From assembly GCA_945897805.1 (NCBI GenBank), contig CAMDFX010000005.1, positions 7,501 through 71,500 of the forward strand: a DNA stretch of 64,000 nt. The letters are read 5' to 3'. Both the position numbers and the translations under genes were made by a program. This stretch comes from Chryseobacterium gleum (lineage in GTDB: Bacteria > Bacteroidota > Bacteroidia > Flavobacteriales_D > Crocinitomicaceae). Positions 1 to 64,000 of this stretch are shown here, one piece after another. Position 1 is the first letter of the stretch. The number at the start of each line of letters is the position of its first letter. The notes beneath the pieces were generated by a model, which saw nothing but the letters and a program-made list of their open reading frames with translations, made no database searches and was not told where the DNA came from.

Positions 1-24
1 CTTCTTCAATTAAATTCAAAAAGT

Positions 25-32
25 TACCTTTG
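25..32 (+). promoter_or_regulatory. -7 promoter element for icd
   Basis: TACCTTTG matches the Bacteroidetes -7 consensus TAnnTTTG and lies 38 bases upstream of the icd start codon. The -33 region would fall at the very edge of the window, so only half of the promoter can be judged. Confidence 0.55.
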
Positions 33-69
33 TCATTATTGAAAATAAAAACTAATATACACGATTCAC

Positions 70-1296
70 ATGGCAAAAATTAAAGTTGCAAATCCTGTTG
101 TAGAGCTTGATGGCGATGAAATGACAAGGATTATTTGGAAATTCATTAAAGATAAATTGATTCTTCCTTATTTAGATCTTGATATCAAATACTACGATTT
201 AGGAATCGAAAAAAGAGATGAAACGAATGACCAAATCACGGTTGATGCCGCTGAAGCAATCAAAAAATATCAAGTAGGTATCAAATGTGCAACAATTACA
301 CCTGACGAAGCGCGTGTAAAGGAGTTCCAATTAAAATCAATGTGGAAATCTCCAAACGGAACAATTCGTAACATTTTGGATGGAACGGTTTTTAGAGAGC
401 CTATTGTGATGAAAAATGTTCCTCGTTTGGTTACAAATTGGACTGCGCCAATTATTGTTGGTCGACACGCTTTTGGTGACCAATACCGTGCAACTGACGC
501 TGTTTTTAAAGGAAAAGGGAAATTAACGATGACTTTCACGCCTGAAGATGGTGGTGAAACGCAAACTTTTGACGTATACAATTTCAAGGGTGATGGCGTA
601 GGAATGGCCATGTACAACACAGATGAAAGTATTGAAGGTTTTGCAAGAAGTTGTTTCAATATGGCTTTGACCAAAAAGTGGCCTTTGTATCTTTCTACAA
701 AAAACACAATCCTTAAAAAATACGATGGTCGTTTCAAAGATATTTTTGAAACTATTTTCCAAGCTGAATTTAAAGCACAATTTGATGTAGCTGGAATCAC
801 TTACGAACATCGTTTAATTGATGATATGGTAGCTTCCGCGCTGAAATGGCATGGGAATTTTGTTTGGGCTTGTAAAAATTATGATGGTGATGTGCAGTCT
901 GACACTGTAGCTCAAGGCTTTGGTTCGCTAGGTTTGATGACTTCAGTTTTGATTACACCTGATGGAAAAATCATGGAATCTGAAGCAGCTCACGGGACAG
1001 TTACAAGACATTTTCGTGATCATCAAAACGGAAAGAAAACTTCAACAAATCCAATCGCATCTATTTTTGCTTGGACGCGAGGATTGGCTTTCAGGGGAAA
1101 ATTAGATAGCAACCAAGAATTAATTGATTTCTGTGAAACATTGGAAAAAGTTTGTATCGAAACTGTTGAAAATGGCATTATGACCAAAGATTTGGCTGTT
1201 TGCATCCATGGTAGAGATACCAATGATACGCACTTCGTAAATACTGAAGATTTCTTAGACGCTTTAGATAGAGGATTGCAAGCTAAAATGGCTTAA
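70..1296 (+). CDS. icd: NADP-dependent isocitrate dehydrogenase (eukaryote-like type)
   Basis: Oxidatively decarboxylates isocitrate to 2-oxoglutarate, making NADPH in the TCA cycle (cytoplasm). The 408 residues are closely similar throughout to the homodimeric enzyme of the human IDH1 type rather than to E. coli Icd. Substrate residues S94, N96, R100, R109 and R132 (in [11 protein letters not shown]) fall at the same numbers as in human IDH1; metal ligands are visible as D252 (RLIDDMV) and D274/D278 (NYDGDVQSD). The [11 protein letters not shown] motif near residue 305 binds NADP. It starts at ATG 70 behind a good -7 element and is followed by its own hairpin terminator, so it is probably monocistronic. 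Confidence 0.97.
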
Positions 1297-1314
1297 TCAT
1301 TTATAAATTTACTT

Positions 1315-1378
1315 TCCCTGTCAAGATTTATTTATTTGTTATTCAATGACAAAAGTTAAATGTTGACAGGGATTTTTT
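1315..1378 (+). terminator. long-loop hairpin terminator after icd
   Basis: A perfect 10-bp inverted repeat, TCCCTGTCAA (1315-1324) and TTGACAGGGA (1363-1372), is followed directly by a T-rich run. The loop is about 38 bases, longer than usual for an intrinsic terminator, but stem and T-tract are convincing. Confidence 0.7.
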
Positions 1379-1427
1379 ATTTTTACAAGAATTTTTGTCA
1401 ATATTTGAATTCAACTTATTTAAGCAA

Positions 1428-2828
1428 ATGAAAATTTCAATTAACTATTTCTACTGCGCATTTACCGTTTCAATTTTACTGTCATCGTGCGCAACAATTA
1501 AACCAATTGAACCAGCGATTGAAGTAACCCAACCTGGTCCTGCAAAGCAAGATGCTTCTATTATTGATATCCCAATTCAAGTGGAACTGAAACCTTATTT
1601 TAAGCAAGCTGATGCGGCCGTTCCGAATCGATTCACGGGAAAGGAAGACCACTGCGAAGGAATTAGCTATTCTTATGTTTTTGAACGAAATCCAATAGAA
1701 TTTAGCGGGAAAAGTAATAATCTGCAGTTTGAAATCGACGGTAAATATGCATTGAAAATAAATTATTGTCCTAGTTGTACATCTGTTTTTGATGACAAAG
1801 GAACTTGTGTGATTCCAAGATTATATGCTAGTTGCGGTGTTGGAGAACCGATGCGTAAAATATCAATCTCCTATAATTCTACTTTTGAATTATTACCAAA
1901 TTACCAACTCAAATCGGTCACAAAACTGAAGGAAGTCAAACCATTGTCAAAATGTGAAGTAAGCGTTTTTAAATATGATGCCACTGAAGACTTGATAAAA
2001 GAAGTAAAAAAAGCACTAAAAGACATTGCTGGAGACATTGACGAAAAAGTGAGTGAAACCCAAATTAAAAAAGAAATAGATAAAGCTTGGAAAACACTCT
2101 CTAAGCCAATGAAAATTGATAAATACGGCTATTTATATATCCAACCTGACAAGATAAGCGTGAGCAATTTTCAGCTCAATGGCAGCATATTGAATTTCAA
2201 TATTGCGATGGAAGCTTATCCTAAAGTTGAACTAACAAAAAATAAAACAGAACCAAAGGCCCTCCCAAATATTTCTAATTATCTCAAAAAAGACGGATTT
2301 AATATTCAGCTAGATTTAATTGGAAATTACGATTCACTTTCTAGATTACTCACCTCAGAATTGAAAGGCAAAGTAATTGACATCAAAAAGAACAAAATAA
2401 TAATCGATTCAGCCAAGATATTTGGCGCAGCAAACCAAAAGTTGAGTTTCGCTATTTCTTTCTCTGGAAAACGCAAAGGAATCCTTTATTTAGTGGGTAC
2501 TCCGACTTTTGATAACCAAAAACAAGAAATTTCATTCCCAGATTTGACATTTGATTTAGAAACTAGAAATGCACTTTTAAAAAGCGGTAAATGGCTGTTC
2601 AATGACAAAATAACGCAAGCAATCAGAGGTTTTGCAACCTACAATTTAAAAGCTATTTTGGGTGAATCTACTTTGAAACTTGAGAAAGAATTGAATCGAA
2701 AAATTGAGGAAAAAACTGCGATTGAAGGCAAAATGAGTAAGCTTAGTGTGGAAGCTATTTATCCAATGAACAATGCATTACTGATTAGAACCAATTTATC
2801 GGGCAATATAAAGCTGATTGTAAACTAG
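1428..2828 (+). CDS. DUF4403 family lipoprotein
   Basis: Predicted lipoprotein of 466 residues. The chosen ATG at 1428 gives a clean lipoprotein signal (MKISINYFYCAF...LSSC, Cys about residue 21); an upstream in-frame TTG at 1395 would put 11 polar residues in front of it and is less likely. The opening IIDIPIQVELKPYF, the long beta-rich body and the C-terminal NRKIEEKTAIEGKMSKLSV region followed by strand motifs fit DUF4403, a Bacteroidetes envelope family of unknown function. A cluster of cysteines (YCPSC, GTC, ASCG, KC) in the N-terminal third may form disulfides. It stands alone between icd and the OmpA array. The family call is from memory of the pattern; the function is unknown. Confidence 0.7.
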   Translation: MKISINYFYCAFTVSILLSSCATIKPIEPAIEVTQPGPAKQDASIIDIPIQVELKPYFKQADAAVPNRFTGKEDHCEGISYSYVFERNPIEFSGKSNNLQFEIDGKYALKINYCPSCTSVFDDKGTCVIPRLYASCGVGEPMRKISISYNSTFELLPNYQLKSVTKLKEVKPLSKCEVSVFKYDATEDLIKEVKKALKDIAGDIDEKVSETQIKKEIDKAWKTLSKPMKIDKYGYLYIQPDKISVSNFQLNGSILNFNIAMEAYPKVELTKNKTEPKALPNISNYLKKDGFNIQLDLIGNYDSLSRLLTSELKGKVIDIKKNKIIIDSAKIFGAANQKLSFAISFSGKRKGILYLVGTPTFDNQKQEISFPDLTFDLETRNALLKSGKWLFNDKITQAIRGFATYNLKAILGESTLKLEKELNRKIEEKTAIEGKMSKLSVEAIYPMNNALLIRTNLSGNIKLIVN

Positions 2829-2927
2829 AATATTATTTGAATTACTTGAATTCAGTAGTAATTATTAATGATAAGTTCAGAAGAATAATTATTAATTTTA
2901 CAAATTAAAATCACTTTAATTAAAAAT

Positions 2928-4103
2928 TTGAATCGCATAATCATACTATTTTTGCTGTTTAACTCAGTTAATTTATTTTCCCAAAAGGTCAATTTTCCAG
3001 ATCATAATATTGCTGATTGTTCAGGTGCTATTGAATTACAAAACCCAGGAAACTTCAATACTCAATTTACAGGTCAAACTGGAAAATTAAATGACCTTTC
3101 TGCCTATTCATATTTATCTAAATTCAAGGAAACAAATTCCCTTTTTTTTAAATTTACCGCTCCTACAAATGGAAAACTAAGTCTAGGTGCTGAGCTTTCA
3201 AGAGGAAAATTTGATTTAATTATTTTTAAAACTATTTCAGAAAATATTACCGATGATATTTATTTCGGAAAAGCAAAAATAGAAAAGTCTACCCTGAATC
3301 CAGTTTCTGAAATAATACTGAATAAAGACTCATTGGCGCAAAAAGATTCAATGTATATCAATTTAAAAGCTGATGATGTAATCTTGATTTTTTTTAATAC
3401 TATCGAGGGCTCAAAAGAATTTTTAAAGTTTTCCATCCAATTTGAAATTTCTGATTTCCTTGCAAATACAGATAAATATAAAAAGGTAATTGATAATAGA
3501 AAAAACGGCCAACTTGCAAATATTGAAATTCAAATTCGTGATGCAGAAACGGCACTTCCAGTTGTCACAAATATAAATATCAGGGATAATAAAAATTCAA
3601 ATCTTTACAAAGGTTCAGATTTAATTTTAAGTACCGAAAAAATTAATCAATTGTCAATTAGATGCGATGCAACTGGCTACTTTTATTATGAAAAGACAAT
3701 TAAAATTTATCCTGATTCGACAAAAGTTGTCGAAATTCCGCTCATAACAGTCGGTGCAGGAAAAAAATTAAAAATCGATAAATTACAATTTATGAAAGGT
3801 ACTGATCAAATTTTTCCAAGTACCGAATCGAATTTGATTGGAATAAAAGACTTTTTGCTCTTAAATGCTGAAATAAAGATAGAAATTCAAGGACATATTA
3901 ACAATGAGGGAGAAAGTGACAGGTCTTCAAAAAGACTATCGAAAAAAAGAGCAAAAAAAATTCGTAACTTTTTTACGGCATGTGGCGTAAACAGAAACAG
4001 ATTGACAGTGAAAGCTTTCAGTAATCAGTTTCCAATTTACCCAAATCCAAAAAATGAGAAAGAATCTCAAGCAAATAGAAGGGTGGAAATTAAAATTCTT
4101 TAA
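2928..4103 (+). CDS. secreted OmpA-domain protein, paralog 1 of 3
   Basis: 391 residues with a signal peptide (about residues 1-19, NRIIILFLLFNSVNLFSQ). Residues 20-180 form a beta-rich domain opening with NIADCSGA and containing NSLFFKFTAP.NGKLSL; residues 195-270 resemble a carboxypeptidase-regulatory-like beta sandwich (IQIRDAETALPVV ... CDATGYFYYEKTI); residues 280-391 are an OmpA-type peptidoglycan-binding domain ending QANRRVEIKIL. Probably periplasmic or outer-membrane associated and anchored to peptidoglycan. The start is a TTG directly before the hydrophobic signal; no ATG is available. It is closest to paralog 3 (6118). Ligand and function are unknown. Confidence 0.75.
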   Translation: MNRIIILFLLFNSVNLFSQKVNFPDHNIADCSGAIELQNPGNFNTQFTGQTGKLNDLSAYSYLSKFKETNSLFFKFTAPTNGKLSLGAELSRGKFDLIIFKTISENITDDIYFGKAKIEKSTLNPVSEIILNKDSLAQKDSMYINLKADDVILIFFNTIEGSKEFLKFSIQFEISDFLANTDKYKKVIDNRKNGQLANIEIQIRDAETALPVVTNINIRDNKNSNLYKGSDLILSTEKINQLSIRCDATGYFYYEKTIKIYPDSTKVVEIPLITVGAGKKLKIDKLQFMKGTDQIFPSTESNLIGIKDFLLLNAEIKIEIQGHINNEGESDRSSKRLSKKRAKKIRNFFTACGVNRNRLTVKAFSNQFPIYPNPKNEKESQANRRVEIKIL

Positions 4104-4165
4104 CGAAGAATGAATTAGCCTGAAAAATCATAGTCATTTCTGCTAGAAAATTAAAAAATGCTGAA

Positions 4166-5347
4166 ATGAAATTTTTGTTTATTTTTTTCCTATGTTTTTC
4201 TCCGCTTGGCTTCAGTCAATCACCTTTTTTCTCTTCTGAGAATATCGCTGATTGCAGCGGTGCAACAGGGATTATTTATCCTGGAAACTATACCCTACAA
4301 TTCGCAGATTCTAAGGGTAAAGTAGATGATTTGGTTGCATACAATTCTTTGCGAAAAATCAATGAGAAAAATAGTCTTTGGTGCTATTTTGTTGCCCCTT
4401 GTGATGGTAAATTAAGTATTGATGCAATCATTTCAGTTGGAACATTGCAAATGATTGCATTTCAAAATGATGAAGATGATTTGTGCACAGGACTACAAAA
4501 AGGAAGTACAGAAATCAAGAGAATCATCGACCACCAACAAGCCAATAAAGTTGGACTTTCAGTCATTGTGAATGATAATTTTTTATATCCTTTATCGATA
4601 AAAAAAGATCAAAAAGTGATGTTTCTTTTTAATACCCAAGAAAAAGGTAGGCCAACACTAGACTTCAATTTAAAATTTGAGCGGTCAGATGCAAATGCAG
4701 AAGCAGACAAAACTAAATTGGTAAAAGAGGTTGACGTGCGAGTAAATACTGTCAAACCCGTTTTGAATATTAAAGTGCGAGATGCAGAAACTGGAAATCC
4801 AATTGTTGCAAACATTGAAGTAAACGGAATAAAAAAACTTAATGCTTTGTACAATGGTTCTGATTTTCTTTTCAATATTGACAAAACTGGCTTAATTGAT
4901 GTAAAATGCGATGCTCCGGGATACTTTTTCTCAGACAGAAAAGAGGAAATATCATCGCAAAACAATCGTGAATTCACCATTTGGATGGAGCCATTAAGGA
5001 AAGGGAACAGTTTGAGATTAGATGACATAGAATTCCAATCGGGAACCAGCACCTTAACTATTGCTGCTGAAGAAAAACTTAGAAGATTAAGAGATTTCTT
5101 GGCGCTAAACTCCGGCATCAAAATAGAAATTCAAGGACATGTTCATTCGACAGGCGAAAACTGTTTTGCTACACAAAAGCTTTCTGAAGCAAGAGCTAAA
5201 AGGGTTTATTTATATTTAGGCGACAATGGCATAGACGTAAACCGAATGATATCAATTGGATACGGAAATACTAGACCGATTCATAAAAACCCAAAGTTTT
5301 CGCATGAAGAACAAGACAATCGTAGGGTAGAAATCAAAGTCATGTAG
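4166..5347 (+). CDS. secreted OmpA-domain protein, paralog 2 of 3
   Basis: 393 residues with the same three-part layout as its neighbours: signal peptide (MKFLFIFFLCFSPLGFSQ), an N-terminal domain starting ENIADCSGATG and holding NSLWCYFVAPCDGKLS, a middle sandwich with KVRDAETGNPIVANIEV and CDAPGYFFSDR, and a C-terminal OmpA domain (IEIQGHVHSTGEN ... DNRRVEIKVM). It is the most diverged of the three, with extra cysteines in the N-terminal domain. A short competing ATG at 4158 hits a stop after three codons, so ATG 4166 is the start. It follows paralog 1 after 62 bases and may share its transcript. Confidence 0.78.
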   Translation: MKFLFIFFLCFSPLGFSQSPFFSSENIADCSGATGIIYPGNYTLQFADSKGKVDDLVAYNSLRKINEKNSLWCYFVAPCDGKLSIDAIISVGTLQMIAFQNDEDDLCTGLQKGSTEIKRIIDHQQANKVGLSVIVNDNFLYPLSIKKDQKVMFLFNTQEKGRPTLDFNLKFERSDANAEADKTKLVKEVDVRVNTVKPVLNIKVRDAETGNPIVANIEVNGIKKLNALYNGSDFLFNIDKTGLIDVKCDAPGYFFSDRKEEISSQNNREFTIWMEPLRKGNSLRLDDIEFQSGTSTLTIAAEEKLRRLRDFLALNSGIKIEIQGHVHSTGENCFATQKLSEARAKRVYLYLGDNGIDVNRMISIGYGNTRPIHKNPKFSHEEQDNRRVEIKVM

Positions 5348-5358
5348 GTCAATACGCA

Positions 5359-6034
5359 TTAAATACAAGCAAAAAATGTAACTTTTGGGATCAACAATAA
5401 TTTTTCCCTAACACATAAAGGAATTTCGAACTTATATCTCATCCTCGTCCCGATTTTTAATTTGATTTCAATATTTCTTAATGTGGTCCATTTTACACTC
5501 TAAAAAATCACTATTTGGAGGAACAAATTGTTGTAAAAGTTCATTTAAGTTTTCATTTGACCCTATTTCCCATGGACCATCTGGAAATTGGGAATAAAGA
5601 AATCACAATATTTAGCAGTAATAAATTGATAATCTTCAATTTTTTTGCACCATTATCCGCTCTTATTGATTTAATATAAGGTCTTAATTCATCTAACAAT
5701 TAATCTAATTTTCGTTTTATAATTTCAGAATCTTATTTTCCACTTTCACATCGATAGCACATCAGAAACCCACTCATTTTTTTGTAATAGTTACTCCCTG
5801 GGAACTTCTACTGATGAAAGTATTAACTTCTAAATGTCCAAATGTTTTTCTTTCTTCAGTTTCTTTTAATCTATTGTCAAAACCAACCCTTTCGATTGTT
5901 TTAGCTCTACTATCACTACTTGCTACTCGTTTTCTGTAACGCCTACCTTTCCTTCTGACATGATTATGAAGAAAACCTTTGTATTTTTCACCTTCCCAAA
6001 TCACCTGATCAATAGACTCATATGAAAAGTCAAA
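5359..6034 (-). pseudogene. decayed IS30-family transposase (C-terminal two thirds)
   Basis: Translating the minus strand across several frames recovers IS30 landmarks in the right order: SYESIDQVIW and HNHVRRKGRRYRKRV (near 6030-5940), ERKTFGHLEVNTF (5840-5800), SGFLMCYRCESGK, LLDELRPYIKSIRADNG (5700-5650), YQFITAKYCDFF, PWEIGSNENLNELLQQFVP (5550-5500), RMRYKFEIPLCVREKLL (5440-5400) and an end at the TAA at 5359-5361. At least three frameshifts and in-frame stops break it, the N-terminal HTH is missing, and the first catalytic Asp (expected in the position of LEVDT) reads Asn. Only a 76-codon piece (5774-6004) remains open. No terminal inverted repeats were found. The element is dead and old. 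Confidence 0.85.
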
Positions 6035-6117
6035 TCACTTTTTAACACTTACATGTAACATTAAAATAAAGTTTAGCGTAGTAGAACTAAAATTGTAATT
6101 TCACGAAAAGGGATTCA

Positions 6118-7293
6118 ATGTTTAGAATCATTTCATTACTTCTATTATTTGCCTCATTCAATTTGGATGCGCAATCAGAATATTTCCCAACTGAGAATAT
6201 TTCTGATTGTACAGGAGCTGTTGAGTTACTTCATCCCGGAAACTACTCAGTTGAATTCACAAAAACAGGGGGCTTAATTGCAGATTTTATACCCTATCCA
6301 CAACTTAAAGGTATTAAAGAAAAAAATTCTCTATTTTTCAAATTTACGGCTCCTTTTGATGGCAAATTGAGTTTAGATGCTGCAATAAACGAAGGTTTTC
6401 TGCAATTATTCATTTTTCAAGCAGAATCTGAAAATTTAATAAATGATATTTTGGTTGGTAAAGCTACTATCACCCGAGATATAAGAACTACAACTGATCC
6501 TTCAATTGCATTATCAGTATTAAATGGATTGAATACCTTGCCTTCATTAGATTTACAGATGGATGAAACAATTATCATTGTTTTCAATACAGATAAAAAA
6601 TATGATCAATTACTGAATTTCAGCTTGAAATATGAATTAAAAAAAGATGCTGAAAATTCAAATCAATATATTAAAGTAGTCGATGAAAGAAAGGACTCAG
6701 AAAAATCAACCTTTTACATTCAAATTAGAGATTCAGAAACAGGACATCCAGTTGTAGCAGATGTGAACATAAAAGGCCGAAAACAATCTAATTTATACAC
6801 AGGTTCTGATTTATATTTTAGTTCTGATAAGTATTCACGTTTAACGATTAAATGCGATGCACCAGGATACTTTTTTCTAGACAAAACTGTTATCATTTAT
6901 GCTGACTCTTCTAAGGATATAAATATTGGCATGAGGCCCGTTAGCAAGGGTAAAACGTTAAAAATAGACAAGCTAGAATTTGTTCGTGGAACTACTGATA
7001 TAATTCCAGGTACTGAAATGATTCTTACAAGAGTAAAAGATTTTTTAGTTCTGAACGCGGAAATCAAAATTGAAATTAAAGGACACGTTAATAGCGAGGG
7101 AAGTGAAAGTTTAACAACAAAAAAATTATCAAAAAGAAGGGCTAAAAAAATAATGCACTATCTGATTGATAGCGGCGTGAATAGAAGGCGACTATCATTT
7201 AAAGCTTGTGGTAATGAATTTCCCATTTATTTAAATCCAGATAATGAGAAAGAAGCACAAGCTAATAGACGAGCTGAAATAAAAATTTTATAA
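6118..7293 (+). CDS. secreted OmpA-domain protein, paralog 3 of 3
   Basis: 391 residues, the same length as paralog 1 and its nearest relative in the window; both share KIDKL.F..GT, NAEIKIEI.GH and NEKE.QANRR.EIKIL in the C-terminal OmpA domain. Signal peptide FRIISLLLLFASFNLDAQ, then ENISDCTGAVELLHPGNYS, NSLFFKFTAPFDGKLSLDA, a middle sandwich (IQIRDSETGHPVVADV, CDAPGYFFLDKTV) and the peptidoglycan-binding domain. The arrangement (paralogs 1 and 2, dead transposon, paralog 3) suggests that an array was interrupted by the insertion. No clear terminator follows; the next gene is convergent. Confidence 0.78.
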   Translation: MFRIISLLLLFASFNLDAQSEYFPTENISDCTGAVELLHPGNYSVEFTKTGGLIADFIPYPQLKGIKEKNSLFFKFTAPFDGKLSLDAAINEGFLQLFIFQAESENLINDILVGKATITRDIRTTTDPSIALSVLNGLNTLPSLDLQMDETIIIVFNTDKKYDQLLNFSLKYELKKDAENSNQYIKVVDERKDSEKSTFYIQIRDSETGHPVVADVNIKGRKQSNLYTGSDLYFSSDKYSRLTIKCDAPGYFFLDKTVIIYADSSKDINIGMRPVSKGKTLKIDKLEFVRGTTDIIPGTEMILTRVKDFLVLNAEIKIEIKGHVNSEGSESLTTKKLSKRRAKKIMHYLIDSGVNRRRLSFKACGNEFPIYLNPDNEKEAQANRRAEIKIL

Positions 7294-7326
7294 AAAAAAG
7301 GCTACAACCTAAGTTTATCAAAACAA

Positions 7327-9327
7327 TTATTTGAACAACGTTTCCATGAGTTGTTCATTTACAATTTCTGGCAATGTTACCTTCAATTTTGGTTCTATTT
7401 CCATGGCTCTTTTGATAGCAAAAATTGCACCTTCATTTCTAGCCCAACTTCTGCGCGATATTCCATTATTTACATCCCAATGTAACATCATTTTCAATCT
7501 TCTATCAGCGTCTTTTGAACCGTCCAACAACATTCCAAAGCCGCCATTTATCACTTCTCCCCAGCCTACACCGCCTCCATTGTGAATGGAAATCCAAGTT
7601 GCACCTCTGAAACCGTCACCAATAACATTTTGAATGGCCATGTCAGCGGTGAATTTTGAACCATCGTAAATATTGGAAGTTTCTCTGTATGGTGAATCCG
7701 TTCCAGAAACATCGTGGTGATCTCTACCCAAAATAACTTCTCCAATTTCACCGGCAGCAATTGCATTATTGAATGCTTCCGCAATCTTCATCCTACCTTC
7801 TGCATCAGCATAAAGAATTCGAGCTTGTGAACCAACCACCAATTTATTTTCTTGGGCTCCTTTAATCCATTGGATATTATCTTCCATTTGCTGAATGATT
7901 TCCTTTGGCGAAGTTTGAATCATTTTTTCTAATACTGCGCATGCAATTTGATCTGTTTTTGCTAAATCTTCCGGTTTCCCAGAAGCACAAACCCATCTAA
8001 AAGGACCAAATCCATAATCAAAACACATTGGGCCCATAATATCCTGGACATAAGATGGATATTTGAAATCGATGAGATTTTCTGCCATCACATCAGCGCC
8101 TGCACGAGATGCTTCTAATAAAAAAGCATTTCCATAATCAAAAAAATAGGTTCCTTTTGCCGTATGTTTATTAATTGTAGCTGCATGACGAATCAAAGTT
8201 TCTTTTACTTTTGTTCTAAACAACTCAGGATCATTTGCCATCAAATCATTTGATTCATCAAAAGTCAATCCGATTGGATAATATCCACCAGCCCAGGGAT
8301 TGTGTAAAGATGTTTGGTCTGAACCTAAAGCAATGTGTATATTTTCAGTATCAAATTTTTCCCAAACTTCAACGATATTTCCCAAATAAGCAATTGAAAC
8401 TGCCTCTTCGTTTGACATGGCTTCTTTGACACGCATAGCTAAATGGTCTAAATCTTCAATAATTTCATTGACCCACCCTTGCTCGTGTCTAATGTTGGCG
8501 ATTTTTGGATTCACTTCAGCGCAAACTGTCACACAACCAGCAATATTTCCCGCTTTTGGCTGTGCACCACTCATCCCTCCCAATCCTGAAGTTACAAATA
8601 ATGATCCTTTGGGTGATTTCTTGATTTTTCTAAATCCATTCAACACTGTAATCGCAGTTCCATGCACAATTCCCTGAGGACCAATATACATATAAGAACC
8701 AGCTGTCATCTGACCGTATTGTGTTACCCCCAATGCATTAAATTTCTCCCAATCATCTGGTTTCGAATAATTAGGAATCATCATACCGTTTGTAACTACA
8801 ACCCTTGGAGCGTCTTTATGAGAAGGAAAAAGTCCCATCGGATGACCTGAATACATCGTCAAAGTTTGGTCTTCTTCCATTTCAGACAAGTATTTCATTG
8901 TCAATCTGTACTGAATCCAATTTTGAAAAACAGCCCCATTTCCGCCATAAGTAATCAGTTCATGTGGATGTTGAGCAACAGCGTGATCTAAATTATTTTG
9001 AATCATCAACATGATTGCTTTCGCTTGCTGACATTTCCCTGGATAATCATTTATTGACCTTGCGTAAATCTTATAATCTGGGCGAAATCTATGCATGTAA
9101 ATTCTTCCATAGACATCTAATTCCTCTAAGAAATCGATTGCTAATTCAGCATGAAAATCGGCAGGAAAATACCTTAATGCATTTCTTAATGCTAATTTTC
9201 TTTCTTCATGAGAAAGAATTTCCTTTCGTTTTGGTGCATGGTTTACATTTAACTCATATACCTTTTTGGGAGGAAGTAAACTCGGAATTCCTTGTTTGAT
9301 ATCTTCTTGAAATTCTTGTATTGTCAT
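7327..9327 (-). CDS. hutU: urocanate hydratase (urocanase)
   Basis: Converts urocanate to imidazolonepropionate, the second step of histidine degradation, with NAD+ as tightly bound electrophile. At 666 residues it is the long form (like vertebrate urocanase), not the roughly 555-residue proteobacterial form. Visible family motifs are ITYGGNGAVFQNW, YSGHPMGLFPSH, MTAGSYMYIGPQGIVHGT, TSGLGGMSGAQPKAG and SGTDSPYRETSNIYDG with GGGVGWGEV near the C terminus. ATG 9327 (or the adjacent ATG 9330) is preferred to an upstream TTG at 9354, which lies on the promoter side. The hutH, hutI and hutG partners are not adjacent. Confidence 0.96.
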   Translation of the reverse strand: MTIQEFQEDIKQGIPSLLPPKKVYELNVNHAPKRKEILSHEERKLALRNALRYFPADFHAELAIDFLEELDVYGRIYMHRFRPDYKIYARSINDYPGKCQQAKAIMLMIQNNLDHAVAQHPHELITYGGNGAVFQNWIQYRLTMKYLSEMEEDQTLTMYSGHPMGLFPSHKDAPRVVVTNGMMIPNYSKPDDWEKFNALGVTQYGQMTAGSYMYIGPQGIVHGTAITVLNGFRKIKKSPKGSLFVTSGLGGMSGAQPKAGNIAGCVTVCAEVNPKIANIRHEQGWVNEIIEDLDHLAMRVKEAMSNEEAVSIAYLGNIVEVWEKFDTENIHIALGSDQTSLHNPWAGGYYPIGLTFDESNDLMANDPELFRTKVKETLIRHAATINKHTAKGTYFFDYGNAFLLEASRAGADVMAENLIDFKYPSYVQDIMGPMCFDYGFGPFRWVCASGKPEDLAKTDQIACAVLEKMIQTSPKEIIQQMEDNIQWIKGAQENKLVVGSQARILYADAEGRMKIAEAFNNAIAAGEIGEVILGRDHHDVSGTDSPYRETSNIYDGSKFTADMAIQNVIGDGFRGATWISIHNGGGVGWGEVINGGFGMLLDGSKDADRRLKMMLHWDVNNGISRRSWARNEGAIFAIKRAMEIEPKLKVTLPEIVNEQLMETLFK

Positions 9328-9343
9328 CATGAAAAATTTGACA

Positions 9344-9351
9344 CAAAAATA
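9344..9351 (-). promoter_or_regulatory. -7 promoter element for hutU
   Basis: Read on the minus strand this is TATTTTTG, a match to TAnnTTTG, 14-17 bases upstream of the two candidate ATG codons. It implies a very short leader and argues against the TTG start at 9354. No convincing -33 TTTG was found at the usual spacing. Confidence 0.45.
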
Positions 9352-9416
9352 CAATGAAAATGTAGAAAAAGAGTCTAATTATCCTTTTCTAATAAAAGAT
9401 TTTAAGAAATTTAAAG

Positions 9417-12029
9417 TTATCTAATAATTAAAACATGCCCGTTGAAATCATAAATTTCGTCTGTTACGGAATCTTTGGTTCTAATCACCCAAGTGTAAGT
9501 GCCATCAGGTAATATTTCACCATTATATGTTCCATCCCATTTTACAGTGATGTCATTGGATTCCCAAATGGTTTCTCCCCAACGGTTATAGATTTTCAGA
9601 TTAAAATCATAGACGTCAATTCCTGCCATGTAGACAAACCATGATTGATTGTATTCATCGCCATCAGGTGTAAAAACATTTGGTGCATAAATATAAACTT
9701 CTGGTAAAACAGGCACAAAATAAGACGCAGTATCTTTACATCCAAATTCAGTTGTGGTAATCAATTGAGCATTGTAACTTCCAACTTCGCCTTCAGGAAA
9801 TCTTGATATAGGATTTTCAAGATTGGAAGTTGCTGGATTTCCAGATTCAAAATTCCACTCATAGCTGAAGCCATTTGTAGACTGATTGAGAAAATAGACC
9901 TCCGCATTAAACATGTAAATTGGAGTCGGTGTCCAAATAAAATCAGCAATAGGTTTTGGATTTGAATGCAAAAAATCTAAAGTAGTTATAGAATCTATGC
10001 AACCAGCTGGCGAAACAACAATTAGTTGAACTGCATAGTCACCTGCTCCCATAGCTACAGTCGTGAAGGAGTTTTGATTGATAAATGTTTGTCCATCAGA
10101 AACTGCCCAAGCTGAACTTTGAACCATTGATGGATCGGTCGTATTCGACACGACGAAAACTGCAGGCTCACAAATTGAACTATCAAGCACTGTAAATTGC
10201 GGTTGAGGCAATGGTAAAACAACTACTTCGCAAGAAAGCACAAAAGGCGAAGATTCACAGCCATCTGTAATGGTAACATTGTAAGTTGTTGTGGTTGTAG
10301 GATTGGCGCTAATTGAACTATTCGGTCCTGCTGAATTTGAACCGTTAGACCAAACAAAATTATAAGGCGACCCGATTCCACCTGAAGGCGTTGCCGTAAT
10401 ATTTTGCGGATAACCTGGACAAATTGAAAAAGTTGGCGTGATTATTCCTGCAATGGGCAATCTTAGCGTAACATATATAGAATCTGGTGCAGATTGACAA
10501 CCATTTTGATTTACTGCAATTACATCGTAATAGGTATTAACTATTGGGGAACCAGTTTGATTCGCAGTCGAACTATTGGTATGCCCCCAAATGTAGGTAA
10601 AAGAAGTTCCGTTTACACCCTGCGCTATTAAATTTGCAGTTCCATTCTGACAAACCAAAGTGTCGTTTGAAAGTGAAACAGTAACTGCAGGCGGTTCAGA
10701 AAGTGTAATATTTGAACAAACTTGACATCCAAGTGCATTTCTTGAACAAACAGAATACGTTCCAGCAGCAAATCCACCTAATGTATTAGAATTTTGCCAA
10801 GTAACTCCGTTATCAAAACTATATTCTGAAGCTTGAACTGAAGATATTACAATTTGCCCATCAGAATATCCTCCACAAGATGGATCAACTTTAGCAACAG
10901 CTTGAACTAATTGTGAAACCAAAACGGAAACAGTGTCTCTGATAATTCCACAAGTAGTATTAGTTTCTCTTAGAATAAATTTATACAAGCCAGGCTGATT
11001 TACAGTTACTGTGGGATTTAAAACACTAAAGTTGGGAGCAAATGTTGCCGTAGCCGCAGGAATCAATCCAGAAGGTAAAATACTTGCCCAAGAAATCGTG
11101 TTTGCAGGACTTCCCGCTGTTCCTAATAAGTTTATTACTTGACCTAAACAAACATTTTGGTCAATCCCAGCATTAGGTTGTGGTGGATTTTCTACAGTAA
11201 TTGTAAAGTCAACCACTTGGACTATACTAGAAGAAGGTTCTGTTACTTCTACAGAATAATCTGTCGTTACTGTTGGCGTTACTGTCACATTTGAGCCACT
11301 AGTAGTATTTGAAACACCTGTTGTAATCAACCAATTGAAAGTAGGATTTATCATCCCTGGCGTCGCAATATTGATTGTGGCAGAATTCCCTAAACAAATT
11401 GTTTGATCTGAAGTTGTTGGATTACAATCGACACTTGCTGAACCAAAAAAATTGAGATTTACATTTTGAGAAGTTCCGCTGTAATTGGATAAACAAAGTA
11501 AAAATGTTTGACCGGCTACAACGTTTAAAGGCGCAACATAGCTTGTACCAGATGCATTTGGCGGATAGTTTGCAGGCGTTGACATTCCTGTATTGCCATT
11601 ACATGTGCCATTCCAATTACAAGCTGCAGGAGCGAGTGTATTTCCCGTAATGCCAGCACAAGAAGTAGCCGCGTCAGTATATGGCCACATGATCCAATCG
11701 AAGCAGCCGCTACCAGACGGTGTTCCTGCTGGTGTCAAACCAATAATTGACCACTGCAACGTTCCTGATGAAACGATTGAAATGGTTACAAATGTTGAAC
11801 TTGTTTCTCCTGAAAGTAGACAACCTGAATTGGTTCCATAAGGAGGAGTTGAAGGATTTGAAATATTATTTGAAGATGTAAAATCAACAATATTTGTAGC
11901 TGGATTATTCGGTTGTATTCCAAATGAGGGTGTTGTACAGCCAGGAACTGCACCATTGCAATTATTAGCTGTCTGACCATTTGCAGTATAAATGGCCAAT
12001 AAATTTAATATTAAAAATATTTTTTTCAT
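9417..12029 (-). CDS. T9SS type B (CHU_C) secreted adhesin-like protein
   Basis: 870-residue exported protein. ATG 12029 gives the signal peptide MKKIFLILNLLAIYTANGQ. Residues about 20-205 form an N-terminal domain rich in Cys, Asn and Gly (NNCNGAVPGCTTPSFG ... FFGSASVDC). The middle is a series of Ig/PKD-like repeats with TTYNVTITDGC and PKPIADFIWTPTP type strands. The last 85 residues are the CHU_C sorting domain (NVFTPDGDEYNQ, LKIYNRWGETIWES, WDGTYNGEILPDGTYTW), which directs passage through the type IX secretion system. Probably cell-surface or secreted; the ligand is unknown. A small secreted protein gene lies just 5 bases upstream, so the two are likely co-transcribed. Confidence 0.9.
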   Translation of the reverse strand: MKKIFLILNLLAIYTANGQTANNCNGAVPGCTTPSFGIQPNNPATNIVDFTSSNNISNPSTPPYGTNSGCLLSGETSSTFVTISIVSSGTLQWSIIGLTPAGTPSGSGCFDWIMWPYTDAATSCAGITGNTLAPAACNWNGTCNGNTGMSTPANYPPNASGTSYVAPLNVVAGQTFLLCLSNYSGTSQNVNLNFFGSASVDCNPTTSDQTICLGNSATINIATPGMINPTFNWLITTGVSNTTSGSNVTVTPTVTTDYSVEVTEPSSSIVQVVDFTITVENPPQPNAGIDQNVCLGQVINLLGTAGSPANTISWASILPSGLIPAATATFAPNFSVLNPTVTVNQPGLYKFILRETNTTCGIIRDTVSVLVSQLVQAVAKVDPSCGGYSDGQIVISSVQASEYSFDNGVTWQNSNTLGGFAAGTYSVCSRNALGCQVCSNITLSEPPAVTVSLSNDTLVCQNGTANLIAQGVNGTSFTYIWGHTNSSTANQTGSPIVNTYYDVIAVNQNGCQSAPDSIYVTLRLPIAGIITPTFSICPGYPQNITATPSGGIGSPYNFVWSNGSNSAGPNSSISANPTTTTTYNVTITDGCESSPFVLSCEVVVLPLPQPQFTVLDSSICEPAVFVVSNTTDPSMVQSSAWAVSDGQTFINQNSFTTVAMGAGDYAVQLIVVSPAGCIDSITTLDFLHSNPKPIADFIWTPTPIYMFNAEVYFLNQSTNGFSYEWNFESGNPATSNLENPISRFPEGEVGSYNAQLITTTEFGCKDTASYFVPVLPEVYIYAPNVFTPDGDEYNQSWFVYMAGIDVYDFNLKIYNRWGETIWESNDITVKWDGTYNGEILPDGTYTWVIRTKDSVTDEIYDFNGHVLIIR

Positions 12030-12034
12030 GATTA

Positions 12035-12382
12035 TCAGTTTGGACAATTAACAAATGGATATGGATTTACTAAATCAGTACCATGCAATCCTATTTGGAT
12101 GCATTCTGATTTGGTATCATAAGCGCCCAACCACGATTTGAAAGTTTCTAAAGACAATTGATTAATATCTTTCGTTATTAAAAATAGACGATGAGAAATC
12201 CAATCTAACCTTACCACTTTTACATATGGATTCGCTTGCAAAATAGCAGTCAAGTTATTGAAATCTTCTTGATTATCAATAGTCAGCATACATTGTGCAA
12301 AAAAAACAGACTCACTTTGTTGTTGACTATATGAACCAAAGCTGCACAACATTAGAAGAAATCCTGATAGAAATAATTTCAT
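12035..12382 (-). CDS. small secreted protein of unknown function
   Basis: 115 residues from ATG 12382 (MKLFLSGFLLMLCSFGSYSQ signal peptide). The mature part contains two stretches, VFFAQCMLTIDNQEDFNNL and NPYVKVVRLDWISHRLFL, whose strand-helix-strand rhythm could be a ferredoxin-like fold, but without the CxxC of metal-binding HMA domains. Its end is NPYPFVNCPN. It sits immediately upstream of the large CHU_C protein and shares its orientation, so it may be a partner of that export substrate. I do not recognise the family. Confidence 0.65.
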   Translation of the reverse strand: MKLFLSGFLLMLCSFGSYSQQQSESVFFAQCMLTIDNQEDFNNLTAILQANPYVKVVRLDWISHRLFLITKDINQLSLETFKSWLGAYDTKSECIQIGLHGTDLVNPYPFVNCPN

Positions 12383-12420
12383 AATAATAGATTTATGATT
12401 ATTCAAAAGACGAACTTAGA

Positions 12421-12428
12421 CAAAAATA
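12421..12428 (-). promoter_or_regulatory. -7 promoter element upstream of the small secreted protein/CHU_C pair
   Basis: Minus-strand TATTTTTG, matching TAnnTTTG, lies about 40 bases before the ATG at 12382. A TTTG occurs upstream but at a spacing shorter than usual. Confidence 0.45.
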
Positions 12429-12472
12429 GTTGTTTTTTTAAACAAAAAAAATGAGTTATTGAAAAGCTAAAA

Positions 12473-12500
12473 CAAAAAAAGAAGGACCTAGGCCCTTCTT
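12473..12500 (-). terminator. intrinsic terminator after eno
   Basis: Stem AAGAAGG/CCTTCTT with an 8-base loop, followed on the minus strand by a run of seven T. It lies 23 bases past the enolase stop codon. The short T-run on the other side makes it weakly bidirectional. Confidence 0.85.
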
Positions 12501-12522
12501 TTATAATAATATTAGATAGAAT

Positions 12523-14941
<2,419 letters not shown>

Positions 14942-14956
14942 CTAAAAATATTTTTG

Positions 14957-14964
14957 CAAAGGTA
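14957..14964 (-). promoter_or_regulatory. -7 promoter element for carA-eno
   Basis: Minus-strand TACCTTTG, identical to the elements before icd and prs, about 16 bases upstream of the carA ATG. A TTTG lies upstream at 14981-14984, a slightly short spacing. Confidence 0.55.
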
Positions 14965-15046
14965 GGATTTCAATCTGAATCAAACTAGAAATTTGAAAAA
15001 ACAAATGTCAATCTTCGCTAAAAAATAGAAAGCAAAATTATAGCAA

Positions 15047-15073
15047 CAAAAAAAGGGCAGATAAACTGCCCTT
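15047..15073 (-). terminator. terminator closing the ribosomal protein run
   Basis: Perfect 7-bp stem AGGGCAG/CTGCCCT with a 5-base loop, followed by seven T on the minus strand, 24 bases past the rplQ stop. It marks the 3' end of the str-S10-spc-alpha transcription unit. Confidence 0.92.
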
Positions 15074-15096
15074 CTAAATATCAATTCAATCAAGAA

Positions 15097-15699
15097 TTAT
15101 TTTTCTTCTTCTGAACTTTCTTCCGAAGTTGTATCTTCAGGAGCTTCTTCAGTTGATGCTTCTGTCGCTTCTTCAATTGAAGCTTCAGGCGTCTCTTCAG
15201 TTGCTACTTCAGAAACTTCTTCTGTTTCAACAGCTGATTCCTCAGTTACAGACTCTTCAGTTGCAGAAGCTGCTTTTGGAGCACCACCACGACGAGAACG
15301 TCTAGTTGTAGATTTCTTAGTTGTGTCATTCAACATTAATTCATTGAAATCAACTAATTCAATCATACACATTTCAGCATTATCACCAAGACGGAAACCA
15401 GTTCGAATAATACGCGTGTAACCTCCAGGGCGACCAGCAACCTTCGGAGCTATATCTCTGAATAATTCAGAAACTGCGTCTTTACTGCCCAAATAACTAA
15501 AAACTGTTCTACGAGAATGTGTAGAATCTGTTTTAGATTTTGTTATTAATGGCTCAACATAAACTCTTAGTGCTTTCGCTTTCGCAACAGTTGTAGAGAT
15601 TCGCTTGTGCTCAATAAGAGAACATGCCATGTTAGACAGCATCGCTTTTCTGTGCGCTGTTTTTCTGCCTAAATGATTAAATTTTTTACCGTGTCTCAT
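15097..15699 (-). CDS. rplQ: 50S ribosomal protein L17 with acidic C-terminal tail
   Basis: Large-subunit protein near the exit tunnel. The first 120 residues are a normal L17 ([55 protein letters not shown]). They are followed by a tail of about 80 residues: first basic ([14 protein letters not shown]), then built from repeated E, S, T, A and V ([16 protein letters not shown] ... SSEEEK). Such low-complexity tails on L17 are known in Bacteroidetes but are extra to the core fold. Last gene of the alpha operon. Confidence 0.97.
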
Positions 15700-15727
15700 T
15701 TTAATTAATTTCGTAAGTAACGGTTAA

Positions 15728-15756
15728 TTGAATAACTATAGATCGCGTTTATTCAA
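15728..15756 (-). other. inverted repeat in the rpoA-rplQ spacer
   Basis: TTGAATAA/TTATTCAA, an 8-bp stem with a 13-base loop, in the 94-base gap between rpoA and rplQ. There is no T-tract, so it is not an obvious terminator; it may be an mRNA processing or leader structure for rplQ. Confidence 0.4.
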
Positions 15757-15793
15757 TCACCTATTACGATATTTTACATTTAATTCAGCGATC

Positions 15794-16786
15794 CTAATCT
15801 TTGTCCAATTTATATTTGGCTACATTCATCCCAAAGTTCAATCCTTTGTTATCAACCAAATCTTCTAACTCAGTAAGAGATTTCTTACCAAAGTTACGGA
15901 ACTTCAATAAGTCATTTTTGTTATAAGAAACTAAGTCGCCTAAAGTTTCAACATCCGCAGCTTTCAAACAGTTCAATGCGCGCACTGAAAGGTCCATGTC
16001 AACCAACTTCGTTTTCAACAATTGACGCATGTGCAAAGATGTTTCATCAAATTCTTCTGTATCTGATTTGACTTCACTATCCAAAGTAATTTTCTCATCG
16101 GAGAACAACATGAAATGGTGAATCAAAATTTTCGCAGCTTCTTTCAATGCATCTTTTGGATGAATTGACCCATCAGATGCAATTTCCATTACCAATTTCT
16201 CATAATCCGTTTTTTGTTCTACACGAAAATTTTCAATCGTATAGTTTACATTTTTAATAGGAGTAAAGATAGAGTCAATAAAAATTGTACCAAAAGGCAC
16301 TCCACTTACTTTGTTTTCTTCTGCTGGAACGTAACCACGACCTTTGATAATCGTCATTTCCATTTCAAATTTTACAGAAGATTCCATATTACAGATTACT
16401 AAATCTGGATTCAACACTTGAAAAGCGGAAGTAAATTTACCTAGATCACCAGCTGTCAATTGATTTTGTCCATTAACTGAAACGATTACCGTTTCATTAT
16501 CAATGCCATCAATTTGCTGTTTAAATCGAACTTGCTTCAAGTTCAATACGATTTCAGTAACGTCTTCTACTACACCTTTCAAGGTAGTAAACTCGTGATC
16601 GACACCTTCTATTCTTATAGAAGCGATTGCAAAACCTTCCAAAGAAGATAGCAATATACGACGCAACGCATTCCCAACGGTAATACCGTATCCAGGCTCG
16701 AGGGGACGGAACTCAAATTGTCCCTTGTGCTCATCAGACTGAATCATGATAACCTTATCGGGCTTTTGGAAGTCTAAAATAGCCAT
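15794..16786 (-). CDS. rpoA: DNA-directed RNA polymerase subunit alpha
   Basis: 330 residues. The N-terminal dimerisation domain is residues 1-230 ([20 protein letters not shown], the motif that contacts beta and beta-prime) and the C-terminal domain is about 245-325 ([35 protein letters not shown]), which binds upstream DNA and activators. It follows rpsD by 17 bases in the alpha operon. Confidence 0.98.
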
Positions 16787-16803
16787 GTTAATGCTTTAAA
16801 TTA

Positions 16804-17412
16804 TTATTTAGAATACAATTCAACGATAAGCTGTTCCTTGATATTTTCAGGAATCATGTCACGAGCTGGTATGCTCAAAACTTTTCCTGACATATCAGAA
16901 GGATTCCAATCCAACCAATCGTATTTCTTATTATTTGAAGCTAAAGATGAAGTGATTGCCTCTAAAGATTTAGATTTTTCACGAACACCAACAACATCAC
17001 CAACTTTCACTGTGTATGAAGGAATATTTACTACTTCTCCGTTTACAGTTATATGTCTGTGTGAAACCAACTGACGTGCACCACGACGAGTAGGAGAAAC
17101 ACCCATACGGTAAACTGTATTGTCTAAACGAGATTCGCACAATTGAAGTAAAACTTCACCAGTAATACCTTTGCTTCGCGAAGCTTTATCAAACATATTT
17201 GAGAACTGACGTTCCAAAATACCGTAAGTATATTTCGCTTTTTGTTTTTCTGCTAATTGAATAGCGTACTCTGACTTTTTGCCACCTCTTCTTTTGGAGG
17301 GACCATGTTGTCCTGGACCATAAGCTCTTTTATCAAGAGATTTGTCTGGACCAAAAATTGGGTCTAAGAAACGTCGAGCAATTTTCGACTTTGGACCTGT
17401 GTATCTTGCCAT
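16804..17412 (-). CDS. rpsD: 30S ribosomal protein S4
   Basis: 16S rRNA primary-binding protein, 202 residues. The N-terminal part [20 protein letters not shown] lacks the zinc-binding cysteines of some S4 proteins. The S4 RNA-binding domain is seen in [12 protein letters not shown] and [20 protein letters not shown]. The 72-base gap before it holds a hairpin and a direct repeat (see that entry), which may matter because S4 is the autoregulator of the alpha operon in other bacteria. Confidence 0.98.
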
Positions 17413-17414
17413 TT

Positions 17415-17487
17415 CTATTTGTTATTATAAAGAGCACCATGAATTAAGGCTTTTCCTTCGATGGTGTGGTTCTCCTATTTGTTATTA
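17415..17487 (-). promoter_or_regulatory. structured rpsK-rpsD spacer: hairpin flanked by 13-base direct repeats
   Basis: In mRNA sense CACCAT pairs with ATGGTG (17435-17466) and an inner AAGG pairs with CCTT, giving a two-tier hairpin. It is flanked by two exact copies of the 13-mer CTATTTGTTATTA (plus strand, 17415-17427 and 17475-17487), 60 bases apart; the second overlaps the rpsK stop codon. Possible S4-binding or mRNA-processing site; this is inference from position and structure. Confidence 0.4.
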
Positions 17488-17871
17488 AACTCTTCTTCTT
17501 TTTGGAGGTCTACAACCATTGTGTGGTAATGGAGTAATATCCATGATTTCAATTACTTCAATACCTGCATTATGCAATGAACGGATAGCAGACTCACGTC
17601 CTCCACCTGGTCCTTTCACAAATACTTTCACTTTACGTAATCCGAAGTCATGTGCTTCTTTCGCTGCATCCTCAGCTGCAACTTGCGCTGCATAAGGAGT
17701 GTTCTTTTTAGAACCGCGGAAGCCCATTTTTCCAGCCGATGACCAAGAGATAACTTGACCAGCGTTGTTTGTCAAAGAAATAATTACATTGTTGAAGGTA
17801 GCTTGAATATGCGCTTCACCCAATGCATCTACTTTGACATTTTTCTTCTTCTTTTGATTAGACTTTGCCAT
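17485..17871 (-). CDS. rpsK: 30S ribosomal protein S11
   Basis: Platform protein of the small subunit, 128 residues. Recognised by [38 protein letters not shown] and the C-terminal signature [18 protein letters not shown]. It starts 8 bases after the rpsM stop. Confidence 0.98.
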
Positions 17872-17879
17872 CTTAATTA

Positions 17880-18254
17880 TTATTTACTCACTTTTTTCTT
17901 GTTCGCAACTGTTTTTCTCTTACCTTTTCTTGTACGAGAGTTGTTTTTGGTTCTTTGACCTCTCAACGGTAAACCAGCTCTGTGGCGAATTCCTCTGTTA
18001 CAACCAATATCCATCAAACGTTTGATGTTTAATTGAATTTCAGAACGCAATTGACCTTCCACTTTGATTTCACTCAATGATTCACGAATCGCTCCAATTT
18101 GCTCATCTGTCCAATCTTGAACTTTGATGTTTTCATCGATACTATTCGTTTTCAAGATCTGAGCCGCTGTACTGCGACCAATACCGAAGATGTACGTCAA
18201 ACCAATTACACCTCTTTTTTTCTTTGGTAAATCTATACCTGCTATACGTGCCAT
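17880..18254 (-). CDS. rpsM: 30S ribosomal protein S13
   Basis: Head protein of the 30S subunit that contacts the P-site tRNA and the B1 bridges. 124 residues; [20 protein letters not shown] at the N terminus with a helix-hairpin-helix, then [18 protein letters not shown] and a basic tail ([16 protein letters not shown]) that reaches the tRNA. Confidence 0.98.
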
Positions 18255-18266
18255 AATTCTTACTAA

Positions 18267-18383
18267 TTACCCTTGTCTTTGTTTAAGTTTAGGATTCTTT
18301 TTATTAATCACGTAAACTCTACCTTTTCTTTTAACGATCTTGCAATCTGCAGAACGCTTTTTTACTGAAGCTCTAACTTTCAT
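18267..18383 (-). CDS. rpmJ: 50S ribosomal protein L36
   Basis: 38-residue protein found in the gap between infA and rpsM. It reads [20 protein letters not shown], then [18 protein letters not shown] and stop. Only one cysteine of the zinc-ribbon set (C14) is kept and the usual later Cys and His ligands are absent ([12 protein letters not shown]), so this is a zinc-free (C-minus) L36. Position and length are standard for the spc operon. Confidence 0.96.
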
Positions 18384-18404
18384 TTCGTTTTCTAATTAAA
18401 TAGA

Positions 18405-18623
18405 CTATTTATATCTAAATGAGATACGACCTTTTGATAAATCATAAGGTGACATTTCTACTTTCACTCTATCTCCCGGTAAAATTTTAATGTAGAACAT
18501 TCTCATTTTACCTGAAATATGCGCTGTAATAACGTGCCCATTCTCTAATTCAACTCTAAACATTGCATTAGATAATGCTTCGATAATTACACCGTCTTGT
18601 TCAATTGATGTTTGCTTTGCCAT
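18405..18623 (-). CDS. infA: translation initiation factor IF-1
   Basis: 72-residue single OB-fold protein that blocks the A site during initiation. Recognised by [40 protein letters not shown] and [18 protein letters not shown]. It lies between secY (2 bases away) and rpmJ. Confidence 0.98.
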
Positions 18624-18625
18624 GA

Positions 18626-19966
18626 TTAAAATCCAGATAATTCATTAGCTGCTCTTCTACCTTTAACTTTCGATCCTTCCATCAAACCATCCATGTGACG
18701 ATTCAGTAAGTAGGTCTCAATTTGTTGCAAGGTATCCAATACAACTCCAACCATGATTAGCAATGATGTGCCTCCGAAAAACATTTCGAATCCGGAAGTA
18801 ATTCCAGCTGAATGCGCAACAGAAGGCAAAATAGCAATCATTGCAAGGAAAATAGATCCAGGAAGTGTGATTCGTGACACCAAGGTATCAATATAATCAG
18901 CAGTTTCTTCACCTGGTCTTACTCCTGGTATAAATCCACCATTTCTTTTCATATCGTCCGCCATCTTTCTGGGATTAATCATAATCGCTGTGTAGAAAAA
19001 TGTGAAAACAATTATCAAAAGAGCTAACAACGCATTGTAAGGAATACCATAAATATTTGAAAATGCATTTTGGAACCAGCCACCGCCTTCAGACCCAGCT
19101 GTGCTTGAGACGATCATCATTGGAATCGTCACAATTGCCTGTGCGAAAATGATTGGCATTACTCCACTTGCATTTACTTTAATTGGCAGATAACTTCTAG
19201 CGCCTTCCTCTGTTGCTCTGGCACCAGCTATTCTTTTTGCAGTATTCATTGGAATTTTTCGTACCCCTTGAACGATCAAAATTGTACCTAAAACAATCAA
19301 CATAAATGCGACTATCTCTAGGACGATTTTAATAAGGTTATCTTCATTCATGCCGATTTCAGCGAAAAACGCTTGTGGAAGTCTTGAGAGAATTCCAACT
19401 GTAATCAGTAAAGAAATACCATTTCCAATGCCTTTATCTGTAATTCGCTCTCCTAACCAAACAGCAAACATTGAACCTGCAACCATTACGATGACAGATT
19501 GAACCCACCAAAGTGAAGTTGCGTCTACTGGCAAAGCACCTTTATTACCAACCCATTGAGTTAGATAAGCAGGAGCTTGCAAAGCACAAATCACGATTGT
19601 AAGAATACGCGTATAGTTATTGATGCGTTTTTTTCCAGATTCACCTTCATTTTGCATTTTCTGAACAGCTGGAACAGCCATACCTAAAAGTTGCATAATG
19701 ATTGAAGCACTGATATATGGCATGATTCCAAGAGCCATAATTGAGGCATTAGAGAAACCGCCACCTGAAAATAGAGAAAGCAAAGTAGTCAAAGCATTAC
19801 CATCACCTTTAGTATTAGAAGCTGCCAAAGCAGCATAATTAACACCAGGTAAAATAACGAAAGACCCTATGCGATAGACAAGAATTAAAGAAAGAGTCAA
19901 AATTATTCTCTTTCTTAATTCTTCTACTTTCCATATGTTTTTAATATTCTGTATAAACTTCTTCAT
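18626..19966 (-). CDS. secY: preprotein translocase subunit SecY
   Basis: Central channel of the Sec translocon in the inner membrane, 446 residues with about ten hydrophobic segments. Family motifs are [14 protein letters not shown] in TM1, [15 protein letters not shown] (TM2), [19 protein letters not shown] and the cytoplasmic loops [20 protein letters not shown] and [11 protein letters not shown]. It lies inside the spc operon between rplO and infA. Confidence 0.98.
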
Positions 19967-19991
19967 TTGGAAAAAATGTTGGCAAAGTTAA

Positions 19992-20438
19992 TTAGATTTC
20001 TGAACAAACACCACCTTGAGCTTCGATTCCTGCTTTTGCAGTGTCAGAAAACTTGTGAGCGGTAATATTAATCTTCGTTTTCAACTCGCCTCGTCCTAAG
20101 ATTTTAACCAAGTGATTTCTTGAGATAATTCCGTTTTCACGTAAAATTTCTGGTGTAATTTCAGAAATATTTTTTCTCTCAATTAACGATTGGATAATAT
20201 CTAAATTAATTGCTTTGTATTCAACACGGTTGATATTTTTAAAACCAAATTTTGGTACTCTACGTTGAAGAGGCATTTGCCCTCCTTCGAAACCAATTTT
20301 TGTACTATATCCCGATCTTGATTTTGCTCCCTTGTGCCCTCTTGTTGAAGTTCCACCATGCCCTGATCCTTGACCACGAGCAATTCGCTTTCCTTGCTTA
20401 ACAGAACCTTTTGCAGGAGTTAAATTATTTAAGTTCAT
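19992..20438 (-). CDS. rplO: 50S ribosomal protein L15
   Basis: 148 residues. The glycine-rich N terminus (NLTPAKGSVKQGKRIARGQG, GSGHGGTSTRGHKGAKSR) threads into 23S rRNA, and the C-terminal domain includes RVEYKAINLDIIQSL and LKTKINITAHKFSDTAK. Directly upstream of secY. Confidence 0.97.
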   Translation of the reverse strand: MNLNNLTPAKGSVKQGKRIARGQGSGHGGTSTRGHKGAKSRSGYSTKIGFEGGQMPLQRRVPKFGFKNINRVEYKAINLDIIQSLIERKNISEITPEILRENGIISRNHLVKILGRGELKTKINITAHKFSDTAKAGIEAQGGVCSEI

Positions 20439-20458
20439 TTTAATTCGATTTAAAGATT

Positions 20459-20635
20459 CTACTCAACAACTTCTAGTAAGTGTTGTACTTTTTTAATCAT
20501 TCCAAGAATTTGAGGTGTTCCCTCTTTTTCCACAGTTTGATTCAATTTTCTAAATCCAAGTGCTTTAATCGTAGCCTTTTGATCAGCTGGGCGTTTAATA
20601 GCGCTTCTTACTTGCTTAATTTTAATTATAGCCAT
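20459..20635 (-). CDS. rpmD: 50S ribosomal protein L30
   Basis: 58 residues from the ATG at 20635 ([20 protein letters not shown]), the normal L30 length; the longer open frame back to 20704 overlaps rpsE and only adds unrelated residues. Motifs [14 protein letters not shown] and [16 protein letters not shown] are typical. Confidence 0.96.
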
Positions 20636-20645
20636 TTTCGTAATA

Positions 20646-21161
20646 TTAACCGTTAAACACTTTATCCAAACTAATTCCACGTTGTTTCGCAACTGCAACA
20701 GCATCTCTCATTTTAGAAAGTGCGTCCATTGTCGCTTTAATAACATTGTGCGGGTTCGAAGACCCTTGAGATTTAGCCAATACGTTATGTACACCAACAC
20801 TTTCTAATACAGCACGCATTGCACCTCCTGCAATAACCCCTGTACCAGGCGTAGCTGGTTTCAGTAGAACCTCTGCACCACCAAATTTACCTTTTTGTGC
20901 ATGAGGAACAGTTCCACGTAAAATTGGAACTTTGATCAAATTCTTTTTCGCATCGTCGATACCTTTAGTTATAGCTTCAGTTACCTCTTTCGCTTTACCA
21001 AGACCGTGTCCAACGATACCGTTTTCGTCACCTACAACAACAATTGCTGAGAAACTGAATGTACGACCTCCTTTAGTTACTTTAGTCACACGATTCACAG
21101 CAACAAGCTTATCTTTAAGCTCTAAGTCTGCAGATTTTACTCTATTTAATGTTTGTGCCAT
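20646..21161 (-). CDS. rpsE: 30S ribosomal protein S5
   Basis: 171 residues. The S5 double-stranded RNA-binding domain ([38 protein letters not shown]) is followed by the C-terminal domain with [20 protein letters not shown] and [15 protein letters not shown]. Helps set decoding accuracy with S4 and S12. Confidence 0.98.
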
Positions 21162-21166
21162 CGTTT

Positions 21167-21520
21167 TTAAAATTTAAGTCCGCCTTCTCTAGCTGAGTCA
21201 GCCAATGATTTAACTCTACCGTGGTACAAGTATCCGTTTCTATCAAAAACGACTCCTTGGATACCAGCTTTAACTGCTTTTTCAGCAACTTCTTTTCCAA
21301 CCACTGCAGCTTGAGCAACTTTTGCAAGTTTTTCTGTAGCCTTGTTGTTGTAAGAGGATGCAGATGCAAGGGTTACCCCATTTACATCGTCAATAAGCTG
21401 TGCGTAGATTTGTTTGTTACTGCGGAAAACCGTCAAACGAGGCAATTGAGCAGTACCAGAAATTTTCTTTCTGATTCTTCTCTTAATCTTTGCTCTTCTT
21501 TTTAATTTACTAAATGCCAT
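21167..21520 (-). CDS. rplR: 50S ribosomal protein L18
   Basis: 5S rRNA-binding protein, 117 residues. [20 protein letters not shown] and [18 protein letters not shown] at the N terminus and [26 protein letters not shown] at the C terminus are diagnostic. Confidence 0.97.
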
Positions 21521-21532
21521 GATAATTACAAA

Positions 21533-22087
21533 TTATTTTTTACCTGCAGCTTTACCAGCTTTTCTTCTAATTTCTTCACCTACGAATCGAACACCTTTAC
21601 CTTTATATGGTTCTGGTTTACGAAGAGAACGAATTTTGGCAGCAACTTGACCAATCAACTGTTTGTCGAATGATTCTAAAGTCACAACTGGAGCTTTACC
21701 CTTCAGGGTTTCTGCAGATACCTTAATTTCTGAAGGAAGTTCGATAGCTATAATATGTGAATACCCTAATGACAACTCCAACAATTGACCTGTTGCTGTT
21801 GCACGGTAACCTACACCTACTACTTCTAATGCCTTCTTGTACCCTTCTGATACACCAATGACCATATTATTGATCAATGAACGGTATAAACCGTGTTTAG
21901 CTCTATGAGCTGGTGCGTCTGATTCGCGGCTAAAAGTGATTACATTGTCCTCGATAGTCACAGTAACACAAGAATCAATTTCTTGTGTCAAAGTTCCTTT
22001 AGGACCCTTAACGGAAACAATTGTTCCGTTTAATGTTACTTCTACTCCACTCGGGATCGTAACTGGGGATTTACCTATCCTTGACAT
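21533..22087 (-). CDS. rplF: 50S ribosomal protein L6
   Basis: 184 residues with the two related L6 folds. MSRIGKSPVTIPSGVEVTLN, GPKGTLTQEI, then the C-terminal signature PEPYKGKGVRFVGEEIRRKA and a short Lys-rich end. Contacts the sarcin-ricin loop. Confidence 0.98.
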   Translation of the reverse strand: MSRIGKSPVTIPSGVEVTLNGTIVSVKGPKGTLTQEIDSCVTVTIEDNVITFSRESDAPAHRAKHGLYRSLINNMVIGVSEGYKKALEVVGVGYRATATGQLLELSLGYSHIIAIELPSEIKVSAETLKGKAPVVTLESFDKQLIGQVAAKIRSLRKPEPYKGKGVRFVGEEIRRKAGKAAGKK

Positions 22088-22108
22088 TTTAAATTATTAA
22101 TTATGATA

Positions 22109-22507
22109 TTAATATACGTAGCAAAGAACCTCTCCACCCACGTTTTCTTTTCTAGCTTCTTTGTCAGTAATAACACCTCTAGAAGTAGAAACGATTGCAA
22201 TTCCAAGACCATTCAACACACGTGGCATTTCAGAAGCACCGCTATATTTTCTCAAACCTGGACGTGAAGCACGATCCAATTTTGTGATAGCCGGAACTTT
22301 AGTCGACTGATTGTACTTCAGTGCAATTTTTATCACACCTTGTTTGTCATCTTCCTCGAATTTAAAATTCGTGATGTAACCTTGATCGAAAAGGATCTGT
22401 GTCATGGCTCTTTTTACGTTAGAACCAGGAATTTCAACCATTTTCAAACGAGCACTACTCGCGTTTCTGATTCGAGTCAGAAAATCTGCTATAGGATCTG
22501 TATTCAT
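22109..22507 (-). CDS. rpsH: 30S ribosomal protein S8
   Basis: 132 residues. Begins [20 protein letters not shown] and ends with [31 protein letters not shown]. In other bacteria S8 is the translational repressor of the spc operon; no repressor-site copy was identified here. Confidence 0.98.
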
Positions 22508-22525
22508 CTGTTTTCCTAAAAAATA

Positions 22526-22840
22526 TTACCAACTTGATTTCTTGATGCCTGGGATTTTCCCTGCTAATGCCATCTCACGGAAAGTCACCCTTGAAATTCC
22601 AAACTGACGCATGTAACCTCTTGGACGACCAGTTAAGCCGCAACGATTATGCAAACGAACTCTAGATCCATTTGCTGGCAATTTTTGCAATGCCATCATA
22701 GCATCCCATTTAGCATTTTGTACTGTTTCATCAGTACTTGTAGATTTCAAAATAGCTGTTAATTCTGCTCTTTTCTTAGCATCTTTAGCGACCATTCTTT
22801 CTCTTTTGCGCTCACGCGCTTTCATTGATTCCTTAGCCAT
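22526..22840 (-). CDS. rpsN: 30S ribosomal protein S14 (zinc-free, long form)
   Basis: 104 residues. [20 protein letters not shown] at the N terminus, then [20 protein letters not shown] and [20 protein letters not shown]. The CxxC pairs of the zinc-binding form are absent. An insert around residues 30-50 ([20 protein letters not shown]) makes it longer than the 89-residue S14 I remember from many flavobacteria and close to the proteobacterial 101-residue form. Confidence 0.97.
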
Positions 22841-22846
22841 CTCTTC

Positions 22847-23398
22847 TTATTTTTTTGTAAATGGAAAACCAAATGCGTCTAGTAAAGCTTTACCTTCCTC
22901 ATCGCTATCAGCAGATGTAACGAAAGTAATATCCATTCCCATGATACGACTCACTTTGTCAATATCAATTTCTGGGAAAATGATGTGCTCTTTAACTCCA
23001 AGGTTAAAATTTCCTCTTCCATCAAATCCTTTTGGACTGATACCTCTAAAGTCACGAGTACGTGGCAAAGCAACAGCTATCAAACGATCTAAGAAATCGT
23101 ACATTTTATCTCCGCGCAATGTTACTTTCGTACCAATTGGCATCCCTTTACGTAATTTAAAGTTAGAGATATCCTTTTTGGAATTTGTAGCAATAGCTCT
23201 TTGTCCGACAATTCTAGACAAATCAGCGACCGCATTATCTACTAACTTTTTATCTGCAACCGCATCGCCAATCCCTTGGCTCAACACGATTTTTTGTAAC
23301 TTAGGTACACGCATTACCGTCTTGTACCCAAATTTTTCAGTAAGTGCAGGAATTACTTCCTGTGCATACTTTTCCTTAAGTCTTGGCGTATAACTCAT
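22847..23398 (-). CDS. rplE: 50S ribosomal protein L5
   Basis: 5S rRNA-binding protein, 183 residues. [60 protein letters not shown] and [20 protein letters not shown] are family motifs. Its stop is directly at the next gene and its start overlaps the rplX stop by one base. Confidence 0.98.
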
Positions 23399-23715
23399 TA
23401 CTTAATTTCCTGTCCGGACTTTTTAGAATAACGTACTAATTTACCTGCATCGTTCATTTTTCGACCCACTCTTGAAGCAGTGCCATTATGAACTACCATG
23501 AGATTGGAAATGTGGATCCCACTTTCCTTTTCAACAATTCCACCTTGCGGATCTGAAGCGGAAGGCTTGGTATGACGTTTCATCATGTTTAAACCTTCAA
23601 CCGTTGCACGGTCCTTCTTTTTGTCGATTACAAGAATTTTTCCCTCTTGTCCACGAGACTCTCCGCTAAGTACCTTAACTGAGTCTCCAACTTTAATGTG
23701 TAATTTCTTTTGCAT
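23398..23715 (-). CDS. rplX: 50S ribosomal protein L24
   Basis: 105 residues from ATG 23715 ([20 protein letters not shown]). KOW motif [18 protein letters not shown] is at residues 10-27. The open frame extends upstream to 23757 but that part overlaps rplN and carries a non-homologous sequence, so the internal ATG is the real start. Assembly initiator of the 50S subunit. Confidence 0.97.
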
Positions 23716-23728
23716 GACTTTACAATTT

Positions 23729-24097
23729 TTAAAGTACTTCAGGAGCAAGAGAAACAATTTTCATGTAATTGTTCTCACGAAGCTCACGAGCTACTGGTCC
23801 GAAAATACGGGTTCCTCTCATCTCACCTGCTTGGTTTAATATAACCACAGCATTGTCATCAAATCGGATGTATGAACCGTCAGCTCTACGTACCTCTTTT
23901 TTTGTTCTTACTACCACAGCCTTGGCTACCTGACCTTTCTTAACGGCACCAGAGGGCATTGCGCTCTTTACAGCAACTACGATTTTATCTCCTACGGATG
24001 CATAACGACGTTTTGTACCTCCTAAAACACGGATGCACAATACCTCTTTTGCCCCAGAGTTATCTGCTACTGAAAGTCTTGATTCCTGTTGTATCAT
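23729..24097 (-). CDS. rplN: 50S ribosomal protein L14
   Basis: 122 residues, the standard length. [39 protein letters not shown], and the C-terminal [20 protein letters not shown] are diagnostic. Sits at the subunit interface (bridges B5 and B8). Confidence 0.98.
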
Positions 24098-24107
24098 TAC
24101 TTAATGA

Positions 24108-24365
24108 TTATTTAGCTCTTTCAACAATTTCTACTAATCTCCAATTCTTGCTTTTAGACAAGGGTCTCGTCTCCATGATGCGCACTGTATCGCCTTGGTT
24201 ACAGTCATTATTCTCATCGTGGGCTACAAATTTAGTAGTTTTTTTTACGAACTTACCATATTTGGGATGTTTTACTTTTCTTTCTACAGAAACAACGATA
24301 GATTTTTCCATCTTATCGCTAGTAACAACACCTACTCTTTCTTTTCTTAAATTACGCTTTTCCAT
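24108..24365 (-). CDS. rpsQ: 30S ribosomal protein S17
   Basis: 85-residue OB-fold protein. [40 protein letters not shown] and [20 protein letters not shown] are the S17 signatures. Binds the 5' domain of 16S rRNA. Confidence 0.98.
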
Positions 24366-24391
24366 ACGAAGCTAATTGCATTTAATGCTGG

Positions 24392-24586
24392 CTATGCCTG
24401 CGTTTCACGTTTTCCTAACTCCGTTTTCATACGTGCAATAGTCTTTCTAATTACACGAATTTGCATTGGATTTTCCATTGGAGTAACACTGTGAGAAATT
24501 TTCATTTTCAACAATTGCTCCTCTGTAGTTCCGATGCGACTCTTTAAGTCTACTAACGAAAGTTTTGTGATTTCTTCTTGTTTCAT
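24392..24586 (-). CDS. rpmC: 50S ribosomal protein L29
   Basis: 64-residue two-helix protein at the exit tunnel. KQEEITKLSLVDLKSRIGTT and QIRVIRKTIARMKTELGKRE match the family. Placed between rplP and rpsQ as usual. Confidence 0.96.
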   Translation of the reverse strand: MKQEEITKLSLVDLKSRIGTTEEQLLKMKISHSVTPMENPMQIRVIRKTIARMKTELGKRETQA

Positions 24587-24594
24587 CTTACTAA

Positions 24595-25023
24595 CTATTT
24601 ACCTGGTATCACATAATCATTGCGAACAATGAATTTACATTTTACAGGAAGTTTTTGTGCTGCTAAACGAAGTGCTTCCTTTGCGATTTCGTAAGGAACT
24701 CCATCTGCTTCAAACATAATACGACCTGGTTTAACTACTGCTACCCAGTGACTTGGAGCACCCTTACCTTTACCCATCCTTACCTCTGCAGGTTTAGATG
24801 TTACTGGCTTATCAGGGAAGATTCTAATCCAAACCTGACCTTCACGTTTCATGTAACGCGTAACTGCGATACGTGAAGCTTCGATCTGGCGTGAAGTAAT
24901 CCATGCTGGCTCCAGGGTTTTAAGTCCAAAAGATCCAAAAGCAATGGTGCTACCTCTTTCAGCTTCACCTCTGTTTCTTCCTTTTTGTACCCTTCTGAAT
25001 TTGGTTCTTTTTGGCTGTAACAT
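24595..25023 (-). CDS. rplP: 50S ribosomal protein L16
   Basis: 142 residues. [20 protein letters not shown], then [40 protein letters not shown] and [20 protein letters not shown]. Lines the A-site tRNA path of the large subunit. Confidence 0.98.
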
Positions 25024-25047
25024 TTTCCGAAAATTTTACTGTATCAA

Positions 25048-25788
25048 TTATTTTTTCTTTCTTTTACCACCATTTCCGGCTGGTTTACGATTACCTTGAG
25101 ATGGTGCGCCACTGCCTTTAGCAGAACCTGCAGCCATTCCAATGTTTGGAGATAAATCTCTCTTACCGAAAACTTCACCTTTACAAATCCATACCTTGAT
25201 ACCGATACGGCCGTATGTAGTATGTGCTTCGCTTACCGCGTAATCAATATCCGCTCTGAACGTATGTAACGGAGTACGTCCATCTTTGTACATCTCGGTA
25301 CGAGCCATTTCAGCACCATTGAGACGTCCGGAAATTTTTACTTTGATACCTTCTGCACCCATTCTCATCGTAGAACCAATTGACATCTTGATTGCACGAC
25401 GGAAAGAAATTCGGGCTTCAATTTGACGAGCGATTCCATCAGCAACTAAACGAGCATCCAATTCTGGACGTTTCACCTCGAAAATGTTGATCTGAATCTC
25501 TTTTTTCGTCAATTTTTTTAATTCTTCTTTCAGTTTGTCAACTTCTTGACCACCTTTACCAATAATTACCCCCGGGCGAGCCGTGTTGATAGTTACAGTA
25601 ACAAGTTTAAGCGTACGCTCGATAATAATCTTCGCGATACTAGCTCTGGATAAACGGGCAGAAAGATATTTACGGATTTTATCGTCTTCAACGATTTTAT
25701 CTTTGTAATCATTTCCACCGTACCAGTTAGACTCCCATCCGTGGATGAAACCAAGTCTATTTCCTATTGGATTCGTTTTTTGTCCCAT
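25048..25788 (-). CDS. rpsC: 30S ribosomal protein S3
   Basis: 246 residues. The N-terminal KH domain contains the GxxG of [17 protein letters not shown] and the C-terminal domain contains [36 protein letters not shown]-like sequence and GVWICKGE-type strands ([17 protein letters not shown]). Ends in a Gly/Lys-rich tail ([15 protein letters not shown]). Forms the mRNA entry site. Confidence 0.98.
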
Positions 25789-25799
25789 GTTATCCTTAC

Positions 25800-26195
25800 T
25801 TATTTAGCACCATCAACTATGATGGTAACGTGGTTCGATCTTTTTCTTACTCTATGCGCTCTTCCTTGGGGTGCAGTTTGAATACGTTTCATCATTGCTG
25901 CGCTATCAACTTGAATTGATCTAACAACTAATTTTTCGTCTTCAATACTTTTACCTTCATTCTTAAGTTCCCAATTAGCAATTGCTGAACGCAATAGCTT
26001 CTCTAAACTTTTAGAGGCAAATTTCGAATTATGTTGCAAAATATTTAGAGCTTTATTAACATCAACTCCCCTTACAAGATCTGCAACTAATCTCATCTTT
26101 CTTGGAGCAATCGGAGAAGCTTTCAAACTTGCAATAGCAGTTGTGCTTTTCTCTTCTTTTAACTTTTCAGCTCTTTCTCTTTTTCTAGCGCCCAT
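25800..26195 (-). CDS. rplV: 50S ribosomal protein L22
   Basis: 131 residues. [20 protein letters not shown] opens the globular domain; the hairpin and C terminus show [20 protein letters not shown]. The charged N-terminal 20 residues ([14 protein letters not shown]) precede the usual start of the fold. The extended loop lines the nascent peptide tunnel. Confidence 0.97.
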
Positions 26196-26216
26196 GTCAC
26201 TAATAAATTTAAAAAA

Positions 26217-26495
26217 CTATCTTTTCTTATTTTTCTTATCCGCTCCATGACCACGGAAGTTACGCGTTGGTGAAAATTCACCTAACTTGTGACCAACCAT
26301 GTTTTCAGTAGCGAAAACTGGAATAAACTTATTCCCGTTATGCACAGCAACTGTTAACCCAACCATTTCTGGGGTAATAGTAGAAGCTCTTGACCAAGTT
26401 TTGATCACAGCTTTGCTGTTTGAAGCGTGAGCTTCGTCCACTCGTTTACTTAGCTTGTAATGTACGAACGGCGGTTTTTTCAACGATCTACTCAT
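26217..26495 (-). CDS. rpsS: 30S ribosomal protein S19
   Basis: 92 residues. [20 protein letters not shown] and [47 protein letters not shown] are diagnostic. Head protein that pairs with S13. Confidence 0.98.
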
Positions 26496-26498
26496 GAC

Positions 26499-27323
26499 TT
26501 ATTTTTTTCTTTTGTCGATGATAAACTTATCTGAATACTTAGTTTTAGCACGAGTTTTGTATCCTTTCGCAGGAACTCCATTACGTGATCTTGGGTGACC
26601 TCCAGAATTCTTTCCTTCACCACCACCCATCGGGTGATCAACAGGATTCATTACTACTCCACGTACACGTGGACGACGGCCTAACCATCTTGAACGACCT
26701 GCTTTTCCAGATACTACTAAACTATGTTCAGAATTTGAAACGGAACCAATCGTTGCCATACAAGTTGTCAAAATCATTCTAGTTTCACCAGAAGGCATTT
26801 TAATAATTGCATAACGACCATCACGCGCATTCAACTGTGCATAAGTTCCAGCTCCACGAGCAATTGCTCCTCCTTTCCCTGGTTTCAATTCAATGTTATG
26901 AATTACTGTTCCCAACGGAACATCACTCAAAAACATGGCATGACCAACATTAGGTGTAGCTGTTTTTCCAGACAATACAGCGTCTCCAACTTTTAAACCT
27001 TCAGGAGCAATGATGTACCTTTTCTCACCGTCAGCATACCACAATAAAGCGATACGTGCAGTACGATTAGGATCATACTCAATCGTCTTAACAGTTGCAG
27101 GAATATCCTGCTTGTCTCTTTTAAAATCAATGATACGGTATTTTTGTTTGTGACCACCTCCAATGTATCTCATGGTCATTCTACCGTCATTGTTTCGACC
27201 ACCAGACTTATTGATACCTTCAACCAAACTCTTTTCAGGGATGTTTGTAGTTACCTCTTTGTAAGTACTGTTAATCTTGTGTCTTTGCCCTGGAGTTGTA
27301 GGCTTGAATTTTTTAAGACCCAT
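26499..27323 (-). CDS. rplB: 50S ribosomal protein L2
   Basis: 274 residues. [40 protein letters not shown], the SH3-like domain, and the C-terminal peptidyl-transferase loop [20 protein letters not shown] with the essential His in DHPMGGG. Starts 9 bases after rplW. Confidence 0.98.
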
Positions 27324-27332
27324 TCTTTTTTC

Positions 27333-27629
27333 TTAAATGTTATTAAACAAATCAATCGTCTCTCCATCTGCAACTGTTACAACCGCTTTTTTCCAAGGGT
27401 TATTTGGTTGCACAACGATACCTCTATTTGTTTGTTTCATAGAGGATTTACCACCGCCATATGTCATTGTACGAACTTTAACTATGTTAACACCATACAT
27501 CTTCTCGACAGCTTTTTTAATTTCAATCTTGTTTGCGCTCTTTGCAACTTCAAAAGTGAAACAGTTACGAGACTCGCTCGCTGCTGTTGCTTTCTCCGTA
27601 ATTAGAGGCTTTCTGATAATTATATTCAT
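27333..27629 (-). CDS. rplW: 50S ribosomal protein L23
   Basis: 98 residues from the ATG at 27629 (MNIIIRKPLITEKATAASES); a GTG one codon upstream is possible but not needed. VAKSANKIEIKKAVEKMYGV and the extended loop TMTYGGGKSSMKQTNRGIVV are L23 hallmarks. Docking site for trigger factor and SRP at the tunnel exit. Confidence 0.97.
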   Translation of the reverse strand: MNIIIRKPLITEKATAASESRNCFTFEVAKSANKIEIKKAVEKMYGVNIVKVRTMTYGGGKSSMKQTNRGIVVQPNNPWKKAVVTVADGETIDLFNNI

Positions 27630-27636
27630 CACTAAA

Positions 27637-28263
27637 TCAGTTTAGAATCTTTTCAATTACTTCTATTGAACTCTTAGCCAACACCACTTTTTTCGCATTT
27701 AATACATCAAATGTATTTACTGAATCAGCAGTAACAACTTTCACACGCTTCAGGTTACGAGAAGACAAATATACATTGTCATTTTCAGAACCTAAAATCA
27801 AAAGAATTTTATCATTTTGCAATTCTAAATTGCTCAACATATTTTTAAATTCTTGTGTTTTGATACTTGCAAAATTTGGATCTTCCAATACCAAGATTGC
27901 TTCTGATTGTGCTTTGTACGCAAAAGCTGACTTACGTGCAAGACGTTTCAATTTTACGTTCAATTTAAAGTGATAATCACGTGGACGTGGTCCGAAAATT
28001 CGACCTCCACCTACGATTGTACCAGATTTGATACTACCAGCACGTGCGCCACCTGTTCCTTTTTGTTTTTTAATTTTTCGAGTCGAACCAGCAATTTCTG
28101 CTCTTTCCTTCGCTTTGTGCGTTCCTTGGCGACGATTAGCTAAATGCTGTTTAACATCTAAATAAATTGCATGATCATTTGGAGCTATTCCAAAGATTGC
28201 ATCCGAAAGAGTTACTTTTTTAGAAGTAGCTTTTCCTGTTTGGTCAAATACTTTAACTTCCAT
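27637..28263 (-). CDS. rplD: 50S ribosomal protein L4
   Basis: 208 residues from ATG 28263 (MEVKVFDQTGKATSKKVTLS). The alternative TTG at 28275 would overlap the rplC stop and add only four residues. KQHLANRRQGTHKAKERAEI and KKQKGTGGARAGSIKSGTIV mark the long loop reaching the tunnel. In proteobacteria L4 represses the S10 operon; no leader attenuator was recognised here. Confidence 0.97.
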   Translation of the reverse strand: MEVKVFDQTGKATSKKVTLSDAIFGIAPNDHAIYLDVKQHLANRRQGTHKAKERAEIAGSTRKIKKQKGTGGARAGSIKSGTIVGGGRIFGPRPRDYHFKLNVKLKRLARKSAFAYKAQSEAILVLEDPNFASIKTQEFKNMLSNLELQNDKILLILGSENDNVYLSSRNLKRVKVVTADSVNTFDVLNAKKVVLAKSSIEVIEKILN

Positions 28264-28264
28264 T

Positions 28265-28879
28265 TTATCTCTCAATTAATACGGTTGAACCTTTAGCTCC
28301 AGGAATAGAACCTTTCACTACAATTAAATTTTTGTCAGCTAAAACTTTCAAAACTTCTAAGTTTTCAATCAAAACTCGCTTGTTTCCCATTTGTCCTGCC
28401 ATTCGCATTCCTTTGAATACTCTTGCAGGATAAGAAGCTGCTCCAATTGACCCTGGTGCGCGCAAACGATTGTGTTGACCGTGTGTAGCTTGACCTACTC
28501 CACCAAAACCGTGTCTTTTCACAACACCTTGAAAACCTTTTCCCTTTGAAGTACCAGCTACTCCAACGAATTCACCTTCTGAGAAGATGTCAACGCTTAC
28601 TACATCTCCAAGACTTAGTCCATCAAAACCTTTGAACTCAACCACCGTTTGTTTTGGTGTTGTGTTCGCTTTTTTGAAATGACCTTTCAATGCATTTGGT
28701 GTGCGACTATCTTTTCGCTCACCAAATCCTAATTGAACTGCCTCGTACCCGTCTCTGTCTTGTGTCTTTAACTGTGTTACGACACAAGGACCAGCTTCTA
28801 TCACTGTGCATGGTGTTGCCTTACCCTCGGCACTGTAGATGCTAGTCATTCCGACTTTCCTACCAATTAATCCAGGCAT
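28265..28879 (-). CDS. rplC: 50S ribosomal protein L3
   Basis: 204 residues. [40 protein letters not shown], and the GATHGQ/N-like region [20 protein letters not shown] followed by [20 protein letters not shown]. Helps organise the peptidyl-transferase centre. Confidence 0.98.
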
Positions 28880-28887
28880 ACTTTGTT

Positions 28888-28915
28888 AATTATAAATTAT
28901 GAATTATAAATATAA
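28888..28915. repeat. imperfect AT heptamer repeat in the rpsJ-rplC spacer
   Basis: Four 7-base units in a row on the plus strand: AATTATA, AATTATG, AATTATA, AATATAA. They fill most of the 44-base gap between rplC and rpsJ. Confidence 0.6.
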
Positions 28916-28923
28916 AGTTCTTA

Positions 28924-29229
28924 TCAAACTTTAATTTCTACGTCTACTCCACTTGGAAGCTCCAAGCGCATCAATGCGTCTACTGTTTTTGAAGATGAAC
29001 TGTAAATATCTAACAATCTCTTGTAAGAACACAATTCAAACTGCTCACGCGCTTTTTTATTAACGTGTGGAGATTTCAATACAGTATAGATTCTTTTATG
29101 TGTTGGCAATGGAATTGGACCGCTTACTACAGCACCAGTAGCCTTTACCGTTTTAACAATCTTTTCAGCTGATTTGTCAACTAAGTTATGATCGTATGAT
29201 TTTAATTTAATTCTAATTTTCTGGCTCAT
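28924..29229 (-). CDS. rpsJ: 30S ribosomal protein S10
   Basis: 101 residues. [20 protein letters not shown] and [40 protein letters not shown] are the S10 signatures. It follows fusA directly (11 bases) with no tuf gene between. Also the NusE transcription antitermination factor. Confidence 0.98.
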
Positions 29230-29240
29230 TTCTAAACTTA

Positions 29241-31346
29241 TTAAGCGTTTACCTTACCGTTCACTTTTGCTACAACATCTTTTGTAACATTAGCTGGAGT
29301 TTCTGCAAAATGTGAGAACTCCATTGTTGAACTTGCACGTCCTGAAGACAATGTACGTAACTGAGTTACATAACCGAACATTTCAGATAAAGGAACGTCA
29401 GCTCTTACAACTTTTGATCCTGCTCTATCATCCATACCCTTCATCATACCACGACGACGGTTCAAGTCACCTACGATATCACCCATATTTTCTTCTGGAG
29501 TTAAAACCTCCAATTTCATGATAGGCTCCAACAAAATTGGTTGACATTTTTTCAACGCTTCACGGTAAGCCATTTTAGCAGCAACCTCGAAAGACAATGA
29601 ATCTGAATCGACAGCGTGGAAAGATCCATCTAACAATTCAACTTTATACGAATCGACTGGGTATCCAGCTAAAACTCCATTTTTCATTGATTCTTTGAAA
29701 CCTTTCTCAACTGAAGGAATAAACTCTCTAGGAATGTTACCACCTTTGATTAAGTTGATAAATTCCAATCCAGTTTTTTCTTGGTTTTCTTGAGGAGAAA
29801 TTCTCACCAAAATATCCGCGAATTTTCCACGACCACCTGATTGTTTTTTGTATACTTCACGGTGTTCAACGCTTCCAGTAATTGCTTCACGGTATGAAAC
29901 CTGAGGAGCACCTTGATTAACCTCAACTTTGAACTCTCTTTTCAAACGGTCAACAATGATTTCTAGGTGAAGCTCACCCATACCTTCAATGATAGTTTGT
30001 CCAGTTTCGTGATCAGATTTAACTTTGAAAGTAGGATCTTCTTCAGCCAATTTGTTCAAACCGATAGATAATCTATCAGTATCAGCTTGCGTTTTTGGTT
30101 CAATTGCCAATCCAATAACTGGATCTGGGAAATCCATAGATTCTAATACGATTGGATGCCCTTCAGCACATAAAGTATCTCCTGTTCGAATATCTTTAAA
30201 TCCAACTACTGCGCCAATATCTCCAGCTCCTAACTCATCAATTTGAATTTGTTTATTTGCATGCATTTGGAAGATACGAGAAATACGCTCTTTATTATCT
30301 GAACGAGAATTGTAAACATAAGAACCTGCTGGTAATTTACCAGAATAGGCACGAACGAAGCACAAACGTCCAACAAAAGGATCTGTTGCAATTTTGAAAG
30401 CCAAACCAGCAAAAGGCTCATCAAAAGAAGGATTACGAACAATTTCTTCATCAGTCTTTGGATTGATACCTTCAATAGCACCATTATCTAATGGTGATGG
30501 TAAAATAGCCATTACATAATCCAACATTGTTTGAACACCTTTATTTTTGAAAGATGAACCACATAACATTGGCACAATTTTTCCAGAGATAGTAGCAGCA
30601 CGCAATGCAACTAAAATTTCATCTTCAGTAATTGAATTTGGATCTTCAAAGTATTTTTCCATCAAAGACTCATCGAATTCTGCAACTGCTTCCAATAATT
30701 TCTCACGGTATTCGGTTGCTTCTTCAATCATATCAGCAGGAATTTCAACTTCTTTGAAAGTCATTCCTTTGTCATGCTCATTCCAAACAATTCCTCTCCA
30801 GTTTACTAAATCAACCACTCCTTCGAATGAATCTTCAGCACCGATAGGCAATTGTAAAGGAACGGCATAACTTCCTAACATGTCTTTAACTTGCTTAACA
30901 ACGTTTAAGAAGTCAGCACCAGAACGGTCCATTTTATTAACGAAACCAATTCTTGGAACATTGTAGTTATTCGCTAATCTCCAGTTTGTTTCCGATTGAG
31001 GCTCTACACCATCAACTGCGGAAAACAAGAAAACCAAACCATCTAATACTCTTAACGAACGATTCACCTCAACTGTGAAGTCAACGTGTCCTGGAGTATC
31101 AATAATATTCACATGGTATTTGTCATCGCGGTACATCCAGTCAATTGTAACAGCAGCAGAAGTGATCGTGATACCTCTTTCTTGCTCTTGTTCCATCCAA
31201 TCCGTTGTTGCACCACCGTCATGTACTTCACCAATTTTGTGACTCATTCCTGAGTAATACAAAATACGTTCAGTAGTAGTCGTTTTTCCAGCATCAATAT
31301 GTGCTGCAATTCCGATGTTACGGGTATATTTAAGATCTCTAGCCAT
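29241..31346 (-). CDS. fusA: elongation factor G
   Basis: Translocase GTPase, 701 residues. G-domain motifs G1 [14 protein letters not shown]3 DTPGHVDFT and G4 NKMDRSG are intact, followed by domains II-V with [19 protein letters not shown] and the C-terminal [34 protein letters not shown]. It is 5 bases from rpsG in the str operon. Confidence 0.98.
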
Positions 31347-31351
31347 GACAA

Positions 31352-31822
31352 TTAAAATCTAAAGTGTGAGAACGCTTTGTTAGCTTCAGCCATACGAAGT
31401 GTATCTTCTTTCTTTTTGTACGCTGCGCCTTCTTCTTTAGAAGCTGCGATAATTTCAGATGCCAATTTACCAGCCATTGATTTCTCGTTACGTTTACGAG
31501 AATAACCAATCAGCCATTTCATAGCTAATGAATTTTTTCTGTCCTCACGAACAGGTGTTGGGATTTGGAAAGTAGCTCCACCTACACGGCGGCTTCTTAC
31601 CTCTACACTTGGAGTAACATTTTCCAATGCTTTTTTCCAAGCTTCTAATCCTGTTGTTTCTTCTAACTTAGTATCTACAATTGCCAATGCATCATAGAAA
31701 ATTTTGAACGCTAAGTTTTTCTTCCCGTCATACATCAAGTTGTTAACGAATTTCGTTACTTGAATATCATTGAACTTTGGATCCGGGAGGATGGGGTTCT
31801 TTTTGGCTTTTCTTCTTCTCAT
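31352..31822 (-). CDS. rpsG: 30S ribosomal protein S7
   Basis: 156 residues. [20 protein letters not shown], then [20 protein letters not shown] and the C-terminal helix ending [14 protein letters not shown]-like ([14 protein letters not shown]). Primary 16S-binding head protein. Confidence 0.98.
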
Positions 31823-31841
31823 TTCTTAGAAAGCTTTAAAA

Positions 31842-32222
31842 TTATTTTTTCGCTTTTGGTCTTTTCGTACCATACTTGGAACGACGCTGAGTTCTTCCTT
31901 CTACTCCAGCTGTATCTTCTGCACCTCGTACAATGTGGTATCTTACCCCAGGAAGATCTTTTACTCTTCCTCCACGTACAAGCACCAAAGAGTGCTCTTG
32001 TAAATTGTGTCCTTCACCACCGATGTAAGCATTTACTTCCTTACCATTAGTGAGACGAACTCTCGCTACTTTTCTCATAGCTGAATTCGGCTTTTTAGGA
32101 GTAGTGGTGTAAACCCTTACACATACCCCTTTGCGTTGCGGACAAGAATCAAGAGCAGCAGATTTGCTTTTCTTAACATTTGCCGTACGACCTTTGCGAA
32201 CTAATTGTTGAATAGTTGGCAT
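31842..32222 (-). CDS. rpsL: 30S ribosomal protein S12
   Basis: Decoding-centre protein, 126 residues from ATG 32222 ([20 protein letters not shown]); the open frame to 32261 runs back over the promoter leader and is not homologous. [20 protein letters not shown] and [15 protein letters not shown] are intact. K43 and K88, the usual streptomycin-resistance positions, are both Lys, i.e. the wild-type (sensitive) state as far as this gene shows. First gene of the ribosomal run. Confidence 0.98.
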
Positions 32223-32278
32223 ACTAATTCTCCGTGTTTTATAAATAAATAAACTGCCCAAACATACTTTGGGGGGTG

Positions 32279-32308
32279 CAAATATAGGAAATTAATTTTA
32301 GAAACCAA
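32279..32308 (-). promoter_or_regulatory. main promoter of the str-S10-spc-alpha run
   Basis: On the minus strand TTGG (32305-32308) and TATATTTG (32279-32286, a TAnnTTTG match) are separated by 18 bases, close to the Bacteroidetes -33/-7 layout. The -7 element lies about 57 bases before the rpsL ATG, leaving a leader that opens with a C6 run. The rest of the 255-base gap to 32478 is AT-rich and shows no gene. Confidence 0.75.
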
Positions 32309-32478
32309 GTGCTTAACTGTAATTTAATGATTTTTTTCACATCAAATTGTTTAAAATACAGAAATTCAAGTATTTTTACTTTTAAAAATAACGAAAAAAT
32401 AGAATGTAAAAACCTTGATAAATATGACATTAAAGCATAACCATATCTTTTTCTTTATTGTGAGTTAGATTAGTCGTA

Positions 32479-33810
32479 TTAAATGTATTTTTCAATAAAT
32501 TTTATCCCAAAAGACTCCAATTCAATTAAAATAGGTTCATACACTTCTTTCATTACTGGTATTTGAACACCTTTAAGTTTTAGCGCTCCACTTAAAATCA
32601 TCTTACCACAAATTGCAACTGGTAATCCGACGGTGTTACTCATGGAAGTGTAAATCTGATTCTCGCCAATATTTACCATCGAAGAAATAATAGTCTCATT
32701 TTTGCCATTTAATTCACTGACAAATTCGTGGTGCATTACCAACATGTCTTTATCATTTGGAGATAGAATCCATTTGTTAACTAATAAACTTTCTAAAAGT
32801 TGCGCCGGAGATGCATTTCTCAGACCAAAAGTCTTGTTGGCGTCAAAAAGCCCTAACCAAACGAACTTATTGAATAATGCTTCATCTTCAAAAGTGAAAT
32901 ACTTTTTCATTTTATTTTCAACAGTATCTTCAATCTTATAAGGCAAAAAAGCATTCAAAAAACTTCGAGGTGTCAATTCTTCAGATTTTTCCAACTTATA
33001 TGAATCATCAGTCATGCCTAATTGCACAAAAACATTCCAGGCTCTGCAGAAATCGGTTCTTCTCAACGTACCTCGATATATAGTGGGGATATTTTCTAAT
33101 CCATAAACACTTCTGTAAGACAATGAATCTCTATTTGCATAACCTTCAAATTTGCCATAGCCCTCTATCTCGATTTCATCTAATCTTTGAAAAAGCTGTC
33201 CATAAGGAATGTATTTGTACTGATTTTCTTCAATAAAACAAGCAGCACCGCCTTGACCAGCGACAATAACATTTCTAGGATTCCATGTAAACTTATAATT
33301 CCAGGGATTATCATCATTTTCTGGCGCAATCAAGCCACCGCAGAAAGATTTGAAACTATGCATCTTCCTGCCTCTTTCTTTGATTTCATCCAAAATCTTC
33401 GCAGCGCTCATGTGGTCAATTCCGGGATCAACGCCAATTTCGTTCATGATAATAATTCCTGCATTTTTGGCTTCTTGATCAAGCATTCTCATTTCTGCAG
33501 AAACGTATGATGGCGTAATCAGATTCGTCTTCAAATCAATACAATCTTTGGCTATTTCAACATGAAAACGCGCAGGAAGCATACTCACAACAAGATCCGC
33601 TTTCTCAATTTCTGGCCTTCGCTCCTCTGAATTCAAGGCATTAAAAGAAAGTGCAACTCCCTCAGAATGATTATTTAATTTTCTTTCAACCAACTCTATA
33701 TCTTGATCCACAACTCTTACTTGCCAATGATGTTCAATTGCATTATCTAAAAAATAACGAATCAATGATGAACTTGACATCCCCGCCCCTATCACTAAAA
33801 TTGTTTGCAT
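32479..33810 (-). CDS. saccharopine dehydrogenase family protein (LYS9-like)
   Basis: 443 residues from ATG 33810; a TTG 24 bases upstream is less likely. N-terminal Rossmann fold with the dinucleotide motif ILVIGAGMSSSSLIRYF and the VVSMLPARFH and NEIGVDPGIDHMSAAKILDE motifs typical of saccharopine reductase/dehydrogenase (glutamate-forming). In lysine metabolism this enzyme links saccharopine to aminoadipate semialdehyde and glutamate. No lysine-pathway neighbour is present, so the direction (degradation or other) is not fixed by context. It is divergent from prs. Confidence 0.85.
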   Translation of the reverse strand: MQTILVIGAGMSSSSLIRYFLDNAIEHHWQVRVVDQDIELVERKLNNHSEGVALSFNALNSEERRPEIEKADLVVSMLPARFHVEIAKDCIDLKTNLITPSYVSAEMRMLDQEAKNAGIIIMNEIGVDPGIDHMSAAKILDEIKERGRKMHSFKSFCGGLIAPENDDNPWNYKFTWNPRNVIVAGQGGAACFIEENQYKYIPYGQLFQRLDEIEIEGYGKFEGYANRDSLSYRSVYGLENIPTIYRGTLRRTDFCRAWNVFVQLGMTDDSYKLEKSEELTPRSFLNAFLPYKIEDTVENKMKKYFTFEDEALFNKFVWLGLFDANKTFGLRNASPAQLLESLLVNKWILSPNDKDMLVMHHEFVSELNGKNETIISSMVNIGENQIYTSMSNTVGLPVAICGKMILSGALKLKGVQIPVMKEVYEPILIELESFGIKFIEKYI

Positions 33811-33831
33811 GCCTTGAAATAATAAAAAACG

Positions 33832-33839
33832 CAAAGTTA
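33832..33839 (-). promoter_or_regulatory. -7 promoter element for the saccharopine dehydrogenase gene
   Basis: Minus-strand TAACTTTG, a match to TAnnTTTG, 22 bases before the ATG at 33810. Confidence 0.5.
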
Positions 33840-34012
33840 TGTATTTTGAAACAACAACCTTCTTATAATTACCATATATTAACTAACGATTTAAACCATT
33901 TATTAACAATAGTATTTTTTAATTTTTCAAGAAATATTAGATCTTAAACAATACAATATCAACACCTTAAATGATTACTAAAATTTGATTTTAAAAATCG
34001 ACAAAAAAATAT

Positions 34013-34020
34013 TACCTTTG
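34013..34020 (+). promoter_or_regulatory. -7 promoter element for prs-rplY
   Basis: TACCTTTG, 22 bases before the prs ATG. A TTTG at 33984-33987 is upstream with a spacing of 25, somewhat long for the -33 element. Confidence 0.55.
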
Positions 34021-34041
34021 CAACTTCCAAAACTAAGAAAA

Positions 34042-34977
34042 ATGTCAGTTGGTGTTAAAATTTTCTCGGGACGAGCAACTCAAGATTTAGCAAATAGAAT
34101 CGCAAAATCTTACGGCACTCCTTTGGGTGATGTGAAAGTAATGGAATTTAGTGATGGTGAATTTCAACCATCATTTGAAGAGACTGTTCGTGGACAAGAT
34201 GTTTTTATTGTTCAATCAACCATGCCCCCTGCTGACAATCTTTTCGAACTTTTATTAATGGTTGATGCAGCTAGAAGAGCATCTGCTAGAAAAATAATTA
34301 CTGTGATTCCATATTTTGGTTTTGCTAGACAGGATAGAAAAGACAGACCACGCGTTGCAATTGGCGCAAAACTTGTTGCGAATATGCTTATGGCTGCGGG
34401 TGTCGATCGCGTAATTACGATGGATTTGCATGCAGACCAAATCCAAGGTTTTTTCGAAGTCCCTGTTGATCACCTTTTTGCATCGACTATCTTCTATCAA
34501 GAACTTGTTTCATTAAACAACGATAATTTGATTATTGCAGCTCCTGATGCTGGTGGTGCAAAACGTGCCAATTCATATGCCAAAAAATTAAATACTGGTT
34601 TGGCTATTTGCCATAAGCAAAGAAAAAAAGCAAATGAAGTAGCAGAAATGACTGTTATTGGTGATGTGTCAGGAAAAGACGTTATTTTAATTGACGACAT
34701 GTGTGATACAGCGGGTACCTTAACTAAAGCTGCAGATTTATTTATGGAGAAAGGTGCTTTAAGTGTTCGCGCTTTCTGCACACACGCGGTGCTTTCAGGG
34801 CCAGCTTATGAAAGAATCAATAATTCTCGTTTGGCAGAACTAATCGTTACTGATACGATTCCTTTGAAACAACATTCAGATAAAATCAGAGTGCTTCCAG
34901 TTGATGCACTTTTCGCTGATGTAATACGCAGATTGGTAAATAATCAATCTATCAGTTCTCACTTTGTAATATCATAA
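34042..34977 (+). CDS. prs: ribose-phosphate pyrophosphokinase
   Basis: Makes PRPP from ribose 5-phosphate and ATP for nucleotide, histidine and tryptophan synthesis. 311 residues from ATG 34042, the normal length; the open frame begins earlier (33985) but that part overlaps the promoter. Motifs: FSDGEFQPSFEETVRGQDVF, PYFGFARQDRKDRPRVAIGA, MDLHADQIQGFF and the PRPP-binding loop IDDMCDTAGTL (residues 217-227). It is followed at 33 bases by rplY. Confidence 0.97.
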   Translation: MSVGVKIFSGRATQDLANRIAKSYGTPLGDVKVMEFSDGEFQPSFEETVRGQDVFIVQSTMPPADNLFELLLMVDAARRASARKIITVIPYFGFARQDRKDRPRVAIGAKLVANMLMAAGVDRVITMDLHADQIQGFFEVPVDHLFASTIFYQELVSLNNDNLIIAAPDAGGAKRANSYAKKLNTGLAICHKQRKKANEVAEMTVIGDVSGKDVILIDDMCDTAGTLTKAADLFMEKGALSVRAFCTHAVLSGPAYERINNSRLAELIVTDTIPLKQHSDKIRVLPVDALFADVIRRLVNNQSISSHFVIS

Positions 34978-35001
34978 ATAATAAATAATAAATAATAAAT
35001 A
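34974..35001. repeat. exact 7-base tandem repeat between prs and rplY
   Basis: Four perfect copies of ATAAATA in a row. The first copy contains the prs stop codon, and the array ends 9 bases before the rplY ATG. Confidence 0.85.
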
Positions 35002-35010
35002 ACAAGTAAA

Positions 35011-35601
35011 ATGAAAGTATCAAAATTGAGCGGTTCGGTAAGAACGAACGTAGGGAAAAAAGATGCTGCAGCTCTAAGAAGAGCAGACTTAGTACCGTGT
35101 GTACTTTATGGTCAAGGCACACAAACTCACTTTTCCGCAAAGAAAAATGACATTGAAAAATTGGTTTTTACGCCAGAAGTTTACCAAGTTGAGTTAGATA
35201 TCGAAGGACAAAAAGCAACTGCTATTATCCAAGATATTCAGCAAGATCCTATCAAAGGAACAGTAAGACACATTGATTTCTTCCAATTGGATGCTAACAA
35301 ACCTGTAAGAGTAGGTCTGCCAGTGCGCTTAACCGGTGCTTCTCGTGGAGTTCTTGCCGGGGGTAAATTATTGCAAGTTTTCCGTCGTTTGACAGTTGTT
35401 GGTTTGCCAAATTCTTTGCCAGATTCAATTTCAATCGACATTACTAAATTGCGTATCGGTCAATCAATTCGTGTTAGTCAAATTGACAGCAACGATTTGA
35501 AATTTTTGGAACCAGCGAACGCAGTTGTAGTTTCTGTTAAAATGGCTCGTGGTGCTGCAAAAGGATCTGATGCAGATGACGAAGAAGAGGAAGAAGCATA
35601 A
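35011..35601 (+). CDS. rplY: 50S ribosomal protein L25/general stress protein Ctc
   Basis: 196 residues. N-terminal 5S rRNA-binding L25 domain (LSGSVRTNVGKKDAAALRRA, LVPCVLYGQG) plus the C-terminal TL5/Ctc beta domain (IRVSQIDSNDLKFLEPANAV), then a short acidic end DADDEEEEEA. The prs-rplY pairing is common in bacteria. Followed by a strong terminator. Confidence 0.95.
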   Translation: MKVSKLSGSVRTNVGKKDAAALRRADLVPCVLYGQGTQTHFSAKKNDIEKLVFTPEVYQVELDIEGQKATAIIQDIQQDPIKGTVRHIDFFQLDANKPVRVGLPVRLTGASRGVLAGGKLLQVFRRLTVVGLPNSLPDSISIDITKLRIGQSIRVSQIDSNDLKFLEPANAVVVSVKMARGAAKGSDADDEEEEEA

Positions 35602-35621
35602 AATTTTAATTACATATAATA

Positions 35622-35650
35622 AAATCCTGGCTTCGGTCAGGATTTTTTTT
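35622..35650 (+). terminator. intrinsic terminator after rplY
   Basis: AATCCTG/CAGGATT stem, 8-base loop, then a run of T, 20 bases past the rplY stop. Confidence 0.9.
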
Positions 35651-35783
35651 GTTTAAAAATATCTAATAAACATTTGAAAATAAATAATTTATGGAACTAT
35701 ATTAAACTTTATAGTTTAATTTTATGGAATTAAAAGTAATTACGCATCCTTATAGAAATGTTTAATCTTAAAACTTACAAATT

Positions 35784-36503
35784 ATGAAAAAGTTAATTTT
35801 TACAGCACTTCTAGCTTTACCGGGAATCGCGAGTGCACAAGGTGCTTTTGGAGAAATCATCGGGACTATCATCAATGCAGATAGCATGAAACTAACACAT
35901 GCAACTGTTTACACAGAATCAAACGGCACAATCTATAAAGATTTGACAGATATGAATGGGAAGTTTAGAATCTCTGCAATTCCAGCCGGAAAATACCTTT
36001 TCAATATCGTTGCAGAAGGAGATACGATGAAAAATATCCAAGGTGAAATCAACATGGATGGAATTGAAAATTTACAAACCATTGTATTTGAGCCAAGTGG
36101 AGAAGATTTAGGTGAGCTTACAATTCTCTATGATCGCAATGAAATTCATTTATTGAAATATGGCGTAAATCCAGTAATCAAAATGAGTTCTGAAGAAATC
36201 AAAAGAAGTCCATTGAAATTCAACCAAACGGCAATGATTGCGGCCATGTCATCTGATATTAAAGTTGCAGACGATGGGCAATTGGTTTTTAGAGGAGCAA
36301 GAAAAGGCGACATGATTTACATGATGGATGGTGTCAAAATGAATGCTGTTTCAAATGTTCCAAGTTGTTCAATCGGAGAAATGATGGTATACACAGGCGG
36401 GATTCCTGCTAAATATGGCGATACCACAGGAGGCGTTGTCGTAATGGAAACTAAAAGCTATTTTGACTTATACAGAGAATGGAAATCAAGTCAGAATAGA
36501 TAA
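35784..36503 (+). CDS. secreted CarboxypepD_reg plus TonB-receptor plug protein without a barrel
   Basis: 239 residues. Signal peptide MKKLIFTALLALPGIASAQ; residues 22-100 are a carboxypeptidase-regulatory-like domain (GEIIGTIINADSMKLTHATV, DMNGKFRISAIPAGKYLFNI); residues 135-222 look like a TonB-dependent-receptor plug (SSEEIKRSPLKFNQTAMIAA, FRGARKGDMIYMMDGVKM, YTGGIPAKYGDTTGGVVVME). No beta-barrel follows: the gene stops at 36503 and a strong terminator sits right behind it. So this is a complete short protein, not a visible frameshift. Probably periplasmic or outer-membrane linked; function unknown. Confidence 0.8.
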   Translation: MKKLIFTALLALPGIASAQGAFGEIIGTIINADSMKLTHATVYTESNGTIYKDLTDMNGKFRISAIPAGKYLFNIVAEGDTMKNIQGEINMDGIENLQTIVFEPSGEDLGELTILYDRNEIHLLKYGVNPVIKMSSEEIKRSPLKFNQTAMIAAMSSDIKVADDGQLVFRGARKGDMIYMMDGVKMNAVSNVPSCSIGEMMVYTGGIPAKYGDTTGGVVVMETKSYFDLYREWKSSQNR

Positions 36504-36521
36504 AAATATGGATGCTAAACC

Positions 36522-36558
36522 AAAAGCGCCTGATTCAAATAGAATCAGGCGCTTTTTT
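36522..36558 (+). terminator. strong terminator between convergent genes
   Basis: 14-bp stem AAAGCGCCTGATTC/GAATCAGGCGCTTT with a 5-base loop and a T-run. A short A-run on the left side lets it also serve the minus-strand guanylyltransferase gene. Confidence 0.92.
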
Positions 36559-36576
36559 TATTTCTAAATTTCGAGA

Positions 36577-37668
36577 TCAATCTTTCTTGAAAAAACTTGG
36601 ACTAGATTCTTCCATCGGAGACATGTATTTCTTCAAATTTTGCTCGTCATTTTTATGTAAAATCATCAACATATTGTCTGATTCAACCACAATGTGATTA
36701 TTCAACCCTTCAATCAAAGCCAATTTTGAATTTGGCAAATTTACGATACAATTACTAGAATTAATCATGTAAACATTATCTCCAATAACTGCATTTCCAT
36801 TGTAATCTTTATCTAAATGTGTATAAACACTTCCCCAAGTTCCCAAATCAGACCAATCAAAATTTGCCAAAACAACATCCACATTTTTGGCGTTTTCCAT
36901 CACTGCAAAATCAATGGAAATATCTTCACAAACTTCAAAACAATGATCAATGGACGATTGCTCTTCTGAAGTGTTATAGAAACCGTTCTCTTCTGAAAAT
37001 AAGTCCAATAAATCTGGTTTGAATTTCTTTAGCGCATCTAAAATTGTTTTTGCAGTCCAAATAAAAATCCCAGAATTCCAATAATAATTTCCGGATTTCA
37101 AAAACAATTCTGCCACTTCTCTGTCAGGTTTTTCTGTAAAATGTTTCACCTCACGAACTTGACCGCCTAAAATATCACCTTTTTCTGCAAATTCAATGTA
37201 ACCATAACCGGTATCAGGACGAGTTGGTTTAATTCCTAAGGTAACCAATCGATTATTTTGATTCGCTGTTTTGATTGCAATCTGAATAATTTCTGTAAAC
37301 TTGTCTTCTTTTAAAATCAAATGATCAGAAGGCGCAACAATCAATGATGCATTTGGATTTATTGAATGAATTTTGGAAGCTGCATAAGCAATGCAAGGCG
37401 CAGTGTTTTTTCTTTTAGGCTCCGTCAAAATCTGACTCCTGGAAATCATTGGTAATTGTTCCTTTACCAAATCTACGTAACCTTCGTTGGTCATAATGTA
37501 AATTTGTGTTTCAGGCGCAATCTTGGTCAATCTTTCAAAGGTCATTTGAAGCAAAGATTTTCCAATTCCCAAAACATCTAAAAATTGCTTTGGTTTTTGT
37601 GGTGTTGACATTGGCCAAAAACGACTTCCGATGCCGCCAGCCATGATGATACAATAATTATTTTCCAT
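36577..37668 (-). CDS. manC: mannose-1-phosphate guanylyltransferase
   Basis: Makes GDP-mannose from mannose 1-phosphate and GTP, for cell-surface glycans. 363 residues, so only the nucleotidyltransferase domain and no fused isomerase. Signature GGIGSRFWPMSTPQKPKQF (residues 11-29), then PSDHLI, GYGYIEFAE, FTEKPD and DWSDLGTWGSVYTHL. The first base follows the SprT-like gene by 12 bases, suggesting one transcript. Confidence 0.92.
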   Translation of the reverse strand: MENNYCIIMAGGIGSRFWPMSTPQKPKQFLDVLGIGKSLLQMTFERLTKIAPETQIYIMTNEGYVDLVKEQLPMISRSQILTEPKRKNTAPCIAYAASKIHSINPNASLIVAPSDHLILKEDKFTEIIQIAIKTANQNNRLVTLGIKPTRPDTGYGYIEFAEKGDILGGQVREVKHFTEKPDREVAELFLKSGNYYWNSGIFIWTAKTILDALKKFKPDLLDLFSEENGFYNTSEEQSSIDHCFEVCEDISIDFAVMENAKNVDVVLANFDWSDLGTWGSVYTHLDKDYNGNAVIGDNVYMINSSNCIVNLPNSKLALIEGLNNHIVVESDNMLMILHKNDEQNLKKYMSPMEESSPSFFKKD

Positions 37669-37680
37669 GTTTATATATTC

Positions 37681-38310
37681 TCAAATTAATGGTTTCACTT
37701 CAGTGAGCGCATGAACTAAATACTTTTTGCTGCTAGAAATTTCATCGCACAAAAATTTTTTCCTTCTCAATTCTCGCTTGATAAAATGTTTGCCTTGAAG
37801 CACAAAAGTAGTATTTTTCGGCAATGATTCAAGCAAAACAATTCCTTCTTTTGGTTTATCGTAAGTTTTTAAAACCCTTGTCAAACTGATATCAGAACAA
37901 GAGGATGCTTTGGTATTTGTTAATGATTGCACCAAAGCATTTAAAATATCTTTGGGAAGCAAACCTGAGTCTATTGCTGGCAACAACAATTTTCTGTAAA
38001 TATTTTTCCATTCATCACCGTGCGGTTTCACGCGGTGACCAAATTCTAAAAATGTTTTTAAATGAGCAAATTCATGCAAAGTAGTAATTAAAAAAGCATA
38101 AGGATTTAAATCACCATTTACAGTTATCTGCGATTTTTCGGCATTCATACCAGTTCTAAAATCTCCCAACTTTGTTGAACGAGGAGCGACAATTTTGAAA
38201 CTAACAGGATTTTCAAACAATAAATTGACAACCATTTCCTCAAATCCAGGAGGAACGAAAACTTTCAATTTCTCAAGAATTATTTGTTTTTTGTTCCCTA
38301 TTTTTCTCAT
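37681..38310 (-). CDS. SprT-like zinc-metalloprotease family protein
   Basis: 209 residues. HEFAH at 79-83 is a HExxH zinc motif and PHGDEW at 96-101 supplies the third ligand (H97), as in the SprT/Spartan family. The C-terminal third holds KNTTFVLQGKHFIKRELRRK and a basic region with two Cys, a possible remnant of the zinc-ribbon. In eukaryotes the family cleaves DNA-protein crosslinks; the bacterial role is not established. Confidence 0.8.
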   Translation of the reverse strand: MRKIGNKKQIILEKLKVFVPPGFEEMVVNLLFENPVSFKIVAPRSTKLGDFRTGMNAEKSQITVNGDLNPYAFLITTLHEFAHLKTFLEFGHRVKPHGDEWKNIYRKLLLPAIDSGLLPKDILNALVQSLTNTKASSCSDISLTRVLKTYDKPKEGIVLLESLPKNTTFVLQGKHFIKRELRRKKFLCDEISSSKKYLVHALTEVKPLI

Positions 38311-38404
38311 TCTGGGGATAAAATTAAGTGAAGTAATTAATATTGAATCATAAAAATCAAAATTCTATTCAAAAAAACGAAATTATACCTTAATTTAGCG
38401 GTCA

Positions 38405-39145
38405 GTGAAGATACTTGAAAACATAGGAAAATATTGCTTAATGCTTTGGATTGTTTTTTCTAAACCAGAAAAAATCAAAATTTTTCGCAAAAGAACATTT
38501 GATGAAATTCAAACCATTGGCATTAATTCTCTACCAATTGTAGCTTTGATGTCCGTTTTTATTGGCGGAGTTATCGCTCTCCAAACCGCATCAAACATGG
38601 ATAATCCCATCCTACCGGATTATACTATCGGCTACATTACACGTTCCAGTACAATCTTGGAGTTATCTCCAACGATCATCTCTTTGATTTTAGCTGGAAA
38701 AGTTGGTTCCAATGTTGCTTCTGAAATTGGAACGATGAGAATAACCGAACAGATTGACGCACTTGAAATAATGGGCGTTAATTCCTTGACCTATTTAGTA
38801 CTCCCAAAAATTGTTGCTGCTGTTATTTTCTTTCCTATTTTGATTACTTTTTCAATGACATTAGGAATTGTTGGTGGTTGGCTTTCACTTATTATCTCAG
38901 ATTTATCCACAACAGAAACCTATTTGATTGGAATTAGATACTATTTCAAAACTGGAGATATTGTTTATGCCTTGACTAAAACTGTTGTTTTTGGATTCTT
39001 AATCGTTTCTATTTCCTCTTTTTACGGTTACTACTCGAAAGGCGGCTCTCTGGATGTTGGTCGTTCTTCAACCCAGGCGGTTGTGAGCAGTAGTATTGCA
39101 ATTTTAGTGGCCAATTTCTTACTCACCCAAATGATTCTGTTGTAA
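38405..39145 (+). CDS. mlaE: MlaE family lipid ABC transporter permease
   Basis: Inner-membrane permease of the Mla-type phospholipid transport system, 246 residues with several hydrophobic segments. MlaE motifs: VALMSVFIGGVIALQTA, LILAGKVGSNVASEIGTMRI and TEQIDALEIMGVNSLTYLVL. It starts at a GTG. Its stop (TAA 39143-39145) shares one base with the ATG of the ATPase gene, indicating translational coupling. Confidence 0.93.
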   Translation: MKILENIGKYCLMLWIVFSKPEKIKIFRKRTFDEIQTIGINSLPIVALMSVFIGGVIALQTASNMDNPILPDYTIGYITRSSTILELSPTIISLILAGKVGSNVASEIGTMRITEQIDALEIMGVNSLTYLVLPKIVAAVIFFPILITFSMTLGIVGGWLSLIISDLSTTETYLIGIRYYFKTGDIVYALTKTVVFGFLIVSISSFYGYYSKGGSLDVGRSSTQAVVSSSIAILVANFLLTQMILL

Positions 39146-39900
39146 TGATTGAAGTTAAAAACGTTTCGAAAACTTTTGGGGATAACAAAGTTTTAGACAA
39201 TGTTTCAGCGAAATTTGAAACAGGCAAAGTCAATTTGATTATTGGTGCTTCTGGTCAGGGGAAATCGGTTTTGGCAAAATGTATTGTTGGGTTACATGAG
39301 GTAGATGAAGGTTCTATTTTGTACGAAAATCAAGATTTTTGCAAAATGACTTCTGAAGAAAGAAGAAAAATAAGAACTGAAATTGGAATGCTTTTTCAAG
39401 GAGCTGCACTTTTTGATTCGATGACCGTTGAACAAAATATCATTTTTCCGCTTTCAATGTTTACCAAAATGTCAAATAGTGAAATGCAAGATAGAGCTAA
39501 TTTTTGCTTGGAAAGAGTGAACCTCGCAGGAAGAAATAAATTGTATCCAGCTGAATGCAGTGGTGGAATGCAAAAAAGAATTGCCATTGCACGAGCGATT
39601 GCGATGAATCCAAAATACCTGTTTTGTGATGAGCCAAATTCTGGATTGGATCCACAAACTTCGATTTTAATTGATGCTTTGATTAAGGAAATAACTTACG
39701 AATACAATATGACAACCATCGTTATTACGCATGATATGAACAGCGTAATTGAAATCGGTGACCATATTCATTTCATTTACAAAGGCAAAAATTGGTGGCA
39801 AGGAAACAACAAAACGATTGTCACAACAGACAACCAAGAAGTTGTTGATTTCGTTTATGCATCCGATTTCATGAAGCAAATTAGAAGTAAACTGGCTTGA
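39145..39900 (+). CDS. mlaF: MlaF family ABC transporter ATPase
   Basis: 251 residues. Walker A GASGQGKS at 34-41, ABC signature CSGGMQKRIAIARAI, Walker B YLFCDEPNSGLDP and the ITHDMNSV switch His region. It pairs with the upstream MlaE. No mlaD (MCE) substrate-binding gene follows; AlkB is next. Confidence 0.93.
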   Translation: MIEVKNVSKTFGDNKVLDNVSAKFETGKVNLIIGASGQGKSVLAKCIVGLHEVDEGSILYENQDFCKMTSEERRKIRTEIGMLFQGAALFDSMTVEQNIIFPLSMFTKMSNSEMQDRANFCLERVNLAGRNKLYPAECSGGMQKRIAIARAIAMNPKYLFCDEPNSGLDPQTSILIDALIKEITYEYNMTTIVITHDMNSVIEIGDHIHFIYKGKNWWQGNNKTIVTTDNQEVVDFVYASDFMKQIRSKLA

Positions 39901-39910
39901 TTCATTAAAA

Positions 39911-40522
39911 ATGCCTGAAGTGGATTTATTCAATCAATCTCCGAATAGGAATTTATTAATGGGAGCAAGTATTGCCAAATCTCATGGAATCATTTTTAGC
40001 AAAGTTGAAATCGAAACTTTTTTCAATCTTTTATCTGAGGAAATAGCTTGGGAAAATGACGAAGTATTGATTTTTGGCAAAAGGATTACAACCAAGAGAA
40101 AAACTGCTTGGTATGGCGACAGACCATTTGCTTACACTTATTCGCACACCACCAAAATTGCACTTCCATGGACAGTGACTTTGAATGAAATCAAAAACAA
40201 AGTTGAACAAATTTCCAAAGAAAAATTCAATTCCTGTTTACTCAATTTATACCACGATGGCAACGAGGGTATGGGCTGGCACAGCGATGATGAAAAAATG
40301 ATTGTCCCGAAATCAGCCATTGCATCTGTAAGTTTTGGTGCGCAGAGAAAATTTGTTTTTAAACACAAAAAGGATAAAACCCAAGTTTCCACCATACTTG
40401 AAAACGGCAGTTTGCTGGTCATGAAAGGTGAAACACAAATTGAATGGCTTCATGCGTTGCCCAAAAGTTTAAAAATCAAAGCAGCGAGAATAAATTTGAC
40501 TTTTAGGATGATTGTGGAATGA
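39911..40522 (+). CDS. alkB: AlkB-type 2-oxoglutarate/Fe(II) dioxygenase
   Basis: Oxidative demethylase of alkylated bases (1-methyladenine, 3-methylcytosine). 203 residues. The Fe(II) triad is H124 and D126 (MGWHSDDEK) with H181 (EWLHALPKS); the 2-oxoglutarate motif RxNxTxR is RINLTFR at 193-199. YHDGNEGMGWHSDD is typical of the AlkB-homolog 2/3-like branch. Starts 10 bases after the ATPase stop, so it is in the same operon. Confidence 0.93.
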   Translation: MPEVDLFNQSPNRNLLMGASIAKSHGIIFSKVEIETFFNLLSEEIAWENDEVLIFGKRITTKRKTAWYGDRPFAYTYSHTTKIALPWTVTLNEIKNKVEQISKEKFNSCLLNLYHDGNEGMGWHSDDEKMIVPKSAIASVSFGAQRKFVFKHKKDKTQVSTILENGSLLVMKGETQIEWLHALPKSLKIKAARINLTFRMIVE

Positions 40523-40724
40523 GATTTATTTTGGCCACGGATGAAGGATTAAAATTTGAGGAATTATGTTCTAATTTATAAGTTCAAGGATTAAAGAAGA
40601 ATTTAGGACTGTTTTAAAATTGATTGAAAAATGTGATTATTCTGTAACCTCAAAAACCAATAGCATTTAGTCAATAATAATTTAATTGAATTAAAAAGCG
40701 ATTTCCGAAGCAAAATTAAAAGCA
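40523..40724. other. non-coding gap after alkB
   Basis: About 200 bases with no supported gene. It opens with GGCCACGGATGAAGGATTAA and later carries TTCAAGGATTAAAGAAGAAT, phrases of a kind that recur as dispersed spacer repeats in Bacteroidetes; nothing else is recognised. Confidence 0.4.
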
Positions 40725-40752
40725 CAAAAAAAGGTCAACAAATGCTGACCTT
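40725..40752 (-). terminator. terminator after the small lipoprotein gene
   Basis: Minus-strand stem AAGGTCA/TGACCTT with an 8-base loop and a T-run, 22 bases past the stop codon at 40774. Confidence 0.85.
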
Positions 40753-40773
40753 GATTCTCTAGGAGAAAATAGA

Positions 40774-40914
40774 CTATTTACTAGCTATATCTGTATTTTC
40801 TACGTTGTCAATACTTCCGTAAGCGTCGCAACTTCCTTTCTTCTTAGTGCCGCATGAAGCAATCACAAAAGTAGATAACAACCCTATAAGTGTCAAGGTC
40901 AATACTTTTTTCAT
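40774..40914 (-). CDS. 46-residue lipoprotein
   Basis: Short open frame below the usual length cut-off. It reads MKKVLTLTLIGLLSTFVIAS, then CGTKKKGSCDAYGSIDNVEN and TDIASK. The first 20 residues are a signal with a lipobox (VIAS-C21), so the mature product is only 26 residues with two Cys. A -7 element upstream and a clean terminator downstream support a real, independently expressed gene. Function unknown; the CDAYG core looks like a conserved motif. Confidence 0.8.
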   Translation of the reverse strand: MKKVLTLTLIGLLSTFVIASCGTKKKGSCDAYGSIDNVENTDIASK

Positions 40915-40949
40915 ATTCGATCTATTTTAATTTGTCTGTTTGGATGTAA

Positions 40950-40957
40950 CAAATTTA
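40950..40957 (-). promoter_or_regulatory. -7 promoter element for the small lipoprotein
   Basis: Minus-strand TAAATTTG, matching TAnnTTTG, 35 bases before the ATG. Confidence 0.5.
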
Positions 40958-41048
40958 AAAAAAAAAGTACAAAGTCAGAAATTTATTTTTCATTTATCTA
41001 ACATATTAATGTTGAAATAATGAACTTTGTTTGACGTTAAAGGAATTC

Positions 41049-42743
41049 ATGAAATTATTTACGCTCTATTTTTTTTTATTTGTTTCTATTTTAGGATGGG
41101 GTCAAAAAAATTATAAGCTAAATTTTACAAATGAAGATTATAAATTCTTAAAGAAAAATCCAACTGTGATTTTCAAAGACAGCCTATCAGCACTGACATA
41201 CACAAAGGATTTCAAAAATTTCGGAATCAAAAAAGGGTACATTCTCGCTTCTATTGATTCGATTCATTTCCAACCAAAGGAAATGTCGATTCAATTTTAT
41301 CTTGGTCCAAAATTTCAATCTGCCGAACTTTCAATGAATGAGAAAGATTTACAATTTTATCGAAAATTTAATACTGTTAATGAGAAATTAATCAATAATT
41401 TAGAATTTAATCCGGTCGAAATTGCAAACTTGCTCCAAAAGATGCAACAAACTTTGGAAAACAATGGATTTCCTTTTGCATCAGTTACGCTCAACAAAAT
41501 TGAAATTGACAGTTTAAATTTGAAAGCACAGATCCAAATTATCAAAGGAAAAAACGTTCGCTGGACAAAAATCAATTTAAAAGGAGAGAATTTATCTACT
41601 AGTAAATTAATTGGTTCATACATTCATATCAAAATTGGAGATTTATATAATCAAAGTGATGTTCAATTAATAAGTGCCAGGTTGAAACAAATCAGCTTTC
41701 TAGAAGAAATCAAACCCGCAGAAATTTTGTTCACCAAAGAAGGCGCTGAATTGTTTCTTTATTTAAAATCCAAACCTGTGAGTTTAGCGAATGGCGTTAT
41801 CGGACTTCAGCCCAATCAAAACACGAGTAAAGTTTCAATAACGGGAGATATACGTTTGAAATTGGTAAACGTGCTGAAACGTGCTGAAATGATTGACCTA
41901 AATTGGAAAAGTTTACAAGCACAAACGCAATCCTTGAAAGCACAATTAAATATTCCCAATCTCTTTAAATCGCCATTCGGAATTGACGGTCAATTTCAAC
42001 TCTACAAAAGAGATTCATCTTTTTTAGAACTAAAATCTACTGCAGGAATTCAATATGCACTTAATAATGGAAGTTATTTAAAGGCATTTTACCGAAATAA
42101 TTCATCTTCCGTTTTGCGTGGCGGAAAAAATAATCCAGCATTTTCAAAATTGGGAACAGTGCAAACAAATGCTTATGGTTTGGCATTATTCAAACAAAAT
42201 TTAGATTATTTACCCAATCCTTCCCGTGGAATTTCTCTTTTATTGGATGCATCAGTCGGAATGAGAAAATCTAGATCAAACGACACAGCGCAATTAGTCA
42301 AAAACACCACCTACCGGGGAGAAATTCAAGTCAATTGGTTTCTTCCATTGGCAAAAAGGCACGTTTTAAGGCTTGCGAACCAAACAGAATTTTACATCGC
42401 TCCTACTTTTTATCAAAATGAAGCTTTTAGATTTGGTGGACAAGTTTCTCAACGCGGTTTTAACGAGGAAGAATTGAGGGCAACGACCAGAAGTATTTTC
42501 AGTATTGAATACAGATTTTTAGTTGATCGTAATTCATTTGCTTTCCTGTTCTTTGACCAAAGTTGGTATGAAAACAGAACCACAGATTATTACAACGACA
42601 ATCCGTTTGGACTAGGAGCAGGATTTTCATTTGGTACCAAAATCGGAACTTTTTCAATTTCTTATGCACTAGGAAAACAATTTGGAAATCCTATTCTCAT
42701 CAAAGATGGCAAAGTGCATTTTGGTTATATTGCGTATTTTTAA
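41049..42743 (+). CDS. Omp85/BamA-like outer-membrane protein
   Basis: 564 residues from ATG 41049 (signal peptide MKLFTLYFFLFVSILGWGQ). Residues about 110-250 look like POTRA domains (NNGFPFASVTLNKIEIDSLN, IGDLYNQSDVQLISARLKQI); the rest is beta-barrel-like, with FRFGGQVSQRGFNEEELRAT (about residue 460, the L6 region; the (V/I)RG(Y/F) motif appears as QRGF) and SIEYRFL. It ends in an aromatic residue (YIAYF), as outer-membrane barrels do. Length suggests a TamA/BamA relative with few POTRA units. It is 24 bases from the next gene, a GWxTD lipoprotein. Confidence 0.72.
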   Translation: MKLFTLYFFLFVSILGWGQKNYKLNFTNEDYKFLKKNPTVIFKDSLSALTYTKDFKNFGIKKGYILASIDSIHFQPKEMSIQFYLGPKFQSAELSMNEKDLQFYRKFNTVNEKLINNLEFNPVEIANLLQKMQQTLENNGFPFASVTLNKIEIDSLNLKAQIQIIKGKNVRWTKINLKGENLSTSKLIGSYIHIKIGDLYNQSDVQLISARLKQISFLEEIKPAEILFTKEGAELFLYLKSKPVSLANGVIGLQPNQNTSKVSITGDIRLKLVNVLKRAEMIDLNWKSLQAQTQSLKAQLNIPNLFKSPFGIDGQFQLYKRDSSFLELKSTAGIQYALNNGSYLKAFYRNNSSSVLRGGKNNPAFSKLGTVQTNAYGLALFKQNLDYLPNPSRGISLLLDASVGMRKSRSNDTAQLVKNTTYRGEIQVNWFLPLAKRHVLRLANQTEFYIAPTFYQNEAFRFGGQVSQRGFNEEELRATTRSIFSIEYRFLVDRNSFAFLFFDQSWYENRTTDYYNDNPFGLGAGFSFGTKIGTFSISYALGKQFGNPILIKDGKVHFGYIAYF

Positions 42744-42767
42744 CTCCAGATTGTGAGAAAATCAACT

Positions 42768-44003
42768 ATGAAATATTATTTCAGCATCATACTGTTTATT
42801 AACATTATTTCAGCTTGCGGAATAGAAAAAGAATTAAAAGATGGTTATGCTTATTTGAAGCCAATCAATCCGATCAAGTCTAAATACAGTGAAGATTTGA
42901 CTTTTGATTACAAAATCTACGAAGAAACTGATTCCACTGCCAAAATCTATTTTGACATATTGAATGAAAATCTACTCTCGAAAAAAGATTCGCTCGATAG
43001 GTGGACTAGAAAAGCTTCTCTTCAAATCTTGGTTAGAAAAAATGGCGTATCCAAAGAAGTTTTTGAAAACGTGACTAAAGAATGGCTAAACATTGAAGAG
43101 GGAAATTTCACAGATAGCTTGACAATTAAAATCCCAAAAAAAGAAGATCTTTACATTTCAACAATCTACAGCGATTTGAATAAGCATGTCTATTTCGAAA
43201 ATCAACAATGGTGGATTCGAAAAAAATCATTTTGTGCGGAACGATTTGTTTTAATTGACCTAAATACAAATAAACCTGCAACTAAACATTTTCAAAAAAA
43301 TGAAAATTTGCGGATTAAAAGCCATCATTTCGACAACAAAAAAGTTGCTGTCAAACAATTTAAAAACCTCTCAAAACCAGCCACTGCACCATTTTCATTA
43401 GCCAATACAGAACCAGACTTTACTGCTTATGACAGTATTTTAAATATGACTTTTGAAAACAATTTACTCAAAATTGCTGCTGAAAATTGCCTAAATATCA
43501 TTTCTAATCCGCTAGAAAAATCAGAATCAATCGCTTTTTTTACCAACAGTAAAAGTGAAATGGATATTGCTACTCAATGCATGAATTATATCTGCAGTGC
43601 TACTGAAATTGAAAAGTTAAAGAATCCCGAAATGCAAAAAATGGTTTTTGATCAATTCTGGCTGAAAGCTGCTGGAAATAACTTATCAAAATCAAACAAG
43701 CTTCAAAAAGAATTCTTAAAACGGATCGATTATGCCAATCAAAAATTTAGTTCATATAAACTCGGCGCATTGACAGATTTAGGAATGATTTATATCGTTT
43801 ATGGTGAACCAATCAAAATTGAAAAAGATGGATTTCAACAAAATTGGTACTACGATCAACAGGGAAATGAGCAAATTAAATTCACTTTTTTGAATGATAT
43901 TTTTAACGGAATACCAAATAACTATTACTTAGAAAGAAGCGCCATTTATAGAAGTTCATACTATTTAGCCGTGGAGAATTGGAGAAATGGAATATTAGAT
44001 TAG
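42768..44003 (+). CDS. GWxTD domain lipoprotein (diverged)
   Basis: 411 residues from ATG 42768, which begins a lipoprotein signal (YYFSIILFINIISAC). The C-terminal third (FDQFWLKAAGN, DLGMIYIVYGEPIKIEKDG, QNWYYDQQGNEQIKFTF) matches the GWxTD domain pattern of Bacteroidetes, in which a loop precedes a glycine-rich GEP motif, although the usual GWxTD sequence itself is not clear. Function unknown; likely envelope. Co-directional with the Omp85-like gene. Confidence 0.68.
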   Translation: MKYYFSIILFINIISACGIEKELKDGYAYLKPINPIKSKYSEDLTFDYKIYEETDSTAKIYFDILNENLLSKKDSLDRWTRKASLQILVRKNGVSKEVFENVTKEWLNIEEGNFTDSLTIKIPKKEDLYISTIYSDLNKHVYFENQQWWIRKKSFCAERFVLIDLNTNKPATKHFQKNENLRIKSHHFDNKKVAVKQFKNLSKPATAPFSLANTEPDFTAYDSILNMTFENNLLKIAAENCLNIISNPLEKSESIAFFTNSKSEMDIATQCMNYICSATEIEKLKNPEMQKMVFDQFWLKAAGNNLSKSNKLQKEFLKRIDYANQKFSSYKLGALTDLGMIYIVYGEPIKIEKDGFQQNWYYDQQGNEQIKFTFLNDIFNGIPNNYYLERSAIYRSSYYLAVENWRNGILD

Positions 44004-44010
44004 TAGATTA

Positions 44011-44030
44011 TTGGATTGTTGGAAATCCAA
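44011..44030. repeat. short inverted repeat after the GWxTD gene
   Basis: TTGGATT/AATCCAA with a 6-base loop, followed by several copies of ATCCAAAGAT-like sequence and no clear T-tract. Weak terminator or spacer repeat. Confidence 0.35.
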
Positions 44031-44080
44031 AGATAGAATAATCCAAAGATCCAAAAAAAGATCCTTATTTTCAATCAGTC

Positions 44081-44827
44081 TCAACCTAATTTTAATACAA
44101 TTCCAAAGGTGGAACTGAAAATCCAATTTCTAACAGTTTGTGGTGGTTTTGAATCAAAATTATTGCTGAATTCTACTTTGAAATCGAGATTTTTTTTCAA
44201 CTTGAAAAAGAATGTATATTGCCCAGAAATTCTATAATCCTTGAAATCCTGCACATTCGCTTGATAGTAAGTTACCGCTGTAAAAGCATAGTTTGGTTTG
44301 TTGATGAACCACGATAAATAATTGCTCCATCTCACATCGTGATTAAACTCTGTAAAAGGCTGAATTTCCTCATATTCAAAAAAGAATGAACTTCCAGTAA
44401 AAAAACGTGTCTGATTGTTGTCGTATATTTTCCAGCGCAAACCTGCACCTGCCAATGAACGATTTCTTTGCAGCAGCAACTGATTGTATTGAATTTGAAA
44501 ATAGCTTTCCAATTTCCATGGACCATTTTTGATTCTATAGGCATATCGAAAATGGGACATCCCTCGGTTTGCATAGACTACATCGCCTTTGGAATAACCA
44601 AAATCATTGAGCAGGAAGAAAAAATGTTTTCTAGATTTATATTGCGCTAAAGTTCTAAAATTCAAACTTATCAATAAATCTCTCGTTTGCTGTGCTGAAA
44701 ATGAAGCGTCAACTGTCCCACTCCATCCGGAAGTGTCGTCATAAATTCTTTTATTTTCAATATTGACTACTTGAGCAAATAATTGAAATTGCAAAAGGAT
44801 AAATAAAATGCCGAAAACAAGTTTCAT
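44081..44827 (-). CDS. DUF481 outer-membrane beta-barrel-like protein
   Basis: 248 residues. Signal peptide KLVFGILFILLQFQLFAQ, then alternating strands (SGWSGTVDASFSAQQTRDLL, SHFRYAYRIKNGPWKLESYF, DLDFKVEFSNNF-like) typical of the DUF481/YdiY barrel. It is the last gene of an apparent operon tgt, LptF/G-type permease and this gene (14-base gap). Confidence 0.7.
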   Translation of the reverse strand: MKLVFGILFILLQFQLFAQVVNIENKRIYDDTSGWSGTVDASFSAQQTRDLLISLNFRTLAQYKSRKHFFFLLNDFGYSKGDVVYANRGMSHFRYAYRIKNGPWKLESYFQIQYNQLLLQRNRSLAGAGLRWKIYDNNQTRFFTGSSFFFEYEEIQPFTEFNHDVRWSNYLSWFINKPNYAFTAVTYYQANVQDFKDYRISGQYTFFFKLKKNLDFKVEFSNNFDSKPPQTVRNWIFSSTFGIVLKLG

Positions 44828-44841
44828 TGATGAAAAACAAT

Positions 44842-45948
44842 TTATTTGGGTGCAATTTTATAGAGATATAATCCAATAATTCCAAACAAGAAATTGGGAA
44901 GCCAAACCGCTAACAAAGATGGAAAACCTACATTTATAGCTGCAACAGTTGTTATTTTCATGGCAAAAATATAAATGAAAACAAACCCCAAACCAATGGC
45001 AATGTTTACACCAATTCCACCTCTTGATTTTCTGCTTGAAACTGCAACACCAATTAAAGTTAAAACGTAAGTTGCAAAAGGATAGGAAGTTCGGCGATAC
45101 AATTCAATTTCATAAGTGGGAACATTTCCTGCTCCTTTGTCTTTTTCTTGCTGAATAAATTGTTTCAGTTCAGAATAACTCATTGTTTCAGCAAAGTTGT
45201 CTCGAATGGCAATGTCTTCAATTTGAAAATTGAAATTGGTATCAAACTTGACACCCGCTTTCAGATCATCCTTCAACACTTGATTGTCCTGCGCCTGATT
45301 GTTTGGATTGATTTTTCGAACATAATAATTATTCAATCTCCACTTTTTTGTTTTGGGAATATTGGTTGCAGTTTTTGCAAATAAATACGATTTTAATTTT
45401 CTATTTTCACTCCATTTTTCAATTTTGAGACCATAAACAATTCCATCTTCACTGGAATAATTATCAAAGTAAACAAATACATTTCCCGGAAATTCAGCAT
45501 GATAATTAGTGACTAAGATTCTATCTCGGTAGTATCTTTCTTCAAAATCTAATCTTTTTTGATTAGAAATTGGGACTATAAAATGATTTAGCCAAAGTGA
45601 AAGTAGCATCAAAATTGTTGCAGCAATCATGTATGGCCTCATGATCCGTCTAAAGGGTCTGCCGCTAAACATCATTGGAATAATCTCCGAATCTTGCGCC
45701 ATTTTAGCAGTGAACCAAATTACTGAAACAAAAATGATCATGGAAGAAAAAGTATTCCCGTAGAAGATTAAAAAGTTAACGTAATAACCGCCAAAAATCT
45801 CTAAAATGGGTGCTTTATTGTCAATCAATTCGCTCAATTTTTCAGATATATCAAAAACCATGGCAAGAAGCATAATAACTCCCAGCATGAAAAAGAAAGT
45901 CGTTAAAAACTTTCGAATGATATATATGTCAAACTTTTTAAGCATCAA
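44842..45948 (-). CDS. LptF/LptG family permease
   Basis: 368 residues. Membrane segments at the N terminus (FLTTFFFMLGVIMLLAMVFD, VNFLIFYGNTFSSMIIFVSV) and C terminus (IAIGLGFVFIYIFAMKITTV) enclose a periplasmic beta-jellyroll (about 135-275), the LptF/G arrangement that extracts LPS from the inner membrane. The YRRTSYPFATYVLTLIGVAV coupling-helix-like motif is visible. Bacteroidetes usually have two such genes elsewhere; which of LptF or LptG this is cannot be decided. The LptB ATPase is at 51977. Confidence 0.88.
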   Translation of the reverse strand: MMLKKFDIYIIRKFLTTFFFMLGVIMLLAMVFDISEKLSELIDNKAPILEIFGGYYVNFLIFYGNTFSSMIIFVSVIWFTAKMAQDSEIIPMMFSGRPFRRIMRPYMIAATILMLLSLWLNHFIVPISNQKRLDFEERYYRDRILVTNYHAEFPGNVFVYFDNYSSEDGIVYGLKIEKWSENRKLKSYLFAKTATNIPKTKKWRLNNYYVRKINPNNQAQDNQVLKDDLKAGVKFDTNFNFQIEDIAIRDNFAETMSYSELKQFIQQEKDKGAGNVPTYEIELYRRTSYPFATYVLTLIGVAVSSRKSRGGIGVNIAIGLGFVFIYIFAMKITTVAAINVGFPSLLAVWLPNFLFGIIGLYLYKIAPK

Positions 45949-45949
45949 T

Positions 45950-47080
45950 TTATAAACGTATTCCTAATTTTTTTACTTGAATATCTTTCCATTCACTGAA
46001 AGTTCCATCCAGAATTCTTTTGCGTGCTTCTTTCATTAACGCCAAATAAAAACCTAAATTATGAATCGTTGCAATTTGAATTCCTAAATTTTCTTTTGAT
46101 TTTATCAAATGACGCAAATATGCTTTGGAATAAACTTTGTCAACAAAGGTCGTTCCATTGGAATCTAGCACGGAGAAATCTTTCGTCCATTTCTCATTTT
46201 TGATATTGATGGTTCCTTCAGAGGTAAAAAGCATTCCGTGACGTGCATTTCGCGATGGCATAACGCAATCAAACATATCAACACCCAAAGCGATGCATTC
46301 CAATAAATTCACAGGAGTTCCCACTCCCATTAGATATCGTGGTTTTTCTTTGGGTAAAATACTGCAAACCAAATCTGTCATTTCATACAAATCTTCGTCT
46401 GGTTCGCCCACAGAAAGTCCACCAATGGCATTTCCCAAACTCGGATAAGAAGCAATAGTTTCAGCTGACTCAGTTCGCAAATCTTTGTAGGTACTTCCTT
46501 GTACAATTGGAAAAAGTGCTTGTTCGTAGCCGTGTAAAGGTTCTGTTTTATCCATTTGGTCAAAACAACGTTGCAACCATCTGTGAGTCATTTGCATGGA
46601 TCGCTTTGCATAGCCGTAATCACAGGGAAAAGGAGTACATTCATCAAAAGCCATGATAATATCTCCGCCAATTACGCGCTGAATATCAATCGCTCTTTCA
46701 GGAGAGAAAAAATGATAACTTCCGTCATGAAACGATTGAAATTTAACCCCTTCTTCAGTGATTTTTCTTGCTCCAGACAAAGAATAAACCTGGTATCCGC
46801 CACTGTCGGTCAAAATTGGACCTTCCCAGCCATTGAATTTATGCAAACCACCAGCGCCTTGAAGCACTTCTATTCCAGGCTTGAGATACAAGTGATAAGT
46901 ATTTCCCAAAATAATTTGCGCCTCAATATCATTTTTTAATTCGTGTTGGTGCACACCCTTTACAGAACCTGCTGTGCCAACCGGCATAAATATGGGAGTT
47001 TCAATCACACCGTGATCTGTGTGCAAGCTTCCCGCTCGAGCTTTTGTCTTTGTATCTGTATAATGTAAATCGAAGTGCAT
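45950..47080 (-). CDS. tgt: queuine/preQ1 tRNA-guanine transglycosylase
   Basis: Exchanges G34 of GUN-anticodon tRNAs for the queuosine precursor. 376 residues from ATG 47080. D92 (LTDSGGYQVYSL) and nucleophile D268 (VDMFDCVMPSRNARHG) are intact, with LGNTYHLYLKPG and GGLSVGEP. The usual zinc motif CxCxxC is replaced by G309-T-T311-F-V-D314 while the following His (H340 in IATIHNLGFY) and YSKAYLRHL stay. Starts one base from the LptF/G gene. Confidence 0.95.
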   Translation of the reverse strand: MHFDLHYTDTKTKARAGSLHTDHGVIETPIFMPVGTAGSVKGVHQHELKNDIEAQIILGNTYHLYLKPGIEVLQGAGGLHKFNGWEGPILTDSGGYQVYSLSGARKITEEGVKFQSFHDGSYHFFSPERAIDIQRVIGGDIIMAFDECTPFPCDYGYAKRSMQMTHRWLQRCFDQMDKTEPLHGYEQALFPIVQGSTYKDLRTESAETIASYPSLGNAIGGLSVGEPDEDLYEMTDLVCSILPKEKPRYLMGVGTPVNLLECIALGVDMFDCVMPSRNARHGMLFTSEGTINIKNEKWTKDFSVLDSNGTTFVDKVYSKAYLRHLIKSKENLGIQIATIHNLGFYLALMKEARKRILDGTFSEWKDIQVKKLGIRL

Positions 47081-47101
47081 ATCTTTGTTGAAAAATAAAC
47101 C

Positions 47102-47144
47102 GTGCAAAGATAGTTGTATTTAGCTAAGAGTCCCATCTTTGCAC
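47102..47144. promoter_or_regulatory. divergent tgt / glycosyltransferase promoters with inverted repeat
   Basis: Perfect 10-base arms GTGCAAAGAT (47102-47111) and ATCTTTGCAC (47135-47144). Each arm carries a -7-like element: minus-strand TATCTTTG (47105-47112) for tgt and plus-strand CATCTTTG (47134-47141) for the glycosyltransferase. The -7 elements are thus mirrored 24 bases apart. Confidence 0.6.
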
Positions 47145-47159
47145 CAAAGGAAATTGTAA

Positions 47160-48299
47160 ATGGAGTTTTTACCTGAATTTAACGTTGGCATTGTATTGAA
47201 TTTATTTATAGGTTTTGTAAGCTTAGCGTTCCTCCAATTGCTTTACGTATTGACAATACATGCTCGCTTTGCATTTTACAACAACAAAAAAAGTTATAAA
47301 AACGAAATGCAACCTGCTGTCACTGTAATCATTGCAGCTAGAAATGAATCAGATAATTTATACCTCCATTTGCCTTTGATACTTCAACAGCAATATCCAA
47401 ACTTCGAAGTAATCGTTGTAAACCATCAATCTATTGATGAATCTTACCACATTTTAAATGCCTATAAAATGCAATACACTAATTTAAGAGTAGTTGAAGT
47501 TGAACCAAGCAGGCATTTGGGCAATGGCAAAAAACTTCCTTTAACTTTGGGGATAAAAGCCGCCAAAAACGAACATTTGATCTTTACAGACGCAGATTGT
47601 CGCCCGGCAAGTAATCTCTGGTTGCAGGGAATGATGTCAAAATTCTCTGATGAAAAACAAATTGTGCTTGGATATGGACCTTATCAAACAGAAAAAGGGC
47701 TACTTAATAAAATCATTCGCTTTGATGCTGCTTTTATAGCTATGAATTACTTTTCGTTTGCTTTGGCAAAAACTCCATACATGGCGGTTGGCAGAAACAT
47801 GGCATACACCAAAAAAACTTTTGAATCTGTTCATGGCTTCAAATCACATTATTCAATTCATTCTGGAGATGATGATTTGTTTATACAAGAGGCTGCAAAA
47901 AACAAGAATTACAATATTCAGGTTGAGAAAGATACATTTTGTTATTCCAAAGCAAAAACCACATGGAAAACTTGGTCACAGCAAAAGTCTCGACATTACA
48001 GCACCGCAGGGCATTACAACGTTATTAAAAAAGCATTGTTAGGAATCTATCCTTTGACCTTGTTGATGTTGTGGATTTCCTTTGTTATTTTGATGTTTGA
48101 TTCTGAATATAGATGGATCACTTTGGCATGTTTTGGTTTTATAATTGGAATTAAATGGTGGATTCAGGGAATGTGTTTTGCTAAATTGAAAGCCAAAAGC
48201 TTTGTAGCATTTTTCCCGTTTTTGGATTTATTTTATGCAATTCTAGTGCCAAGCATGTATTACACGGCAGAAAAATCGACAACATCGACATGGAAATAG
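47160..48299 (+). CDS. membrane-bound family 2 glycosyltransferase
   Basis: 379 residues. N-terminal membrane anchor (about 10-35, FIGFVSLAFLQLLYVLTI), GT2 domain with VIIAARNESDNLYLHLPLIL, the acidic IFTDADCRPAS, and the acceptor motif region WSQQKSRHYSTAGHYN; C-terminal hydrophobic segments follow. Transfers a sugar at the inner membrane; substrate unknown. The start of the sigma factor gene overlaps its last ten bases. Confidence 0.85.
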   Translation: MEFLPEFNVGIVLNLFIGFVSLAFLQLLYVLTIHARFAFYNNKKSYKNEMQPAVTVIIAARNESDNLYLHLPLILQQQYPNFEVIVVNHQSIDESYHILNAYKMQYTNLRVVEVEPSRHLGNGKKLPLTLGIKAAKNEHLIFTDADCRPASNLWLQGMMSKFSDEKQIVLGYGPYQTEKGLLNKIIRFDAAFIAMNYFSFALAKTPYMAVGRNMAYTKKTFESVHGFKSHYSIHSGDDDLFIQEAAKNKNYNIQVEKDTFCYSKAKTTWKTWSQQKSRHYSTAGHYNVIKKALLGIYPLTLLMLWISFVILMFDSEYRWITLACFGFIIGIKWWIQGMCFAKLKAKSFVAFFPFLDLFYAILVPSMYYTAEKSTTSTWK

Positions 48300-48895
48300 G
48301 TGAACATTTATCAGACAAAGCGAAACACGATTTAGTGCTTGTAGAAGCTGCTAAAAACGGTAGTCAAGCTGCTTATGCCGAACTAATGGAACGCTACAGA
48401 GAATCTGTATATTTCACGATGTTTAAAATGGTCAAAAACACCGATGATGCTGACGATTTAACCATCGAAGCATTTGGCAAAGCATTCAATAGATTAGAAC
48501 AATATTCACCTAGTTTTGCATTCAGTACTTGGCTTTTTAAAATTGCGTCTAATAATTGCATCGACTTTATCCGCAAAAAAAGAATCAAAGTTACTTCGAT
48601 GGACACTGGATTTACAAGGGATAATGGTGAGATTATTTATTTTGATGCCAAATCAAACACACAAAATCCTGAGGAAGCAATCATTCAAAGTCAAAAAGTG
48701 AAAATGATGCGTAATTTAGTTTCCAAACTTAAACCACGTTATCGTGAATTAGTTGAATTGCGCTACTTTGATGAACTAAGCTACGAAGAAATTGCCGAAA
48801 CGCTCAATTTACCTTTAGGGACTGTGAAAGCGCAATTGTTTCGTGCACGAGATTTCTTGGCGAATATGATTGAGAATACGAAAGATTCTATTTGA
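48290..48895 (+). CDS. ECF-type RNA polymerase sigma factor
   Basis: 201 residues, the size of a group IV sigma. Region 2 (YRESVYFTMFKMVKNTDDAD, LEQYSPSFAFSTWLFKIASN) and region 4 with helix-turn-helix (YRELVELRYFDELSYEEIAE, LPLGTVKAQLFRARDFL). No anti-sigma gene is next to it. It overlaps the glycosyltransferase stop and is followed by a terminator touching its stop codon. Confidence 0.88.
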   Translation: MEIGEHLSDKAKHDLVLVEAAKNGSQAAYAELMERYRESVYFTMFKMVKNTDDADDLTIEAFGKAFNRLEQYSPSFAFSTWLFKIASNNCIDFIRKKRIKVTSMDTGFTRDNGEIIYFDAKSNTQNPEEAIIQSQKVKMMRNLVSKLKPRYRELVELRYFDELSYEEIAETLNLPLGTVKAQLFRARDFLANMIENTKDSI

Positions 48896-48923
48896 GATTT
48901 CATTTTTCTTGAAATCATTTTTT
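48896..48923 (+). terminator. terminator at the sigma factor stop codon
   Basis: GATTTCA/TGAAATC stem with a 7-base loop starts on the base after the TGA stop and is followed by ATTTTTT. Confidence 0.8.
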
Positions 48924-48928
48924 GTCAC

Positions 48929-48948
48929 ACATGCTATCATGAGCATGT
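48929..48948. repeat. small perfect inverted repeat
   Basis: ACATGCT/AGCATGT around ATCATG, right after the terminator. It may be an operator or part of a second hairpin; nothing else in the 48949-49082 gap is recognisable. Confidence 0.4.
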
Positions 48949-49082
48949 AATTAGCGCCTTTCTGTCTTCACTTATTTTGTAAGTTTAAAACAGATTACTT
49001 CACAGAAACCTATTGAGTAAACTGAATTAAATTCTTAGGTTTAAAGATCCTCCACCAAAAAATTAACATGTAAAAAAACGGC

Positions 49083-49112
49083 AAAAAAAAATGAGCCTTC
49101 ATAAAGACTCAT
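49083..49112 (-). terminator. terminator after tRNA-Ser
   Basis: Minus-strand stem ATGAGTCTT/AAGGCTCAT (9 pairs, one G-U) with loop TATG, then a run of nine or so T. It lies just past the tRNA 3' end at 49117. Confidence 0.8.
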
Positions 49113-49116
49113 CTAG

Positions 49117-49201
49117 CGGAGAATGTAGGATTCGAACCTACGGTACCTCTCGGTACAACAGTTTTCAAGACTGCCGCAATCGACCACTCTGCCAATTCTC
49201 C
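49117..49201 (-). tRNA. tRNA-Ser (UGA anticodon)
   Basis: 85-base class II tRNA on the minus strand. Acceptor arms GGAGAAT/ATTCTCC with discriminator G; T arm with GTTCGAATCC; a variable arm with paired TACCGAGAGGTA; anticodon loop CTTGAAA gives anticodon TGA (49165-49167), reading UCA and other UCN codons. CCA is not encoded. Confidence 0.96.
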
Positions 49202-49205
49202 GGGG

Positions 49206-49235
49206 CAAAAGTACTAATACTTTGAATACTAGCAA
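49206..49235 (-). promoter_or_regulatory. promoter of tRNA-Ser
   Basis: Minus-strand TTG (49233-49235) and TACTTTTG (49206-49213) are 19 bases apart, the Bacteroidetes -33/-7 spacing, with the -7 element five bases from the mature tRNA 5' end. Confidence 0.7.
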
Positions 49236-49477
49236 CCATAAATTTAAAAAAGATTGAAAAAAAATAATTAATCACTGAATAATAGGTAATTATGTGTTTT
49301 CGGTCACATCACTTTAAACGCTAATAACTGCATTTAGCTAAATAGCTGAATAAACAATCAATTTTTTCTTCGTAATTTTATACCTTTCAGTCGTAAAAAT
49401 GAAGTTTTTGTTAAATCAGCATTGCAATTTCAGAAATAAAAGGATTTTCTTAAAGCTTCAAAATTAACTTTCAAAAC
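49236..49477. other. AT-rich intergenic gap
   Basis: About 240 bases between tRNA-Ser and the GWxTD gene, with no open frame or hairpin that I can support; a TAACTTTC just before 49478 is a weak -7 candidate. Confidence 0.4.
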
Positions 49478-50929
49478 ATGACACGATTCATATTAATTTG
49501 TTTTTTGGTTTGTACCTCTTTATTGGCAAATGCACAAAAAAACAACAAGCAATTAAAAGCATACTTAGACCACAAAGTTTTCTTCGAAAGCTCCATTGGA
49601 AATTATGTTGAGGTTCAATTACAATTTCTTGGACTTTCTTTAAAGTATAAGGGCGTTGAAGGCGGTTTGCAGGGCGAAGTGGCTATTCAATTATCTATCA
49701 AATCAAATGACTCAATTGTTGCTTCAGATGCATACAGACTGCAAACTCCATTGATGCGAGATAGCATTGTTGAAGATTTTTTTGATTTGAAAAGATTTGC
49801 ACTTCAACCTGGAAATTACGAATTAGAAGTTTCACTGCAAGATTTGAATGCTACCAATGAACCAATGTCAGGCAAACAACAAATTGAAATCAGGGATTTA
49901 GGATCAAAGCCTACTTTTTCAGATATTCAAGTTTCTGAAACAATGACAAGAACTGATTCATCAAGCGTTTTCACAAAGTCAGGCTATGAAATGATTCCTC
50001 GAATTTCAAACTATTTTACAACTGAGGCCAATACATTGCCTGTTTATTTTGAAATTTATCACCCAGAAAAGTCTGTGCAAGCTGTTGGGATAAAACAAAC
50101 CATTTTTCAAACAAAATCAAAATTAGAAATGGAGGAATTTACTCGTTTTTCAAAACATGAAGTAAATCAAGTTCAACCTGTTGTGCGGGTAATTGACATT
50201 TCAAAATTACCTTCAGGCGAATATACATTGCAGTACACTTTGATTTCAAAAGAGAATCAAGAATTAGCAAAATCTGAGTACTTTTTTGAGCGTTCCAATG
50301 AAATTACTGAAGCGATCACTGCGGAAAACATTGTTCTAGATCCCGCGTTTCAATCATCCATAACTAACGACAGTGTATTTTATTACATGGAAAGTTTGAT
50401 TCCAATTTCCAAACCTGCAGAAATTAAAAATATCATCAGTATTTTAAAGAAAAAAGACAGCGAACAATCCCGAAAATACATTCAAGCATTTTGGATTTTT
50501 AGCGCAAACGGCATGAAGGCTTATGATGCTTGGATGCAATATAAAGGCCAAGTACAATTAGTTCAAAAGCTGTTTTCTAATAATTTTATGGAAGGATTTG
50601 AAACTGATAGAGGACGTGTTTATCTTCAATACGGAGCACCAAACTATATTATAGCGAGAGAAAGTTCTCCCTCCGACTATCCTTATGAAATATGGCAATA
50701 TGACAAAATCAAACAATATTCGAACAAGAGATTTATCTTTTACAATCCCGATTTGGTCAACAATAACTATAAATTATTGCACTGCGATATGATTGGAGAA
50801 CTTCAAAATTATCGCTGGCAACAAGCACTTGCAAAAAGAAATTCTCCAAATAGAAATATCGACGATCCAAACGATGGAAACAACAGTCATTTTGGTGGAG
50901 AAAGTCTAGAATTATTTCAACAAAAATAA
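49478..50929 (+). CDS. GWxTD domain-containing secreted protein
   Basis: 483 residues. Signal peptide MTRFILICFLVCTSLLANAQ, a beta-sandwich region (residues 20-300), and a C-terminal GWxTD-type domain (residues about 340-460: FWIFSANGMKAYDAWMQYKG, TDRGRVYLQYGAPNYI, SDYPYEIWQYDKI). Here TDRGRVYLQYGAPN corresponds to the canonical (G)xTDxxGxVxIxYGxP stretch. Ends with an Asn-rich tail. A GT2 gene follows after 9 bases. Envelope role inferred, function unknown. Confidence 0.85.
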   Translation: MTRFILICFLVCTSLLANAQKNNKQLKAYLDHKVFFESSIGNYVEVQLQFLGLSLKYKGVEGGLQGEVAIQLSIKSNDSIVASDAYRLQTPLMRDSIVEDFFDLKRFALQPGNYELEVSLQDLNATNEPMSGKQQIEIRDLGSKPTFSDIQVSETMTRTDSSSVFTKSGYEMIPRISNYFTTEANTLPVYFEIYHPEKSVQAVGIKQTIFQTKSKLEMEEFTRFSKHEVNQVQPVVRVIDISKLPSGEYTLQYTLISKENQELAKSEYFFERSNEITEAITAENIVLDPAFQSSITNDSVFYYMESLIPISKPAEIKNIISILKKKDSEQSRKYIQAFWIFSANGMKAYDAWMQYKGQVQLVQKLFSNNFMEGFETDRGRVYLQYGAPNYIIARESSPSDYPYEIWQYDKIKQYSNKRFIFYNPDLVNNNYKLLHCDMIGELQNYRWQQALAKRNSPNRNIDDPNDGNNSHFGGESLELFQQK

Positions 50930-50938
50930 ACTGCTCTT

Positions 50939-51961
50939 TTGAATCAAATTGCGATTGTCATCCTTAATTGGAATGGAAAACACTTTTTAAAAGACTTCCT
51001 TCCAAGTGTTATAAAATATTCTGGAGATGCCAGAATTATAGTGGCTGACAATGCCTCTTCTGACGACTCTATTTCTTTATTAAGCAATGATTTCCCAACG
51101 ATTGAAATTATCCAAAACGATCAAAATGGTGGTTTTGCGAAAGGATACAATGATGCGCTCAGAAAAGTCGATAGTCCTTATTATTTATTGCTAAATAGTG
51201 ATGTTGAAGTGAGTGAAAATTGGTTGATTCCACTTTTAAGATCAATGGAAAACCCAAAGATTGCTGGCTGTCAACCAAAAGTTTTATCACATGGAGACAA
51301 AACAAAATTTGAACATGCTGGAGCAGCTGGAGGATATTTAGACCACAACTATTATCCCTTTTGCAGGGGCAGAATTTTCAACGAAACTGAAAAAGACACA
51401 CAACAATATGATGGTGAAGCTGAAGTTTTTTGGACTTCTGGCGCTTGCATGTTGATTCGATCTGAATTGTTCCACAAAGCAGGTGGATTTGATGAGCTTT
51501 TTTTCGCACACATGGAAGAAATTGATTTGTGTTGGAGAATTAAGAAATTAGGCTACAATTTCAAAATTATCCCTTCTTCGGAAGTATATCATGTTGGTGG
51601 CGGAACTTTGGATTATTTATCCCCTAAAAAAACGTATTTGAATTTCAGGAACAGTTTGTACATGATTACAAAAAACCACGCTGGCTGGCTATTTCCGAAA
51701 TTATTTTACAGAATGTTGCTAGATGGCATTGCAGCAATGCTGTTTCTTTTTTCTGGTAAACCTCGCCACTTTTGGTCCGTCTTTAGGGCGCACATTGATT
51801 TTTATAAACACATCAGTACTATGCTCAAAAAACGCAAAGAATTAAAGAAAATACAAATTGATTTTAATGCAACTGGATTATATCGAGGAAGTATTTTGTG
51901 GGCAAAATATTTCAAACGAATTCATTCATTCAGCAATTTAAACATGAGACTTTTTGACTGA
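50939..51961 (+). CDS. family 2 glycosyltransferase (rhamnosyltransferase-like)
   Basis: 340 residues. VILNWNGKHFLKDFLPSVIK and VADNASSDDSISLL mark the nucleotide-sugar fold; LNSDVEVSENWL carries the metal-binding Asp, and FFAHMEEIDLCWRIKKLGY is the acceptor-side ED-like motif of this group. Starts at a TTG (no ATG fits). Two C-terminal amphipathic or hydrophobic segments suggest membrane association. Substrate unknown; cell-surface glycan likely. Confidence 0.88.
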   Translation: MNQIAIVILNWNGKHFLKDFLPSVIKYSGDARIIVADNASSDDSISLLSNDFPTIEIIQNDQNGGFAKGYNDALRKVDSPYYLLLNSDVEVSENWLIPLLRSMENPKIAGCQPKVLSHGDKTKFEHAGAAGGYLDHNYYPFCRGRIFNETEKDTQQYDGEAEVFWTSGACMLIRSELFHKAGGFDELFFAHMEEIDLCWRIKKLGYNFKIIPSSEVYHVGGGTLDYLSPKKTYLNFRNSLYMITKNHAGWLFPKLFYRMLLDGIAAMLFLFSGKPRHFWSVFRAHIDFYKHISTMLKKRKELKKIQIDFNATGLYRGSILWAKYFKRIHSFSNLNMRLFD

Positions 51962-51976
51962 ATAAAGCCTTAAAAA

Positions 51977-52711
51977 TCAGATATTTTTTCTTCTTAATTC
52001 GAAATTTTGTCCCAAATATACTTTTCTAACTTGTTCATCTGAAGCCAACTCTTCAGCTGTCCCTGACTTCAAAATTGACCCTTCAAATAATAAATAAGCA
52101 CGATCTGTAATTGATAAAGTTTCTTGAACATTGTGATCTGTAATCAAAATTCCAATGTTTTTCTTGCGTAAATCTGCAATAATACTTTGAATATCTTCAA
52201 CAGCAATAGGATCTACGCCTGCAAATGGTTCGTCTAACAACACAAATTTTGGATTTGTTGCCAATGCGCGCGCAATTTCTGTTCTCCTTTTCTCTCCTCC
52301 AGAAAGTCTGTTGCCCAGATTTTTTCTCACATGCGTCAAACTGAATTCCTCCAGCAATTGCTCTAATCTTTCAGTTCTCTGAGGTTTAGTGAGATCAGTC
52401 ATTTCCAAAATGGCCAAAATATTATCTTCCACACTCAATTTACGGAAAACGGAAACTTCCTGGGGTAAATATCCAATTCCCAATTGGGCTCTTTTATACA
52501 TCGGATAATTTGTGATCTCAGTATCATCCAAAAAAACAGATCCTTCATCCGGCTTTACTAAACCTACAATCATGTAAAAAGATGTTGTTTTTCCTGCGCC
52601 ATTTGGACCAAGTAAACCAACAATCTCACCTTGATTTACTTCAATAGTTACGCCTTTAACAACACCTCTGCCCTTGTAAGTCTTTTTTATTTCCTGTGTG
52701 TACAATTTCAC
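51977..52711 (-). CDS. lptB: LPS export ABC transporter ATP-binding protein
   Basis: 244 residues. Walker A GPNGAGKT (35-42), signature [15 protein letters not shown], Walker [21 protein letters not shown] and switch His [10 protein letters not shown], the last being the LptB-specific DHNVxxTL. Drives the LptF/G permease (one candidate at 44842). Its stop is 15 bases from the convergent glycosyltransferase, leaving no room for a normal terminator. Confidence 0.95.
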
Positions 52712-52730
52712 TTTTCGGGTAATTTAGATT

Positions 52731-52738
52731 CAAAAATA
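52731..52738 (-). promoter_or_regulatory. -7 promoter element for lptB
   Basis: Minus-strand TATTTTTG, matching TAnnTTTG, 19 bases before the lptB ATG. Confidence 0.5.
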
Positions 52739-52753
52739 AGAAGAAACAATGAA

Positions 52754-55213
52754 TTAGAAACTGAAAGTCATTCGTGCGCGGATACCAAACGGACTCATTC
52801 CAGGTTCTAAGTGGGTTACACGATACACCAAATCAATTCTACCGAATTTAAAAATATTTTCAATTCCAGCAGCTAATTCAGTATAGGGAACTTTTCCAAA
52901 TTGCTTGGTAAATGTGGGTAAAATCATTTCTCCAGAATGTCTCGAATCAATTGACCCATAAACGATTCTGCCAGTTGTAACCAATCTCCATTTCAATTTT
53001 TTAACTAAAGGAATTCTATCAAAAAGTAAACCTTGCCAATGCTGTTCTAAAAGTCCAGCAACGTACTTATCAGAAATAAATTCGAAGTAGTTTAATTTAT
53101 TAAAAGTACTGGTTAACAGCCAATATGATTGATTTCCTTCGTGCACTTTCAAAAATGGATATGCGGCTGTTCCGGAAATATAACCTGCTGTGAAGCCATA
53201 TCTCAAGCGACCCAAAACGCCCACATTTCTGGTATGTTCCATTTGAAATTCAAACTTTTGATAATTGTAATCACTCCCGAAAATTCCTTTCACACCAAAA
53301 ATTCCCTGCACAGAAAAAATCGGATATTTAGAACCAATGGATGAACGATCAAAAGCACCAGAAATAAACTCTTCGTCCTTTGTCCATCTCATTCTCAAAG
53401 TAAATTCAGAGGTTTGAATTCTAGGAATATTGACAAGTGTTTCATCAAAACTTCGTTTTTGGTAGTTCGCTAAACCTAATGCGGTGTATTCTTTCCATTC
53501 AAAACCACCATAAATAATCAAATCTTTTTTGATGTCTTTTTCTAAGCTTATTCCCGCTTTTTCGACAAATGTCAACTTATCAAGCGGACCCGTTCTGAAA
53601 AGTGTATTGAAAGTTGATCCAACAGAAGCGGCAGTAGGAGAAACACCAATTTGTTCAATATCATAGTTGTAAAATGTGGTTAACATTCCTCTTTTCTTGG
53701 GTGTTAAATTATATCGAATTGATGCACCATACTTAAATCTTTCGTCACCAAAACCGTAGGCGATTCTTCCGCCGAGTTCGATTCTTCTTGAAAAATCGTT
53801 GGATGTTCTCAAAGCGAGACCAACCCTGTAAGATTCAATTGGATTGACGCTGAACAAACTAAAAGCGCTTCCTATTTCAACTTTGCCCATTGGAAAATAT
53901 CCAGTAGCTCCCATGTATGAAAGCTTTTTCAACGTTTTAAAAAATGTAGTGTTGTTTAAAGAATCAACCATTTTGTCAATTCCTGCTTCTTGAGCAGACA
54001 ATTCTTCATGTCGGTTTTTGACCCAATAATCTTTGGATCTATTCAGGGCACTATCCAAATATTCAATTGTATTGTCCGCATTATAAAATACATCATCATG
54101 CGGTTGATTGATTACAAATTCTTTTCTGGAAGATAATTTTCTGGCAAAAAAACCATACAATTTAGATTTGTCGGTAAACTTTAAATCGACAATCATTTTT
54201 TCGCGCACTTGCATCCAAACTTCTTTTTCAACTTGCTCAAAATCTTGCTCAAAATACATATCTTGCACATAATTGATATTTGCCCAAGGAGATAAACTTG
54301 CCTTGATACTTTTGACTGCATAAGTAGAATCATGAATCCACATTTCGCCAGAAAAAGTCATATCTCCCGTTCGTTTTGGTTGAAAGGTCAATTTATAGCA
54401 CCATTTGTTGCCAAGATATGTAGAATCCGTTAACACAAACTTGTAATATGAGCGGGCAATGTTTGCAATTGGACTTACAAAAGAACGTTGAAAAAGGTTG
54501 ATGTAATTATCATAAATATTCATATCCAAATACATATCTCCTAAAAGTTGATTGATTTGAATATTTTCAATGCCTGAAACTTTCGATGCTTTAATAATTT
54601 CTATTTTCTTTTTCGGATTATTTCTAAAATGAAAATCTGAAATCGATTCACTCAAAAGCACTGGTAAAAATGTTGATCCATCATCGGAGGAATCAAGGTA
54701 ATCCATAACCACATCTAGCCGCTGAATTAATCCTCTATCAGTAAATTTATCTCCAATATTATTAAGGTCAAGTTGCATTTTATTGTAAACTTCATAATCG
54801 TAAGAAGTCAATTTCTCCTTATTATTTATCCTTTTGTTGGCAATAATTTTCTTGTGTAAAGTAATGGAAGGCAATTCATCAGGAGGCCTGACAAAAAAAG
54901 TCTCAAGCTCTTCAACGTCAGGCTTTAGGGTAATATTAATTTCTTGAGACTGGTCAAGTTTTACAGCAACTGTTTTGGTTTTATAACCCAAGAAAACAAA
55001 CTGCAAACTATCTGTGGCATAATACGTTTCTATTGAATAACGGCCAATAGTATCTGTAGAAGTACCCATTTTCGAAAGATAAAATTTTACTTTAACAAAA
55101 GGTAGAGTTTCACCAGTCACTTCATCCGTAACTTTGCCAAAAACTTTAGTTTGTTGGGAAAACGAACTAAAAAAGATTCCCAAAAATGCAACGATGAGTA
55201 AATATTTTTTCAT
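52754..55213 (-). CDS. DUF5686 family outer-membrane protein with CarboxypepD_reg domain
   Basis: 819 residues from ATG 55213 (a TTG three codons earlier is not needed). Signal peptide KKYLLIVAFLGIFFSSFSQ, a carboxypeptidase-regulatory-like domain (about 20-95, FGKVTDEVTGETLPFVKVKF), then a long DUF5686 region with YDYEVYNKMQLDLNNIGDKF, SGEMWIHDSTYAVKSIKASL and C-terminal barrel-like strands ending in Phe (RARMTFSF). A Bacteroidetes outer-membrane family of unknown function. Confidence 0.87.
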   Translation of the reverse strand: MKKYLLIVAFLGIFFSSFSQQTKVFGKVTDEVTGETLPFVKVKFYLSKMGTSTDTIGRYSIETYYATDSLQFVFLGYKTKTVAVKLDQSQEINITLKPDVEELETFFVRPPDELPSITLHKKIIANKRINNKEKLTSYDYEVYNKMQLDLNNIGDKFTDRGLIQRLDVVMDYLDSSDDGSTFLPVLLSESISDFHFRNNPKKKIEIIKASKVSGIENIQINQLLGDMYLDMNIYDNYINLFQRSFVSPIANIARSYYKFVLTDSTYLGNKWCYKLTFQPKRTGDMTFSGEMWIHDSTYAVKSIKASLSPWANINYVQDMYFEQDFEQVEKEVWMQVREKMIVDLKFTDKSKLYGFFARKLSSRKEFVINQPHDDVFYNADNTIEYLDSALNRSKDYWVKNRHEELSAQEAGIDKMVDSLNNTTFFKTLKKLSYMGATGYFPMGKVEIGSAFSLFSVNPIESYRVGLALRTSNDFSRRIELGGRIAYGFGDERFKYGASIRYNLTPKKRGMLTTFYNYDIEQIGVSPTAASVGSTFNTLFRTGPLDKLTFVEKAGISLEKDIKKDLIIYGGFEWKEYTALGLANYQKRSFDETLVNIPRIQTSEFTLRMRWTKDEEFISGAFDRSSIGSKYPIFSVQGIFGVKGIFGSDYNYQKFEFQMEHTRNVGVLGRLRYGFTAGYISGTAAYPFLKVHEGNQSYWLLTSTFNKLNYFEFISDKYVAGLLEQHWQGLLFDRIPLVKKLKWRLVTTGRIVYGSIDSRHSGEMILPTFTKQFGKVPYTELAAGIENIFKFGRIDLVYRVTHLEPGMSPFGIRARMTFSF

Positions 55214-55224
55214 AATTCTCAACC

Positions 55225-55232
55225 CAAAGGTA
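55225..55232 (-). promoter_or_regulatory. -7 promoter element for the DUF5686 gene
   Basis: Minus-strand TACCTTTG, 12 bases before the ATG at 55213; implies a very short leader. Confidence 0.5.
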
Positions 55233-55266
55233 CAAAAATCAAACCATTATAACTTTAAAATAAAAA

Positions 55267-56064
55267 CTAAACGATACTTTCTTTGCTGCGATTCTTTTCC
55301 ACGCCGGCTGTTACCCAAATACTTATTTCATAAAGCAACAAAATTGGAATCGAAACAATGATTTGGCTAATCATGTCAGGCGGTGTAATTACTGCGGATA
55401 AAATAAGTACTCCAACGATTGCATGTTTTCTGTATTTTTTCAAAAAAGCAGCAGTTATGATTCCTAATTTCGCCATTAAATAGGCTACCACTGGCAGTAA
55501 AAAAAGTAAACCTGAATAAAAAACTGTTGAAATAATGGTACTCATGTACGAGTTAATTGTAAAGATATTGTCAATATTTTTCGAAATTTGATATGTACCA
55601 AAAAACTGCACGCACATGGGAGAAACAACGAAGTAACCGAATAAAATCCCGAGAAAAAAAAGCAAACTCACATAGAAAACGATTCCTTTCACAACTGTTC
55701 TTTCGTTGGATTTCAAACCAGGTTTCACAAATGACCAAAGTTGATAGAAAATAAAGGGAAAAGCCAATACGACTCCGCCAATCATACTCATCATCATTGC
55801 GTATCCAAATTGTCCGCCCATGGTTGTGCTTTGCATTTTTACAGGAATTTCTTCAATACAAATTCCAGTGTAAGAGCACATCAAGCGGAAACTTATGAAA
55901 GAAGGATCTTTCATAGAAAGGAAAACATTGTCAATAATCCACTCTTGAAAAATCCAAATTGCAATTGCAATAACTACCACAACAGCTGCGCTTCTCACAA
56001 GTCTCCATCTTAATTCTTCAAGATGATCCAAGAATGACATTTCTTTACCTTCTTTTTCTTTCAT
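55267..56064 (-). CDS. tatC: twin-arginine translocase subunit TatC
   Basis: Receptor of the Tat export system for folded proteins. 265 residues from ATG 56064 (MKEKEGKEMSFLDHLEELRW); the open frame to 56112 precedes the promoter. The TatC N-terminal signature FLDHLEELRWRLVRSA and about six hydrophobic segments (FPFIFYQLWSFVKPGLKSNE, FFLGILFGYFVVSPMCVQFF, VLILSAVITPPDMISQIIVS) are present. tatA is not adjacent. Confidence 0.95.
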   Translation of the reverse strand: MKEKEGKEMSFLDHLEELRWRLVRSAAVVVVIAIAIWIFQEWIIDNVFLSMKDPSFISFRLMCSYTGICIEEIPVKMQSTTMGGQFGYAMMMSMIGGVVLAFPFIFYQLWSFVKPGLKSNERTVVKGIVFYVSLLFFLGILFGYFVVSPMCVQFFGTYQISKNIDNIFTINSYMSTIISTVFYSGLLFLLPVVAYLMAKLGIITAAFLKKYRKHAIVGVLILSAVITPPDMISQIIVSIPILLLYEISIWVTAGVEKNRSKESIV

Positions 56065-56072
56065 TTCGGGTG

Positions 56073-56080
56073 CAAATGTA
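56073..56080 (-). promoter_or_regulatory. -7 promoter element for tatC
   Basis: Minus-strand TACATTTG, nine bases before the chosen ATG. A TTTG at 56104-56107 lies 23 bases further upstream. Confidence 0.5.
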
Positions 56081-56248
56081 CAATAACTGTAGATTAAAAT
56101 AAACAAATGCATGTTTTCAAATCAGAATAAAACCAAAAAATGAAAAAATAAGGTATTTTTAAAAAAATAATGGCAAATAAACCTTTTAAATTATGTAACT
56201 TCGCTTAAAAATTTTGTAACTTTCAGGTAAAGTTCAATTAACAAATCC

Positions 56249-58432
56249 ATGGTTCAAACAGATCTAAAAGGTGCACTTCGCACATATTTCGGATTCGATA
56301 GCTTTAAAGGAAGACAAGAGGACATAATAAACAATGTGTTAAATGGAAACAACACTTTCGTTATTATGCCCACTGGTGGCGGTAAATCGCTTTGCTATCA
56401 ATTACCAGCATTATTATCAGAAGGAACAGCAATTGTTGTTTCACCACTGATTGCTTTGATGAAAAATCAAGTTGATGCTATCCGAAATGTGAGTGACAGT
56501 GAATCTGTGGCGCATTTTCTGAATTCGTCCTTATCCAAAGCAGAAATTACCAGAGTGAAAACAGACATTCAAGCTGGGAAAACAAAATTGTTGTACGTTG
56601 CTCCAGAATCTCTGACAAAACAAGAATACATTGATTTTTTAACGTCGGTGAACATTTCTTTTTTTGCCATTGATGAAGCGCATTGTATTTCAGAATGGGG
56701 GCATGATTTCAGGCCAGAATATCGAAGATTGAGAGAGATTTTTGAAAAAATTTCCAATGTTCCTATTATTGCGTTGACTGCAACGGCAACGCCAAAAGTT
56801 CAATTCGACATTCAAAAGAACTTGAATATGCTGGATGCTATTCTTTACAAATCTTCTTTTAATAGAGATAATTTGTACTATGAGATACGCCCCAAGAAAG
56901 ATGTTGAAAAAGAAATCATTCGATACATCCGTTCAAAGGAAGGAAAGTCTGGAATCATTTATTGCTTGAGCAGAAAAAAAGTGGAAGAACTTTCTGAATT
57001 ATTGCAATTGAATGGAATCAATGCTTTGCCTTATCACGCAGGTTTAGACGCAGTTACTAGAGGAAAACACCAAGACATGTTTTTGATGGAAGATACAAGT
57101 ATAATTGTTGCTACCATCGCTTTTGGAATGGGAATTGATAAACCAGACGTTCGATTTGTAATTCACCACGATATTCCTAAATCATTAGAAAGCTATTACC
57201 AAGAAACTGGAAGGGCTGGTCGCGATGGTGGCGAAGGCGAATGTGTTGTGTTTTATAGCTACAAGGACATTGAAAAATTAGAAAAATTTCTGCAAGGAAA
57301 ACCTGTAGCTGAGCAAGAAATTGGCAAACAGTTATTGCATGAAATGGTTTCATATACTGAAACCTCAGTTTGTCGCAGAAAGTATATCCTTCATTATTTT
57401 GGAGAACAATTTGATGAAGCAGGATGCAACTGTATGTGTGACAATTGTAAATTCCCAAGAGAACGCTCAGAAGGTCAAGAATATGTTTCATTACTTTTAG
57501 GTGCTGTAAAGGAGCTTGAAGAGCAGCAAAAAGCCAAGCATTTATGCGCATTTATTGCCGGTAATATTACTGCAGATATTAAAAGTTATCGTCATGACCA
57601 ATTGCCACTTTTTGGTAAAGGAAAGGCCCGCGATGAACACTTTTGGAATGCTGTCATCCGCCAAAGTTTGGTGGGTGGATTTATTACAAAAGACATCGAA
57701 ACATACGGTACAATTAAATTAACCAATCAAGGCAAGGATTTTTTAAAAAAACCAACTTCTTTCCTGCTAATCAAAGAAAGAATTTTTACTGGAACTGACG
57801 GTGAAGACAATGATATAGTGACGCCAGGAAAAGGTGGTGCTTTTGATGAAGTATTGTACCAACTTCTGGTCGATCTAAGAAAATCAATTTCAAAGCAAAA
57901 AAACATTCCTCCTTTCGTTATTTTCCAAGAACCTTCTCTGAAAGACATGTGCTTGCAATATCCGATTAGTTTGGATGAATTGACAAATATTCAAGGAGTT
58001 GGTACAGGAAAAGCAGCGAGATATGGAGAGCCATTTTTAGCTTTAATTCAAGCCTACGTTGACGAAAATGACATCGAACGTGCACAAGACATGGTTGTGA
58101 AGTCACTGATAAACAAATCTGTTTTGAAAGTACAGTTGATTCAAAATATTGACCGTAAACTTCCGCTTGAAGACATTGGAAAAGCACAAGGAAAAGACAT
58201 TGACGAAGTAATTGAAGAAATTGAAGGAATTGTTTCGTCTGGAACAAGAGTGAATATCAATTATTACATTGATGACATTTTAGACCAAGACAATCAGGAA
58301 GAAATTTATGAATATTTCAAAGATGCTGAAACCGACGATATTATCGAAGCTTACAAGGAATTTGATGGAGATTATACGGAAGAAGAATTGAGATTAATGC
58401 GCATTAAATTCATGAGTGAAATGGCGAATTAA
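56249..58432 (+). CDS. recQ: ATP-dependent DNA helicase RecQ
   Basis: 727 residues, longer than the 609 of E. coli. Walker A PTGGGKS (41-47), DEAH box (AIDEAHCISEWGHDFRPEYR), helicase motifs VHHD-like and QETGRAGRDG, then the zinc-binding domain with C.C..C (CRRKYILHYFG, GCNCMCDNC), winged helix and an HRDC domain (LRKSISKQKNIPPFVIFQEP, ITNIQGVGTGKAARYGE-like). A C-terminal acidic extension of about 110 residues (LPLEDIGKAQGKDIDEVIEE) follows the HRDC. Repairs and restarts replication forks. Confidence 0.96.
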   Translation: MVQTDLKGALRTYFGFDSFKGRQEDIINNVLNGNNTFVIMPTGGGKSLCYQLPALLSEGTAIVVSPLIALMKNQVDAIRNVSDSESVAHFLNSSLSKAEITRVKTDIQAGKTKLLYVAPESLTKQEYIDFLTSVNISFFAIDEAHCISEWGHDFRPEYRRLREIFEKISNVPIIALTATATPKVQFDIQKNLNMLDAILYKSSFNRDNLYYEIRPKKDVEKEIIRYIRSKEGKSGIIYCLSRKKVEELSELLQLNGINALPYHAGLDAVTRGKHQDMFLMEDTSIIVATIAFGMGIDKPDVRFVIHHDIPKSLESYYQETGRAGRDGGEGECVVFYSYKDIEKLEKFLQGKPVAEQEIGKQLLHEMVSYTETSVCRRKYILHYFGEQFDEAGCNCMCDNCKFPRERSEGQEYVSLLLGAVKELEEQQKAKHLCAFIAGNITADIKSYRHDQLPLFGKGKARDEHFWNAVIRQSLVGGFITKDIETYGTIKLTNQGKDFLKKPTSFLLIKERIFTGTDGEDNDIVTPGKGGAFDEVLYQLLVDLRKSISKQKNIPPFVIFQEPSLKDMCLQYPISLDELTNIQGVGTGKAARYGEPFLALIQAYVDENDIERAQDMVVKSLINKSVLKVQLIQNIDRKLPLEDIGKAQGKDIDEVIEEIEGIVSSGTRVNINYYIDDILDQDNQEEIYEYFKDAETDDIIEAYKEFDGDYTEEELRLMRIKFMSEMAN

Positions 58433-58453
58433 TCATTTTTAAAAAAAATAAAG

Positions 58454-58487
58454 AAACCGCTTTTCATTTTGATGTTAAGCGGTTTTT
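58454..58487 (+). terminator. terminator after recQ
   Basis: AAACCGCTT/AAGCGGTTT stem, 14-base loop and a T-tail, 21 bases past the recQ stop. Confidence 0.8.
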
Positions 58488-58543
58488 AATTTAAAGGAAA
58501 TTGAGGGAAAAGACATCTAAGCTAAAGTTGAATTTGAAATTTT

Positions 58544-59230
58544 ATGAAATTATTTATTATCAGTTTATTTTTACTAATCTCAAACGCTCGGCTATTTTCG
58601 CAAGAAATGGAGACTTTTGAAATTAACTTTCAACCAACTTTTCTATCAAAACAATTGAACATAAATCAGTTTTACCAAACAAATCAAAATGATAGTATTC
58701 AATTTACTACTTTCAAATTTTACATTTCAAACATTGCATTAATCAACCAAAATAAAATCGTCTGGAAAGTAACTCCTGAATTTTACTTAATTGATTTAGA
58801 AGACACCAATTCTTTAAAAATAAAAAGTTTAATTCCTCAAAAGCTCGAATTCGACCAACTATCTTTTGATTTGGGACTAGATAGTTTGACAAATGTTTCA
58901 GGCGCAATGGGCGGAGCACTTGATCCTACAAAAGGAATGTACTGGACATGGCAAAATGGCTATATTAACCTAAAACTCGAAGGAAATTGTAAGCTTTCTC
59001 CACAAGAAGAGAATGAATTTGTTTTTCATCTTGGTGGTTATCAAAGCCCTTTTAGCACGATTCAAAAAATATCTTTCAAAAGACAAAAAAGCGCCATATA
59101 TCAAATTGGAGTTGAATTAAATAATTGGATTTCGGAGATTGATTTTCAAAATAGCAAGTCAATCATGTCTCCCAGAAAAGAAGCGATTGAAATGTCGATT
59201 AAAGCAACAAAAATGTTTGATTTGAAATGA
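58544..59230 (+). CDS. MbnP-like copper-binding protein
   Basis: 228 residues. Signal peptide MKLFIISLFLLISNARLFSQ. The body shows the MbnP family layout: FKFYISNIALINQNKIVW, YLIDLEDTNS, LSFDLGLDSLTNVSGAMGGA and the hallmark LDPTKGMYWTWQNGYINLKL, with W134 and W136, then HLGGY near the C terminus. In characterised MbnP/MbnH pairs, a Trp of MbnP is oxidised to kynurenine by the diheme MbnH and the protein binds copper. The stop overlaps the start of the diheme gene by 4 bases, indicating coupling. Whether this protein binds copper is inferred. Confidence 0.78.
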   Translation: MKLFIISLFLLISNARLFSQEMETFEINFQPTFLSKQLNINQFYQTNQNDSIQFTTFKFYISNIALINQNKIVWKVTPEFYLIDLEDTNSLKIKSLIPQKLEFDQLSFDLGLDSLTNVSGAMGGALDPTKGMYWTWQNGYINLKLEGNCKLSPQEENEFVFHLGGYQSPFSTIQKISFKRQKSAIYQIGVELNNWISEIDFQNSKSIMSPRKEAIEMSIKATKMFDLK

Positions 59231-60234
59231 GATACTTGGCCTTTTTTCTCTCTGTTTGGGTGCTTTTATCATTTTTTGAGAAAGAGAAAAATTTGTTTTA
59301 TATCCCTAAAAATTGGCCTAAACCTGTTTATAATTTCAAGAATAATCCACTATCAAAAGAAAAAGTTTTTTTGGGAAGAAACCTCTTTTATGACCCGATT
59401 TTATCAAGAGATAATTCGATTTCGTGCGCCAGTTGTCATTCTCCATACAATGCTTTTACGCATGTCGACCACAATCTAAGTCATGGAATCGAAGACCGAA
59501 TTGGAACAAGAAATTCACCAACTTTAATGAATTTGGCTTGGCACAAATCATTTATGTGGGACGGCGCAATCAATCATTTAGACATGCAAGCTTTGTCGCC
59601 AATAAGTCATCCAGACGAAATGGATGAAAAAATTGAAAATGTGATTTTAAAAATAAATCATACTAAAAAATACAAAACGTTGTTTTTTAACGCTTTTGGA
59701 GACAGCACCGCCACTGGTGAAAAAGCGTTGAAAGCAATTTCTCAATTCATGCTTACTTTAATAAGTGCGAATTCAAAATATGATTTAGTAAAACAGCACA
59801 AAGCGCAATTTACTTCCCAAGAGCAAAATGGATATAAATTATTTCAAAAACATTGTGCTAGCTGTCACCAAGAACCGCTTTTTACCAATCTTAAATTTGA
59901 AAACAACGGATTGAAAATAGATCCAAAAATCAAAGATTGGGGAAGAATGAAAATAACAAATAATCCACAGGATTCACTGAAATTTAAAGTTCCCACTTTG
60001 CGAAATATTGAATTTTCATTTCCATATATGCACGATGGCAGATTCAAAAAACTGAATCAAATGTTGAATCATTATACCAATGAAGTTCAATATTCCCCTA
60101 CCCTGTCTCAAGCTTTAACAAAATCTATCAAGCTGACTTCCAATGAAAAAGTAGATGTTATTGCCTTTCTGTTGACCTTGTCTGATCGAGAATTTCTTTT
60201 CAATCAAGCGTACGGATTTCCTAAGGAAAAATAA
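59227..60234 (+). CDS. diheme cytochrome c peroxidase/MauG family enzyme (MbnH-like)
   Basis: 335 residues with an N-terminal export signal or anchor (YLAFFLSVWVLLSFF). Two heme c sites: C67-C70-H71 (SCASCHS) and C210-C213-H214 (HCASCHQ). Between them are RNSPTLMNLAWHKSFMWDGA and the typical NHLDMQALSPISHPDEM loop; PTLRNIEFSFPYMHDGRF carries a further candidate heme ligand (M268 or H269). The context (MbnP-like partner) points to MbnH, a protein-modifying diheme enzyme, rather than a hydrogen-peroxide scavenger. Confidence 0.9.
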   Translation: MRYLAFFLSVWVLLSFFEKEKNLFYIPKNWPKPVYNFKNNPLSKEKVFLGRNLFYDPILSRDNSISCASCHSPYNAFTHVDHNLSHGIEDRIGTRNSPTLMNLAWHKSFMWDGAINHLDMQALSPISHPDEMDEKIENVILKINHTKKYKTLFFNAFGDSTATGEKALKAISQFMLTLISANSKYDLVKQHKAQFTSQEQNGYKLFQKHCASCHQEPLFTNLKFENNGLKIDPKIKDWGRMKITNNPQDSLKFKVPTLRNIEFSFPYMHDGRFKKLNQMLNHYTNEVQYSPTLSQALTKSIKLTSNEKVDVIAFLLTLSDREFLFNQAYGFPKEK

Positions 60235-60304
60235 TTTTGAAGGAAAAGGTAAAATAAAACATCTAACAAAATAACAAAATAGATTAATACTTGAAAAAGA
60301 AAAA

Positions 60305-61684
60305 ATGCTTATGAAAAAAAATATCATTACAGCTTCGCTCCTTTTTGTGGGATTTTATGCCCATTCGCAAACAAATCCTGCAATTTTATCTTGGTTAAGA
60401 AATACTACGGGAACTTTAGGAAGACATTATGTTTCGGGTAATTCTACCGCAATAAATGATGCTGACTCAGTGAATGTAAAACACGTTTTATATTCTGCTA
60501 CAAATGTTTACATCAAAACAAACGGAATTCCTTCCTATGTGACTGGACCATTTCTTGACGGAAATCCTTCTTTTGCAACAACTCAAAATGCCATTTTTAA
60601 ACTTCCTTTAAATCCAACTCAAAATACGGGAACACCAACTGCCACAACAGGCGGAAATATTGGACTTTTTATAAACGGAGTTGCTTTGTTTGATTACCGG
60701 GATGGTGTGGCATGGAATACCACTACAGGCGCTTTGTGTGGAGGACCAGGAAATCCGCCTTGTCCAGGTGGACCAACTGCGACAATGTCTTGGAATAGAG
60801 ATGCAATACCTGCTGAGAAACTTGGTTTTGACTGTTCAAAAGGACATCCTGCAATGGGAAATTACCACCATCACCAAAATCCAAGTGCATTTAATTTAGA
60901 TTTAAATGTCATTTCAACGATTTGTAACTTATATGCCGCGGAAGGTTTGTATGCCATTGACAGCACACAACATTCTCCATTAATTGGATTTGCATATGAT
61001 GGATTTCCAATTTACGGTGCCTACGGATACAAAAATGCTGATGGAACAGGTGGTTTAACTAGAATTAAATCTGGATATCAATTAAGAAATATTACAACAA
61101 GAACAGTTAATGCTAATGGAACAGATGTCGCAGACGGACCAGCTGTTGGCACAACATACTTTTTGGGATATTTTAGAGAAGATTATGAATTTTTGACACA
61201 TCCAGGACAAGAAGATTATTTAGATGTACACAATGGTAGATTTTGTGTAACTCCAGAGTATCCAAACGGAATTTATTGCTACTTTACAACTGTTGATGCT
61301 GACTGGAATTCCTATTATCCGTATGCCGTTGGACCAACTTTTTACGGAAATGTGACGGCTTCAAAAGTTACAACGATTTCAGAACAAGTAACAGAATACA
61401 CAGCATCTACTTCTAGCATGAATGAAGTACTAGAAAATAATCAGATTAAAGTTATTCCAAATCCGGCGACTGATTTGGTTGCCATTCAACTTCTTGGATT
61501 GGCAAATTCTGATATTTTAATTGAATTATTGGATTTGACAGGACGAAAAATTCAAACTTCAACTATTTTACAAGGAAGTACAATTGCTTATTTTGATACA
61601 AGTAAACTTTATAATGGGGAGTACATTGTTAAAATATCAAATGGTGAATCTTTGATTTCAAAGAAATTGATGATTGTAAAATAA
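60305..61684 (+). CDS. YHYH domain protein with type IX sorting tail
   Basis: 459 residues (457 if the second ATG at 60311 is used, which gives the neater signal peptide KKNIITASLLFVGFYAHSQ). The YHYH-domain hallmarks are CSKGHPAMGNYHHHQNP (YHHH at 187-190) and LIGFAYDGFPIYGAYGYKNA; RNTTGTLGRHYVSGN opens the domain. Residues 385-459 are a type A T9SS sorting domain (IKVIPNPATDLVAIQLLGL, LLDLTGRKIQTS, YNGEYIVKISNG, LMIVK). So it is exported to the cell surface or medium. It sits 70 bases behind the diheme gene; a metal-related role is inferred from the His cluster and its neighbours. Confidence 0.88.
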   Translation: MLMKKNIITASLLFVGFYAHSQTNPAILSWLRNTTGTLGRHYVSGNSTAINDADSVNVKHVLYSATNVYIKTNGIPSYVTGPFLDGNPSFATTQNAIFKLPLNPTQNTGTPTATTGGNIGLFINGVALFDYRDGVAWNTTTGALCGGPGNPPCPGGPTATMSWNRDAIPAEKLGFDCSKGHPAMGNYHHHQNPSAFNLDLNVISTICNLYAAEGLYAIDSTQHSPLIGFAYDGFPIYGAYGYKNADGTGGLTRIKSGYQLRNITTRTVNANGTDVADGPAVGTTYFLGYFREDYEFLTHPGQEDYLDVHNGRFCVTPEYPNGIYCYFTTVDADWNSYYPYAVGPTFYGNVTASKVTTISEQVTEYTASTSSMNEVLENNQIKVIPNPATDLVAIQLLGLANSDILIELLDLTGRKIQTSTILQGSTIAYFDTSKLYNGEYIVKISNGESLISKKLMIVK

Positions 61685-61703
61685 TAAAAAAGTATAATTT
61701 TGT

Positions 61704-61743
61704 AAATCAAGTATTCATTCAGTTGGGTACTTGATTTTTTTTT
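61704..61743 (+). terminator. terminator after the YHYH gene
   Basis: AAATCAAGTA/TACTTGATTT stem with a 14-base loop and a T-run, ending the MbnP-MbnH-YHYH unit. Confidence 0.85.
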
Positions 61744-61777
61744 GGAGTAAAAATTGGTATCCTCAGTAAAAATAAAG

Positions 61778-62368
61778 ATGACTATTCAAATACGAACGAA
61801 ATACTTTTTACTGCTGGGATTGCTTATTACTTTTGCAAGTTGCACCGTTGAAAAACGACTGCATTTCGCAGGGAATACAGTTCGATGGAATCATGCAAAT
61901 AAAGTAAATCCTTCATATGACGATTTAGCCATAAGATCTGAAAAAGAAACAATAAACTCACAAACAGAAGACCAAAATATTTCACCGATTGATAAAATAA
62001 AGTCAAAAAATGCAGTTATCCGGCAAAATGGCGCCCAAAAAACCGAAAATAGAATCAATAAATTCATCAAAAAAAGTCATTTTGACCAAAAAATTGAACG
62101 CTTCAACAAGCTTAAAAACAAAGTTTCTGAAACTAAAATTATAAAGAAAAATAGATTTTTAAAATCAGAAAAAAGACAAGCCAAACCAGACAATGATATG
62201 TGGGGATTTTTTGGATCTATACTGGTATCTGCTTTGGTCGCAATGGCAATAATTATCGTTGTAGCTCTATTGATAGTTTGGATTCTTTCTATGCTCCCGA
62301 TCGCTACTGCAAAAATAATTGGAGGTATTTTACTGGCGATCTTATTGCTATTTTTCATTTTGTATTAG
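61778..62368 (+). CDS. small lipoprotein-like membrane protein
   Basis: 196 residues from ATG 61778 (a TTG at 61754 is less likely). Signal with lipobox-like LITFASC, a long basic and polar middle (residues 35-135, many Lys, Asn and Gln, SHFDQKIERFNKLKNKVSET), then two hydrophobic segments (ILVSALVAMAIIIVVALLIV and ILSMLPIATAKIIGGILLAI) at the C terminus. Such an anchor at both ends is unusual. I do not recognise the family. Confidence 0.6.
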   Translation: MTIQIRTKYFLLLGLLITFASCTVEKRLHFAGNTVRWNHANKVNPSYDDLAIRSEKETINSQTEDQNISPIDKIKSKNAVIRQNGAQKTENRINKFIKKSHFDQKIERFNKLKNKVSETKIIKKNRFLKSEKRQAKPDNDMWGFFGSILVSALVAMAIIIVVALLIVWILSMLPIATAKIIGGILLAILLLFFILY

Positions 62369-62401
62369 AAACAAAAAGGTACAAATCAGTTTTTACTTGA
62401 T

Positions 62402-62409
62402 TATATTTG
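62402..62409 (+). promoter_or_regulatory. -7 promoter element for the response regulator
   Basis: TATATTTG, matching TAnnTTTG, 16 bases before the ATG at 62426. Confidence 0.5.
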
Positions 62410-62425
62410 ACCCAAAATAAATTCC

Positions 62426-63595
62426 ATGAGCAAGATTTTAATCATCGATGACGAAAGAAGTATTCGCCGCGCATTGCGTGAAATTTTAGAATTTGAAAAC
62501 TTTGAAGTGCACGAAGCAGAAAATGGCAAAGAAGGATTGGAAAAGATTCAATCTACTACTTATGACATCATTTTTTGTGACATTAAAATGCCATTGATGG
62601 ATGGAATGGAAGTATTGGATGAAATTCAAAAAGCCAAAATTGATGTTCCTGTAATCATGATTTCAGGTCATGGAAATATTGAAACCGCTGTAGATGCAAT
62701 CAAAAAAGGCGCTTTTGACTTTATCGAAAAACCATTGGATTTAAATCGCATCTTGGTTACCATTCGAAATGCCAAAGACCGATTATTTTTGGTTGAAGAA
62801 ACAAAATCTTTAAAATCGACTGTCAAAAAATTCAAAGGGTCATCAATAATTGGTGAAACTGAAGGAATTGTAAAAATCAAAGACATGATTGAAAAAGTGG
62901 CACCTTCAGACGCGCGCGTTTTGATCACTGGTGGAAATGGTACTGGAAAAGAATTGGTTGCGCGTTCTTTACATGACAATTCAAACCGCAGAAAAATGGC
63001 GTTTATAGAAGTTAACTGTGCTGCAATTCCTTCTGAATTAATTGAAAGTGAATTGTTTGGACACGAAAAAGGCGCATTTACATCAGCAATTAAAGACAAA
63101 AAAGGAAAATTTGAATTGGCAAGCGGTGGCACTTTATTTCTGGATGAAATTGGGGACATGAGTGCTTCTGCCCAAGCGAAAGTTTTGCGCGCATTACAAG
63201 AAAACGTAATTCAAAGAGTTGGAGGCGAAAAAGACATCAAAGTTGATTGCAGAGTTGTGGCAGCAACAAACAAAGATTTGCGCAAAGAAATCGAAGAAGG
63301 AAGATTCAGAGAAGATTTATTTCACCGTTTGGCGGTAATTTTGATTCATGTTCCTTCGCTAAATGACCGCAAAGAGGATATTCCATTGTTGGCAGAACAT
63401 TTTCTAACCATGGTTTGCGCTGAACATGGAGTTAGTAGAAAAGCATTTTCTGATTCCGCTTTAAATCAACTGAAAGTGACTGATTGGTCTGGGAATATTC
63501 GTGAACTGCGAAATATTATTGAACGTTTGGTGATACTTTGTGGACAAGAAATCAGTGGTGATGATGTGAAAATGTTTGCCAATCCTAAGGCGTAA
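62426..63595 (+). CDS. sigma-54 activator-type response regulator lacking a DNA-binding domain
   Basis: 389 residues. Receiver domain 1-120 with phospho-acceptor D52 (IIFCDIKMPLMDG), then an AAA+ domain: Walker A GGNGTGKE (169-176), GAFTSA (216-221, in place of the sigma-54-contacting GAFTGA), Walker B LFLDE (237-241) and RFREDLFHRLAVILIHVPSL. The C terminus stops at ISGDDVKMFANPKA, without the Fis-type helix-turn-helix of NtrC proteins. No histidine kinase is adjacent. Either it acts from solution on sigma-54 holoenzyme or works by protein contacts. Confidence 0.9.
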   Translation: MSKILIIDDERSIRRALREILEFENFEVHEAENGKEGLEKIQSTTYDIIFCDIKMPLMDGMEVLDEIQKAKIDVPVIMISGHGNIETAVDAIKKGAFDFIEKPLDLNRILVTIRNAKDRLFLVEETKSLKSTVKKFKGSSIIGETEGIVKIKDMIEKVAPSDARVLITGGNGTGKELVARSLHDNSNRRKMAFIEVNCAAIPSELIESELFGHEKGAFTSAIKDKKGKFELASGGTLFLDEIGDMSASAQAKVLRALQENVIQRVGGEKDIKVDCRVVAATNKDLRKEIEEGRFREDLFHRLAVILIHVPSLNDRKEDIPLLAEHFLTMVCAEHGVSRKAFSDSALNQLKVTDWSGNIRELRNIIERLVILCGQEISGDDVKMFANPKA

Positions 63596-64000
63596 TTAGA
63601 TACTTTTCACTAATAGATTAAGCTAAGAATTTGTTGATAACTTTTAACCTAAGAAATACGTTTAGCAAAATATTAGACTTACATTCGTCGCGAATTTTGA
63701 GGGTATTAAAATTAGATTTAGCACAAAAACAAAAGTAATTTGGTTAAAAGCTTGACAGTTATCAGTAAGTAAAAGGAGTTAATGAATTAGAATACTACGT
63801 ACTACAAAGTAGTTTCTCATTATAAACATTATACAAGCACCCAAAACTTTCCTACTGTCTTTCAAGTGCGATTTTTTTTAATTGCTTTAAATGAAAAACT
63901 CAATAAAAATGTAGAGCTGAGAAAACTACAATAAAAAACAAGGCGGTACCGAAAAGCCTAATGAGTAAGAAAAATATTATTTGAAATTAGAATGAAAAAA
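63596..64000. other. unassigned 405-base end of the window
   Basis: No open frame of useful length is supported. An ACTAC/GTAGT hairpin with AAA loop (63801-63813) is visible, plus AT-rich sequence; nothing else is recognised. A gene could begin beyond the edge. Confidence 0.4.

Follow-up and report, generated by a model that had tools for sequence, protein, structure and literature searches.

In M. trichosporium, kynurenine is reportedly formed from the first tryptophan of a WxW motif in the protein MbnP. The MbnP/MbnH pairs of methanotrophs have ECF and anti-sigma genes, mbnI and mbnR, nearby (PMC3621798, PMC9601215). CorA/CorB and MopE/SACCP comprise a surface copper protein with a tryptophan-derived kynurenine, whose gene is accompanied by one for a diheme peroxidase-like protein (PMC3912023). 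For YHYH domains of phages, a zinc site built from a histidine triad and an aspartate, and a role as hydrolase, are predicted (PMC7824862). Our literature search on the role of the domain found only this predicted phage hydrolase. A search for YHYH together with MbnP or MbnH found nothing.

Here, we describe a locus in a 64,000-nucleotide stretch of DNA (the window). Three open reading frames on the + strand, spanning 58544-61684, encode an MbnP-like protein, a diheme MbnH-like enzyme and a YHYH protein with a type IX sorting tail. Coordinates are collected in Table 1. The MbnP-MbnH-YHYH set is a conserved unit in many Bacteroidota genera.

Table 1. Positions in the window of the three genes, their key residues and the surrounding signals
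Feature	Position	Strand	Remarks
Hairpin and T-run 3' of RecQ gene, bounding the unit upstream	58452..58487	+	fold z -4.3; absent from pattern-scan list
ECF-type promoter-like motif GGAAA-N12-ACATCTAA, 23 bases before MbnP start	58496..58520	+	
MbnP-like protein, 228 aa	58544..59230	+	PF20243 MbnP 150.3 bits (cut-off 27)
WxW motif, M132-Y133-W134-T135-W136	58937..58951	+	W134 and W136 91/91; M132 90/91
H162, sole His of MbnP-like protein, candidate copper ligand	59027..59029	+	91/91, plus 9/9 paralogs
M208, second Met candidate for copper site	59165..59167	+	81/91; paralogs mostly His
Diheme MbnH-like enzyme, 335 aa	59227..60234	+	PF03150 CCP_MauG 183 bits (cut-off 25.6)
First heme motif, C67-C70-H71	59425..59439	+	invariant 35/35
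Second heme motif, C210-C213-H214	59854..59868	+	invariant 35/35
Y283 of diheme enzyme	60073..60075	+	35/35; aligns with Tyr of 6e1c and Met of peroxidases 1iqc and 3o5c
Second copy of motif GGAAA-N12-ACATCTAA, 38 bases before YHYH start	60242..60266	+	
YHYH protein (459 aa) ending in a type IX sorting tail	60305..61684	+	PF14240 YHYH 195.1 bits (cut-off 25); YHYH domain, residues 98-334
D176, H181, H188, H190, H223 and D232 of YHYH, candidate metal site	60830..61000	+	invariant 53/53
Type IX secretion C-terminal sorting domain, residues 384-457	61454..61675	+	PF18962 44.9 bits (cut-off 27)
Terminator-like hairpin 3' of YHYH	61704..61737	+	14 pairs, then T-run; fold z -4.7, stretch picked by eye

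The MbnP-like protein and its diheme partner

As stated in the first-pass annotation, the genes for the MbnP-like and diheme proteins overlap by four bases (ATGA). The YHYH gene was said to follow at once. Instead, 70 bases intervene and contain a promoter-like motif. The upstream hairpin lies 3' of a gene assigned to RecQ by Pfam. Hence, the trio seems to be transcribed as a unit by itself. The terminator described as closing the YHYH gene was recovered as a hairpin with a T-run. The terminator pattern scan by itself is at chance level, since it gave one site in the region against a shuffle mean of 1.8. Sigma-70-type sites were in no clear excess (19 found; shuffles 13.9, sd 3.3).

By profile score, the MbnP-like protein is a member of the wider MbnP family outside the TIGR04052 equivalog (44.1 bits, below the cut-off of 140). 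No solved relatives were found by sequence. A model of the protein matched solved M. trichosporium MbnP (7l6g) with a Z of 18.0, an rmsd of 2.8 and 206 aligned (Foldseek E 2.4e-10). This was the only solved fold clearly matched; the runner-up had a Z of 4.4. Two tryptophans, W134 and W136, had been put forward as candidate substrates. Both are at the positions claimed, both are invariant and both are kept in 9/9 MbnP paralogs. W134, the first tryptophan of WxW, is the better candidate for conversion to kynurenine.

TIGR04039 MbnH was the top NCBIfam model for the diheme protein (201.4 bits, short of the equivalog cut-off of 362.85) and MauG was second (181.3 bits). The best solved match of the diheme protein profile was 6e1c, titled 'Di-heme enzyme', which we take to be MbnH. 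The tyrosine at the position of Y283 is of the MauG/MbnH type and is presumably a heme ligand.

Linkage and properties of the YHYH protein

The YHYH gene had been proposed to belong with the pair, and its adjacency is indeed conserved. MbnP and MbnH lie within 4.5 kb of YHYH in 55/63 loci from named genomes with enough upstream sequence. Among relatives outside the named set, YHYH accompanies 35/36 MbnP genes of the window's type and 0/7 of the paralogous type. The outer flanks of trio loci differ. YHYH might still be next to a normal MbnP/MbnH pair by chance, and 6 of the 63 loci have neither gene nearby. The type is also uncommon, with 14 among 395 genomes sampled evenly across the phylum. 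However, chance is contradicted by linkage of this extent between differing flanks, and we regard it as scarcely credible.

The tail assignment was confirmed; both PF18962 and TIGR04183 (37.9 bits; cut-off 23) are over cut-off. Conversely, the description of the protein as His-rich does not hold, since there are 10 histidines in 459 residues. Instead, a few histidines are invariant. The His/Asp cluster is also invariant in 45/45 more divergent sequences. W137, W163 and many tyrosines are kept in 53/53.

These tryptophans and tyrosines would suit a second substrate of MbnH. One enzyme would then have two clients, with Trp or Tyr modified in MbnP and YHYH. Consistent with this, YHYH is the gene adjoining MbnH in most loci. 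Against it, gene order varies and YHYH comes first in L061 and L098-L100. Furthermore, full-length YHYH without MbnP and MbnH retains the His cluster (the 6/63 named loci and several more elsewhere), and MbnH with a paralogous MbnP needs no YHYH (0/7). We consider two clients quite improbable.

Sequence searches for solved relatives of YHYH returned sorting-tail and Ig-type stretches and otherwise one chance-level match (E 0.4). The model has low confidence over residues 151-220 (46-66 per ten residues). Its structure neighbours in BFVD are cyanophage YHYH proteins.

An ECF sigma factor and a promoter-like motif

About half of trio operons carry a Spy/CnrX-like protein, here called c3, usually with an ECF sigma factor. 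This is new in the present analysis. Among 53 usable named trio loci, c3 occurs in 28 and an ECF in 26; a small one-helix protein accompanies them. In the window's genome, these genes form a triple on another contig, unlinked to the trio. The ECF sigma factor, the small one-helix protein and c3, a one-helix periplasmic protein of ~150 aa, are encoded in a row. Assignment of the ECF is clear and the small protein is without family. Resemblance of c3 to Spy (E 0.03) and NccX (E 1.6) is weak in both cases, and no Pfam or NCBIfam family is over cut-off. The PF13801 Metal_resist profile had no match in the window's genome. Of the nine ECFs in that genome, the one in the triple best fits a profile of operon-linked ECFs (188.7 bits; others 59-138). 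In the ECF tree, the row for L067 groups with three other ECFs of the window's genome; judging by row order, it represents the other ECF at that locus, the second one, which is unlinked.

Exact copies of GGAAA-N12-ACATCTAA number three in the 3.19 Mb genome, at MbnP, YHYH and the triple only. The reversed control gave one match in five genomes. With one mismatch allowed, the motif is no commoner than its control (11/5/8/12/11 against 9/3/13/11/9 in G000/G002/G003/G001/G004). Hence, only exact matches carry weight. The third copy occupies the last codons of the triple's ECF gene, ~8 bases before the next start. A position inside the ECF gene is odd for a promoter. No copy was seen upstream of the ECF gene itself in this genome.

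The strict motif of the window is not general, and other groups have other upstream halves. Outside the window it precedes MbnP in 2/105 upstream stretches (L033 and L106, which represent one locus) and YHYH in 0/133. An ECF-type motif was found before YHYH in 38/127 cases versus 4/781 control genes. Loci having both ECF and YHYH genes show no recognised motif at either in 19/52 cases. The out-of-sample count was only 2/13.

The three genes of the trio appear to share one sigma-factor switch. The candidate regulator would be encoded beside the operon in some genera but apart from it in the window's genus, the common motif marking the tie. The sigma-factor tie is an addition to the earlier account.

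Proposed function and relation to known systems

Six related loci add an exported, CueO-like multicopper oxidase. These oxidases are limited to a few loci. The L115 enzyme has the CueO model as its nearest match (375 bits, against a cut-off of 525). The same place holds a sulfatase in L143 and a rhodopsin in L072.

Our best explanation, held with slightly better than even confidence, is an ECF-switched Bacteroidota operon whose products deal with copper in the envelope and on the cell surface. MbnH would oxidise W134 of MbnP to kynurenine. The kynurenine, H162 and a methionine (M132 or M208) would create a Cu(I) site in MbnP. YHYH would be exported, bind a metal, probably copper, and work with MbnP. 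The Spy/CnrX-like protein may sense metal or an envelope signal and free the sigma factor. The freed sigma factor would transcribe MbnP-MbnH and, from the second promoter, additional YHYH. The first-pass annotation had suggested a surface copper-acquisition or protein-oxidation system with an exported third component. It named two findings that would speak against this, loss of YHYH from beside the pair and variable MbnP tryptophans, and neither was observed. The copper link gains outside support from the six oxidase loci and the MbnP fold. Copper itself, kynurenine and the role of YHYH stay putative.

YHYH might instead be a surface metal-dependent hydrolase, with the operon serving a general envelope-stress or surface-repair response and copper being incidental. 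The zinc site and hydrolase role predicted for phage domains agree with this, c3 is closer by E-value to Spy than to NccX, and in L070, L076 and L078 YHYH is accompanied by ECF and c3 while MbnP is absent. However, linkage of YHYH to MbnP and MbnH is strong and specific, and exported multicopper oxidases recur. No hydrolase fold was matched by YHYH, in searches that were swamped by the sorting tail, hardly probed the domain itself and weigh little either way. We judge this account unlikely.

A stronger, though still tentative, contender is tolerance of copper or other metal rather than acquisition. MbnP and YHYH would trap Cu(I), and CueO-like enzymes would oxidise it where present. The L115 oxidase and sensor-type regulation with the Spy/CnrX-like protein both fit. 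Conversely, CorA, a copper protein that carries this type of modification, is repressed by copper and linked to its acquisition (PMC3912023).

Within the copper-handling explanation, a more elaborate scheme is conceivable but doubtful. The sensor would free one ECF in a sigma-controlled assembly line. The products would be MbnP with its kynurenine Cu(I) site matured by MbnH, and YHYH made from the second promoter, exported by type IX secretion and taking copper at the surface, accompanied in some species by an exported CueO-like oxidase. If so, YHYH would define a novel class among exported copper proteins.

For MbnP/MbnH pairs beyond methanotrophs, the linkage and motif data add a constant third partner, together with candidates for a regulator and a promoter. 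The YHYH domain gains a cellular context, and a likely task in the cell can be proposed for the first time for this uncharacterised exported protein.

Compared with the methanotroph MbnP/MbnH pair, the window's unit shares the MbnP fold, WxW, a possible single-His site, overlapping genes and a diheme partner with tyrosine replacing the peroxidase methionine. However, its MbnP is smaller and under the TIGR04052 cut-off. Methanobactin genes and a TonB-type transporter are absent from the unit, YHYH is present as a fixed third gene, and the regulators differ. CorA/CorB and MopE/SACCP are alike in joining a copper protein, here predicted, to a diheme partner. CorA uses two histidines, whereas the MbnP-like protein has a single one in all, and the fold of CorA is apparently unrelated; only MbnP was matched in the structure search with the MbnP-like model. 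Phage YHYH proteins share the domain and the conserved His and Asp. There, the domain is frequently joined to a tail or baseplate protein (PMC7824862), whereas the window's YHYH is stand-alone, exported and encoded in an MbnP/MbnH operon. Finally, the metal regulators CnrYXH and NccYXH apparently share with the triple a row of ECF sigma factor, small one-helix protein and ~150-aa one-helix periplasmic protein. Here, c3 matches NccX at E 1.6 only, the targets differ and metal sensing is putative.

Conservation of the gene trio

The first-pass annotation had placed an MbnP-like, a diheme (MbnH-like) and a YHYH gene here, and its positions match the open reading frames that we found. The first two genes overlap by ATGA, and 70 bases separate the end of the diheme gene from the YHYH start. 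Both hairpins listed fold far better than shuffled sequence. Terminator-like sites in the region (1 found, 1.8 expected) are not above chance.

Features of the trio and its borders (window positions)
Feature	Position	Strand	Evidence
Hairpin with T-run, 3' of RecQ gene	58452-58487		Folding compared with shuffles
MbnP-like gene	58544-59230	+	PF20243 MbnP, 150 bits
Diheme gene (MbnH-like)	59227-60234	+	PF03150 CCP_MauG, 183 bits
YHYH gene	60305-61684	+	PF14240 YHYH, 195 bits; PF18962 sorting tail, 45 bits
Hairpin with T-run	61704-61737		Folding compared with shuffles

Sample 1 comprised 149 related genomes, including the window's own, searched with MbnP and with PF14240. Stretches around selected matches were fetched and mapped. 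These loci (L033-L105) held 48 MbnP genes; 43 had 2.5 kb or more of 3' flank and were usable. YHYH lay within 6 kb of window-type MbnP in 35/36 cases and, under the same flank rule, of a longer paralogous type in 0/7, the longer type having been fetched for some MbnP-search matches only. Seven of the 36 (L072, L073, L096-L100) came from following YHYH; without them, linkage is 28/29. The sole window-type MbnP lacking YHYH, in L102, is broken. It has two in-frame TAA codons and no YHYH adjoining, a probable case of decay. The YHYH gene of L060, split by an in-frame TGA, has probably decayed too. In the MbnP tree the paralogs form one group with weak support (0.55); with midpoint rooting, the window-type group is not a clade of its own.

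For sample 2, named genomes were scanned with a YHYH alignment. Only the best 80 of 582 relatives were taken and the sample therefore leans to close relatives. We used 63 loci with 2.5 kb upstream and dropped 17. Among these loci from the best 80, MbnP and MbnH both lay within 4.5 kb of YHYH in 55/63 and within 6 kb in L175; MbnH alone was near in L162 and neither was near in 6/63. Of 54 same-strand MbnP/MbnH cases, 28 show the exact 4-base overlap, with starts set mechanically. The 80 records are mostly metagenome assemblies. Their titles name Flavobacteriales, Crocinitomicaceae, Saprospiraceae, Chitinophaga and others, and in a few cases Ignavibacteria or Kapaibacterium. The named strains include Neolewinella persica DSM 23188. 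The two samples are not independent, since at least six identical YHYH proteins are common to both. When 395 genomes were drawn evenly across the phylum, this YHYH type (E 1e-60) turned up in 14, one of them the window's own. Fresh loci from the draw had MbnP or MbnH in 6/13, within a flank of about 1.5 kb, and a further fresh locus, L202, adjoins one of these six in the same genome. Gene order is variable, with YHYH first in L061, L098-L100, L207 and L209. The check set in the first reading, whether YHYH is kept beside the pair, came out in its favour in both samples. We conclude that the trio is almost certainly a real, conserved unit.

Other arrangements were also seen. The window's genome has two further MbnP-like genes adjoining MbnH-like genes without YHYH (L062 on contig C7; L063 on C6, a weak MbnP match). 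At L073:8680-10191, one 504-aa frame fuses an MbnP domain to an endonuclease/exonuclease/phosphatase domain. In a second YHYH context, without MbnP, YHYH is followed by a related 433-536-aa protein (L084, L086, L087, L089, L090, L091, L093); that of L093, the one tested, has a sorting tail. Between MbnP and MbnH, L175:3982-6685 encodes a DUF6702 protein and two more partial proteins with a YHYH domain.

Sigma factor and promoter-like motifs

A protein of about 150 aa, c3, with one predicted membrane segment by eye, accompanies MbnP or YHYH in 31 of the loci L033-L105. It is usually preceded by an ECF sigma factor and a small one-segment protein; this triple follows YHYH in L047 and L071. Of the 53 usable trio loci of sample 2 (best 80 of 582), 28 carry c3 and 26 carry the ECF. 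The ECF identity is clear by Pfam, and c3 weakly resembles Spy (E 0.03) and NccX (E 1.6). The window's operon lacks the triple, and one triple lies on another contig of the same genome. Its ECF is the closest to operon-linked ECFs among nine own ECFs found (188.7 bits vs 59 to 138). Three genomes of the genus retain the unlinked triple (L190, on contig C3 of the window's genome, L191 and L192). The triple probably has other targets, because it is also kept in genome G004, where the PF14240 search found no YHYH.

By eye, GGAAA-N12-ACATCTAA can be picked out upstream of both MbnP and YHYH in the window. Exact copies number three in the window's own genome. The third, which played no part in making the pattern, is at the ECF triple, where it falls within the final codons of the ECF gene and shortly before the gene for the one-segment protein. 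G001 has two, at the triple and before MbnP, and its YHYH copy differs by one change. G004 has one, at the triple; G002 and G003 have no exact copy. The reversed control motif matched once across all five genomes.

In other loci, CGTCTAA (23/128 vs 0.68 expected), CGAAGGA (21/128 vs 1.25) and CCGCAAG (17/128 vs 0.74) are enriched before YHYH, and CGCAAGT (10/53 vs 0.29) before ECF. A two-part pattern was built from these enriched 7-mers. Counted on the same data used to build it, the pattern precedes YHYH in 38/127, ECF in 6/53, MbnP in 4/98, MbnH in 0/103 and c3 in 0/56, with exact duplicates removed for these five families, and other genes in 4/781. Out of sample, it was found in 2/13. Under a looser rule, the CGCAAG form precedes ECF as well as YHYH in 9/52 loci (7 once two duplicate pairs are removed). 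Different forms at the two genes occur in none of the 52, one side only in 24 and neither side in 19. Control of the trio by a sigma factor is quite probable, and this regulation is an addition to the first-pass account.

Probable copper link and the YHYH protein

Multicopper oxidases with sorting tails lie between MbnH and YHYH in L115, L132, L135 and L165. The one in L151 follows YHYH, and the one in L148 precedes it in a locus without MbnP. Such neighbour counts are not frequencies, because Pfam identification was made in chosen loci only. For the L115 oxidase the closest model is CueO (375 bits, below the cut-off of 525). A copper role for the trio is fairly likely. The third component and the probable regulation are new; the MbnP/MbnH pair itself was already known.

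In L115, L132, L135 and L165, YHYH is also followed by a gene for a roughly 200-aa protein that contains a CNHC stretch; by Pfam, run for L115 only, this protein belongs to the AhpC/TSA family. At L072:7091-7819, MbnH and YHYH are separated by a bacteriorhodopsin-family gene, and a sulfatase is inserted in L143. Neither has an evident copper role.

H181, H188, H190, H223, D176, D232, E171, C177 and C207 are invariant in 53/53 YHYH proteins. In a wider set (n=45) the same residues hold except both cysteines. PMC7824862 predicts a zinc site of a His triad plus Asp in a phage hydrolase. We consider YHYH more likely to be an exported metal-binding partner than a hydrolase.

MbnH and MbnP compared with solved relatives

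Both heme motifs and Y283 are kept in 35/35 aligned MbnH proteins. The best solved match to the MbnH profile is 6e1c, a 'Di-heme enzyme'. Y283 aligns with Tyr in 6e1c and with Met in the peroxidases 1iqc and 3o5c.

We aligned 91 MbnPs of the window's type with 9 paralogs. W134 and W136, the tryptophans singled out as candidate substrates in the first reading, never vary in this set, nor do G139, Y140, K144 and H162. M132 is kept in 90/91 window-type proteins and M208 in 81/91; paralogs mostly have His at the latter. The MbnP of M. trichosporium has a His/Met/kynurenine site. The conserved residues would suit a candidate site of this kind, not the two-His site of CorA. The CorA site is described in PMC3912023, whereas the window's MbnP has a single His, H162. 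Sequence searches for solved relatives of MbnP found none. The predicted MbnP model (pLDDT 91) had one confident match in a fold search, 7l6g, the M. trichosporium MbnP (E 2.4e-10). Structure comparison gave Z 18.0 for 7l6g vs 4.4 for the next entry. By homology, a kynurenine step in the window's MbnP is probable, and its model shares the fold of the M. trichosporium protein.
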